Shown here piece by piece: positions 1 to 44,005 of a stretch of 44,005 nucleotides of DNA. Under the pieces are notes generated by a model. That model did no database searches. It was not told where the DNA came from and saw nothing but the letters and a program-made list of their open reading frames with translations. Source of the stretch: Chloroflexota bacterium (GTDB lineage: Bacteria; Chloroflexota; Chloroflexia; Chloroflexales; Roseiflexaceae); NCBI GenBank assembly GCA_030550675.1, contig JAUQOW010000006.1:1-44005 (forward strand), given 5' to 3'. A program made the position numbers and the translations under genes. How positions within the stretch are numbered: the stretch's first letter is position 1; every line of letters begins with the position of its first letter.

Positions 1-580
1 GCAGTTCCGTGGCGACGGCGCCGGGCGAGATGACGGTGGTGCGAATGTTGTAGGGCTTGACTTCCATGCGCAGCCCTTCCGAGATCACGCGCACCGCCGT
101 CTTGGTGGCGGCGTAGACGACCGCACCCGGGCGCACCTTGTGCCCCGCCACCGACGAAACGTTGATGATGTGGCCGGATTTCTGTTGCTGCATGTACGGC
201 AGCGCGGCGGCGATGCCGTAGAGCACGCCTTTGATGTTCACATCGATCATTCGATTCCAGTCATCGACTCTGAGCCGCTCCAGAGGAGAGTGCGGCATGA
301 CGCCGGCGTTGTTGAGCATCACGTCAATCCGCCCATAGGTCTGCACGGCAGCGTCGACCAACCGTTTCACCTGGTCGTAGTCGGTGACGTCGGTTGGGAC
401 GGCAAGCGCCTTGCCGCCGTTGGCGACCAACTCCTCCGCCAGCGCCTGGATGCGGTCGGCGCGCCGCGCTCCCAGGACAACGCTCGCCCCCTCGGCGGCG
501 AGCAGGCGAGCGGTCGCCTCACCAAGCCCGCTGCTCGCTCCCGTGATGACGATGACTTTTCCTGCGATAGGATTGCTCAT
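1..580 (-). CDS. SDR-family NAD(P)-dependent oxidoreductase (3' end outside window)
   Basis: Translation of the minus strand from the ATG at 578-580 gives a classical short-chain dehydrogenase that runs off the window before its stop. Visible features are the N-terminal Rossmann motif TGASSGLG, the NNAG motif after the fourth strand, a catalytic Ser in INVSS and the YAATK active-site motif with Tyr and Lys, followed by SPGAVATE. The family reduces or oxidises carbonyl or alcohol groups with NAD(P)(H) in the cytoplasm; the substrate cannot be told. It starts 11 bp after the stop of the carboxymuconolactone-decarboxylase-like gene, so the two are probably co-transcribed. About 193 residues are visible of a family length near 245. 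Confidence 0.9.
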
Positions 581-591
581 AGGAGTAGCCT

Positions 592-915
592 CTATCGATT
601 GAAGACTTCGCGCGCGACGCGGACGGCTGACATCGCCCGCGGCCAACCGGCGTAGAAAGCCAGGTGAATGATCACCTCAGCCAGATCGCTTTCCGTCAGG
701 CCGTTCTCTTTCGCCCGGCGCAGATGCCCCGCCAACTGCTCGGTGTTGCCATTGGCAATGAGCGCCGCTACTGTCACCAGGCTGCGGTCGCGCGGGGAAA
801 GCTCAGGCCGCGCCCAGACATCGCCAAATAAGACCTCATCGGTTAGTTGTACCAGCTTCGGCGCAAAGTCGCCGATCAACTGTTGGGCGACTGTGGGTTG
901 TTTTTGTTCAGACAT
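592..915 (-). CDS. Carboxymuconolactone decarboxylase (CMD) family protein
   Basis: A 107-residue protein with the CMD-like helical pattern ([19 protein letters not shown], then [31 protein letters not shown]). It contains no cysteine, so it is not an AhpD-type disulfide peroxidase; it resembles the gamma-CMD group, in which many members have no proven function. The start at 915 is preceded by an AGGAG ribosome site. The downstream SDR follows after 11 bp, a pairing often seen in small redox operons. A role in oxidative or aromatic metabolism is only a guess from the context of the SDR, aldo/keto reductase and catalase-peroxidase genes. Confidence 0.88.
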
Positions 916-1146
916 CTATTGGCTCCTGTACACCCTTCCAGGAAGATCGATCTAAACCCAGACAAACACGCTTGCACCTGCGGAGCAGGGGGCGCTGGCT
1001 CCGACAGGCTCAGCCAACGCCTGCCACTCCCGCACCCCAGCACCCGTACCCGCACCCGGTCAGCGCTGGCTTCGACAGGCTCAGCCAACGCCAACCGCAG
1101 GACTGTCACACGTGCGATATTAGGCAACATCTGGTTGATCGATCTA
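916..1146. repeat. Intergenic region with a 30-bp direct repeat
   Basis: This 231-bp gap between the CMD gene and the 3' end of the aldo/keto reductase gene holds two near-identical 30-bp copies, at 992-1021 and 1063-1092, with one base differing. Each carries the core CGACAGGCTCAGCCAACG. Between them lies a C-rich CGCACCC/CACCCGTACC stretch. The ORFs crossing it have low-complexity translations and no ribosome sites, so I see no gene here. Confidence 0.7.
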
Positions 1147-3067
<1,921 letters not shown>

Positions 3068-3076
3068 CGTCGATAC

Positions 3077-3137
3077 ACAATGCGCCGCATCCGCCCGCCA
3101 GTTGCTTTCGCAGTTCTTTGATGCTGACTTCAAGCAT
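3077..3137 (-). pseudogene. Possible remnant of a Phd/AbrB-type antitoxin start
   Basis: On the minus strand an ATG at 3135-3137, preceded by AGGAGACGGAAG, opens a frame beginning MLEVSIKELRKQLA. This resembles the first strand and helix of Phd-like antitoxins, which often begin with an EVSI-xELR pattern. The similarity stops after about 14 residues, and the frame then runs antisense into the AraC gene and ends near 2991. The 16-bp inverted repeat at 3161-3211 lies just upstream. It could be a relic of a toxin-antitoxin gene or a coincidence; the call is tentative. Confidence 0.25.
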
Positions 3138-3160
3138 CTTCCGTCTCCTGCCTTAAGTGC

Positions 3161-3211
3161 AATCGCAGTCTCATCGCGTACATCTTCAATGTGCACGATG
3201 AGACTGCGATT
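3161..3211. terminator. Long perfect inverted repeat between convergent genes
   Basis: The arms at 3161-3176 and 3196-3211 are perfectly complementary over 16 bp, with a 19-nt loop that can partly extend the stem. The element lies between the 3' ends of the AraC gene and katG and could end transcription from both sides. There is no clear U-run, so a mobile hairpin element is an alternative. Confidence 0.55.
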
Positions 3212-3240
3212 GGCAAAGATCACGTTTCCGACGACCCCGC

Positions 3241-5957
<2,717 letters not shown>

Positions 5958-5963
5958 AGCCGG

Positions 5964-6008
5964 AGTATGCCATAAGTTCTGGATTAAGTCAAGATTTTGA
6001 CAGTGTCA
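5964..6008 (-). promoter_or_regulatory. fur-katG promoter with overlapping palindromes; possible leaderless start
   Basis: On the minus strand, TTGACT (5987-5992), a 17-bp spacer and CATACT (5964-5969) form a sigma70-like promoter. Only 6 nt separate the -10 box from the ATG at 5957, so transcription could start at the A of the start codon. Two inverted repeats overlap or abut the -35 box: GTCAA-N4-TTGAC (5988-6001) and TGACAGTGTCA (5998-6008). Both are operator candidates for autoregulation by the Fur-family protein. Confidence 0.6.
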
Positions 6009-6010
6009 GA

Positions 6011-6443
6011 AATTAAACGCCTGTTCCGCTCTCCGCCTCTCCGCCCGGCGGTCGATGAAGAAAGATTGTTTGGCATTGCCGGGCGCCTTGGACTGAAGTC
6101 TGGCTGAAATCAGGAAAGCCCCGAAGGGGCTTCCACGTACTGAGCGAGGGCTTTAGCCCGCTGCTCATAGAACGTGCGAGCGGGCAGCACAGGTTTACCG
6201 GATTTACCACGGGCTGCGAGAAGCGAACCCCGCCTGCGCGGGGTATGTCAGGCGATAGCGGATTGTTTGCGCAGCCACTGTAAACCGCAGGCTACGGGAA
6301 GCGAAGTCCGCCTGCGCAGTTGGGGAAGCCTCGGCGCAGGCCAACGCCCGGCGCGCAAGCGCCCCAAAGCGCGGTTTCAACCGTCAGCCGGGGCATGCCG
6401 ATTGTACGTTCGGTGACAGGCAACGGGGCGCTGCGGGAAACAA
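6011..6443. other. Intergenic region without gene; short hairpins
   Basis: No credible ORF is seen. It contains small palindromes, for example AAGCCCC-GAA-GGGGCTT near 6115-6131, GAGGGCTTTAGCCCG near 6147, and paired GC-rich motifs around 6210-6330 (GCGAACCCCGCCTGCGC, GCGAAGTCCGCCTGCGC). The first hairpin could act as a terminator, but no gene clearly ends into it. The rest looks like decayed dispersed repeats. Confidence 0.55.
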
Positions 6444-6888
6444 CCTGCCGGGTTCGCCTTGACGATGTTCCCACGGGCGACGGGCACTATGACACAGCGC
6501 GGGGCGACCCGTCGGGGGCGACCCGCCGGGTTCGCCCCTACGACGTTCCCCTATTCGATGGGTGACGGGCGCGCCGGGGCGTCCACGGCGATCCGTGGCG
6601 CGGCGCGGGGGCGACCTGCCGGGTTCGCCTTGACGATGTTCCCACGGGCGACGGGCACTATGACACAGCGCGGGGCGACCCGCCGGGTTCGCCCCTACGA
6701 CGTTCCCCTATTCGATGGGTGACGGGCGCGCCGGGGCGTCCACGGCGATCCGTGGCGCGGCGCGGGGGCGACCCGCCGGGTTCGCCCCTCCAACGTTCCC
6801 CTATTCGATGGGTGACGGGCGCGCCAGCAGCGTCCGCAGCAACCCGAAACACAGCACGGGGCGACCCGCCGGGTTCGCCCCTACGATG
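6444..6888. repeat. Tandem repeat array, 171/157-bp units with palindromic GC-rich core
   Basis: Unit A (6444-6614, 171 bp) and unit B (6615-6771, 157 bp) are essentially identical apart from a 14-bp indel. A partial third unit starts at 6772 and decays by 6888. The core GGGCGACCCGCCGGGTTCGCC, an imperfect palindrome, recurs at about 6517, 6608, 6672, 6766 and 6858, with a truncated copy at 6444. A module with CCCCTATTCGATGGGTGACGG occurs three times. There are no equal spacers, so this is not CRISPR. Translations over the array are repetitive and have no ribosome sites. Confidence 0.85.
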
Positions 6889-6955
6889 TTCCTACATGCA
6901 ACGTGCAACGTGCAACGACCAACTGCAACCTTCCCACCTTCAACCTTTTTCGCCC

Positions 6956-9031
6956 CTACCTTCGCACCAGATCCGTCGCTACCGGCAGGGTGAAATAAAA
7001 CGTACTCCCTTTATTGAGCTTGCTCTCCGCCCAGATGCGCCCGCCGTGCAGTTCGACGAGCGCCTTGGCGATGGAGAGACCAAGACCAGTGCCGCCGATA
7101 CGCCGGGTGTTGCCATTATCGACGCGGTAGAAGCGCTCCCAGATGCGCGGCAGATCCTCCGGTGCGATGCCGATCCCCTGGTCGCTGATTGCGATCCGAA
7201 CAAACTGCCCCTTTGGGTGGTCGGGTGGAAGATCGGGGTGGTCGGTGACAATGAGGCGGATTTCACCGCCGTTCGGCGAATATTTCACCGCATTCGTGAT
7301 CAGATTGAGCAGCACCTGCCGGACCTTATCGCGATCGGCATAGACCGGCGGCAGGTGGGGCGGGATATCAATCAGCATCGTGTGCTTGCCGCTAATCTGA
7401 TTGTTGAGATGCGCCGTCAGATCGCTGATGATCTGGCGCAACGACACCGCCCACCGATCAAGGCGCACATTGCCAGCCTCCAGACGCGTGACTCCCAGCA
7501 AGTCTTCAACAATCTGATAGAGGTGGTTGGCTTCGTCGTACACCGTTTTGATGAACTCACGCTGCTCGCCAGGGGTGAAATCGCGCGCCAGCAGCAATTC
7601 GGTGTACCCCATGATCGATGTGAGCGGCGTGCGCAGTTCGTGCGAGACAATCGACAGAAATTCGCTCTTCAGGCGATCCGCCTCGCGTTCGCGCGTCACG
7701 TCGCTGACAATCCAGAGCCTGCCGGTCAGCGAGCCGAAACTGTCGCGCGTCGGCGCCGAAAGGAGCATCAATTCCTGATGCGGGTTGGTCAGGCGCACCA
7801 GGAGCGACTGCACCTCCGCCGGCGAACGCTGCCCCTCGGCGCACAGTTCCGTCAGCGCCAGCGGGTCGCGCAGGCGGGGCAGCAGCAGCGGCACGAGGTC
7901 GAGCGGGACGTAGAACGGATCGCGCATTGAGTCGGGCGGCAACCCCCAGATTGTCAGCCAAGCCGGGTTGTAACGCAGCACGCGCCCCTGCTGATCCATC
8001 AGCACCAGGCCGTTCGGCATGCTGGCGAAGACCTGCCCCAGGTGCGCGCTGGTTTCGAGCAACTGCTGATAGTGGAGCGCGCGGCGCAGCGGATTGACCG
8101 CCAGATCGCACAGGGCGTTGACGAACGCCACTTCACCGTCGCCGAAGGCTGCCGAGCGCGGGCTGTCGAGCAGGAGCACCGCAAGCGGCGGATCGACGCC
8201 AATCGGCACAGCCAGCTCAGCGCGCACCTCCGGGTTCAGCGCCTGGTAATCCGGGTCGCGCGACACATCGCGCAGCAGGATGGCGCGACTCGTGCGCGCG
8301 ACCTTGCCAGCGACGCCGATCTCCCAGCTCCGGCGCCGTCGCGCTTCGCCAAGGGCGTCGCGGCTGAGCAGATCTGCGCCATACCCTTCGTATGCCTGAA
8401 GCACCAGCTCCCCGCGCTCGCGGTCGACCAGCGCGATAGCGCCTGCTTCTGCGCCAGTCGCATCAAGCGCCCAGCGCAGCAGGAACGTCGATAGATTGCT
8501 CAGATCAAGCGGCGCTTCAAGTTCGGCGCGCAGGGCTTCAATAACGCGCTGCTGACGCATTGTCAGATTCGATGCCCCATTTGTTCCCTGATCAGAGGCA
8601 ATCGCCGCCGCCAGCAGCGGCGCCAGCGCGTCGATCAGCGCCTGCTCCTCGTCGCCAATGGTCATCTGGTCGCTGCCGCGCAGTTCGAGTACGCCCCACA
8701 ACCGGTTATTCCACGCAATCGGCGCACCGTAGTGACAAACGGATCCGAGGGAAGCATGCTGGCATGGTTTGCCCCGCCCGATGACTTCGCGCAGAACATC
8801 ATCGCTCCAGGGGATGCTCCAACCGTTCGGAGCATAACACTGTTCGCCCGTAGTCGCCGCAATCGGCTCGCGTCGCCACCAAGTCATCCGACCGTCGTGG
8901 AATGCAATCGCTTGATGGAGCACTTCGAATAGCCTGGTCAGGCGCGCAGCAAGCGCCTGATCGCCAGCCAGCAGGCGTGAAGCGTTCAGGACAACGGGCA
9001 GAGCGGCATTTGTGCGGGCGAGAGCGTACAT
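6956..9031 (-). CDS. Sensor histidine kinase (GAF-GAF-PAS-HisKA-HATPase)
   Basis: A 691-residue cytoplasmic sensor kinase without membrane segments. Order: a GAF-like region (about 20-145), a second GAF (about 175-320), PAS (about 325-445, NGLVLMDQQGRVLRYNPAW), HisKA with phospho-acceptor His464 in SIVSHELRTPLTS, and HATPase with the N box around Asn580, DQGIG (617-621) and GTGLGLS (647-653). The start at 9031 is favoured over the in-frame ATG at 9085, whose extra residues come from a low-complexity TTTGCGTCTTCGCG-type sequence. No response regulator is adjacent, so it is an orphan. It is divergent from the ABC transporter operon, but a regulatory link is only possible, not shown. The ligand of the GAF domains is unknown. 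Confidence 0.95.
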   Translation of the reverse strand: MYALARTNAALPVVLNASRLLAGDQALAARLTRLFEVLHQAIAFHDGRMTWWRREPIAATTGEQCYAPNGWSIPWSDDVLREVIGRGKPCQHASLGSVCHYGAPIAWNNRLWGVLELRGSDQMTIGDEEQALIDALAPLLAAAIASDQGTNGASNLTMRQQRVIEALRAELEAPLDLSNLSTFLLRWALDATGAEAGAIALVDRERGELVLQAYEGYGADLLSRDALGEARRRRSWEIGVAGKVARTSRAILLRDVSRDPDYQALNPEVRAELAVPIGVDPPLAVLLLDSPRSAAFGDGEVAFVNALCDLAVNPLRRALHYQQLLETSAHLGQVFASMPNGLVLMDQQGRVLRYNPAWLTIWGLPPDSMRDPFYVPLDLVPLLLPRLRDPLALTELCAEGQRSPAEVQSLLVRLTNPHQELMLLSAPTRDSFGSLTGRLWIVSDVTREREADRLKSEFLSIVSHELRTPLTSIMGYTELLLARDFTPGEQREFIKTVYDEANHLYQIVEDLLGVTRLEAGNVRLDRWAVSLRQIISDLTAHLNNQISGKHTMLIDIPPHLPPVYADRDKVRQVLLNLITNAVKYSPNGGEIRLIVTDHPDLPPDHPKGQFVRIAISDQGIGIAPEDLPRIWERFYRVDNGNTRRIGGTGLGLSIAKALVELHGGRIWAESKLNKGSTFYFTLPVATDLVRR

Positions 9032-9225
9032 TTCAGGCAGCGCACCTTTACGGCGTTTCTCACAAAGATTGACGCGAAGACGCAAAGGCGCAAGGTCTTG
9101 CAGTTAATTAATACTCCGTACCTTAATCTATGCAGCGCGCCTTTGCATCAGCCTTTCTGAGAAGTCCTCTGGAGGTATTGTAGCGCTTTGATGCGCATTG
9201 TCAATCGCTTTGTGCGAGATTTGGC

Positions 9226-9254
9226 TTGACATCAACGTAGCAGCGTGTTACCAT
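9226..9254 (+). promoter_or_regulatory. Promoter of the transporter operon with a long leader
   Basis: TTGACA (9226-9231), a 17-bp spacer and TACCAT (9249-9254) form a strong sigma70-type promoter. The expected start near 9261 leaves a leader of about 318 nt before the binding-protein ATG at 9579. The leader holds several short hairpins but no riboswitch class I recognise and no convincing ORF. The rest of the gap from 9032 to 9225 shows nothing further. Confidence 0.6.
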
Positions 9255-9578
9255 TTCGCGCAACCGTTATGTCCTTAATCAAAAGTAACCGGCTTGCTCC
9301 GTGGCGCGTCCAGGCAGGTGAGGCGATGGCTCACAACTGGCGGCTTTCCCTCTACGGCAAACAACAGCCTTTTTGATGTTCTTTTGTGGGCGTCTCTATG
9401 ACAGCCATGCACCTGCCTTGATGCATACTGTCTCCGCCGATGATCCGGCGTGATCTTCACAGGCGATCTGTCATCAGAAAGGAGGTGGGTCTATCGCAGC
9501 ATAGCGCTTGAGGGACGGCTCGCAGATTCCTGGATTTTTGTTCTCTACTGGAAGATCGCAGAAAGGAGCGTTCTTTCC

Positions 9579-11534
9579 ATGAAGATTCTCGACAAGAAAA
9601 TCGCGCTCGCAATGCTGCTGGCGCTCGTTGCGCCAATTCTGGCAGCCTGCGGCGGCGGCGCTGCGCAACAGCCGGTCCGCGAGACGGTAGTCGTCACAGC
9701 GCCTCCGGCGGTGACGGTTATCCGTGAAACGGTCGTGGCGGAAGGTCCGACGGCGGCGCCGACTGGCGCGTTCAGGACGCCGCATCCGATCCTGAGCGAT
9801 GTGCGCGTGCGCCAGGCAATCGCCTACTGCACCAACCGACCTGAACTGATCCAGTCGGTCTATAGCTACCTGACACCGGAGCAGCAGCAGGAGCTGCTGA
9901 TGGACACCAACCTGCCGAAGACGCACTGGGCGGCGGCCAGCGAAGCGGATGGCATCGTGACCTACCCGTTCGACCCGGAGAAGGGAAGGGCGCTGCTTGA
10001 TGAGGCGGGCTGGAAACTGGCGGAAGGTCAGCGCGTTCGCACAAAAGACGGCGAGCCGTTGTCGCTCGAATTCACGACCACCAACGCGCAGTTCCGCATC
10101 ACCTGGGCGACAGTGCTGGAGAAACAGTTGCTCGATAACTGCGGTATTCAGATCATCCGCAAGCATGCCCCGGCATCCTGGTGGTTCGGCGGCGCCTCCG
10201 GTCTGCGCCGGCGCGACTTCGAGATTGGCGCGTTTGCGTGGGTCGGCGAGGCGGATCCGGGCGGGTATACGCTCTATGCCTGCGACCAGATTCCGCTGCC
10301 GGACAACAACTGGGAGGGCCAGAATTACATGGGTTGGTGCAACGAGACCGCCAGCAGAGCGATCAAAGCGGCGAACAACACGCTGAACCGCGAGGAGCGC
10401 ATCAAGCACTACAAGACGTTCCAGGTCGAGTTCACCAAGGACATGGTCAGCCTGCCGCTGTTCCAGCGCCTGGAGGCGTATGCCTGGAATAAGGCGCTGA
10501 CCGGCTTGAAGCCCGACCCGACCGAGTACATCACCGCCAACGCCTACGAGTGGGGGCGCACTGACAACGGCGATACGATCATCCTGGGCTTCACGCAGGA
10601 GCCAGCCTCGATGTTCTCGCTGGTCGAAAGCGCAGCCGTGCAGGTTCAGGCGGCGCAGCTTGTGTTCGGCGTGTTGAGCACGCAGTACAGCTACGACTTC
10701 CAGCCGGTGCTGCAGGACGGTCTCTCGACGATCGAGAGCGGCAAGGCGAAGAATGAGGTCGTCGAAGTCAAGGAAGGCGACAAGGTCTGGGACGCCACCG
10801 GCGCCGCCGTGGAACTCAAGCCGGGCGTGGAAATCGTCAACTCCGACGGCGAGACGATCAAGTATGAGAGTGGCACGGTGAAGATGAACCAACTCACCGT
10901 CACCTATGACCTTATTCCGGGTATCAAGTGGTCGGATGGCGAGCCGCTGAAGAAGGCGGACCTGGAACTGGCAGTGAAGATCAACTGCGATCGCGAGTCA
11001 GGCGCAGTCAGCTTCACCTTCTGCGACTCGCACGATGGGCTCAACGGCGTGACCTTCAACAGCGACACCAGCTACACCATCAAGTTCCTGCCCGGCGTGC
11101 AGTGGCCGATCTACTTCACCGCTCCCTACGGCGGCTATCCGTCGCATCGCACGATTTCGGACGGGCGGAAACTGGCGGATGTGCCCGCCAAGGAGTGGTC
11201 GACGCTGCCAGAGATCGCTGAGCTGCCGCTGGGGTACGGTCCCTACATCTTGAAGGAATGGAAGAAGAAGGAGTTCATGCGCTTCGAGGCGAACCCGAAC
11301 TTCGTCCTCGGCGCGCCGAAGGTTAAGAACGTCGTCATCCAGTTCTTTGCCGACACCAACGCCGCAGTGGCGGCGCTCCTGACAGGCGAAGTCGACATTC
11401 TGGAGAAGGCGACGCTCGGCGCCGGTCCGGAGGTGGAGACGGTGCTCAAGGCGGCGGCAGAGGGCAAGATTGAAGCCAAGACCGACGCCAGCCCGACCTG
11501 GGAGCATATGGACTTCAACCTCTTTATCCGGTAA
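9579..11534 (+). CDS. Family 5 ABC substrate-binding lipoprotein, apparently circularly permuted
   Basis: A 651-residue extracytoplasmic binding protein. The start at 9579 has GAAAGGAG before it and opens a lipoprotein signal (LALVAPILAAC, lipid-accepting Cys24), then a linker to about residue 65. Residues 66-325 match the C-terminal half of DppA/OppA-type proteins: SDVRVRQAIAYC, YPFDPEKGRALLDEAGW, GAFAWVGEADPGG, REERIKHYKTFQ, LPLFQRLEAYAW. Residues 326-651 match the N-terminal half: DTIILGFTQEPASMF, GIKWSDGEPLKKADLELAV, LGYGPYILKEW, FEANPNF, FADTNAAVAALLTGEVDI, ending at MDFNLFIR. In ordinary members that end is followed directly by the VRVRQA segment found here near the N terminus. Nothing continues the fold after the stop. 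It is first in a dipeptide/oligopeptide-type transporter operon; the substrate is unknown. Confidence 0.93.
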   Translation: MKILDKKIALAMLLALVAPILAACGGGAAQQPVRETVVVTAPPAVTVIRETVVAEGPTAAPTGAFRTPHPILSDVRVRQAIAYCTNRPELIQSVYSYLTPEQQQELLMDTNLPKTHWAAASEADGIVTYPFDPEKGRALLDEAGWKLAEGQRVRTKDGEPLSLEFTTTNAQFRITWATVLEKQLLDNCGIQIIRKHAPASWWFGGASGLRRRDFEIGAFAWVGEADPGGYTLYACDQIPLPDNNWEGQNYMGWCNETASRAIKAANNTLNREERIKHYKTFQVEFTKDMVSLPLFQRLEAYAWNKALTGLKPDPTEYITANAYEWGRTDNGDTIILGFTQEPASMFSLVESAAVQVQAAQLVFGVLSTQYSYDFQPVLQDGLSTIESGKAKNEVVEVKEGDKVWDATGAAVELKPGVEIVNSDGETIKYESGTVKMNQLTVTYDLIPGIKWSDGEPLKKADLELAVKINCDRESGAVSFTFCDSHDGLNGVTFNSDTSYTIKFLPGVQWPIYFTAPYGGYPSHRTISDGRKLADVPAKEWSTLPEIAELPLGYGPYILKEWKKKEFMRFEANPNFVLGAPKVKNVVIQFFADTNAAVAALLTGEVDILEKATLGAGPEVETVLKAAAEGKIEAKTDASPTWEHMDFNLFIR

Positions 11535-11546
11535 TCGCTCTGGCAG

Positions 11547-11587
11547 CGAAATGCGCGTGCGGGGGCAAACCCTGCACGCGCATTTCG
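11547..11587 (+). terminator. Stem-loop between binding protein and permease genes
   Basis: Perfect 14-bp arms at 11547-11560 and 11574-11587 enclose a 13-nt GC-rich loop. There is no U-run. Such a hairpin after a binding-protein gene commonly protects the upstream mRNA or partly terminates, so the binding protein is made in excess over the permeases. A TATAAT lies just after it (11590-11595) without a clear -35 box; a weak internal promoter is possible. Confidence 0.65.
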
Positions 11588-11631
11588 TATATAATTAAAC
11601 CCATAAGATTTTTGCATTCAGGAACGACGGC

Positions 11632-12834
11632 ATGACGACGTATCTCGTGCGACGATTGATCCAGATGGTGATCGTTACCATCCTTTCGGCGATGCTCGGC
11701 TACTCGCTGTTGTACCTTGCGCCGGGCGGACCGTTATTGTTTTTGCAGCAGATTCAGAATACCGGGCAACGCCGGGTGACGGAAGAAGATATTGCGCGAC
11801 TGAAAGCAAGGTATGAGCTTGATCTTTATCTCCCCATCCGCTTTACCCGCTGGCTGGCTGGCTTCCCCGCCGGTCCTATTCAGATTGGCGGCGTCAACCT
11901 GATCCCGCCAGACACTGTTGTGGGATGCGCTATCCCCGGTCAGGTGCGCCTGCGCTACCCGGACGGCACGGTTGAGATCCGGGAAGAAGGGTGCGTGCGG
12001 GCGGTCACCCTGGCAGACCTGGCAGAGCGTCGCACGAGTCGCGGCATTCTGTTCGGCGACTTCGGGCTGTCGCAGCAGATCTCGCGCGACCGTCCAATCA
12101 GCGATCTGCTGATGAGCCGGCTGCCGTACACCATCCAGTTGATGGGGGTGTCAACGCTGCTGGCGATTCTGATTGGCGTGCCAATCGGCATCTACTCGGC
12201 GGTGCGCCAGTATTCGCGCTTCGACTATGCGATGACCGGCATTACGTTCGTTGGCTCGTCGCTGCCGACGCTCTTTATGGGCGTGATGGCGATCCTGGTC
12301 TTCTCGGTGCTGGCAAAGGACGCCGGACTGCCGTATTTGCCGTCGGGCGGCGCGCAGGGCATCCGCAATTATGAGATTCCCTGGATTGGCACAGTCCAGG
12401 CCGGTTCCGCGCTGGATCGCACGCTGCGCTTTATTATGCCGTGCGCCGTGCTGACGTTCTTCAATATCGCTTCCTGGAGCCGCTTCATCCGCTCCAGTAT
12501 GCTTGAAGTGCTGCGGCAGGATTATGTGCGCACAGCGCGCGCCAAGGGCGTGCGCGAGCGCGCGGTGATTATGAAGCACGCGCTGCGCAATGCGCTGATC
12601 CCGTTTGTGACCCTGCTTGCGGGCGTGTTGCCGACGCTGGTGGCGGGCGCGGCAGTGACTGAATCGGTGTTCAACTGGCCCGGCATGGGGCGGCTGCTGG
12701 TCGATGCGCTGTCAAATAGCGATTACACGGTGGCGATGGCGATCCTGTTCATCAGCACCGTTCTGGTGCTGATCGGGTATCTCATCTCCGACATCCTGTA
12801 CACCGTCGTCGATCCGCGCATCCGGCTCACGTGA
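11632..12834 (+). CDS. dppB: ABC transporter permease, DppB-like, with an enlarged external loop
   Basis: A 400-residue inner-membrane permease. The N-terminal MTTYLVRRLIQMVIVTILSAMLG is the first membrane span of DppB proteins, and the EAA motif contacting the ATPase is in DYVRTARAKGVRERAVIMKHALRNALIP; about six spans are expected. The external loop after the first span is unusually long. The usual RW-LAG to FGDFG-S step is interrupted by about 60 residues (about 80-138) holding two cysteines, Cys99 and Cys121. Common members have 305-340 residues. An AGGA sequence precedes the ATG. It follows the binding protein and precedes the second permease by 12 bp. Confidence 0.95.
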   Translation: MTTYLVRRLIQMVIVTILSAMLGYSLLYLAPGGPLLFLQQIQNTGQRRVTEEDIARLKARYELDLYLPIRFTRWLAGFPAGPIQIGGVNLIPPDTVVGCAIPGQVRLRYPDGTVEIREEGCVRAVTLADLAERRTSRGILFGDFGLSQQISRDRPISDLLMSRLPYTIQLMGVSTLLAILIGVPIGIYSAVRQYSRFDYAMTGITFVGSSLPTLFMGVMAILVFSVLAKDAGLPYLPSGGAQGIRNYEIPWIGTVQAGSALDRTLRFIMPCAVLTFFNIASWSRFIRSSMLEVLRQDYVRTARAKGVRERAVIMKHALRNALIPFVTLLAGVLPTLVAGAAVTESVFNWPGMGRLLVDALSNSDYTVAMAILFISTVLVLIGYLISDILYTVVDPRIRLT

Positions 12835-12846
12835 GGAGCGTAACGC

Positions 12847-13851
12847 ATGGCTACCACGACATCGACACCGGCGGCGTCTGGCGCTATTGAGCGATTGCAG
12901 TCGCGTTCCGAAGGACAGTGGGCGGTCGTCTTCCGCCGGTTCCGCCGCCATCGCCTGGCAATGGCAAGTCTCGCCATTCTGATCATTATCTTTGGCGCGT
13001 CGATCCTGGCGCCGTGGATCGCGCCCTTCCCGCGCGACGAGATAGGGCTGAACCGCACTCGCCTGCCGCCGATGAGCGCCGATCCGGTGACCGGGCAACT
13101 CCACATCCTCGGCACTGACCACCTGGGACGCGACTTCTTCACCCGCGTGATTTACGCAGCGCGTGTGTCGCTTATGGTCGCAATTTCGGTCACAACCCTG
13201 GTGGCGATCATCGGTTCGATCCTGGGTCTGCTGTCGGGATTCTTCGGCGGTTGGGTCGATAATACGATCAGCCGCATTATGGAGTTCGTGGCAACCATCC
13301 CGGACCTGCCGATTCTGCTGATCCTTAGTGCGATTATGATCCAGAACGCTGACCTGATTGTGCTGCCGTCCTGGATCATTGGTCCGGTCGCCTGGATTAT
13401 GGCGGTGCCGAACCGCGAGGCGACGCAGGTGGCGCTGCTGATCCTGGTGCTCGCATCGCTCGGTTGGGTCGGCGTGGCGCGCCTTATGCGCGGCATGGTG
13501 CTCCAGGTGCGCGAGATGCAGTACATCGAATCGGCGCGCGCTCTCGGCGGCTCGAGCGCCTGGATCCTGTTTAAGCACGTCTTCCCGAATGCCTTCCCGC
13601 CGTTGATCGTGGCGTTTACCCTCGGTCTCAACGGCGCGCTGGTGAGTGAGGTGGCGATCAGTTTCCTTGGCTTCGGCGTGCAGGATCCGACCCCAACCTG
13701 GGGCAACATGATGGGCTTTGCTACCAGTTATATGTTCAATCATCCGTGGATGCCGCTCATCCCCGGTCTGCCGATCTTTCTCTGTTCGCTGGCGTTCAAT
13801 TTTATTGGCGACGGGTTGCGTGATGCGCTCGATCCGCGATTGAAACTGTAA
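12847..13851 (+). CDS. dppC: ABC transporter permease, DppC-like
   Basis: A 334-residue second permease subunit. It has the N-terminal region typical of DppC (VVFRRFRRHRLAMASLAILI, a span, then a short external part with LGTDHLGRDFFTRVIYAARVSL), several further spans and the EAA motif in MQYIESARALGGSSAWILFKHVFPNAFPPL. The end GDGLRDALDPRL is characteristic of the subfamily. GAGGAG precedes the ATG, and the gene follows dppB by 12 bp. With DppB it forms the membrane channel of the transporter. Confidence 0.96.
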   Translation: MATTTSTPAASGAIERLQSRSEGQWAVVFRRFRRHRLAMASLAILIIIFGASILAPWIAPFPRDEIGLNRTRLPPMSADPVTGQLHILGTDHLGRDFFTRVIYAARVSLMVAISVTTLVAIIGSILGLLSGFFGGWVDNTISRIMEFVATIPDLPILLILSAIMIQNADLIVLPSWIIGPVAWIMAVPNREATQVALLILVLASLGWVGVARLMRGMVLQVREMQYIESARALGGSSAWILFKHVFPNAFPPLIVAFTLGLNGALVSEVAISFLGFGVQDPTPTWGNMMGFATSYMFNHPWMPLIPGLPIFLCSLAFNFIGDGLRDALDPRLKL

Positions 13852-13867
13852 GAGAATAGAACGAGTT

Positions 13868-14905
13868 GTGACGACCTCATCAGTTCCTGCGCCAGCAGTC
13901 GCTCCGCACAAAACGGCTGTCAATGGCGATGTTCTCCTCGAGGTTCGAGGATTGAAGACCTATTTCTTTACCGAGGCTGGCGTGGTGCGCGCCGTTGATG
14001 GCATCGACCTGACGGTGCGCCGCGGCGAGGCGCTCGGTATTGTCGGCGAAAGCGGGTGCGGCAAAAGCGTGACATCGCTCTCGATTATGCGCCTGATCCA
14101 GGACCCGCCAGGGAAAATCGTCGAGGGCGAGATTATCTTCGATGGCGTGAATATTCGCTCGCTCAGCGAAGAGGATATGCGCCATATCCGCGGCAACCGC
14201 ATCTCGATGATCTTTCAGCAGCCGACGACATGCCTCAATCCGGTGTTCAGAGTCGGCGATCAGATCATCGAAGCGCTCGAAATCCATCAGGGGTTGCGCG
14301 GCGAAGAGGCTCGCAAACGCGCCATTGAACTCTTCACGCTTGTCGGTCTGCCCGACCCAGAACGGCGTATCAACCAGTATCCGCACGAATTGTCGGGCGG
14401 GCAGGCGCAGCGCGTGATGATTGCAATGGCGCTGGCGTGCAACCCGGAACTCCTGATCGCCGATGAACCGACGACGGCGCTCGACGTGACGATTCAGGCG
14501 CAGATCCTCGACCTCATGCGCGAATTGCGCGAGAAGATCAATACGGCGATTATCCTGATCACCCACGATATGGGGGTGGTCGCCGAAATGGTCGACTCGG
14601 TCGCGGTGATGTATGCCGGTCAGATTGTCGAGTACGCTGATGTGCGCAGTCTTTTCGCCGAGCCAAAACATCCCTATACGCAGGGGTTGCTGGCATCGAT
14701 CCCGGTCCTGGGCGAAATCGTCGAGGAACTGGCGACCATTCCCGGCACGGTGCCAAGCCTGATTAATCCGCCAACCGGTTGCCGCTTCGCCGAACGCTGC
14801 GCGAAACGGTTTGCGCGCTGCGATGAGCCGCCGCCGATGTTTACGCTGGAGGGCGGACGACAGGTGCGCTGCTGGCTGTATGCGCCCGATGCGCAATCTT
14901 CCTGA
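13868..14905 (+). CDS. dppD: Peptide-type ABC transporter ATPase, DppD-like (copy 1)
   Basis: A 345-residue ATPase starting with GTG. It shows Walker A GESGCGKS, signature LSGGQAQR, Walker [13 protein letters not shown] and the H-loop in LITHDMGVV. The C-terminal oligo-HPY extension carries four cysteines in GCRFAERCAKRFARCDE and VRCW; related DppD/OppD proteins bind a 4Fe-4S cluster there. The Q-loop region reads IFQQPTTCLNPV instead of the usual [10 protein letters not shown] seen in copy 2, and the signature has QAQR where copy 2 has MRQR. It follows dppC by 16 bp. It is the first of a D-F-D-F ATPase series. Confidence 0.94.
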   Translation: MTTSSVPAPAVAPHKTAVNGDVLLEVRGLKTYFFTEAGVVRAVDGIDLTVRRGEALGIVGESGCGKSVTSLSIMRLIQDPPGKIVEGEIIFDGVNIRSLSEEDMRHIRGNRISMIFQQPTTCLNPVFRVGDQIIEALEIHQGLRGEEARKRAIELFTLVGLPDPERRINQYPHELSGGQAQRVMIAMALACNPELLIADEPTTALDVTIQAQILDLMRELREKINTAIILITHDMGVVAEMVDSVAVMYAGQIVEYADVRSLFAEPKHPYTQGLLASIPVLGEIVEELATIPGTVPSLINPPTGCRFAERCAKRFARCDEPPPMFTLEGGRQVRCWLYAPDAQSS

Positions 14906-14920
14906 AATGGACAGAATCGT

Positions 14921-15928
14921 ATGGCGACTGTAACACAGCGCAGCGTGTCGAACGATACGCTGCTGGAAGTCAATAACCTGGTCAAGCATTTTCCGATCAA
15001 AGGCGGCATTCTGCGCCGCACCGTCGCGGTCGTCAAGGCGGTCGACGGCGTCAGCTTCACGATCAAGCGCGGCGAAACGCTTGGGCTGGTCGGTGAGAGC
15101 GGCTGCGGCAAAACCACCACCGGGCGCACGATCCTGCGCCTCGAAAAGGCGACCGATGGCGAGGTGATCTTTGAAGGAAAGGATGTGCTCGCTGCCTCCG
15201 GCAGCCAGCTCAAGGCGCTCCGCCGCGATATGCAAATTGTCTTTCAAGACCCGTATGCCTCGCTCGACCCGCGCATGACGATCGGCGAAAGCGTGGCGGA
15301 AGGGTTGACCATCCACGGCATCGGCAGCAAAGCCGAGCGTATCGAGCGGGTGCGCGAAGTGCTGGCGAAAGTCGGCATGCACCCAAGCCATATGGAACGC
15401 TTCCCGCACGAATTCTCCGGCGGGCAGCGGCAGCGCATCGGCATCGCGCGCGCGCTGGTGATGAACCCCAAATTGATCGTGTGCGACGAGCCGGTGTCGG
15501 CGCTCGATGTGTCGATCCAGTCGCAGGTGCTCAACCTGCTGCGCAATCTGCAACAGGAATTCGGGCTGACCTATTTGTTCATCGCGCATAACCTCAGCGT
15601 CGTCGAGCATATCAGCAACCGCGTCGGCGTCATGTACCTGGGGAAGATGGTCGAACTGGCGGATCGCACTGAGCTTTTCCGCCGTCCGCTCCATCCGTAC
15701 ACGAAAGCGCTGATTTCCGCCATCCCGATCCCCAACCCGAACATCCGGCGCGAACGGATTATTCTGCAGGGGGATGTGCCTAGCCCGATCAACCCGCCGA
15801 AAGGGTGCCGCTTCCATCCGCGCTGCTGGATGGCGCGCGACATCTGCCGCGAGGTTGAACCAGCCTTTGAGGAAAAAACGTCTGGACACTGGTCAGCATG
15901 CCATTTCGCTCATGAAGTTTCGCCCTGA
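14921..15928 (+). CDS. dppF: Peptide-type ABC transporter ATPase, DppF-like (copy 1)
   Basis: A 335-residue ATPase of the DppF/OppF type. The N-terminal [25 protein letters not shown] is diagnostic of this partner subunit. Walker A is GESGCGKTT, the Q-loop [12 protein letters not shown], the signature [15 protein letters not shown], Walker [13 protein letters not shown], and the H-loop FIAHNLSVV. The C-terminal oligo-HPY part has Cys residues in [15 protein letters not shown]. It lies 15 bp after copy 1 of dppD and would form the asymmetric ATPase dimer with it. Confidence 0.95.
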
Positions 15929-15940
15929 TGGAGATCGCCC

Positions 15941-16960
15941 ATGTCACAACCGCTGCTCGTCGTTAAGAACCTCGAGACTCAGTTCAAGACTCAGGATGGC
16001 GTCGTCAAGGCTGTCAACAACGTTTCTTTCCACGTGGATCGCGGTGAGACTCTCGGCATCGTCGGCGAGAGCGGTTCGGGAAAGAGCGTCACCTCGCTGT
16101 CGATCATGCGCCTCATTCCCAATCCGCCAGGAAAAATCGTCGGCGGAGAGATTATCTTCGACGGCGAGAATCTGCTCGATTACACGGAAGAGGAGATGCG
16201 CCACATTCGCGGTAACCGGATTGCGATGATCTTTCAAGACCCAATGACCTCGCTCAATCCGGTGCTGACGATCGGGCGGCAGATCACTGAGTCGCTTGAA
16301 CTTCACATGAAACTGACCCCCAGAGAAGCGCGTAATCGAGCGATTGAACTGTTGCAGATGGTCGGCATTCCCAGCGCCGCGCGGCGTATTGATGACTACC
16401 CGCACCAGTTCTCCGGCGGCATGCGGCAGCGCGTGATGATTGCGATGGCGCTGTCGTGCAACCCGGAACTGCTGATTGCCGATGAGCCGACGACCGCGCT
16501 TGATGTGACGATTCAGGCGCAGATCCTGGAACTCATTCAGCGGTTGCAGCACGAACTCGGCACGGCTGTCATTATCATCACCCATGACCTTGGAGTGGTC
16601 GCCGGGATGGCAGACCGGGTCATCGTCATGTATGCCGGGCGGATCGTGGAAGAAGGACCCACCGAAGAGATTTTCGCCCGTCCGCGTATGCCGTACACTA
16701 TCGGGCTGCTGCGCTCGATTCCGCGTCTCGATGAGGAGGAGGGGCGCAAGCTGACGCCGATCCGCGGTCTGCCGCCAGACCTGATCAACCTGCCGCAGAT
16801 CTGCCCGTTCAGCCCGCGCTGCGACTACTTCATCCCCGGCAAGTGCGACCAGCAGGTTCCGCCGTTGCGCGAGGTGGTTCCCGGTCACAAGGCGGCCTGC
16901 CTGTTCGACATCACCCTTGAAACGCCGCTCCCTACCACCGGCGGCGAAGTGCCAGCGTAA
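15941..16960 (+). CDS. dppD: Peptide-type ABC transporter ATPase, DppD-like (copy 2)
   Basis: A 339-residue ATPase closely similar to the DppD-like copy at 13868. It has canonical motifs: Walker [10 protein letters not shown]-loop [11 protein letters not shown], signature [15 protein letters not shown], Walker [14 protein letters not shown]-loop IITHDLGVV. The C-terminal oligo-HPY part has Cys residues in [19 protein letters not shown] and KAACLF, the possible 4Fe-4S site. A GGAG sequence precedes the ATG. It starts 12 bp after dppF copy 1. Because its motifs are fully standard, it may be the main D subunit, while copy 1 is the derived one. Confidence 0.95.
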
Positions 16961-16987
16961 CTGTACAGCGAATGAGGGACGAGTGCG

Positions 16988-18019
16988 ATGAGCGAAGCTT
17001 CGACTGATCTGATTCAGGTGCGCAACCTGAAGATGCATTTCCCGGTCATGAAGGGCGCGATTATCAAGCGCACCGTCGGGTATATCAAAGCGGTCGATGG
17101 AGTGACATTCTCGATCAAGCGCGGCGAGACCCTGGGGCTGGTCGGCGAGAGCGGCTGCGGTAAATCGACCACCGGGCGCGCTATCCTGCAACTCTACAAG
17201 CCAACCGCTGGCGAGGTGCTGTTTCAGGGAACCGATCTGACCCGGTTGAAGGGTGAAGAGTTGCGGCGTATGCGGCGCAAGGTGCAGATGATCTTCCAGG
17301 ACCCGTATGCGTCGCTCAACCCGCGCATGACGGTCGGCGACATTATTGGCGAGCCGATTGCGGTGCATAACCTGCGCCAGGGGAAGGCTGCCATCCGCGA
17401 GCGCGTCCAGGAACTGCTTGAACTTGTCGGTCTCAACCCCTATTTCATCAACCGCTATCCCCACGAGTTCTCCGGCGGGCAGCGGCAACGCATCGGCATC
17501 GCGCGCGCCCTGGCGGTCGAGCCGGAGTTCGTGGTCTGCGACGAGCCGGTGTCGGCGCTCGACGTGTCGATTCAGGCGCAGGTGCTCAATTTGCTCGAAG
17601 ACCTCCAGCATCGCCTGGGGCTGACCTACCTGTTTATCGCGCACGGTCTGGCAGTGGTGAAACACATTAGCGACCGGGTGGCGGTGATGTACCTGGGGAA
17701 GGTCGTTGAACTGGCGGAGGGGAAGAAACTCTACGCCATGCCGATGCATCCCTACACGCAGGCGCTCCTGTCTGCCGCTCCCATTCCCGACCCGACCGTC
17801 GAGCGGAAGCGGCAACGCATCATCCTGGAAGGCGACGTGCCAAGTCCGCTCAATCCGCCGCCGGGATGCCACTTCCATACCCGCTGCCCCATTGCTATCG
17901 ACCGCTGCAAAGTCGAAGAGCCGCCGTTCAAGGACTACGGCGACGGGCATTTCGTCGCCTGCTGGCGCGCGCCAGAGTCAATCGAGTTGATGGAGCAGTA
18001 CGCAGTGCGTCCGTCGTAG
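16988..18019 (+). CDS. dppF: Peptide-type ABC transporter ATPase, DppF-like (copy 2)
   Basis: A 343-residue DppF-type ATPase, last gene of the transporter operon. The N-terminal [24 protein letters not shown] is typical of the F subunit. Walker A is GESGCGKST, the Q-loop [12 protein letters not shown], the signature [15 protein letters not shown], Walker [12 protein letters not shown]. The H-loop reads FIAHGLAVV, keeping the His but with Gly after it. The C-terminal oligo-HPY domain has [11 protein letters not shown]. Gene order and similarity to the copy at 14921 show that a dppD-dppF pair was duplicated. A repeat hairpin follows at 18067. Confidence 0.95.
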
Positions 18020-18032
18020 GCGAGAGGCTTCT

Positions 18033-18135
18033 GGTTGAACGTTGAACGTGGAAAAGTTGCACGTAGGGGCGCGCCGCTGGCGCGCCCGTGCGAACGTCGC
18101 ACAGTGAACAGTAAAATTTACCCGTTGAACGTGGA
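18033..18135. repeat. Dispersed hairpin repeat flanked by AACGT-type motifs
   Basis: A perfect palindrome, GGGCGCGCC-GCT-GGCGCGCCC (18067-18087), is flanked by TTGAACGTTGAACGTGG (from 18033) and CCGTTGAACGTGG (from 18119). The same two ingredients occur at 20984-21190. The hairpin lies after the last ATPase gene and may also serve as its 3' end. The remaining sequence to 18250 holds a CCCTACTCCCTACTG run and no gene. Confidence 0.65.
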
Positions 18136-18250
18136 CAGGTGAGGTAAGAGGCAAGAGGGTAAAGGCGGAAGGCGGCAAGTGCATCCCTGCTCCCTACTCC
18201 CTACTGCCTCACCAGTTCCTGGTTCTCATAACCTTCAGAAAGCAGGTATC

Positions 18251-18397
18251 ATGACTATTGGCTGGACTGAGGCGCTGATTATCTTCATCCTGGTGGCGTT
18301 TCTCGTGGCGCTGGCGTTTCGCGGCGGCTATGTTCGCGGACGGATGAAGCGCACCTCAGCGCCGCGCAACCGCCAAGATCGCACCACGCCCGATTGA
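18251..18397 (+). CDS. Small single-span membrane protein
   Basis: A 48-residue ORF with one hydrophobic segment (GWTEALIIFILVAFLVALAF, about residues 4-23) followed by a strongly basic tail (RGRMKR, RNRQDR). The pattern, a short N terminus, one helix and positive residues inside, fits a bitopic inner-membrane protein. The first residues recall the membrane helix of TatA-like proteins, but the amphipathic helix that defines them is absent. The start at 18251 has a weak AGCAGG site. It ends 25 bp before the Uma2-type gene and may be co-transcribed with it. Function unknown. Confidence 0.6.
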   Translation: MTIGWTEALIIFILVAFLVALAFRGGYVRGRMKRTSAPRNRQDRTTPD

Positions 18398-18422
18398 TGC
18401 GCGCCAGCGAAGGAGATGCTCG

Positions 18423-19130
18423 ATGAAGGTGAAGAAACCGTCAGCAATGGCTGTGCGCTCGCACACGAAACCGCCATTCGTTCACTACTACGATCTGCAT
18501 CCCACGAAAGAGGATCTGATGGGCGAGAGCGCAGCGCAGTCAACCCTGATCCACTATCTGTTAAGTGTCCTCGCCCGTCTGTTCCATAACAAGAAGTGCT
18601 TCATCGTCAGCAACCTGAACATCTACCAGCGTCGTCGTCGCTATGAATACCCGCTGGCGCCGGATATCGCCGTGTTCAAGGGAGTGACTATTCCTAACCC
18701 TGCAGCGCGCGAATTCCGCAGTTGGCGATTGTACGAGCCAGATCGACCGCCGCCACAGGTGGTGTTTGAATTCAGTTCCGAGGAAACATGGAAGGCGGAC
18801 GTCGAAGAGAAACCAGCGCGCTATGCAGCGCTGGGCGTGCGGGAATACATCGCCTACGACCCGAATGATCCGCCGTACTGGCCTGCAGCTATGGGGCGGT
18901 TGCGCGTCTGGCGGTACACCAGCGGTCAGGCGGTCGAGGCAGGCGCTGATGAGCAGGGTCGCATCTGGAGCGATGAACTGGAATGCTGGCTGATGCCTGA
19001 TGGTTCGCTCCTGCGCCTCGTGCTCCCTGACGGACGCATTGCCCCGACCGAGGCGGAGGCGGAACGCGCCGCACGCGAAGTCGCCTGGGCGAAACTGCGT
19101 GAGTTAGGCATCGATCCGCAGAGCTTGTAA
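18423..19130 (+). CDS. Uma2-family (DUF820) putative restriction-endonuclease-like protein
   Basis: A 235-residue protein of the Uma2/DUF820 family with a PD-(D/E)XK-like fold. Seen are the catalytic-type motifs LAPDIAVFKG and VVFEFSSEETWKADVEEKPARYAALGVREYIAYDP, then a C-terminal part (GRIWSDELECWLMPDGSLLRLVLPDG, and EAEAERAAREVAWAKLRELGIDP) typical of these proteins. GAAGGAG precedes the ATG. The family is widespread and expanded in Chloroflexota and cyanobacteria; most members have no known function, although a nuclease role is inferred from the fold. No partner gene is nearby. Confidence 0.88.
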   Translation: MKVKKPSAMAVRSHTKPPFVHYYDLHPTKEDLMGESAAQSTLIHYLLSVLARLFHNKKCFIVSNLNIYQRRRRYEYPLAPDIAVFKGVTIPNPAAREFRSWRLYEPDRPPPQVVFEFSSEETWKADVEEKPARYAALGVREYIAYDPNDPPYWPAAMGRLRVWRYTSGQAVEAGADEQGRIWSDELECWLMPDGSLLRLVLPDGRIAPTEAEAERAAREVAWAKLRELGIDPQSL

Positions 19131-19219
19131 GCGCCTCCCCCCCGTGAATGTTACTTGCGTCTGCGTGGCGCCGCTGGCATCGCCAGATGCAACGGCATTG
19201 CGCCTCCGTCCCGCGACGC

Positions 19220-19350
19220 TCACAAGGGTAGAGTTTTTCAGGCGCGCCCTCGTGATGATCGCTTGTTTCAGGCATCAGGATGCGCAAACTCCCCCTTCTC
19301 CCACAAGGGGAGAAGGGGGCGGAGGGGATGAGAGGAAAAAAGGTATCAGG
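19220..19350 (+). repeat. 130-bp dispersed element, copy 1
   Basis: This stretch matches 43876-44005 over its whole length: TCACAAGGG, GAGTTTTTCAGGCGCGCCCTCGTG, CGCTTGTTTCAGGC, then a hairpin with perfect 12-bp arms (19291-19302 and 19308-19319), and a tail GATGAG-GGAAA ending in TCAGG. It lies in a 302-bp gap between the convergent Uma2 and chbG-like genes, where the hairpin could stop transcription. I see no gene in the gap. Confidence 0.85.
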
Positions 19351-19432
19351 ACGCGGTAAACATCCCTCGCACCCAAAAACCCTACCCCTGTGAGGTCCCG
19401 CGCCGCCCCATGAATGGTGACAGTCACATTCA

Positions 19433-20320
19433 TCACCCGTTCCGCAGCACATCGCGGATCGGGCGCCAGCCAATGACCTGGATGCCCTGATCGCGCACCC
19501 AGATGCGTAGCCCGGCGTCGCAGAACGCCTCATAGTCCGCCGTGCGAGCGCGCCAGTCGCTGGCGATGGCGCGCAGTTCCGGCGTGTCGATCGCCGGGTG
19601 AATGATGAAGTAGCTCAAACCCGGCGGCAACGCGCCAAGCAGTCGTTTCGCCGTTTCCACTCGATCCTCATGCTGGTCGAGCGGCATGCCGACCAGATGA
19701 TCCGCCATCACCATGCCCTGCGCCTCCAGTTGTGGAATTGCCTGACGCGCAAAGGCGATCATCTCTTCCGGCATGCCCTGTTCGCGCATACGCTCCTCGC
19801 TCAGGCGCGGCACAAGCGGCGGCACATGCGCGCGAGCGGCGGCGGCGAGGTACGCGGGAAGAAAATGGGGCGCAAACGCTGCTCCCATATGGGAGTCGAT
19901 GTGGGTGACATCAATGCCGCTCGCAAGCGCCCTGTCAACTTGAGCGTTCAATTCCGCAGCGACGGCGGCGGGATGAGCCTGCGCCTGAACCGCAGGCGTT
20001 GTGCGAGGCAGATACCCTTCATCGTCCAGCAATCCCGACGCCGGATCGCGGGTGCTGAGCGGTCCCCAACGGTACCTATCCCACTCACAGGTAAGCGTCG
20101 TGTGGACGCCAATATCGGCGGACGGCGTCGCGCGGGCATACTCGGCGACGGCGGGAAACCACGAGCAGGGAACCATCGTCGCCGCCGACGAGACTAGCCC
20201 GACATCAAAGAGTTCAGCGACGGCTGGAATAGTCGCGTGACACATGCCGAGATCGTCAGCGTGAATAATCACCACGCGGTCATCGGCGCGAAACCCGAGG
20301 CGTGCAAGAATAGGGTTCAT
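19433..20320 (-). CDS. ChbG/HpnK (YdjC) family carbohydrate deacetylase
   Basis: A 295-residue YdjC-fold protein. The metal site is visible in VVIIHADDLGMCHATI (His20, Asp22/23), DIGVHTTLTCEW (His73) and HIDSHMG; a late FIIHPAI segment completes the barrel. Family members deacetylate chito-oligosaccharides (ChbG) or hopanoid-linked N-acetylglucosamine (HpnK). The sequence alone does not tell which substrate applies. An ACGGAG site precedes the ATG. It is 14 bp downstream of pdxH on the same strand and probably in the same transcript. Confidence 0.93.
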   Translation of the reverse strand: MNPILARLGFRADDRVVIIHADDLGMCHATIPAVAELFDVGLVSSAATMVPCSWFPAVAEYARATPSADIGVHTTLTCEWDRYRWGPLSTRDPASGLLDDEGYLPRTTPAVQAQAHPAAVAAELNAQVDRALASGIDVTHIDSHMGAAFAPHFLPAYLAAAARAHVPPLVPRLSEERMREQGMPEEMIAFARQAIPQLEAQGMVMADHLVGMPLDQHEDRVETAKRLLGALPPGLSYFIIHPAIDTPELRAIASDWRARTADYEAFCDAGLRIWVRDQGIQVIGWRPIRDVLRNG

Positions 20321-20334
20321 GGCTTGCTCCGTTG

Positions 20335-20970
20335 CTATGGCGATAAACGCTCAATAACCCAGCCACCGGCGTCGCGCCGGTAACGCAGACGGTCATGAAG
20401 GCGACTCGGGCGTCCCTGCCAGAACTCGATGGCATCGGGAACGACACGGAACCCGCCCCAGAACGGCGGACGCGGGATCTCGCGCCCGGCATAGAACTGT
20501 TCCAGCTCGGCGACGCGTCGCTCCAGTTCGGCGCGGCTGCCGATAACGCCGCTCTGACGCGATGCCCACGCGCCAATACGACTGCCGTTCGGTCGTGAAG
20601 CGAAGTAAGCGTCGGATTCTTCGGGGGAAACGCGCTCGACGCGCCCCTCAATGCGGACCTGGCGCTCCAGTTCGGGCCAGTAGAACACCAGCGCCGCCCA
20701 CGGATTCGCCGCCAGCTCCGCACCCTTCCGACTCTCGTAGTTGGTGAAGAAGACGAAACCGCCGTTATCCACGCCCTTGAGCAGCACCATGCGCGCTGAG
20801 GGTTTGCCGTCGGGCGTGGCGGTTGCCAGGGTCATGGCGTTTGGTTCGATCAGCCCTGCCTCAACGGCCTGATCGAACCAGCGCTGAAACTGGACGATCG
20901 GGTCGGGATCAACGTCAGATTCGCTCAACCCGTGCCGGGTGTATTCTTTTCGGAGATCGGCGATGGACAT
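20335..20970 (-). CDS. pdxH: Pyridoxamine/pyridoxine 5'-phosphate oxidase
   Basis: A 211-residue FMN enzyme that makes pyridoxal 5'-phosphate, the last step of vitamin B6 synthesis or salvage. Diagnostic segments are [30 protein letters not shown] (FMN and substrate binding), [27 protein letters not shown]-like [45 protein letters not shown], and the conserved end VIERLSP. The start at 20970, behind AGGAAG, is chosen over an ATG 27 bp upstream that reads from the intergenic AACGTTGCA-type repeat. The neighbour in the operon is the chbG-like gene. Confidence 0.97.
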
Positions 20971-20983
20971 AATCTTCCTGCCT

Positions 20984-21190
20984 TCAACGTGCAACATTCA
21001 CACGGGCGCGCCACCGGCGCCCCAGGCGTGCCATCGGCGCGCCCCTACCCGCGGCGTTCCCGCCTGCAACGCGCAACGCTGACGTGGGCGCGCCTCCGGC
21101 GCGCTGGGCGTGCCATCGGCACGCCCCTACGACCTGCTGCGTTCCCGCATGCAACGTTCAACGTGTAACATGCAACGTGCAACATTCATA
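20984..21190. repeat. 82-bp tandem repeat with hairpins and AACGT motifs
   Basis: Copy 1 (21004-21085) and copy 2 (from 21086 to about 21167) share GGGCGCGCC, CCGGCGC, GGCGTGCCATCGGC, CGCCCCTAC and GCGTTCCCGC-TGCAACG, with a 3-bp insertion in copy 2. The distal part continues as GCAACGTTCAACGTG-AACATGCAACGTGCAAC to about 21186. It belongs to the same family as 18033-18135. It fills the gap between pdxH and the glycosyltransferase gene and supplies the last codons and stop of the latter. Confidence 0.8.
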
Positions 21191-22291
21191 GACCGCCAAA
21201 ATCTCCTGCGCTGCACGCTGCCAGGAGAAGGATGCCGCGCGTTCAAGACCGGCGGCGCGCAGGGTGACGCGCAGCATCGGATCGGCAAACGCCTGATCGA
21301 TAGCCGCCGCCAGCGCATACGGGTCATCGGGGTCTACCAGCAGCGCCGCATCGCCAACGACCTCGGGCAGGCTTCCAGCGCGGCTGCAGATCACCGGCGC
21401 ACCGCACGCCATCGCTTCCAGCGGCGGCAATCCAAACCCTTCGTAGCGCGACGGGTAGACGAAGAGCGTTGCGCTGCCGTACAGCGCAGGCAGATCGGCT
21501 TCGGCAATCGGTCCCAGGTCGCGGATGCAGGGGTGATCGAACGTCAGCGCCCCGCGCCCGCGGTGACCCGCCAGGATCAGCCACGAATCATTCCCCTGCC
21601 GCCCGGCAGCCGACAGACGCCACGCTTTCACAAGAGTCTCAACGTTCTTGTGCGGTTTGTCGGATGTTACACAGAGCGCAAACGTCTCTGGCAGTTGATA
21701 CCGCGCCCGTACCGCTCTCACCGACTCCGGTTCAGCAGGGCGAAAGCGTTCATCCACTCCGCCATGCACCACGTCAATCCGCGAAGCCGGTATGCGATAG
21801 ACACGCACAATGTCGTCACGTGAACGATACGATGAGGTGACAATCCGTCGCGCTGAGCGAAACGCCAGGCGAACCGACAGATCAAAGAACAGACGCGCGC
21901 GCAGCGACGACTCGCGCGGGAAAAGACGCGGAATGATGTCGTACAGCGTCACGACGGCAGGACAGGGAAGACCGACGTAAGGAAAGACATAATAGGGCGA
22001 GTGATACACATCGACGCGCGCCAGGCGCAGCAGCGCAGGCAGGGCGATCTGTCCGGCAACGCTGAACGGCGGAGGCGCAGCGAGCGCCCGCACCCTGGGT
22101 GAATACAGCAAACTCCGCACATCGTACCGCGTATTCAGCGGAGAGCGGCCACCCGCAGCATCCTGCGCGATAACGAAGATGAACCGGTGTGTCGTATCAA
22201 GCGCGGCGAACGCCGACGCCAGGCTAAAGGCATAGCGTCCAATTCCGGGAAAATGGTCATTGACAAAGCGCAGGTCAAAAGCGACATTCAT
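21158..22291 (-). CDS. Glycosyltransferase, GT4 family
   Basis: A 377-residue retaining glycosyltransferase with a GT-B fold. Seen are the N-terminal [14 protein letters not shown] loop, the acceptor-domain region with [13 protein letters not shown], the inter-domain [12 protein letters not shown], and the donor-site E-x7-E motif in [21 protein letters not shown], then [16 protein letters not shown]. It probably transfers a sugar from a nucleotide or phosphate donor to a cell-surface or storage glycan. I start at 22291, where the conserved fold begins; the ribosome site is weak. The last residues (CTLHVTR) and the stop are encoded by an intergenic repeat. The GH130 gene lies 106 bp upstream on the same strand. 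Confidence 0.93.
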
Positions 22292-22375
22292 AAGGTTCGC
22301 CGGAACTGGACGCATGCGGTGTGCAACGCCCCGCCACACACCATGAGAACACCCACATACCCGGAGATGATGCAA

Positions 22376-22397
22376 CCCAACCCCTAACCCCTAACCC
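22376..22397 (-). promoter_or_regulatory. Telomere-like G-tract sequence, potential G-quadruplex after the GH130 stop
   Basis: On the minus strand the sequence immediately after the GH130 stop codon is four G-tracts of 3-4 bases separated by loops of 3, 3 and 2 nt (GGG-TTA-GGGG-TTA-GGGG-TT-GGG). It would be transcribed into the 3' end of the GH130 mRNA and could fold as an RNA G-quadruplex. The folding is inferred from the tract pattern alone. Confidence 0.6.
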
Positions 22398-23447
22398 TCA
22401 CTCCAGCGTCAATCGCGCCACGCCGATAGCGGCGTCAGCCATGCCGTAGTAAACGTCGAACGCGCCGTCCTCACGCGGATCAACAGCGGTCGGGAAGACG
22501 ACATTCGGCACAACGCCGCTGCGTTCCTCCTCGATCTCCGGCGCCAGGATCGGCGTCGGCGAGCGATACACAACCTTCCGCGGATCTTCAACATCGAGGA
22601 TCATGACGCCTGCACAGTATCGCACAAACGGTTGGTGATCCGTCTGCTCAACGATCCGCCCTGAAACGCCATGATAGATCATCATCCACCCATACGGCGT
22701 GCGGAACGGCGGTGCGCCGCCGCCGATCTTCACCTCCTCCCACGGCGCCTGGGGACCGGCGACGAACGAATGGCTACGCCAGATCAGCAGTTCCGCCAGA
22801 TCCGCCTGCACCCGGTCGAGCGGGCAGTACGAAAGCCAGATACTGGCGCGGTGCTCGGTGATGCCAGCAGGAACAACCGGCATCCCGCCCTGCACGTGCG
22901 CCGGGCGATGGATCAGCGCCAGCGCCAGGCGCCCCTGCGGGTCGCGCACCGGCTCAGGAAACAGGAACGCATCCTTGTTATCATACAGGTTGAAATCGAC
23001 ACGCAGGCTCGGCTCAAAAGCGAACATAATCGGTCCAAGCCGCTCCCAGTGCAGCAGATCGGTTGAGAGCGCCAGCGCAATGCGCGGTCCTAACGGACCA
23101 TACGCCGTGTACGCCATCACGTAGCGCCCGATGGCCGCGACATATGTAATGCGCGGATCTTCGCAGCCAGCAGTGCGTGCATTCCGTTCATACGACTCGG
23201 TCGGCTCAAGGACGTACCCCATGCGCTCGACCGCAGCCGGATTGCCGCGGTCATCGAAGATCACGCGGGCAACCCCGATACGCGAATAGTTGCCGGCCGC
23301 CACGACGCGCGGAAAGAGATAGAGCGTCCCGTCCGGCGCCCGCGCCGCAGCAGGATTGAGCACGCCCAGGACTTCGTCAGGGTTCTGAGGATCGCCGCGC
23401 ATGATGGTGGAAAGACGGCGCATCTGTGGATTCAAGGTAGCATGCAT
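22398..23447 (-). CDS. GH130-family glycoside phosphorylase or hydrolase
   Basis: A 349-residue five-bladed beta-propeller enzyme of glycoside hydrolase family 130. Visible are the N-terminal LNPAAARAPDGTLYLFPRVVAAGNYSRIGVAR, the catalytic-site segment AGCEDPRITYV, DLLHWERLGP, NKDAFLFPEPV, the phosphate or sugar-binding GGGAPPFRTPYGWMMIYHGV, and the end FDVYYGMADAAIGVARL. The family cleaves beta-mannosides, most often by phosphorolysis of mannosyl-glucose or mannosyl-N-acetylglucosamine; some members hydrolyse. The exact activity cannot be read from sequence. I use the ATG at 23447. Upstream of the glycosyltransferase, it may take part in the same glycan pathway. Confidence 0.92.
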   Translation of the reverse strand: MHATLNPQMRRLSTIMRGDPQNPDEVLGVLNPAAARAPDGTLYLFPRVVAAGNYSRIGVARVIFDDRGNPAAVERMGYVLEPTESYERNARTAGCEDPRITYVAAIGRYVMAYTAYGPLGPRIALALSTDLLHWERLGPIMFAFEPSLRVDFNLYDNKDAFLFPEPVRDPQGRLALALIHRPAHVQGGMPVVPAGITEHRASIWLSYCPLDRVQADLAELLIWRSHSFVAGPQAPWEEVKIGGGAPPFRTPYGWMMIYHGVSGRIVEQTDHQPFVRYCAGVMILDVEDPRKVVYRSPTPILAPEIEEERSGVVPNVVFPTAVDPREDGAFDVYYGMADAAIGVARLTLE

Positions 23448-23458
23448 CCTTAACCTCG

Positions 23459-23467
23459 TGATATAAT
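23459..23467 (+). promoter_or_regulatory. Extended -10 promoter of the 25-residue gene
   Basis: TGATATAAT (23459-23467) is a perfect extended -10 element; no matching -35 box is seen, as is common with this class. The expected start near 23474 gives a 35-nt leader carrying AGAAGGGAG before the ATG at 23509. Confidence 0.6.
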
Positions 23468-23508
23468 GACACAACGATTGGCAGTAGCGCTACAGAAGGG
23501 AGCCGTGT

Positions 23509-23586
23509 ATGGGGGACAAAAGCCCGAAAAACGTCAGCAAGCAGAAGAAGCAGGCGGCAGCGAAGAAGAGCGCCGGGAAGAAGTAG
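23509..23586 (+). CDS. 25-residue lysine-rich protein beginning MGDKSPK
   Basis: A 26-codon ORF encodes a 25-residue protein starting MGDKSPKNV and ending KKSAGKK; ten of its residues are Lys, with Gln, Ala and Ser making up much of the rest. It has its own extended -10 promoter (23459), a good ribosome site (AGAAGGGAG, 7 nt spacing) and a 12-bp perfect stem-loop after the stop, so it looks like a real single-gene transcript. I recall short Lys-rich bacterial ORFs with the same MGDKSPK start in other genomes; this is memory, not a search result. Its extreme basicity suggests nucleic acid or ribosome binding. Function unknown. Confidence 0.75.
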   Translation: MGDKSPKNVSKQKKQAAAKKSAGKK

Positions 23587-23612
23587 CTCCGTGCTGATAC
23601 ATTCCGGCTCAC

Positions 23613-23649
23613 GAGGAAGACAGGGATCTCCTCCTGACCTGTCTTCCTC
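23613..23649 (+). terminator. Stem-loop after the 25-residue gene
   Basis: Perfect 12-bp arms, GAGGAAGACAGG at 23613-23624 and CCTGTCTTCCTC at 23638-23649, enclose a 13-nt loop. The following bases are pyrimidine-rich (TCGCTTCT) rather than a pure U-run. It is placed 26 bp after the stop and is the likely end of this transcript. Confidence 0.65.
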
Positions 23650-23751
23650 TCGCTTCTGGCGCGCCGCTGAGGATAGCACGCTTCCCGAGACCCGTCAAGA
23701 TCGCACAACCAAATGGTGACATCCCTTCCTGTGAAGATCGATCCGTGCGTA

Positions 23752-24195
23752 ATGTACCGCGCCTTCCGATCGCTCCTTCTGATCAGCCTGATCGCAGGGG
23801 CGACAGCCTGCACGCTGCCCACGCCGCCGCAGCCGACGACGCCACGCCCGACAGCGCCGGTCATTCTGGAAATCACTCCCGCCCCAACGCTGGATGTTGA
23901 TGCGACAGCGACGGCATATGCCAGCCTGCTGGCGCCATCGCCGACGCCTGCCGGGCTGTATATCGTTCAGCCTGGCGATACGCTGAGCGAACTGGCGATC
24001 AGGTTTGGCACAACGGTCGCTGACATTATGGCAGCCAATGGATTGACCGATCCTGATTCGCTCCAGATCGGGCAGCCATTGATTATTCCATCACAGGTTG
24101 ACACATCGCCATCGTTGCGCGCCTCGCCAACCGCCGCTTCGGGGCTGGCAGAAGCGACGCCAGCGCCTGCCACGCCAACGCTGGCGACACCGTAA
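23752..24195 (+). CDS. LysM-domain lipoprotein
   Basis: A 147-residue exported protein. Starting at the ATG at 23752 (in-frame upstream starts have no better ribosome site), it opens with MYRAFRSLLLISLIAGATAC, a lipoprotein signal with Cys20. A long Pro/Thr-rich linker follows, then one LysM domain (YIVQPGDTLSELAIRFGTTVADIMAANGLTDPDSLQIGQPLIIP split over about residues 70-113), and a second Pro/Ala/Thr-rich tail. LysM domains bind N-acetylglucosamine polymers such as peptidoglycan, so it probably tethers the membrane to the wall. No catalytic domain is present. Confidence 0.87.
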   Translation: MYRAFRSLLLISLIAGATACTLPTPPQPTTPRPTAPVILEITPAPTLDVDATATAYASLLAPSPTPAGLYIVQPGDTLSELAIRFGTTVADIMAANGLTDPDSLQIGQPLIIPSQVDTSPSLRASPTAASGLAEATPAPATPTLATP

Positions 24196-24214
24196 GGGCA
24201 ATCAGAATTGGCGC

Positions 24215-24243
24215 TTGACAGACGCCGCGATTTTCGGTATATT
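24215..24243 (+). promoter_or_regulatory. Near-consensus promoter of a minute transcription unit
   Basis: TTGACA (24215-24220), a 17-bp spacer and TATATT (24238-24243) form one of the best sigma70-type promoters in the window. Expected start near 24250. The only thing downstream before the terminator at 24377 is a 14-codon ORF with an ideal ribosome site. Confidence 0.75.
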
Positions 24244-24283
24244 TCAAACGTCAATCCTTCAAAAATTGCCGTTCAGGCGTAAA

Positions 24284-24361
24284 GGAGGTGATGCCCATGA
24301 GTAATGAGCGTAAGGGCATCACCGCTGGGGTGAAGCGATAAGCTCATCCACGGTGATGCCC
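24284..24361 (+). promoter_or_regulatory. Two mutually exclusive hairpins controlling a ribosome site
   Basis: GGTGATGCCC occurs at 24287-24296 (overlapping the ribosome site AAAGGAGGTGAT) and again at 24352-24361. Its exact complement GGGCATCACC lies between them at 24314-24323. The middle segment can pair with the first copy (10 bp, occluding the ribosome site) or with the third (11 bp, freeing it), but not with both. This is the logic of an attenuator or translational switch. The middle segment also lies inside the tiny ORF, so a translating ribosome would disturb the pairing. Confidence 0.65.
24297..24341 (+). CDS. 14-residue peptide ORF with ideal ribosome site
   Basis: ATG at 24297 opens a 15-codon frame encoding MSNERKGITAGVKR. 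An in-frame ATG 6 bp upstream would give 16 residues. The ribosome site AAAGGAGGTGAT is nearly a full complement of the 16S 3' end, the strongest in the window. Together with the promoter at 24215 and the terminator at 24377 it forms a complete transcript of about 150 nt with no other gene in it. It could be a leader peptide, a small functional peptide, or a small RNA in which the ORF has a regulatory role. Confidence 0.5.
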   Translation: MSNERKGITAGVKR

Positions 24362-24406
24362 GGAATCAACAAAAAGCCCTCGCTGATGCGAGGGTTTTTT
24401 GATTCC
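24362..24406. terminator. Bidirectional intrinsic terminator
   Basis: CCCTCGC-TGAT-GCGAGGG (24377-24394) is preceded by five A and followed by six T. The flanking GGAATCA and TGATTCC extend the stem. It can end both the tiny plus-strand unit and the convergent ribosomal protein L25 gene, whose stop lies 16 bp away. Confidence 0.9.
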
Positions 24407-24421
24407 AAAACAACAGCGAGG

Positions 24422-25078
24422 CTATTCCTCTTCTTCCTCTTCCTTTGGCTCGCGGCGCTCGCGCACCAGTTCCGGTTCGGCAGTCGTCTCTTCGGCTGGC
24501 GCCTCTTCCTCCTCTGCAATGCGCGTATGCGCAAGGCTGACCGCCAGTTCATCGCCGGGGGTCACCAGCGTCACACCCGGCGGCAACGCCAGATCGCGGA
24601 CGTGGATGCTCTTGTCGAACGCATCAAGACCGCTGATATCAACGGTAATGTGCGCTGGAATATTGGAGGGCAGCGCGCGAATCTCCACCGCGTTCAACAC
24701 CTGGTTCAGCACCGCCTCGCCGCTTTCGACGAGAGGGGACTCGCCCTCGATATGCAGCGGCACAGCGACCTCCACTTCCTGACTCAGATCAACCGCCCGA
24801 AAATCCGCGTGGATAATGTCGCGCGTCACCGGATGGCGCTGAAGCGCATGAATGAACGCCGTCAGCGGTTGACGACCGGCAATCTGCAGTTCAACCAGCG
24901 ACGTGCGCCCGGCGCGGCGGTAGACCTGGTTGAAACTGCGCGCGTCCACCTGGACGGCAATCGGCTCGATGCCCTTGCCATAGACGGTTGCGGGCAGGAT
25001 TCCGCTGCGCCGCAGCCGCTTGACCTTCTTGCCCAGGATCGAACGAGGCTCAAGCGACAACGTGTACTTTTCCGACAT
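24422..25078 (-). CDS. rplY: 50S ribosomal protein L25 (bL25, long Ctc form)
   Basis: A 218-residue bL25 of the long form. Residues 1-95 are the 5S-rRNA-binding domain ([52 protein letters not shown]). The second beta-rich TL5/Ctc domain follows ([49 protein letters not shown]), then an acidic Glu-rich tail. I start at 25078 because the conserved fold begins there and an AAGGAG lies 12 bp upstream. The frame upstream is open only by chance. It is divergent from lexA and shares a bidirectional terminator with the minute unit downstream. Confidence 0.97.
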
Positions 25079-25132
25079 AGTAAGATTGCATCTCCTTATG
25101 CTGCAAATACCTTCGCCATAAGCTAGGGGCAT

Positions 25133-25156
25133 TGCCCGACAGCTCCAGGTCGGGCA
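25133..25156 (-). promoter_or_regulatory. Hairpin in the L25 leader
   Basis: TGCCCGAC (25133-25140) and GTCGGGCA (25149-25156) form an 8-bp stem with an 8-nt loop. It lies 55 bp before the rplY start on the minus strand, just after a TATAGT -10-like box (about 25159-25164). It may be at the 5' end of the L25 mRNA. A regulatory role is possible but unproven. Confidence 0.4.
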
Positions 25157-25212
25157 TTGTACTATACCGCGCGACAGGATGCAAGCGCTGCGCAAAAGTA
25201 GAAAATATGGGC

Positions 25213-25290
25213 TTGACAAGAACAAGCGTGTTATGCCATAATGCATGTACTACAAAAGTTCTATCGAACAGGCTTGCGGTTCTAAAGAAC
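25213..25290 (+). promoter_or_regulatory. lexA promoter with candidate SOS operators
   Basis: TTGACA (25213-25218), an 18-bp spacer and CATAAT (25237-25242) form the promoter. The spacer contains the palindrome AACA-N4-TGTT (25221-25232). Downstream lie two palindromes of form GTTC-N4-GAAC, at 25258-25269 and 25279-25290; their centres are 21 bp apart, two helical turns. They are the best candidates for LexA autoregulatory boxes. Their half-sites are in the opposite order to the known Gram-positive box GAAC-N4-GTTC. Confidence 0.6.
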
Positions 25291-25314
25291 GGCGCCAGAG
25301 AAAGGGCAGCACGC

Positions 25315-25971
25315 ATGAGATCGTCAGATCAACTTTCAGATCGGCAGCGCGATATCCTGGCATTCATCGAGGAATTCACCCAGGAGCACGGATATCCGCC
25401 GTCCATTCGCGAGATCCAGGATGGCCTGCGTATTTCCTCAACGTCGGTCGTCGCCTACAACCTTCGCGCGCTGGAAAGCAAGGGGCTGATCGACCGCGAC
25501 GGCAGAGTATCACGCGGCATCAAACTCAAGAATATGCTGCCGGTCGCGCTCAGTCAGGCGCGGGGCGGAAGAGTGCCGCTCCTTGGCGTCATCACCGCCG
25601 GTCAGCCGCTGCCGAACCCGGAAGATACCAGCACCGCCGCAGTCGAGATGATCGATGTGCCGCCCGACGTGGCGCCGCCTGAGAAGCTGCAAAATGTTTA
25701 TGCGCTGAAGGTGCGCGGTCACTCGATGATTGATGCGCTCATCGACGATGGCGACATCGTGCTGATGCGCTATCAGGAGACGGCTGAGAACGGTCAGATG
25801 GTCGCAGTACGCATCGAAGACGACAACGCAGTGACGCTCAAGCGGTTCTACCGCGAAGGCGACAGGGTGCGCCTCCAGCCCGCCAATGTGACAATGGAGC
25901 CGATCTATGTCGATGCGGCGAAAGTTCACATTCAGGGGCGCGTCGTCGGCGTGATGCGGTCACTGTGGTAG
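25315..25971 (+). CDS. lexA: LexA repressor
   Basis: A 218-residue SOS repressor. Residues 1-72 are the winged helix (LSDRQRDILAFIEEFTQEHGYPPSIREIQDGLRISSTS split over residues 7-44; SVVAYNLRALESKGLI). The self-cleavage site is Ala95-Gly96 in VITAGQPLP. The catalytic Ser137 lies in GHSMIDALIDDGD and Lys176 in AVTLKRF. The ATG at 25315 has AAAGGG upstream; earlier in-frame starts read from the promoter. LexA blocks DNA-damage genes until RecA filaments trigger its cleavage. Its own leader carries paired palindromes that fit autoregulation. Confidence 0.98.
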   Translation: MRSSDQLSDRQRDILAFIEEFTQEHGYPPSIREIQDGLRISSTSVVAYNLRALESKGLIDRDGRVSRGIKLKNMLPVALSQARGGRVPLLGVITAGQPLPNPEDTSTAAVEMIDVPPDVAPPEKLQNVYALKVRGHSMIDALIDDGDIVLMRYQETAENGQMVAVRIEDDNAVTLKRFYREGDRVRLQPANVTMEPIYVDAAKVHIQGRVVGVMRSLW

Positions 25972-25977
25972 CCGGAG

Positions 25978-26021
25978 CAGGTCTGCAACCTGCTCGCCAA
26001 GGGGCACGTCTTGCAGACCTG
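25978..26021. terminator. Inverted repeat between convergent lexA and tpl
   Basis: CAGGTCTGCAA (25978-25988) and TTGCAGACCTG (26011-26021) are perfect 11-bp arms with a 22-nt loop. The repeat begins 7 bp after the lexA stop and lies in the 67-bp gap between the convergent genes. It can end both transcripts; it lacks a U-run. Confidence 0.6.
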
Positions 26022-26038
26022 TCTCACACTCCCTGCCT

Positions 26039-29511
<3,473 letters not shown>

Positions 29512-29524
29512 GCCGCAACCGAAC

Positions 29525-31414
29525 TCACGTCGTGCGCAGACGGATGACAAACAGGGTCAACCCTTCCTGCGATGCCGTCCAACCATTCATCTCCACCGGC
29601 AGCGCGGATGATCGGTTCCAGCCGATCACGTAGACGCCGTCGTCATCCAGCGGCGATCGTCCGGAGAGCGGAGCGATACGGGAAGAAGCATTGAACAAAC
29701 GAAACAGAATCTGGCGCCGATTGAACACGCGATCGTCGCCGATAGCGACGCCAAACGGAAAACTGCCGCGCGGCGCATTGAAATCAAACGCGACGCGCGC
29801 GCCAGGCGCCAGATCGCCGAGTTCCTTATATCTGCCCTGATGGACGACAATCGCCTGTTCGAGCGTCACCGATCCGACATTGCGCACGTCCCCTCTGGGA
29901 TCAGCGCCATCGAATTGAACCGCGCTCTGCACCTGCACTGACGGCATTGCCGGCGCCTCGGCGATGAGCGTGCGCACCGACGCGACATCGACCAGCAGGT
30001 CGGGGACGGTGACGCCGTTATCATCGCTGACAGCAAGCACAGGACGGGCAGTAAAGTCATCAAAGCCGCGCGTTTCGCTCACCAGATGATCGGCGGGGAA
30101 CCGCAGCGTATAGCTGCCCCGAACAGGCGAGAACAACGCCAGATACGCCGTCGCCGCGCCGCGTGGCGCGCCTTCCGAACCCTGCACAACAGCCACCTGA
30201 AGCAATTGCGCCTGCCCGCCGCGCAACCCGATGCCAAACAGAAAGACGCCAGCGGTGAACACAACCACTGTCGCAGGAATGGTGACCCATGCCCACTCAA
30301 GGCGACGCAACCGGCGCAACGCCAGATAGTTCACCGGTCCCACCACCAGGATATACACAAACAGGAACGCCGCCAGCGCCGATGCGGGCGGCAACTGAAT
30401 CGCCGGCAACTGGAGCGCATCCTGCATCAGATTGATCTGATTCACCCGCGCATCGAAGCCTGGAATGAAGAGCGGCACAGGTCGGAGCGTGCGCGACCAG
30501 AGATTTGGCTCTGCCGACCAACCGCGCAACAACGCCAGATCGAAGGTGCTGAAGACAACCATGCCGCTGCCCAGGCGACTGCGATAGATCAATGGCGCTG
30601 CTGGCGGCAGCGCCTCCGCGCCAGGGCGCGGGCGCGCCTCCAGCAGCGGACCGGTTGATGGCGTTGGGGGAGAACCAGTAAGTTGTTCGAGCGGTGACAG
30701 ATCCCCCTGACTGATCGTGCGCGTCGCTTCGACCGGCAGGATGTCAGCCAGACCGGAGGCGGCGCGCTCGCCGTTGGTCCCGCCGCCAACGACCAACTGT
30801 CCGCCGAGGTGGACCCAATCGCGGAGCGCAGCGCGCTGCTCCGCCGCAAGAGCGGCAGTATCGACATCGTGCAGGAAGATGGCATTAATGCCGCGTAACA
30901 CAAGCGGATGGGCGGGAAGATCGTCGGGAGACATATGACGCACAACGGTCCCGCTTGTACCGCTGATCGACATTGCACTGAGGCTGGTCAGCACGGTCGG
31001 ATCGGAACCGACCACCACCACCAGGAAGCGATCCATCTCGATCGCTTCGATGCCAATGCTCTGCTCGAGCACGACATTGCCGTTTTCAATCAGACGAACC
31101 GTGCCGTTGCGCGCAAACCCTTGCGCAAACACGTCGAGCGTGATGCGCTTTCGCGACCCGCGCGGCAGATCGACCTCACGCCGAAACACCGGCTGTCCTG
31201 GCGCCCCGGGAAAACTCCACTCCAGCACGCCGCGCAGATCGCGCCCATCATTGGCAACCTCGACCATCACCGGGAACCATTCACCCAGGCGATACGCGCC
31301 AGCGTACCCCGGGCGCAGCGTCAACGTCAATCCAAAGCCCTGTTCCTGCGCAGCGACCGGTCCCGTCAGCAATGTACAGATCAGAGCGATCACCGCAGCG
31401 CGCACACGCACCAT
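29525..31414 (-). CDS. Exported membrane-anchored protein of unknown function
   Basis: A 629-residue protein. A cleavable signal (ALICTLLTGPVAA) is followed by a beta-rich external region (VMVEVANDGRDLRGVLEW resembles an Ig-like or CARDB fold). Next is an alpha/beta part with GINAIFLHDVDTAALAAEQRAALRDWVHLGGQLVVGGG, which recalls class-I glutamine-amidotransferase-like domains without a visible nucleophile Cys. Two membrane spans near residues 335-395 (FLFVYILVVGPVNYLAL, ATVVVFTAGVFLFGIGL) and a second external beta region complete it. AGAAGGA precedes the ATG. It sits between the PH-domain protein and tilS-hpt in one operon. I recognise no specific family function. Confidence 0.8.
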   Translation of the reverse strand: MVRVRAAVIALICTLLTGPVAAQEQGFGLTLTLRPGYAGAYRLGEWFPVMVEVANDGRDLRGVLEWSFPGAPGQPVFRREVDLPRGSRKRITLDVFAQGFARNGTVRLIENGNVVLEQSIGIEAIEMDRFLVVVVGSDPTVLTSLSAMSISGTSGTVVRHMSPDDLPAHPLVLRGINAIFLHDVDTAALAAEQRAALRDWVHLGGQLVVGGGTNGERAASGLADILPVEATRTISQGDLSPLEQLTGSPPTPSTGPLLEARPRPGAEALPPAAPLIYRSRLGSGMVVFSTFDLALLRGWSAEPNLWSRTLRPVPLFIPGFDARVNQINLMQDALQLPAIQLPPASALAAFLFVYILVVGPVNYLALRRLRRLEWAWVTIPATVVVFTAGVFLFGIGLRGGQAQLLQVAVVQGSEGAPRGAATAYLALFSPVRGSYTLRFPADHLVSETRGFDDFTARPVLAVSDDNGVTVPDLLVDVASVRTLIAEAPAMPSVQVQSAVQFDGADPRGDVRNVGSVTLEQAIVVHQGRYKELGDLAPGARVAFDFNAPRGSFPFGVAIGDDRVFNRRQILFRLFNASSRIAPLSGRSPLDDDGVYVIGWNRSSALPVEMNGWTASQEGLTLFVIRLRTT

Positions 31415-31434
31415 TGTGAATCCTTCTCGAAAAG

Positions 31435-33102
31435 CTACGAAGGTTGTTCGTGGTTTCGGCGACGCATCCGTTCGCGCAACGCACGGATTGCTGCGCGCCG
31501 TCGCGCCAGGCGCGCCGCTCGCCGCAAATGAGCTTCGACTTCGGTCCTGGCGTTTACGACGCCATTCGGCGACATCGAACCATAGGCATCGTGCGAATGC
31601 CTGTTGAGGGAGCGTCCGATCAACTCCTCGACCGCCCGCTCGAAACTGGCGCGGTCCATTTTCTCGCCATGCTCGCGTTGCAGTTGATCATACTGCCTGA
31701 GCAGCGCAAGCGAGTCCCGCAACTGACGTTCCTTCTCATGCTTGCGAAAATCGGTCAGGTAGTCGTTGATCGTCGCCTGGACGCCGCGCGGGTCTGGCAC
31801 GTGATCGAAGGTGAACTTTCCCCCTGCCGCGCCGCCAGTCTCGATCACAACGGTCCCAAGACCCAGGAGACGTTCGACAAAACTGACATCGAACGAGATA
31901 TTCTGAATAGCGGAGAGTTGCGCGCGGCGCGAATTCTCCGGTCCCAGCGGACGACGATCAATATCGATAATGTCGGTGCGAGTCAGAATATAGTTGTCGT
32001 GGATCAGCGCCTCGCGGATCCACCAGCCCCAGAAGCCAAAAAATAGTAGCGCCGCAAGCGTCATCAACGTGAGGAGCGCGCCATCGATCAGATTAAACTG
32101 CGCCAGGACGGCAAGCACGAACATGGTCATGGCAAATCCGCCGAGCGGGCGCAACAACCGGATCATGACATATACCCAGGACGGTCGCCAGACGATCTTA
32201 TCGGGAAAGATCTCAGGATTGGGCGGATAGAGCGCCGGGATGGGAAAGCGCTGAGAGCGAACCTGAATCGAGGGCGCCGACGGCTGCGGCTGCTTGTTGC
32301 CATACACCTGATCTTCAATCAGCGCGCGCAGCAGATCGGGCTCCTGACGACGGCGCAGGTTGCGCACCTGGTCCATAATCGCCTTTTCGATCTCGCGCGG
32401 CTTCGCTGCGAAATCGAACTCAAGCGTACGCGGACTGAACGAGCGAATAATAATCTTGCCGTATCCGAACAGCGTCGCCTGGTAGGTATCGGCGCGCACA
32501 TTGACCTGCTGAATGTCATCGATCAGGATCTGCTGCCGCACATGGCGAATGAACATGGTTTCTTCGTCGTAAATGACGCGCTTATTGGTCACAATCAGCA
32601 CATCATTGCGCCAGTCGTTGTATAGATATGCCACTGCAAGCAGCATCAGCAGCGTCGTCACAATCAGCACAATATTGATGGCATCGCTGGGACGCGCATA
32701 TGCTGGATCGACGACGATCAGCTCACCGCCGCTAAGTCGGAACCAGATTGCCACGCCAAGGGCAAGGATGGCAATCGCATAGAGGATATCCGGGTTGCGC
32801 CAGGGAGTGGGCTTGCGTCGCTCCTTTTTCGCTTCACCGCGCGCCCAGAGCGCAACCAGCACGAGCAACAGCGTGGCAAGCGCAATATTGACGGGATCGG
32901 TCAAGGGGCGGGTGATGCCTTCACGCAGGTAGAAAAACTCGACCCCAGCAGCGCGGATCAGCGCAATCACTGCGCTTATGACGCCAATCACCAGGAAGAC
33001 GAGACTGGATTGCAGCAGTTCGATCCAGTGCCGCTTTCCTACCAGAATGACCTGCTCATCCTGTTCAAGTTCCAGCGGAACCGGGATTTTGGGCTCGGTC
33101 AT
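31435..33102 (-). CDS. Membrane protein with two bacterial PH domains
   Basis: A 555-residue protein. Four predicted spans (about residues 28-50, 72-86, 107-122, 143-161) precede a first bacterial PH domain (about 162-250, DVLIVTNKRVIYDEETMFIRHVRQQILIDDIQQV split over residues 167-200). Two more spans (about 322-361) precede a second PH domain (about 364-455, YILTRTDIIDIDRRPLG, FVERLLGLGTVVIETGGAAGG). A basic, Arg-rich tail ends it. The family (bPH_2, YdbT-like) is common, with little functional data. The start at 33102 overlaps the end of cmk by 38 bp, which suggests translational coupling. The Arg-rich tail could bind nucleic acid or phospholipid. Confidence 0.9.
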   Translation of the reverse strand: MTEPKIPVPLELEQDEQVILVGKRHWIELLQSSLVFLVIGVISAVIALIRAAGVEFFYLREGITRPLTDPVNIALATLLLVLVALWARGEAKKERRKPTPWRNPDILYAIAILALGVAIWFRLSGGELIVVDPAYARPSDAINIVLIVTTLLMLLAVAYLYNDWRNDVLIVTNKRVIYDEETMFIRHVRQQILIDDIQQVNVRADTYQATLFGYGKIIIRSFSPRTLEFDFAAKPREIEKAIMDQVRNLRRRQEPDLLRALIEDQVYGNKQPQPSAPSIQVRSQRFPIPALYPPNPEIFPDKIVWRPSWVYVMIRLLRPLGGFAMTMFVLAVLAQFNLIDGALLTLMTLAALLFFGFWGWWIREALIHDNYILTRTDIIDIDRRPLGPENSRRAQLSAIQNISFDVSFVERLLGLGTVVIETGGAAGGKFTFDHVPDPRGVQATINDYLTDFRKHEKERQLRDSLALLRQYDQLQREHGEKMDRASFERAVEELIGRSLNRHSHDAYGSMSPNGVVNARTEVEAHLRRAARLARRRAAIRALRERMRRRNHEQPS

Positions 33103-33796
33103 ATGCGTGCGAGTCCTGCAAGCCGTCGCCATCATCAATGTGGGCAATGACGAGATCGACCACTTGCTCGGGCGACAGCCCATCACTGAAAATGACACAT
33201 GCATCGGCGGCAGGTGCGCTTACGTGCCGATCCAGGCTATCACGGCGAATGATATCATTGCGAATGTGCTGGAGGTCGGCGCTGCCGCCGCGCTGTTGTA
33301 TCTCAAGCGTGCGACGACGAGCGCGCTCGTCAATTGAGGCGTCCAGGTAGATTTTGAGCGGCGCATCCGGCATCACGATGCTTCCGATGTCGCGCCCGAC
33401 CATCACGACCTGCCCGCGGCGCCCGATGGCGCGCTGCCGCTCGCGCATGATAGCGCGCGCAGCAGGGTGACGCGCCGCGATGGATACAATTCGTTCGACA
33501 TCAGGTCGCCGCAACTCCCAGGTGACATCGACGCCATCGACCAGTACCGTGTACGGTCGTCCATCGGTCGCATCGCCAGGCGGCAATACTTGAATGTCGA
33601 GATCGCGCGCCAGCGCCGCGACCGCTTCACTGTTCTCCGGATCGATGGCGCTGCGCAGAACCGCCCACGCCAGCGCCCGATACATGACGCCCGTATCGAA
33701 GAAGAGATACCCCAATCGCCTGGCGAGCAATTCGCCAAGCGTACTCTTCCCTGCGCCGGCAGGACCATCAATCGTGATGACGGACGGAGCAGACAT
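33065..33796 (-). CDS. cmk: Cytidylate kinase
   Basis: A 243-residue (d)CMP kinase that makes CDP/dCDP from the monophosphates. Visible are the P-loop GPAGAGKST (11-19), the FDTGVMYRALAWAVL substrate region, the VGRDIGSIVMPDAPLKIYLDAS motif of the family, the RRTLEIQQRG lid and NDIIRRDSLDRHVSAP. The last about 20 residues (DSHAYDRAQNPGSAGT) lie in the overlap with the next gene and are not conserved in the family, so the stop may have drifted. It is the first gene of the minus-strand operon that continues to tpl. No clear ribosome site precedes its ATG. Confidence 0.97.
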   Translation of the reverse strand: MSAPSVITIDGPAGAGKSTLGELLARRLGYLFFDTGVMYRALAWAVLRSAIDPENSEAVAALARDLDIQVLPPGDATDGRPYTVLVDGVDVTWELRRPDVERIVSIAARHPAARAIMRERQRAIGRRGQVVMVGRDIGSIVMPDAPLKIYLDASIDERARRRTLEIQQRGGSADLQHIRNDIIRRDSLDRHVSAPAADACVIFSDGLSPEQVVDLVIAHIDDGDGLQDSHAYDRAQNPGSAGT

Positions 33797-33891
33797 GCAA
33801 AAAAGGGCGTATCATGCCGCTATACTGTGTGGTATTGTAGCACGCGACACCCGCGATGTGCAAGCAAGCGCACAACGGACGGAGCATTTCT

Positions 33892-34461
33892 GTGACATTC
33901 TCTCGACAATTCTGGGACCTGTTGCTGGTCGCAACTCTGCTGTTCGGCGGCGTCTTCATCTGGACGACGCGCGCGACATCCGACGCCGTCGCAACGACTC
34001 CCGCCCCCGCGCCAGCCGCTATCCAACCGGCGCCGCTCGTCGGTCATCCGGCGCCTGAGTTCACACTGACCGCAACTGACGGCTCACAGGTGGCGCTCAG
34101 CGATTTGCGCGGGAAGGTTGTCCTGATCAATTTCTGGGCGACGTGGTGCCCGCCGTGTCGCGCCGAAATGCCTGCGATCCAGCAGGCTTACGACCGCTTC
34201 CGCGATCAGGGCTTTCTCGTGCTGGCGATCAATCAACAGGAAGACGTTGCAAGCGTTGTCAGGTTCATGAGCGATCAGCGCCTGACATTTCCGGCATTGC
34301 TCGACAGCAATGCCCGGGTCAGCGCTGATTATCAGGCGCGGGCGCTTCCCTCCAGTTTCTTCGTAGATCGGCGGGGGATCATTCGCGTCGTCTACCGCGG
34401 ACCAATGTCGCGTGGTATGATAGAGGGCGCAATCGAGCAGCTCATTGCCGAAACACCGTAA
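33892..34461 (+). CDS. TlpA/ResA-family membrane-anchored thioredoxin
   Basis: A 189-residue thiol-disulfide protein. It has an N-terminal anchor (DLLLVATLLFGGVFIW, about residues 9-24), a Pro/Ala-rich linker, and a TlpA-like thioredoxin domain with active site WCPPC (Trp85, Cys86, Cys89), the family motif APEFTLTATDGSQVALSDLRGKVVLINFWA and cis-Pro in ALPSSFF. I prefer the GTG at 33892, with GGAG 7 nt upstream, to an ATG at 33856 that has none. It would reduce or oxidise exported proteins, for example cytochrome c apoproteins. It is followed at once by an Lgt-like gene (2-bp gap). Confidence 0.93.
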   Translation: MTFSRQFWDLLLVATLLFGGVFIWTTRATSDAVATTPAPAPAAIQPAPLVGHPAPEFTLTATDGSQVALSDLRGKVVLINFWATWCPPCRAEMPAIQQAYDRFRDQGFLVLAINQQEDVASVVRFMSDQRLTFPALLDSNARVSADYQARALPSSFFVDRRGIIRVVYRGPMSRGMIEGAIEQLIAETP

Positions 34462-34463
34462 AT

Positions 34464-35204
34464 ATGCTGCCAATCATTGAACTGGGTCCCTTGAACCTGG
34501 GCAGCGGCGCGCTGTTGCTGGTCATTGCCATTTTCGTCGGGCATGCGCGATTTGAACGAGTGGCGCGTCAGCGCGGCGGCGAGTCGCTTGAGCGCCGCGC
34601 CAGTCGCTGTGCGCCGTTTGCCTTGGCGGGCGCCGCCATTGGCGCACGATTGTGGTATGGGTTATTCAACTGGGATATGTATCGTCAGTCGCCAGGTCTC
34701 TTTCTGGCGCTCCGCCTGGGAGACCTGGCATGGCCCGGTGCGCTGATTGGCGGCGCTCTTGCCGGGTACGCCTATCTGCGGCTGCGGCGTATGGACGATG
34801 CCGCCGCGCCGCTGGCGGACGCCGCAGCCCTGGCGCTGCCCCTGGCGCAGATGATCGCATCGCTCGGTCTGTTGCTCAGCGGTGAAGCCCTTGGCGCGCC
34901 GACAGACCTGCCATGGGCGGTATCATTGTTCGGCGCACTGCGGCATCCTGTCGCGCTCTACTATTTCCTGGCGGCGCTGGCGACCTGGGGAGCGCTGGCA
35001 TGGGTCGCCCGTCTCGCCGCGCAGCCTGGAACGCTTGCCATGGCGTACCTGGCGTTGCAGGGCAGCGCGATGCTCCTGCTGGAAGCGCTGCGCGTCGACT
35101 CGCTGGTCGCCAGCGGCGGTGTGCGCGTGGCGCAGATTATCGGTCTGGCAATGATTCTGACGGCACTCTGGTGGAAACGAACACAAACAACATCCACGCC
35201 ATAA
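34464..35204 (+). CDS. Lgt-family-like integral membrane protein, catalytic residues divergent
   Basis: A 246-residue polytopic membrane protein of the prolipoprotein diacylglyceryl transferase type: GARLWYGLFNW, GALIGGALAGYAYLRLRR, SGEALGAPTDLPWAV and RHPVALYYFL follow the Lgt order. The key residues of E. coli Lgt are changed: the His103 position is Pro91, the Arg143 position is Ser133, and the Asn146 position is Leu136. Only the Gly-Glu at 140-141 remains. It is therefore unlikely to be the housekeeping Lgt. The gene begins 2 bp after the tlpA-like stop, so the two are probably coupled. A role in membrane thiol or lipid chemistry is a guess. Confidence 0.75.
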   Translation: MLPIIELGPLNLGSGALLLVIAIFVGHARFERVARQRGGESLERRASRCAPFALAGAAIGARLWYGLFNWDMYRQSPGLFLALRLGDLAWPGALIGGALAGYAYLRLRRMDDAAAPLADAAALALPLAQMIASLGLLLSGEALGAPTDLPWAVSLFGALRHPVALYYFLAALATWGALAWVARLAAQPGTLAMAYLALQGSAMLLLEALRVDSLVASGGVRVAQIIGLAMILTALWWKRTQTTSTP

Positions 35205-35980
35205 AACCGCTCGCAGCGTTGCACCCCGACCAGGCGCTGATCCGCGTCTATGGCGACCTGAACGACTTTCTGCCGCTCAGTCTGCGCAACACGTGGTTTC
35301 CACGCCCCTGTCGAGGGCGCGAAACGGTCAAAAACCTGATCGAAACGTGCGGCGTGCCGCACCCTGAGATCGGTGCGTTGTTCCTCGACGGTCGCCCGGT
35401 TGATTTCGACGAACTGGTGCAACCAGGCGTCTCCGTTGAAGCCTTCCCGATCGGGTCAGCGCCGGAAACGCCTATCGCTCTGCGTCCGCCGCTGACCGAT
35501 GTGCGCTTTGTGCTCGACGCTCATTTGGGGCGGTTGGCTGCCTATTTGCGTATGCTCGGCTACGACTGCCTCTACCGGAACGATGCGCACGACGCCGAAC
35601 TGGCGCAACTGGCGCACGCAGAACAACGCATTCTGCTGACCCGCGACCTGGGATTGCTCAAGCGCAGCATCGTTATTTACGGCGCATTCGTGCGCGAGGT
35701 TATTCCAGCGCGCCAGATTGTCGAAGTCATGCGGCGGTTCAACCTGGCGCCGGCGCCGACCGTCTTCCAGCGCTGCATGCGATGCAATAGCCTGACAACG
35801 CCGGTCAGCAAAGCGGAGATCGATCACCTGCTCGAACCCAAGACCCGTCAGTATTTCGACACATTCCGCCGTTGCCCGGCGTGCGGCAAAATCTACTGGC
35901 AGGGATCGCACTACGCCCGGATGCAGGCGCTGCTGGAGTGTGCAGTTCGAGAGGGGGAGAGGTTGCAGGCGGGAAGGTAA
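35171..35980 (+). CDS. Mut7-C ubiquitin-like and Mut7-C RNase domain protein
   Basis: A protein of about 269 residues. The N-terminal part (LIRVYGDLNDFLPLSLRN to VSVEAFPI) matches the ubiquitin-like Mut7-C_ub domain. The C-terminal part is Mut7-C, a PIN-fold nuclease (RFVLDAHLGRLAAYLRMLGYDCLYRNDAHDAELAQLA, LLTRDLGLLKR) with conserved Asp residues, ending in a zinc ribbon (CMRCNSL and CPACGKIYWQGSHY). No ATG fits. A GTG at 35171 overlaps the preceding gene by 34 bp and gives the full ubiquitin-like domain; a TTG at 35219 is an alternative. It probably acts on RNA; targets unknown. Confidence 0.88.
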   Translation: METNTNNIHAIKPLAALHPDQALIRVYGDLNDFLPLSLRNTWFPRPCRGRETVKNLIETCGVPHPEIGALFLDGRPVDFDELVQPGVSVEAFPIGSAPETPIALRPPLTDVRFVLDAHLGRLAAYLRMLGYDCLYRNDAHDAELAQLAHAEQRILLTRDLGLLKRSIVIYGAFVREVIPARQIVEVMRRFNLAPAPTVFQRCMRCNSLTTPVSKAEIDHLLEPKTRQYFDTFRRCPACGKIYWQGSHYARMQALLECAVREGERLQAGR

Positions 35981-35997
35981 AACGAGGTGAACAGACC

Positions 35998-36930
35998 ATG
36001 CGCATCGCAATCGTTGGCGTCGGCGGAGTAGGCGGATATTTCGGCGGACGACTGGCGCAGGCTGGCGCCGATGTAATCTTTATCGCGCGCGGCGATAATC
36101 TGGCAGTGCTGCGCGAACGCGGACTTCGGATCGAAAGTATTGTTGGCGACGCCTGGATTGCACCAGTCCAGGCGACCGACGACCCCTCAACAGTTGGACC
36201 GGTCGATATGGTGCTGGTCGCCACCAAAGCCTGGCAACTCGACGGCGCGATCGCGCAGATGCGTCCGCTCATTGGACCAGAAACCGGCGTCGTGCCATTG
36301 CTCAACGGCGTTGAAGCCTCGGATCGGTTGGCGCAGGCATTCGGGGACGCGCACGCATTGAACGGCGTTTGCTACATTTTTGTGGCGCGCACTGAGCCAG
36401 GAGTAGTGCGGCATTCCGGCATAAACCCGCTTATCGTCTTTGGCGAACGCGACAATCGTCGCACCGCACGGATCGAAGCGCTGCGCAACTGGCTCGAACG
36501 CGCGGGGGTGCGGGTCACCATCCCGGCAGACATTCAGGCGGAAGTCTGGCGCAAATTCGTGTTTGGGGCGACCACCAGCGGATTGGGAGCGGTCACGAGA
36601 GCACCAATGGGGCTGCTGCGCGAACTCCCGGAAACGCGCCCGCTGTTTGTTCAGGGCATGCGTGAAATCGTGGCAGTGGCGCAGGCGCGCGGCATCGACC
36701 TGGACGAAAGCGCCGTCACCGCCGCGCTGGCGCAACTCGACAGCCTGCCCTATGAGACGACCGCCTCGATGCAGCGCGACATTATGGCTGGTCGTCCATC
36801 CGAACTCGACGCCCAGAATGGCGCAGTCGTGCGCCTGGGAGCCGCGGCAGGCGTTCCAACGCCGCTGCATGCCTTCATCTACCACGCCTTGTTGCCGCAA
36901 GAATATCTGGCGCGCCGAGGTGTGCAGTAG
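35998..36930 (+). CDS. panE: 2-dehydropantoate 2-reductase
   Basis: A 310-residue ApbA/PanE-family enzyme that reduces ketopantoate to pantoate with NADPH on the way to pantothenate and CoA. The Rossmann motif is GVGGVGGYFGGRLAQAG (7-23); the catalytic Lys is in VLVATKAWQL. The substrate-binding C-terminal domain shows VWRKFVFGATTSGLGAVTRAPMG and TTASMQRDIMAGRPSELDAQNGAVVRLG. The ATG at 35998 has GAGGTG before it. Many paralogues of this family act on other 2-keto acids, so the specific activity is likely but not certain. It is last in the tlpA-to-panE run. Confidence 0.92.
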   Translation: MRIAIVGVGGVGGYFGGRLAQAGADVIFIARGDNLAVLRERGLRIESIVGDAWIAPVQATDDPSTVGPVDMVLVATKAWQLDGAIAQMRPLIGPETGVVPLLNGVEASDRLAQAFGDAHALNGVCYIFVARTEPGVVRHSGINPLIVFGERDNRRTARIEALRNWLERAGVRVTIPADIQAEVWRKFVFGATTSGLGAVTRAPMGLLRELPETRPLFVQGMREIVAVAQARGIDLDESAVTAALAQLDSLPYETTASMQRDIMAGRPSELDAQNGAVVRLGAAAGVPTPLHAFIYHALLPQEYLARRGVQ

Positions 36931-36983
36931 AGGCGTTGCACTGCAACGCCCCTACTGCGCACCACGACATTAACAAAACAACA

Positions 36984-37014
36984 AGGGCGGTCGCGGTTGC
37001 GGCGCGACCGCCCT
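36984..37014 (-). terminator. Intrinsic terminator of spoVS
   Basis: AGGGCGGTCGCG (36984-36995) and CGCGACCGCCCT (37003-37014) are perfect 12-bp arms with a 7-nt loop. Read on the minus strand the stem is followed by a T-rich tract (TTGTTGTTTTGTT), a typical intrinsic terminator for spoVS 24 bp after its stop. A smaller hairpin (GGCGTTGCA-C-TGCAACGCC, 36933-36951) follows panE. Confidence 0.85.
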
Positions 37015-37037
37015 CATCCGGCAACGCCTTCCCATTC

Positions 37038-37379
37038 CTATCGCCGTTCAACCAGCAGGCGGATCGCTGTGCGCTCTTCATCATCGATGGCGACATCGAT
37101 GAACGAAGGGGTGCACACAATGTCAATACCTTCTTCACTGAGATAACTGCGCGCAATCGCCACCGCCTTGATCGCCTGATTGGTTGCACCTGCCCCAATC
37201 GACTGCACTTCCGCCACGCCGCTATCGCGGATAACGCCGGCAATAGCGCCAGCGACGGCGCTGGGGCGCGAGCGAGTTGAAACCTTCAAGACCTCAGCGC
37301 TCTGTCGTTCGACCACGTCGGCGCTGTTCGCGCCAACGGCGCGGGTGGCGGGTGTGGAGTGCGAAAGATTGCTTGCCAT
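37038..37379 (-). CDS. spoVS: SpoVS-family protein
   Basis: A 113-residue protein whose residues 28-113 are a complete SpoVS (Alba-like fold): EVLKVSTRSRPSAVAGAIAGVIRD, VQSIGAGATNQAIKAVAIARSYL and ICTPSF-type VCTPSFIDVAIDDEERTAI. An N-terminal extension of about 27 residues (Ser/Thr/Ala-rich) is not part of the usual 86-residue protein. The ATG at 37379 has GGAGGAGG upstream, which supports the extension. SpoVS affects sporulation and septum formation in Bacillus, where it lies beside rny and ymdB. Here it also follows rny, although nothing else suggests sporulation. A nucleic-acid-binding role is plausible from the fold. Confidence 0.95.
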   Translation of the reverse strand: MASNLSHSTPATRAVGANSADVVERQSAEVLKVSTRSRPSAVAGAIAGVIRDSGVAEVQSIGAGATNQAIKAVAIARSYLSEEGIDIVCTPSFIDVAIDDEERTAIRLLVERR

Positions 37380-37575
37380 ACGTGCCTCCTCCGAATGGGT
37401 TGGGCGCCGGCCCGAGCGCCGGCTGGTGATTTGCGATGCCATAGCCGAATTGTCGCAGTGCGAGACGCGCGCCCTACGGCGGCGCCTCGCAGCAGCTGCG
37501 GAGAGACCGTGCGGCAAGGTCGGCGGTCGGGGCCGCTCCTGCCGTGAGGCGTTCCGGCGCCTCTGATTCCGGTGA
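37380..37575. other. Gap between rny and spoVS
   Basis: This 196-bp gap has several GC-rich inverted segments, for example GCGCCGGCCCGAGCGCCGGC near 37406 and TGCGAG...CTCGCA near 37459-37491. They could form a structured linker in an rny-spoVS transcript. No promoter with good boxes and no ORF with a ribosome site is seen. Confidence 0.4.
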
Positions 37576-39108
37576 TCAGCGCGCATAATCAACCGCGCGC
37601 GTCTCACGAATGACCGTCACCTTAATCTGCCCAGGATATTGCAGGCTTTCCTCGATTTTCTTGGCGACATCACGGGCGAGATGAATACTGCCAAGATCAT
37701 CGATGGCGTCGGGCTGCACCATCACCCGCACCTCGCGTCCTGCCTGAACAGCAAAGGCGCGCTGAACGCCACTGAATGACGTCGCCACCGTTTCAAGCGC
37801 TTCGAGGCGCTTGATATACAGGTCGAGCGTCTCGCGGCGCGCTCCGGGGCGCCCGCCGGAGATGGCGTCGACCGCCTGGACCAGCCAGGCTTCGACGGTT
37901 TGCGGTTCTTCATCATTATGATGGGCGGCAATTGCGTGCACAATTGCTGGCGATTTTCCAAGGCGGCGCGCGATCTCAGCGCCAATCAACGCATGCGGCC
38001 CCTGCACTTCATGGTCGACTGCCTTCCCGATGTCATGCAGCAACGCGGCAGTTTTCGCCACATTGATGTTGGCGCCGATTTCAGCAGCAATATGCGCCGC
38101 AAGCAGCGCGCACTCCAGCGAGTGCTGCAGTACGTTCTGCCCGTAACTCGTCCGATATTTCAGACGCCCCAGCAGTTTGATCAGATCAGGGTGCAGTCCC
38201 TGAACGTTCGCTTCATAGGCGACTCGCTCGCCCTCTTCGCGCATGATCTGTTCGACCTCTTGCTGGGTTTTACTCACGACCTCCTCGATCCGCGTCGGAT
38301 GGATTCGACCATCCTTGAGCAACTTGATCAGCGCCAGACGCGCCACTTCCCGCCGCACCGGATCGTGACACGAGAGCGTAACCGCTTCCGGAGTGTCGTC
38401 GACGATAATATCGACGCCGGTCAGTTGCTCGAATGCGCGAATATTTCGCCCTTCGCGCCCGATGATTCGCCCCTTCAGCTCTTCGCTCGGAAGCGCAACG
38501 GTTGAAACGGTCACCTCGGCGACGTACTCCGAGGCGCACCGCTGAATCGCCATGCTGATCACTTTCCGCGCCACCTTGTCCGCCTCTTCGCGCATAGTCT
38601 TTTCGATCTCGCGAATGCGGCGCGCCGCTTCGTCGCGCGTCTCGTCTTCAACACGCTTCAGAATAATGGCGCGGGCTTCCTCCCGGCTCAATGCAGAAAT
38701 GCGCTCAAGCTCCGTTTGCTGCTGTTGACGCAGTTGTTCAGCCTCCTGGTGAAGCTGTTCCACCTGACGCTCGCGTTGCTGCAGCTGGCGTTCGCGTCGT
38801 TCGAGACCCTCGATTTTGCGGTCGAGATTCTCCTCCTTCCGTTGCAGCCGTTCCTCCTGCTTCGCAAGCGCTGCACGCGCTTCGCGTATTTGCGCCTCGG
38901 CTTCAGCGCGGAGCCGGAGCGCTTCATCAGTCGCGCGGAGAATGAGATCTTTTTGTTCAGATCGCGTCGCTTCCAGTTGCAGTCGGGCTTCCGCCTCGAT
39001 CTGCCGAATCTGGCTCTGAACGCTGTTTTTGTAAATAAGAATGCCTATGCCCGCGCCAATCGCAAGCCCGATGATCAGCGCAGGCAAGGCCCATACGAGC
39101 CATTGCAC
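37576..39108 (-). CDS. rny: Ribonuclease Y
   Basis: A 510-residue membrane-anchored endoribonuclease that starts mRNA decay. It has an N-terminal span (about residues 4-26), a long Glu/Gln/Arg-rich coiled coil (about 30-170), a KH domain with GREGRN (217-222), and an HD domain with His358-Asp359 in [12 protein letters not shown]. The C-terminal region ends in [13 protein letters not shown], as in other RNase Y proteins. I use the GTG at 39108, behind AGGAGG, because the ATG at 39183 adds a stretch outside the family and the total then matches the usual 510-520 residues. It is followed by spoVS. Confidence 0.97.
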
Positions 39109-39208
39109 AACGTCCTCCTGCTCAGTTGTAAAGGTGCAGCATGCTACAGCCCACTGCCGGGCTGTGGCTACGGGCTCAAACATGCGCTAACGTGTGTGAG
39201 TACATGTT

Positions 39209-39238
39209 ATATTACTCTGCGGGTACATCTTCTGTCAA
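39209..39238 (-). promoter_or_regulatory. rny promoter
   Basis: On the minus strand TTGACA (39233-39238), an 18-bp spacer and TAATAT (39209-39214) form a good sigma70-type promoter. The expected start near 39202 gives a leader of about 94 nt. A second TTGACA lies 15 bp further upstream. Confidence 0.65.
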
Positions 39239-39264
39239 GATGAACGGCTTGTCAAGAGTCATGA

Positions 39265-39273
39265 TGGTATAAT
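39265..39273 (+). promoter_or_regulatory. smc extended -10 promoter
   Basis: TGGTATAAT (39265-39273) is a perfect extended -10 element with no matching -35 box. The expected start near 39280 leaves a leader of about 26 nt. No Shine-Dalgarno sequence is visible before the smc ATG at 39306. Confidence 0.6.
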
Positions 39274-39305
39274 ATCGCGCCAGTTTTGCAATTGCACTCA
39301 TACCC

Positions 39306-42300
39306 ATGCACCTGCGTCGCCTTGAAATTCAGGGGTTCAAAACGTTCGCCGGGCGCACGCTGTTCGAGTTTCAGCCCGGCGTCACCGCTGTGGTCGGTCC
39401 TAATGGCAGCGGCAAGTCGAACCTTGTTGACGCCATCCGCTGGGTGCTCGGCGAGCAACATCCGGGCGCGCTGCGCTGTAAACGCACTGAAGACCTGATC
39501 TTCAGCGGCGGCGGACGGCGCGCCCCCGCCGGGTTCGCTGAGGTCTCGCTGACGATCGATAACAGTGATCGTCTGCTGTCTGCGCCGTACAGTGAAGTGA
39601 CGATTACGCGCCGCGCAACGCGCTCTGGCGAGAATGAGTATTTCATCAATCGCCAGCGCGTCCGACTGCGTGATGTTCAGGAAGTTGCCGCGCCGATAAG
39701 CGGCGCATATGCGATTATCAATCAAGGGTTGGTCGATGCGGCGCTCAACCTCCGCCCTCTGGAGCGCCGCCGTCTGTTTGAGGATGCGGCATCCATCAGC
39801 GTCTATGAGCAACGCCGCGTCGATACAGAGCGTCGCCTGCGCGAGACGAACGCCAACATTGCGCGGTGCGCCGACATTCTGGCGGAACTCGAACCGCGTC
39901 TCCGCTCTCTAAAGCGACAGGCGGCGCTTGCCCGCTCCCATCGCGATCTGAGCGCCGAATTGCACGTTGTGCTCGCCCTGTATTATGCGCGCCTGTGGCG
40001 CACGGCGCAGGCGGAGTGCGCCGCTGCGGAACAGTCCGCCCGGTCGCTGGCGGAAACGCTCGCAGCGCGTCAGACGGATATCGCGGTCGCATCCGCCGCG
40101 ATTCAGCGCATCCGCGATCAGATTCACGCGCTGCGCACCCGCATCGGCGCGCTGCATGCCGAAAGCAGCGCGCTGCACGCCAGCGCGGAATCCATGCAAC
40201 GCACGCTGGCGGTCGGTCACGAGCGACTCACCGCGCTGAAACGCCAGATTGAGGATCAGGAGCGCGCTCTGCGCGACCTTGACCATCAGCGCGCCGCGCA
40301 GCAGTCGGAACAGGAAGCCGTCGCCGCGCAACTCGCCAGCGCCGAACAACGCCTCGATCAGGCGCAGCAGGAGTACGCCGCATACGAAGCGCGGCGCGCT
40401 GAACGAGTCGCGCGGCGCGCCGCACTGCGCCAGTCGCTCGACGAGGCGCGTCGCGCCCTGATGGAGATCCGGGCGGCGCTCGGCGCAACGCACCGCCAGA
40501 AGACACAGATCGAAGAGCACTGCGAACGCCTGGCGCGCGAGCGCGCGACTGCCGAAGAGTCACTGGCAGCCGCGCAGGATGCGCTGGCGGCGCGCCGCGC
40601 TGACCTTGCTCAGGCGGAGGCGCAGGTCGCAGCGCTGGACCAGGAGTTGATCGAAGCGTCGCTCCGCGTTGAACAGGCGCATAGTGATGTCGAACGCTGT
40701 CGCCGCCAACGCGTCGCTGCTGCCGAGGCGCTCGAAGCGGCGCGCCGGCGCCAGACGGACCTGGAAGCGCGCCTGGAAACCTTGCGCCGTCTCCATCGCA
40801 GCTACACCGGGACGTTTGCTGGCGTGCGCGCTGCTATGCAGTGGGCGGAAGCGCAGGGGCGCGCTGGCTTTGCACTCGTCGCAAGCCTGCTGCGCGTCCC
40901 TGCGGAACTTGAGACGGCGGTCGAAGCGGCGCTCGGTTCGCGTCTTCAGAACATCGTCGTTGATCGCTGGGAAGACGCCGAAGCAGCGATTGAGGCGCTC
41001 AAACGGAGCGGCGAAGGGCGCGCCACCTTCCTCCCGCTCGATACCATTCGGACGCGCAGCAACGACGGCGAACGGGCGCGCATTATGGTTGACCCGGACA
41101 ACGGCGTGCTCGGCGTCGCTTCCGACCTGATCGACGTCGATGCGCGCTACCGTCCGATCGCCGATATGCTCCTGGGTCGCACCCTGATTGTGCGCACGCT
41201 GGCAGTCGCCCGGCGTGAACTCCACCGGATCGGCGGCGGGTGGACCATCGTCACCCTGGCAGGGGAGCAGGTCAGCGCGGCTGGCGCCGTGACCGGCGGC
41301 GCTGCGGTGAAGGAAAGCGGAACCCTGCGGCGCGAACGCGAACTCCGCGAACTGCCCGAACGCCTGGAGGCGGCAACCCGCGCCGTCGAACAGGCGCATG
41401 CGCGGCTCGTCGCCGCCAGCGAAGCGTATGCCGCCGCCGAACAGACGGCGCGCGACGCGGAACGTCACCAGCGCCAGGTGCAGCGCAGCCTCGATCAGGC
41501 GCGCGTCACTGCGGCGCAGGCGCAACGCGCCGTTGATCGCGCCGATGCGGAATGCCTGATCCGACAACGACGCATCGAGCAGATCGACGCTGAGATCACT
41601 GTGATCCGCGACCGTCTCCAATCCATCATCGCCGAACAGGAAGAACTGACGCAACGCGAGGGCGCGGCGCGCGCGCAGGTTGATCACCTGCAGGCGCAGG
41701 AGGAGTCGCAACGCGCCGCAGACGCCGCCGACAACGAGGCGCTGGCGGTCCTGCGCGCGCGCCGCGCCGACGCCGAAGGCGAGGTGCGCGCCCTGCGCGC
41801 CGTGCTGCACACCGGCGTCCAGACGCTGGCGCGCCTCGATGAACAGCGTCGGGCGCTGACGGGGCGCATCGAGCGCCTGCACCGCGAACGCGAAACGCTC
41901 GCGCATGAACTGACCCAAACCACCGCCCGCCATCAGACGCTGCTGGAACAGATCGACGCGCTGCGCGCTCGCATCGACCCTGCCGAAGCGGAACTGAACG
42001 TTCTCGAACAGCAGCGCGAAGAGCATGAGGCGCGCGCACAGAGCCTGACCAGCGCCCTGATCGACGCTGAGACCGCGTACAACCGGGCGACAGTCGAAGC
42101 GCAACGCGCGCATGATCGCCTGGAAACTTTGCGGGAGCGCGCCGCTGGCGACGGCATTGACATTGAAGCCGCTGTCCAATCCTCTCCAGAACCGCAGCCG
42201 GACCGCGATATTGAAACGTTGCAGCAGCGCATTGGTGAACTGCGACAGCGCATCTCCCGGCTGGGAGTGATCAACCCGCTGGCGCTCGAAGAGTACGACG

Positions 42301-42908
42301 AAGCTGCAGCGCGCTACGAATTTCTGAGCAATCAGATGAACGATTTGCGCGCCGCCTCAGCGACGCTCAACGAGTTGATCGCCGAGCTGGACAATGCCAT
42401 TCGCACCCGCTTCGAAACAACGTTCCGCACCGTCGCCGCTGAGTTCGAGCGCAGCTTCACCCGGTTGTTCGGCGGCGGCGAAGCGCGCCTGGCGTTGATC
42501 AACGACAACGGCGACGAAGACGACGATCAGAACGGCGTCCGACCGCCAGGCATCGCCTCGCTCGGTGTTGAGATTATCGCCCGTCCGCCGGGAAAGCGCC
42601 AGCAACATCTGGCGTTGCTGTCGGGCGGGGAGCGCGCCCTGACCGCTGCGGCGCTGCTCTTTGCCATTCTGAAGGCAAACCCGACGCCCTTCTGCGTCCT
42701 CGACGAGGTTGACGCCGCGCTCGACGAAGCCAATGTCGGGCGCTTCCGCGACGCTCTCGCCGAACTGAGCGCGAAAACGCAGTTTATTATTGTCACCCAC
42801 AATCGCGGAACTATTGAGATTGCCGATACGATCTACGGCGTCACCATGGGCGACGATGGCGCTTCACGAGTGCTCTCGCTCCGCCTCGAGGAAGTCGACC
42901 AACCCTAG
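39306..42908 (+). CDS. smc: Chromosome segregation ATPase SMC
   Basis: A 1200-residue SMC protein, the core of the bacterial condensin that compacts and separates chromosomes with ScpA and ScpB. Walker A GPNGSGKS lies at 31-38, the Q-loop in the first 150 residues. Long Gln/Arg/Ala/Glu-rich coiled coils (about 170-500 and 660-1000) flank a hinge (about 505-645, with [39 protein letters not shown] and [11 protein letters not shown]). The signature LSGGERAL is near 1105 and Walker [17 protein letters not shown] near 1129. The length is typical. The gene stands alone behind an extended -10 promoter; scpA and scpB are not in the window. Confidence 0.98.
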
Positions 42909-43080
42909 AAAGCCTGTCGAAGACGCGGAAGCATCCTGCCGCGTTCTGGCAACCAGGCGCACAACGGAATGCGTGCAATCCCCGAACATTGAGCGATTCG
43001 CCCTGCGTCCAGGGCGCTATCGCGGCGTGCCATGCTATGATTCCTGCCAGAATCTGCTGCCCGCAAGGAGTATATGGTCT

Positions 43081-43746
43081 ATGACTACATTCACCGCCGC
43101 CATCTTCGACATGGATGGCACCCTGCTCAACAATATGCCGCTCTACTACAGGGCGTTTCGGATATTTATCGAACGGCGCGGCATACGCCCGCCGCCGCCG
43201 GCTGAAGCCGTTCGACTGATCGGCATGCGCCAGAGCGACATCTTCCCGGCGCTCTTCGGGCGCCCGCTGACGCCGGAAGAAATAGCGCGCTACAGCGCCG
43301 AAGCCAGCGAGATCTACCGCAGCATGCTGGCGGATGTTAAACCTGTGCCGGGACTGCTGCGCCTTCTCGATCTCCTCGAACAACAGCAGGTGCGTATCGG
43401 GCTGGCGACATCCGCTCCCAGAGACAACGTCGCTCCAACCCTCGCAGCGCTCGGCATCGCCGATCGTTTTTCCGCCATCACGCTGGGCGAAGAAGTGCCA
43501 CGCGGCAAACCCGCTCCCGACATCTTCCTCGAAACAGCGCGGCGCCTTGGGCAACCCGCCGACCGCTGCGTGGTCTTCGAGGACTCGCACGCTGGCATTG
43601 CCGCCGCGCGCGCCGCCGGCATGCGCTGCATTGCGCTGGCGACCACCCACACCGCCGATGAACTGCGCGCTGCCAATCCCGACTTGATCATCGCGGACTA
43701 TGACGAGCTGCTCCGCATGACGCCGCCGCTGTTTCCCTCTCCCTGA
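43081..43746 (+). CDS. HAD-superfamily hydrolase, beta-phosphoglucomutase/phosphatase-like
   Basis: A 221-residue HAD hydrolase. Motif I is FDMDGTLL (Asp10 nucleophile, Asp12 acid/base), motif II LATSAPRDN (Ser/Thr), motif III Lys in PRGKPAPDIFLETARRLG, and motif IV VVFEDSHAGIAAARAAGM. A helical cap lies between motifs I and II (about residues 18-80). This pattern belongs to the group with beta-phosphoglucomutase, GPH-type phosphatases and related enzymes; substrate unknown. AAGGAG lies about 10 nt before the ATG. A possible extended -10 (TGCTATGAT, 43033-43041) precedes it in the 172-bp gap after smc. Confidence 0.93.
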   Translation: MTTFTAAIFDMDGTLLNNMPLYYRAFRIFIERRGIRPPPPAEAVRLIGMRQSDIFPALFGRPLTPEEIARYSAEASEIYRSMLADVKPVPGLLRLLDLLEQQQVRIGLATSAPRDNVAPTLAALGIADRFSAITLGEEVPRGKPAPDIFLETARRLGQPADRCVVFEDSHAGIAAARAAGMRCIALATTHTADELRAANPDLIIADYDELLRMTPPLFPSP

Positions 43747-43875
43747 GGAGACGCGCCGCATTTCCCGAAGGGAGCGACGCGCAGAACGCGAGGGAACACG
43801 AATCGGGCGTTGCGGAACAACATGTCGTACAAAAGCGCAGAGGCGCAGCGGATTTCTCTTCCGGACGCCTCCGAG

Positions 43876-44005
43876 TCACAAGGGCGGAGTTTTCAGGCGC
43901 GCCCTCGTGTTGCATTGCTCGTTTCAGGCCTCAGGATAGGCACATTCCCCCTTCTCCCACGAGGGGAGAAGGGGGCAGGGGGGATGAGGGGAAACAGGCG
44001 TCAGG
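43876..44005 (+). repeat. 130-bp dispersed element, copy 2 (reaches window edge)
   Basis: It corresponds to 19220-19350 throughout: TCACAAGGG, GAGTTTTCAGGCGCGCCCTCGTG, TGCTCGTTTCAGGC, a hairpin with perfect 12-bp arms (43947-43958 and 43964-43975) and a GATGAGGGGAAA tail ending in GTCAGG. It may continue beyond the window. The DNA from 43747 to 43875 before it shows no gene. Confidence 0.85.

Follow-up and report, generated by a model that had tools for sequence, protein, structure and literature searches.

A circularly permuted family 5 substrate-binding protein and an insert-bearing DppB permease in a Dpp-type operon of Chloroflexota

Introduction

Circular permutation has been described among the substrate-binding proteins (SBPs) of ABC importers. 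TpMglB-2 (Tp0684) of Treponema, a 'type Ic / cluster Bc' SBP, is permuted and lipidated and still binds and closes, and its authors also speculated on anchoring (PMC4990184). The glycine betaine-binding proteins OpuAC and ProX stand in a circular permutation relationship that is structure-based, with less than 24% identity between them (PMC2395249). In the dipeptide importer DppABCDF of Escherichia coli, a scoop of the permease DppB fills the cleft between the lobes of the binding protein DppA, and deletion of the scoop impairs transport (PMC12136057).

Here we describe P0001, a protein encoded in a Chloroflexota genome within a window of 44,005 nucleotides, the whole stretch of DNA that was analysed. 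P0001 resembles DppA, OppA, AppA and NikA (PF00496, cluster C) in both of its halves, in the predicted fold of lobe II and in its lipoprotein signal, and its gene heads a dpp/opp-type operon, as do those of ordinary cluster C SBPs. It differs from these proteins in that its halves are exchanged and its new ends appear to lie beside a hinge strand. A natural permutation, a predicted lipid anchor and retention over many species are features in common with TpMglB-2, but the latter is a cluster B glucose binder whose break lies inside the N lobe and which has an added fourth hinge crossing. OpuAC and ProX offer a second case of a permutation relationship among SBPs, although they belong to another SBP cluster and no linked permease change was reported there. 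The importer architecture resembles that of E. coli DppABCDF, in which the DppB scoop contacts both DppA lobes (PMC12136057); however, E. coli DppA has the ordinary order and E. coli DppB has no hairpin after the scoop.

Results

The two parts of P0001 occur in reversed order

A first-pass annotation had described a permuted DppA/OppA-type protein that retains a lipoprotein signal in front. Re-reading of the DNA upheld the open reading frame, motifs and coordinates given there (Table 1), and the description itself was borne out by profile, rotation, structure and phylogeny. The AAAGGAG sequence upstream supports the ATG at 9579 as the start codon. Cys24 was invariant across 47 aligned permuted members, and a lipobox-like motif was present in 88 of 92 permuted proteins.

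Table 1. Coordinates of the permuted SBP gene, its parts and its operon within the window
Feature	Position	Strand	Evidence
Ribosome-binding-site-like AAAGGAG, 10 bases 5′ of ATG	9562..9568	+	
P0001, family 5 substrate-binding lipoprotein, permuted, 651 aa	9579..11534	+	Profile, rotation, AlphaFold2
P0001 signal peptide and lipobox LAAC, residues 1-24; predicted lipidation at Cys24	9579..9650	+	
Disordered linker, residues 25-65	9651..9773	+	pLDDT mostly <50
Family C-terminal part (lobe II and C-terminal piece of lobe I), residues 66-325	9774..10553	+	
Joint GRTDNG, residues 326-331, old C terminus fused to old N terminus	10554..10571	+	G048 comparison, rotation optimum 326-332
Family N-terminal part (lobe I), residues 332-651, last element putative hinge strand ..SPTWEHMDFNLFIR	10572..11531	+	
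Strong intercistronic RNA hairpin between SBP gene and dppB	11545..11588	+	-39.3 kcal/mol for 11535-11600, z -8.3
Cognate permease of DppB type, 400 aa	11632..12834	+	PDB match E. coli DppB 8z1v, 3.1e-47
DppB insert, TM1-TM2 extracytoplasmic region, directly after scoop	11878..12024	+	
DppC-type permease	12847..13851	+	Conserved downstream position
DppD-type ATPase	13868..14905	+	
DppF-type ATPase	14921..15928	+	
Second DppD-type ATPase	15941..16960	+	
Second DppF-type ATPase	16988..18019	+	

P0001 is an SBP_bac_5 (DppA/OppA, cluster C) lipoprotein in which the C-terminal part lies ahead of the N-terminal part. SBP_bac_5 was the sole Pfam family that it matched, and assignment to the TpMglB-2 type (cluster B, MglB-like) found no support. 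The PF00496 score was 152 bits over two stretches, against a curated cut-off of 32.4; in the frame of P0001, positions 9768-10277 corresponded to profile positions 205-358, followed by 10866-11519 corresponding to profile positions 8-207. Because P0001 is not linear along PF00496, we classed it as a permuted variant rather than an ordinary member. NCBIfam equivalog cut-offs were missed (DppA, 40 of 1005 bits; Opp4A, 127 of 650 bits), and with all scores far below cut-off a substrate call from family models was ruled out.

We then compared alternative orders of the chain. A family HMM of length 643 was made from 13 ordinary-order relatives. Native P0001 split into two matches, residues 69-328 to profile positions 388-641 (273.6 bits) and residues 331-648 to positions 79-378 (212.7 bits), whereas P0001 reordered at residue 330 gave a single match over profile positions 10-640 of 643 with 528.5 bits. 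In a rotation scan, the mature part of P0001 was rotated in ten-residue steps and scored globally against seven ordinary proteins. The best rotation was at residue 326 for six of these proteins and at residue 336 for the seventh, and the native order scored below the median rotation against all seven. Against G048 (L033:5625-7553), the nearest ordinary protein, the scores were 610 for the native order, 764 for the median and 1008 for the best rotation. A better fit of the linear order was ruled out by the scan and the HMM together, and the reversed order is confirmed as real, far beyond chance.

G048 also shows what the region looks like when it is uninterrupted. The ordinary order at the break is ..VWEHMDFNFNRTDDLTQPSLLADLVIRQA..; the permuted chain ends at ..TWEHMDFNLFIR, and ..RTPHPILSDVRVRQA.. 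lies towards its front, behind the linker. A bridge of some six residues (..EW-GRTDNG-DTIILGFTQEPASM..) connects the C terminus of the ordinary form, ..NPTEYVTWNIADWEAPPRDN, with the mature start of that form, DTVIIGMSQEPDTM.., and the cut is clean relative to G048.

The predicted fold places the new ends beside a hinge strand

An AlphaFold2 model of P0001 from an alignment of 47 sequences gave one confident fold (mean pLDDT 88.1, pTM 0.82), with disorder confined to the signal and linker. Superposition with sequential aligners placed model residues 68-328 on the C-terminal parts of AppA (residues 274-520, Z 24.6) and NikZ (residues 249-494, Z 23.9); C-terminal parts of AppA, NikZ, DppA-type and NikA proteins matched this stretch at Z 20-25, the matches listed covering the C-terminal half of the family (lobe II).

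The last long strand of P0001 was predicted at residues 632-646. It carries ..SPTWEHMD and is unbroken, with the chain terminating soon afterwards. By homology, we read this WEHMD strand as one of the two hinge strands, which would put the new C terminus just past the strand and the new mature start in the adjoining lobe II. Of the two covalent connections across the hinge, one would then be open, and the lipid anchor would lead to lobe II, not lobe I. It had been proposed that the new ends lie on the strand joining the halves; they do fall beside a hinge strand, but the break comes a few residues past the intact strand rather than on it.

The position aligned with the dipeptide-binding Asp of DppA (P0001 residue 224) was Q in 55 and E in 32 of 98 sequences, with S and D also present. 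As an acidic residue is not conserved there, peptide is only a candidate ligand.

Permuted proteins are widespread and form a single clade

Matching the two halves separately, we found 98 permuted sequences, partly redundant, in Chloroflexia and Anaerolineae. Full-length permuted orthologues were present in all five congeners searched (90-95% identity), one of them a single-contig genome of 5.8 Mb, and others, mostly with 54-86% identity, were spread over two families of the order. Single-contig genomes from other families (G045, G047, G162 and G442) had the permuted order as well. When 84,980 species genomes were scanned, 128 relatives were confirmed, and each of the 80 retained loci contained a permuted gene. 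Chloroflexia accounted for some of these loci and Anaerolineae-type lineages, among them Bellilinea, Caldilineaceae and Roseilinea, for others. A few MAGs in the scan carry the titles of other organisms and are probably mislabelled. Among 400 Chloroflexota genomes, 44 had a strong match to the permuted SBP, and all matches in the PLSDB plasmid collection were below 60% identity.

A tree that combined 55 permuted with 16 ordinary SBPs placed the permuted proteins in one clade (support 100), with ordinary-order G048 as sister outside it (support 95). The C-terminal half alone and the N-terminal half alone each recovered the permuted clade at 100%, as expected if a single gene was permuted, and the nearest ordinary protein was G048 for both halves. 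The permutation is thus conserved and monophyletic, one event kept over many genera. Its proposed origin by tandem duplication is plausible, but no intermediate was seen among the loci examined. Ordinary SBP genes adjoining permuted ones (L103, L120, L130, L132, L133 and L138) were considered as a trace of such a duplication and rejected, as they formed a separate clade in the tree and are not sister to the permuted proteins.

Two cysteine pairs were also followed. The pair 470/482 of P0001 recurs in ordinary G048 and G087, and its pair 84/188 in ordinary proteins other than these. Cys84/Cys188 was therefore ruled out as a hallmark of the permuted form, and the presence of the two pairs in different ordinary proteins implies that at least one was gained or lost repeatedly.

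Several relatives depart from the common form. In a single-contig Chloroflexus-like genome (L034:4408-6340; G054:C1:2870428-2872339), the permuted gene is split into two frames, of 445 and about 205 aa, by a frameshift, as a pseudogene or through sequencing error; the dpp genes that follow form an intact operon. Permuted paralogues of about 820 aa (L036:4032-6482 and L049:4727-7189) have no lipobox and carry an extra C-terminal domain, which in L036 ends in YLPIINR; no dpp genes were found near the paralogue of this type in the same record (L134), and these proteins are possibly surface-anchored receptors without a permease of their own. A divergent permuted paralogue (39%) in a congener (L037:4384-6321), in which an N-terminal membrane anchor replaces the lipobox, clusters with another divergent protein of permuted order (L152:2427-4313). 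A single-contig congener contains the C-terminal part of a permuted paralogue by itself (L035:6428-7573, 56% identical), probably a gene remnant. Finally, L047:1656-3716 (G079) is a fast-evolving permuted member with an enlarged segment past the joint and no dppB detectable beside it.

The permuted gene is followed by permease and ATPase genes

dppB lay immediately 3′ of the permuted SBP gene in 65 of the 71 loci with enough sequence, usually followed by dppC, dppD and dppF; it was absent from beside the permuted gene at some paralogue loci, e.g. L093, L094, L104 and L134. Behind the ordinary gene of G048 come dppB and dppC, then one lipoprotein-like gene that separates these from dppD and dppF. 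Judged from its sequence and gene neighbourhood, P0001 is very likely an importer receptor.

RNA hairpins commonly separate highly expressed SBP genes from the permease genes that belong to them; the one found here has a 19-bp stem and is not followed by a T run. The window contains two consecutive dppD-dppF ATPase pairs (13868-18019), and many relatives outside the genus have one pair in the DNA examined.

The partner DppB carries an insert predicted to form a hairpin

A linked change in DppB is a second observation, beyond the original finding of the permutation. DppB partners of permuted SBPs have about 400 residues, compared with 306-355 in most other DppBs, and the extra 40-50 residues lie between the post-TM1 scoop region and the GDFG segment. 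The insert has the consensus RW..G.P.GP..IGG...F....VGC...(about 20)...GC...V.L.DL, with two invariant cysteines. AlphaFold2 predicted a two-stranded hairpin (residues 96-108 and 114-126) with Cys99 and Cys121 on opposite strands. Of 67 DppBs paired with a permuted SBP, 65 had a TM1-TM2 stretch of 92-109 residues that contained exactly two Cys, the remaining two being poorly delimited by the search pattern; in measurable unpaired DppBs the stretch comprised 39-71 residues. The DppB of G048 has no insert.

Insert-bearing DppBs formed one clade (support 99) in a tree made without poorly filled columns. In the 400-genome sample the insert occurred in 44 genomes, 43 of which also had the permuted SBP, and each trait was found alone once. 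G491 has a permuted SBP and no DppB insert. G059 has the insert alone, on a 4.6-kb contig that ends upstream of dppB, so the SBP gene may simply be missing from it. Since the correlation of the two traits amounts to one event on the tree, it indicates co-inheritance, not causation. The insert adjoins the scoop, which in E. coli enters the SBP cleft; this makes contact between the predicted hairpin and the permuted receptor a reasonable expectation, and by this analogy the arm probably touches the receptor.

Discussion

Computational comparison established the permuted order, its single origin and conservation, the operon pairing, the DppB insert and the co-inheritance of the two traits. Beyond this, we infer import function, an altered hinge and a docking role for the hairpin. 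Our explanation as a whole, to which we assign a probability of about 0.85, is that P0001 is the permuted receptor of a Dpp/Opp-type importer that arose by one circular permutation and works with an arm-bearing DppB. The gene product would be a lipid-anchored substrate receptor. Its ancestor would have formed from an ordinary family 5 binding protein whose chain opened just past one hinge strand, whose original ends became connected through a few residues and whose lipoprotein signal stayed in front. The receptor would keep the two-lobe flytrap fold and pass its ligand to DppBC, with DppD and DppF supplying the drive. One hinge strand would now end free rather than running into the next lobe, and because of the permutation the anchor would lead straight into lobe II beside the hinge. 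The partner DppB gained its predicted hairpin arm, adjoining the scoop, at roughly the same point in the tree.

The source genome is a draft in 446 contigs, which could raise the suspicion that a tandem or normally ordered gene was misassembled or collapsed. That explanation has a negligible chance of being correct and is refuted by the same order in independent assemblies, namely the five congeners at 90-95% identity and the single-contig genomes of other families. Domain shuffling, in which C-terminal and N-terminal halves from two paralogues were fused in a new order, is improbable: each half alone gave the permuted clade at 100% with G048 as the nearest ordinary protein, although ordinary SBP genes do adjoin permuted ones in some Anaerolineae loci, and the former share Cys pair 84/188 with P0001 while G048 and G087 share 470/482.

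The permutation may have been a neutral accident and the DppB hairpin, with some unrelated task, carried along in the operon. We regard this as not far short of an even chance, given that each trait changed a single time and at about one place in the tree, so that one coincidence is enough, and that permuted TpMglB-2 binds and closes normally (PMC4990184); against it, the insert, with its two invariant cysteines, adjoins the scoop that contacts the SBP and is retained in every case in which a permuted SBP comes with a dppB of its own. A new docking mode, in which the DppB hairpin would grip either the freed hinge strand and the lobe I C terminus or the relocated anchor, is a tentative idea that we consider rather unlikely. 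As for the ligand, the protein might be a sensor, or a receptor for a sugar, metal-chelate or other non-peptide compound, instead of a peptide importer receptor. Family 5 also includes binders of nickel complexes, sugars and opines, and the DppA Asp is not kept in permuted proteins, which makes this a serious possibility even though we lean against it: an operon with two permeases and ATPases favours import, and the peptide binders 2d5w and AppA are among the best structural matches.

Permutation was known for glucose and glycine betaine SBPs. Our search of open-licence papers found no report of a permuted family 5 (cluster C) SBP, the peptide/nickel group, in line with the first-pass annotation, which knew of none; the precedents belong to other SBP clusters. 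The permutation described here falls on a single datable branch, next to a sister of ordinary order with a comparable operon context, and goes together with a structural change in the SBP-docking region of the permease; questions about the hinge, the anchor and SBP-permease recognition thereby become directly testable. If the new docking mode were true, receptor topology and permease would have evolved together, giving rise to a separate class of ABC importer within Chloroflexota.

Follow-up and report, generated by a model that had tools for sequence, protein, structure and literature searches.

The window, i.e. the whole 44,005-nucleotide stretch of DNA that was analysed, carries a real gene of the kind that standard annotation would skip, whose 25-residue product belongs to a family with homologues in many distantly related phyla. 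Our preferred reading, to which we give a probability of about 0.5, is that the product is a genuine cytosolic microprotein of an uncatalogued family with RNA as its target, the ribosome or a structured RNA being most likely. The features of the locus are collected in Table 1.

Table 1. The microprotein gene and its surroundings, in positions of the window.
Feature	Position	Strand	Remarks
Microprotein ORF, MGDKSPKNVSKQKKQAAAKKSAGKK	23509..23586	+	25 codons and TAG; short subtype of the MGDK[ST]PK family
Extended -10 box, TGATATAAT	23459..23467	+	Sequence
Ribosome-binding site, AAGGGAG	23496..23502	+	6 nt 5' of the ATG
Perfect stem-loop 3' of the ORF	23613..23649	+	12-bp inverted repeat, 13-nt loop, no T-run
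GH130-type gene, divergent	22398..23474	-	Longest ORF begins with TTG, and an ATG at 23447 lies in the same frame; named by similarity to a group in which one scanned neighbour matched Glyco_hydro_130
LysM lipoprotein-like gene, downstream	23713..24195	+	ORF; tblastn to neighbouring loci; LysM name read off the sequence of this copy

A sequence-only reading of this DNA had proposed an ORF starting MGDKSPK with its own extended -10 promoter, a spaced ribosome site and a perfect 12-bp stem-loop, and all four elements were found; the ten Lys that it gave to the protein are in fact nine. From the extended -10 box we infer a transcription start at about 23474, and a promoter scan of the region reported no sigma-70 -35 element on the + strand. 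The segment 23587-23680 folds with a z-score of -3.3. Lacking a T-run, the stem-loop within it does not qualify as a canonical intrinsic terminator, and a terminator scan found none. In the same-genus genomes G002 and G005, as in the window, the stem has 11-12 bp, and one base pair in G005 has undergone a compensatory change; the stem of G004 is imperfect.

Two further elements lie nearby. On the minus strand, positions 23670-23698 show a promoter-like TTGACG-17-TATCCT with a TG before the TATCCT, inside a block that each of the six same-genus genomes has kept, ORF-less ones included; a transcript from it would be antisense to the microprotein gene and head towards the GH130-type gene. Positions 24256-24420 (+) hold a structured RNA with a 14-codon ORF (MSNERKGITAGVKR), in which AAAGGAGGTGAT, matching the 16S tail, is a long Shine-Dalgarno sequence. 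Repeats (GGTGATGCCC/GGGCATCACC) flank this RNA, and a strong terminator comes after it. The RNA is 85-90% identical across same-genus and family loci and has no Rfam match; its 5' part also occurs near the MGDKNPK genes of loci L237 and L238.

Concerning coding capacity, the 301-bp region was matched by DNA in 11 of 40 relatives. Compared with the window, G002 shows 2 synonymous and 1 nonsynonymous changes, G004 6 and 1, and G005 5 and 3, with 0, 1 and 0 nonsynonymous changes, respectively, in the first 15 codons; the more distant family copies L005 and L008 vary more in the tail. The protein is thus under purifying selection among close relatives. The sequence-only reading had named the lack of homologues with the same start, together with a mutation pattern free of codon bias, as evidence against itself; homologues with that start exist, in Chloroflexota mostly with SD-like sites, and most of the differences between close relatives are synonymous. 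An ORF arising by chance within a conserved intergenic region, a reading that could invoke the -10 box and a block at ~23668-23704 conserved even where the ORF is missing, is contradicted by this synonymous bias and by homologues in many phyla that encode the same residues with different codons, and we consider it extremely improbable.

The -10 box (TGNTATAAT) is kept in all six aligned same-genus genomes, including G001, which retains the frame without its ATG and ribosome site, and G003, which has lost the whole ORF with the flanking -10 box still there. Since the box persists where the ORF or its start is lost, its conservation does not prove that it serves the microprotein ORF alone. The same losses make the gene dispensable in that genus. 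In locus L004, from G005, an insertion of ~150 bp separates the -10 box from the ORF.

Another possibility is that the ORF is a leader peptide, whose translation would control the downstream LysM gene. In many loci of the window's bacterial family the short subtype indeed lies beside a LysM lipoprotein-like gene (tblastn), which is retained in the two genomes without the ORF or its start. No common downstream gene was found across phyla, however, and what is conserved is the amino acid sequence and not just the act of translation, which makes this role improbable.

The reach of the family was established by pattern and profile searches. The window contains a single match to the MGDK[..]PK pattern, and none of 100 shuffles contains any. 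Among 400 genomes from the phylum, a degenerate MGDK-x-PK pattern matched 23 and the reversed-pattern control 1, and 22 of the 23 matches (the exception being L035) are short Lys-rich ORFs, most of them with SD-like sites. Scanning one genome per species gave at least 115 stretches and a viral scan 8. Altogether, the degenerate scans define a family of at least 125 loci (some fetched twice; genome_contigs supplied 92 and viral contigs 2) and at least 116 distinct proteins of 18-49 aa, with ~30% Lys and the start MGDK[S/T]PK. The rule for keeping a match (18-60 aa, at least 20% K+R with three K in the tail, and S/T at position 5) set aside 30 matches and also dropped true variants such as MGDKNPK.

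According to the record labels, which can be wrong for MAG bins, carriers belong to Chloroflexota, Verrucomicrobiota, Myxococcota, Actinomycetota (Terrabacter, Humibacillus, Blastococcus), Acidobacteria, Bacillota and others; the labels also name Hydrogenedentota, Candidatus Binatia, Abditibacterium, Oligoflexaceae, Syntrophomonadaceae and Desulfosporosinus. Locus L107, labelled Betaproteobacteria, has the Verrucomicrobial 5' element described below, and its bin is probably mislabelled or mixed. With the strict pattern, and counting the probe in each case, matches came from at least 18 of 57 genomes of the Sorangium order, at least 3 of 59 of the Humibacillus family and at least 4 of 145 of the Verrucomicrobial phylum (these last matches untranslated); the 21 matches of the first two groups all proved to be family members, some of them at loci already found. 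A profile search of 82 genomes from the order to which the window belongs, which depends less on the exact motif, gave 22 matches with E up to 0.1 in 18 genomes, three of the matches with Asn at position 5, and separates a short subtype (NVSKQKKQ) from a long one (ANQKKATQKQ...AAKQVTKK). All 12 genomes in which copies were counted have a single one, and the profile search found two copies each in G006, G008, G030 and G033.

A member (MGDKSPKNKEAKKKK...) is present on the IMG/VR contigs L036 (2261-2374) and L041, the former copy adjoining a cold-shock-like and a sigma-factor-like gene. Plasmid and phage tblastn searches with four members gave no match, a weak negative given short, low-complexity queries.

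At the level of sequence, the MGDK[ST]PK proteins are homologous across phyla. No such family is present in Pfam, NCBIfam or PHROGs, where 39 scanned members gave only weak single matches, and the PDB has no match to the family. The string MGDKSPK was not found in the literature searched, GDKSPK gave a sole, unrelated match (on game-based learning), and searches on the family and on smORFs yielded nothing on MGDK[ST]PK proteins. Rfam showed no match for the window or for eight Verrucomicrobial loci, and nothing except one tRNA on prophage-like loci. The earlier suggestion of a widespread uncharacterised family is strongly supported: the first seven residues are conserved across many phyla, yet the protein is missing from the main libraries, a rare instance in which gene length alone hides a widespread function.

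The window protein has the MGDK[S/T/N]PK start at its initiator Met, Lys 11 and Gln 15, with Ala at position 16. For the 35 proteins of 40-41 aa the mean column information is 2.55 bits versus 1.63 in shuffled sequences (largest shuffle 1.67), the most informative columns being K11, Q15, K16, K27 and K34, and K11 and Q15 each present in 34 of 35. Because this value lies far above the within-sequence shuffles, the tail is conserved beyond mere composition. Among the 116 proteins listed, K/R occupies position 11 in 106, Q15 is found in 78 and K16 in 81, the median net charge is +9, and only 10 of 4286 residues are aromatic or Cys. Ser, Thr or Asn occupies position 5, all good helix N-caps. AlphaFold2 predicts, for a 46-residue member (not the window protein) with 18 sequences, one helix spanning 6-35 with a mean pLDDT of 74 and a pTM of 0.36; a helix is unlikely in the Pro-rich Chloroflexota members (MGDKTPKRPPKPKKPK).

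As for the genomic context, the gene stands alone: a Pfam scan of nearest neighbours (109 proteins, from 202 references listed) revealed no family matching more than 3 of the 109. Of 114 loci, 37 have a perfect inverted repeat of at least 8 bp after the gene, whereas single-base shuffles predict 2.7. Genes for RRM RNA-binding proteins, identified by motif, were seen at 9 of 117 loci at a distance of up to 5 kb, against ~0.34 expected at 0.54 per Mb (30 carrier genomes, the nine included, have 82 domains in ~156 Mb); L047 and L157 apparently show one and the same arrangement, so the nine are not all independent. Near five loci there are DEAD-box helicases, which from motif and similarity we take to be of the RhlE type (background unmeasured). 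The window's genome has no RRM. An RNA link through RRM co-occurrence was also sought in Chloroflexota, where the result went against it (6 of 22 carriers versus 167 of 400 genomes overall).

Composition and context also bear on two other targets. A histone-H1-like nucleoid protein, with its basic tail on DNA and its constant start as a docking motif, would agree with a composition near that of H1-type tails (K, A, P) and with the second genes found under the Verrucomicrobial 5' element, which resemble H1 tails, e.g. MAKKAKVKSAAKKKPAAKKKKK. None of 39 members gave a Pfam Hc1 or histone match, though, and the recurrent neighbours are genes for RNA proteins and not for DNA proteins, so we regard this assignment as unlikely. 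We likewise see only about one chance in five that the protein is directed to some other polyanion or acidic protein surface, such as polyphosphate, the membrane or an acidic partner. Composition alone does not discriminate among polyanions, the near-invariant MGDK[ST]PK suggests contact with a protein or small ligand, and the length range of 18-49 aa is compatible with such a role; on the other side, nothing positive speaks for such a partner, and the sequences show no apparent hydrophobic face or signal peptide.

In one Verrucomicrobial group the gene is preceded by a distinct 5' element. A 7-bp hairpin with loop GRGAAAC...AU is common to 17 aligned leaders, ~45-60 nt upstream of the start; of the 19 leaders aligned, L114 and L156 deviated in their core spacing, and the model was built without them. 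Pairing is retained in 88% of cells, seven of them changed on both sides, above both shuffles and slid controls, and the model-fitted alignment gives 89% with six such cells. In 16 genomes, picked because their gene carries the element, the model found 19 strong matches (at least 36 bits; the next has 27), three more than the 16 that were expected. All 19 lead Lys-rich microproteins, the three additional matches being in front of a second gene, and ten weaker matches inspected had no family ORF. The second copies (L071:3883-3919, L084:1903-1939 and L184:1501-1537) precede genes for H1-tail-like microproteins, and an inverted repeat comes after each. Most leaders also show a TTTACA box ~36 nt upstream of the hairpin at near-constant distance. 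Reading the hairpin itself as an ECF-type -35/-10 promoter is disfavoured by the two-sided pairing changes and the separate upstream TTTACA box, and a hairpin at the 5' end of the mRNA is the favoured interpretation of the element. Other Verrucomicrobial members lack it (19 matches with E <0.001 among ~21 in 46 sources); it was not found in the window and has no Rfam entry.

In the preferred reading, RNA binding, the near-invariant N-terminus (MGDK, then Ser/Thr/Asn-Pro) would cap a helix and supply a specific contact, while the strongly basic segment that follows, with Lys 11, Gln 15 and often Lys 16, would clamp the phosphate backbone of RNA. The copy in the window would be made from its own short transcription unit with the stem-loop at its end. 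Nucleic acid binding, suspected earlier from the Lys content, fits the composition and, weakly, the RRM excess near some loci; that RNA or the ribosome is the most likely target is suggested by the charge, by a structural hint, itself weak, and by a genomic context that does not hold throughout the family. Against it stand the missing RRM link in Chloroflexota, the lack of a recurrent neighbour, the dispensability of the gene, the Pro-rich Chloroflexota members, for which the predicted helix is unlikely, and the pTM of 0.36.

More tentatively, the family may be an ancient cross-phylum microprotein tuning the state of RNA or the ribosome, tied to RRM proteins in some lineages and, in one Verrucomicrobial group, governed by its own promoter and 5' mRNA hairpin, possibly as autoregulation; this control region would be common only to other Lys-rich microproteins. 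The hairpin offers a second, regulatory handle on the family, and the isolates that carry the gene (Sorangium, Terrabacter, Blastococcus and Haloferula, going by their record labels) make it directly testable.

Among known systems, Hc1-type histone H1-like proteins are Lys/Ala/Pro-rich and devoid of aromatic residues, whereas the MGDK[ST]PK proteins are much shorter and have a near-invariant start. The SRA/RpsV-type stationary-phase ribosome-associated proteins are small and basic, as is the family, from which they are set apart by the lack of a Pfam or NCBIfam match. The small ribosomal proteins bTHX (Thx), ~25 residues long, very basic, with a constant start and encoded by a single gene, resemble the window protein in all these respects and differ in the motif, with no curated profile match among 39 members (Pfam, NCBIfam). 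Members of the family may well appear as unnamed smORFs in catalogues of microbial smORFs such as GMSC (PMC11364881).
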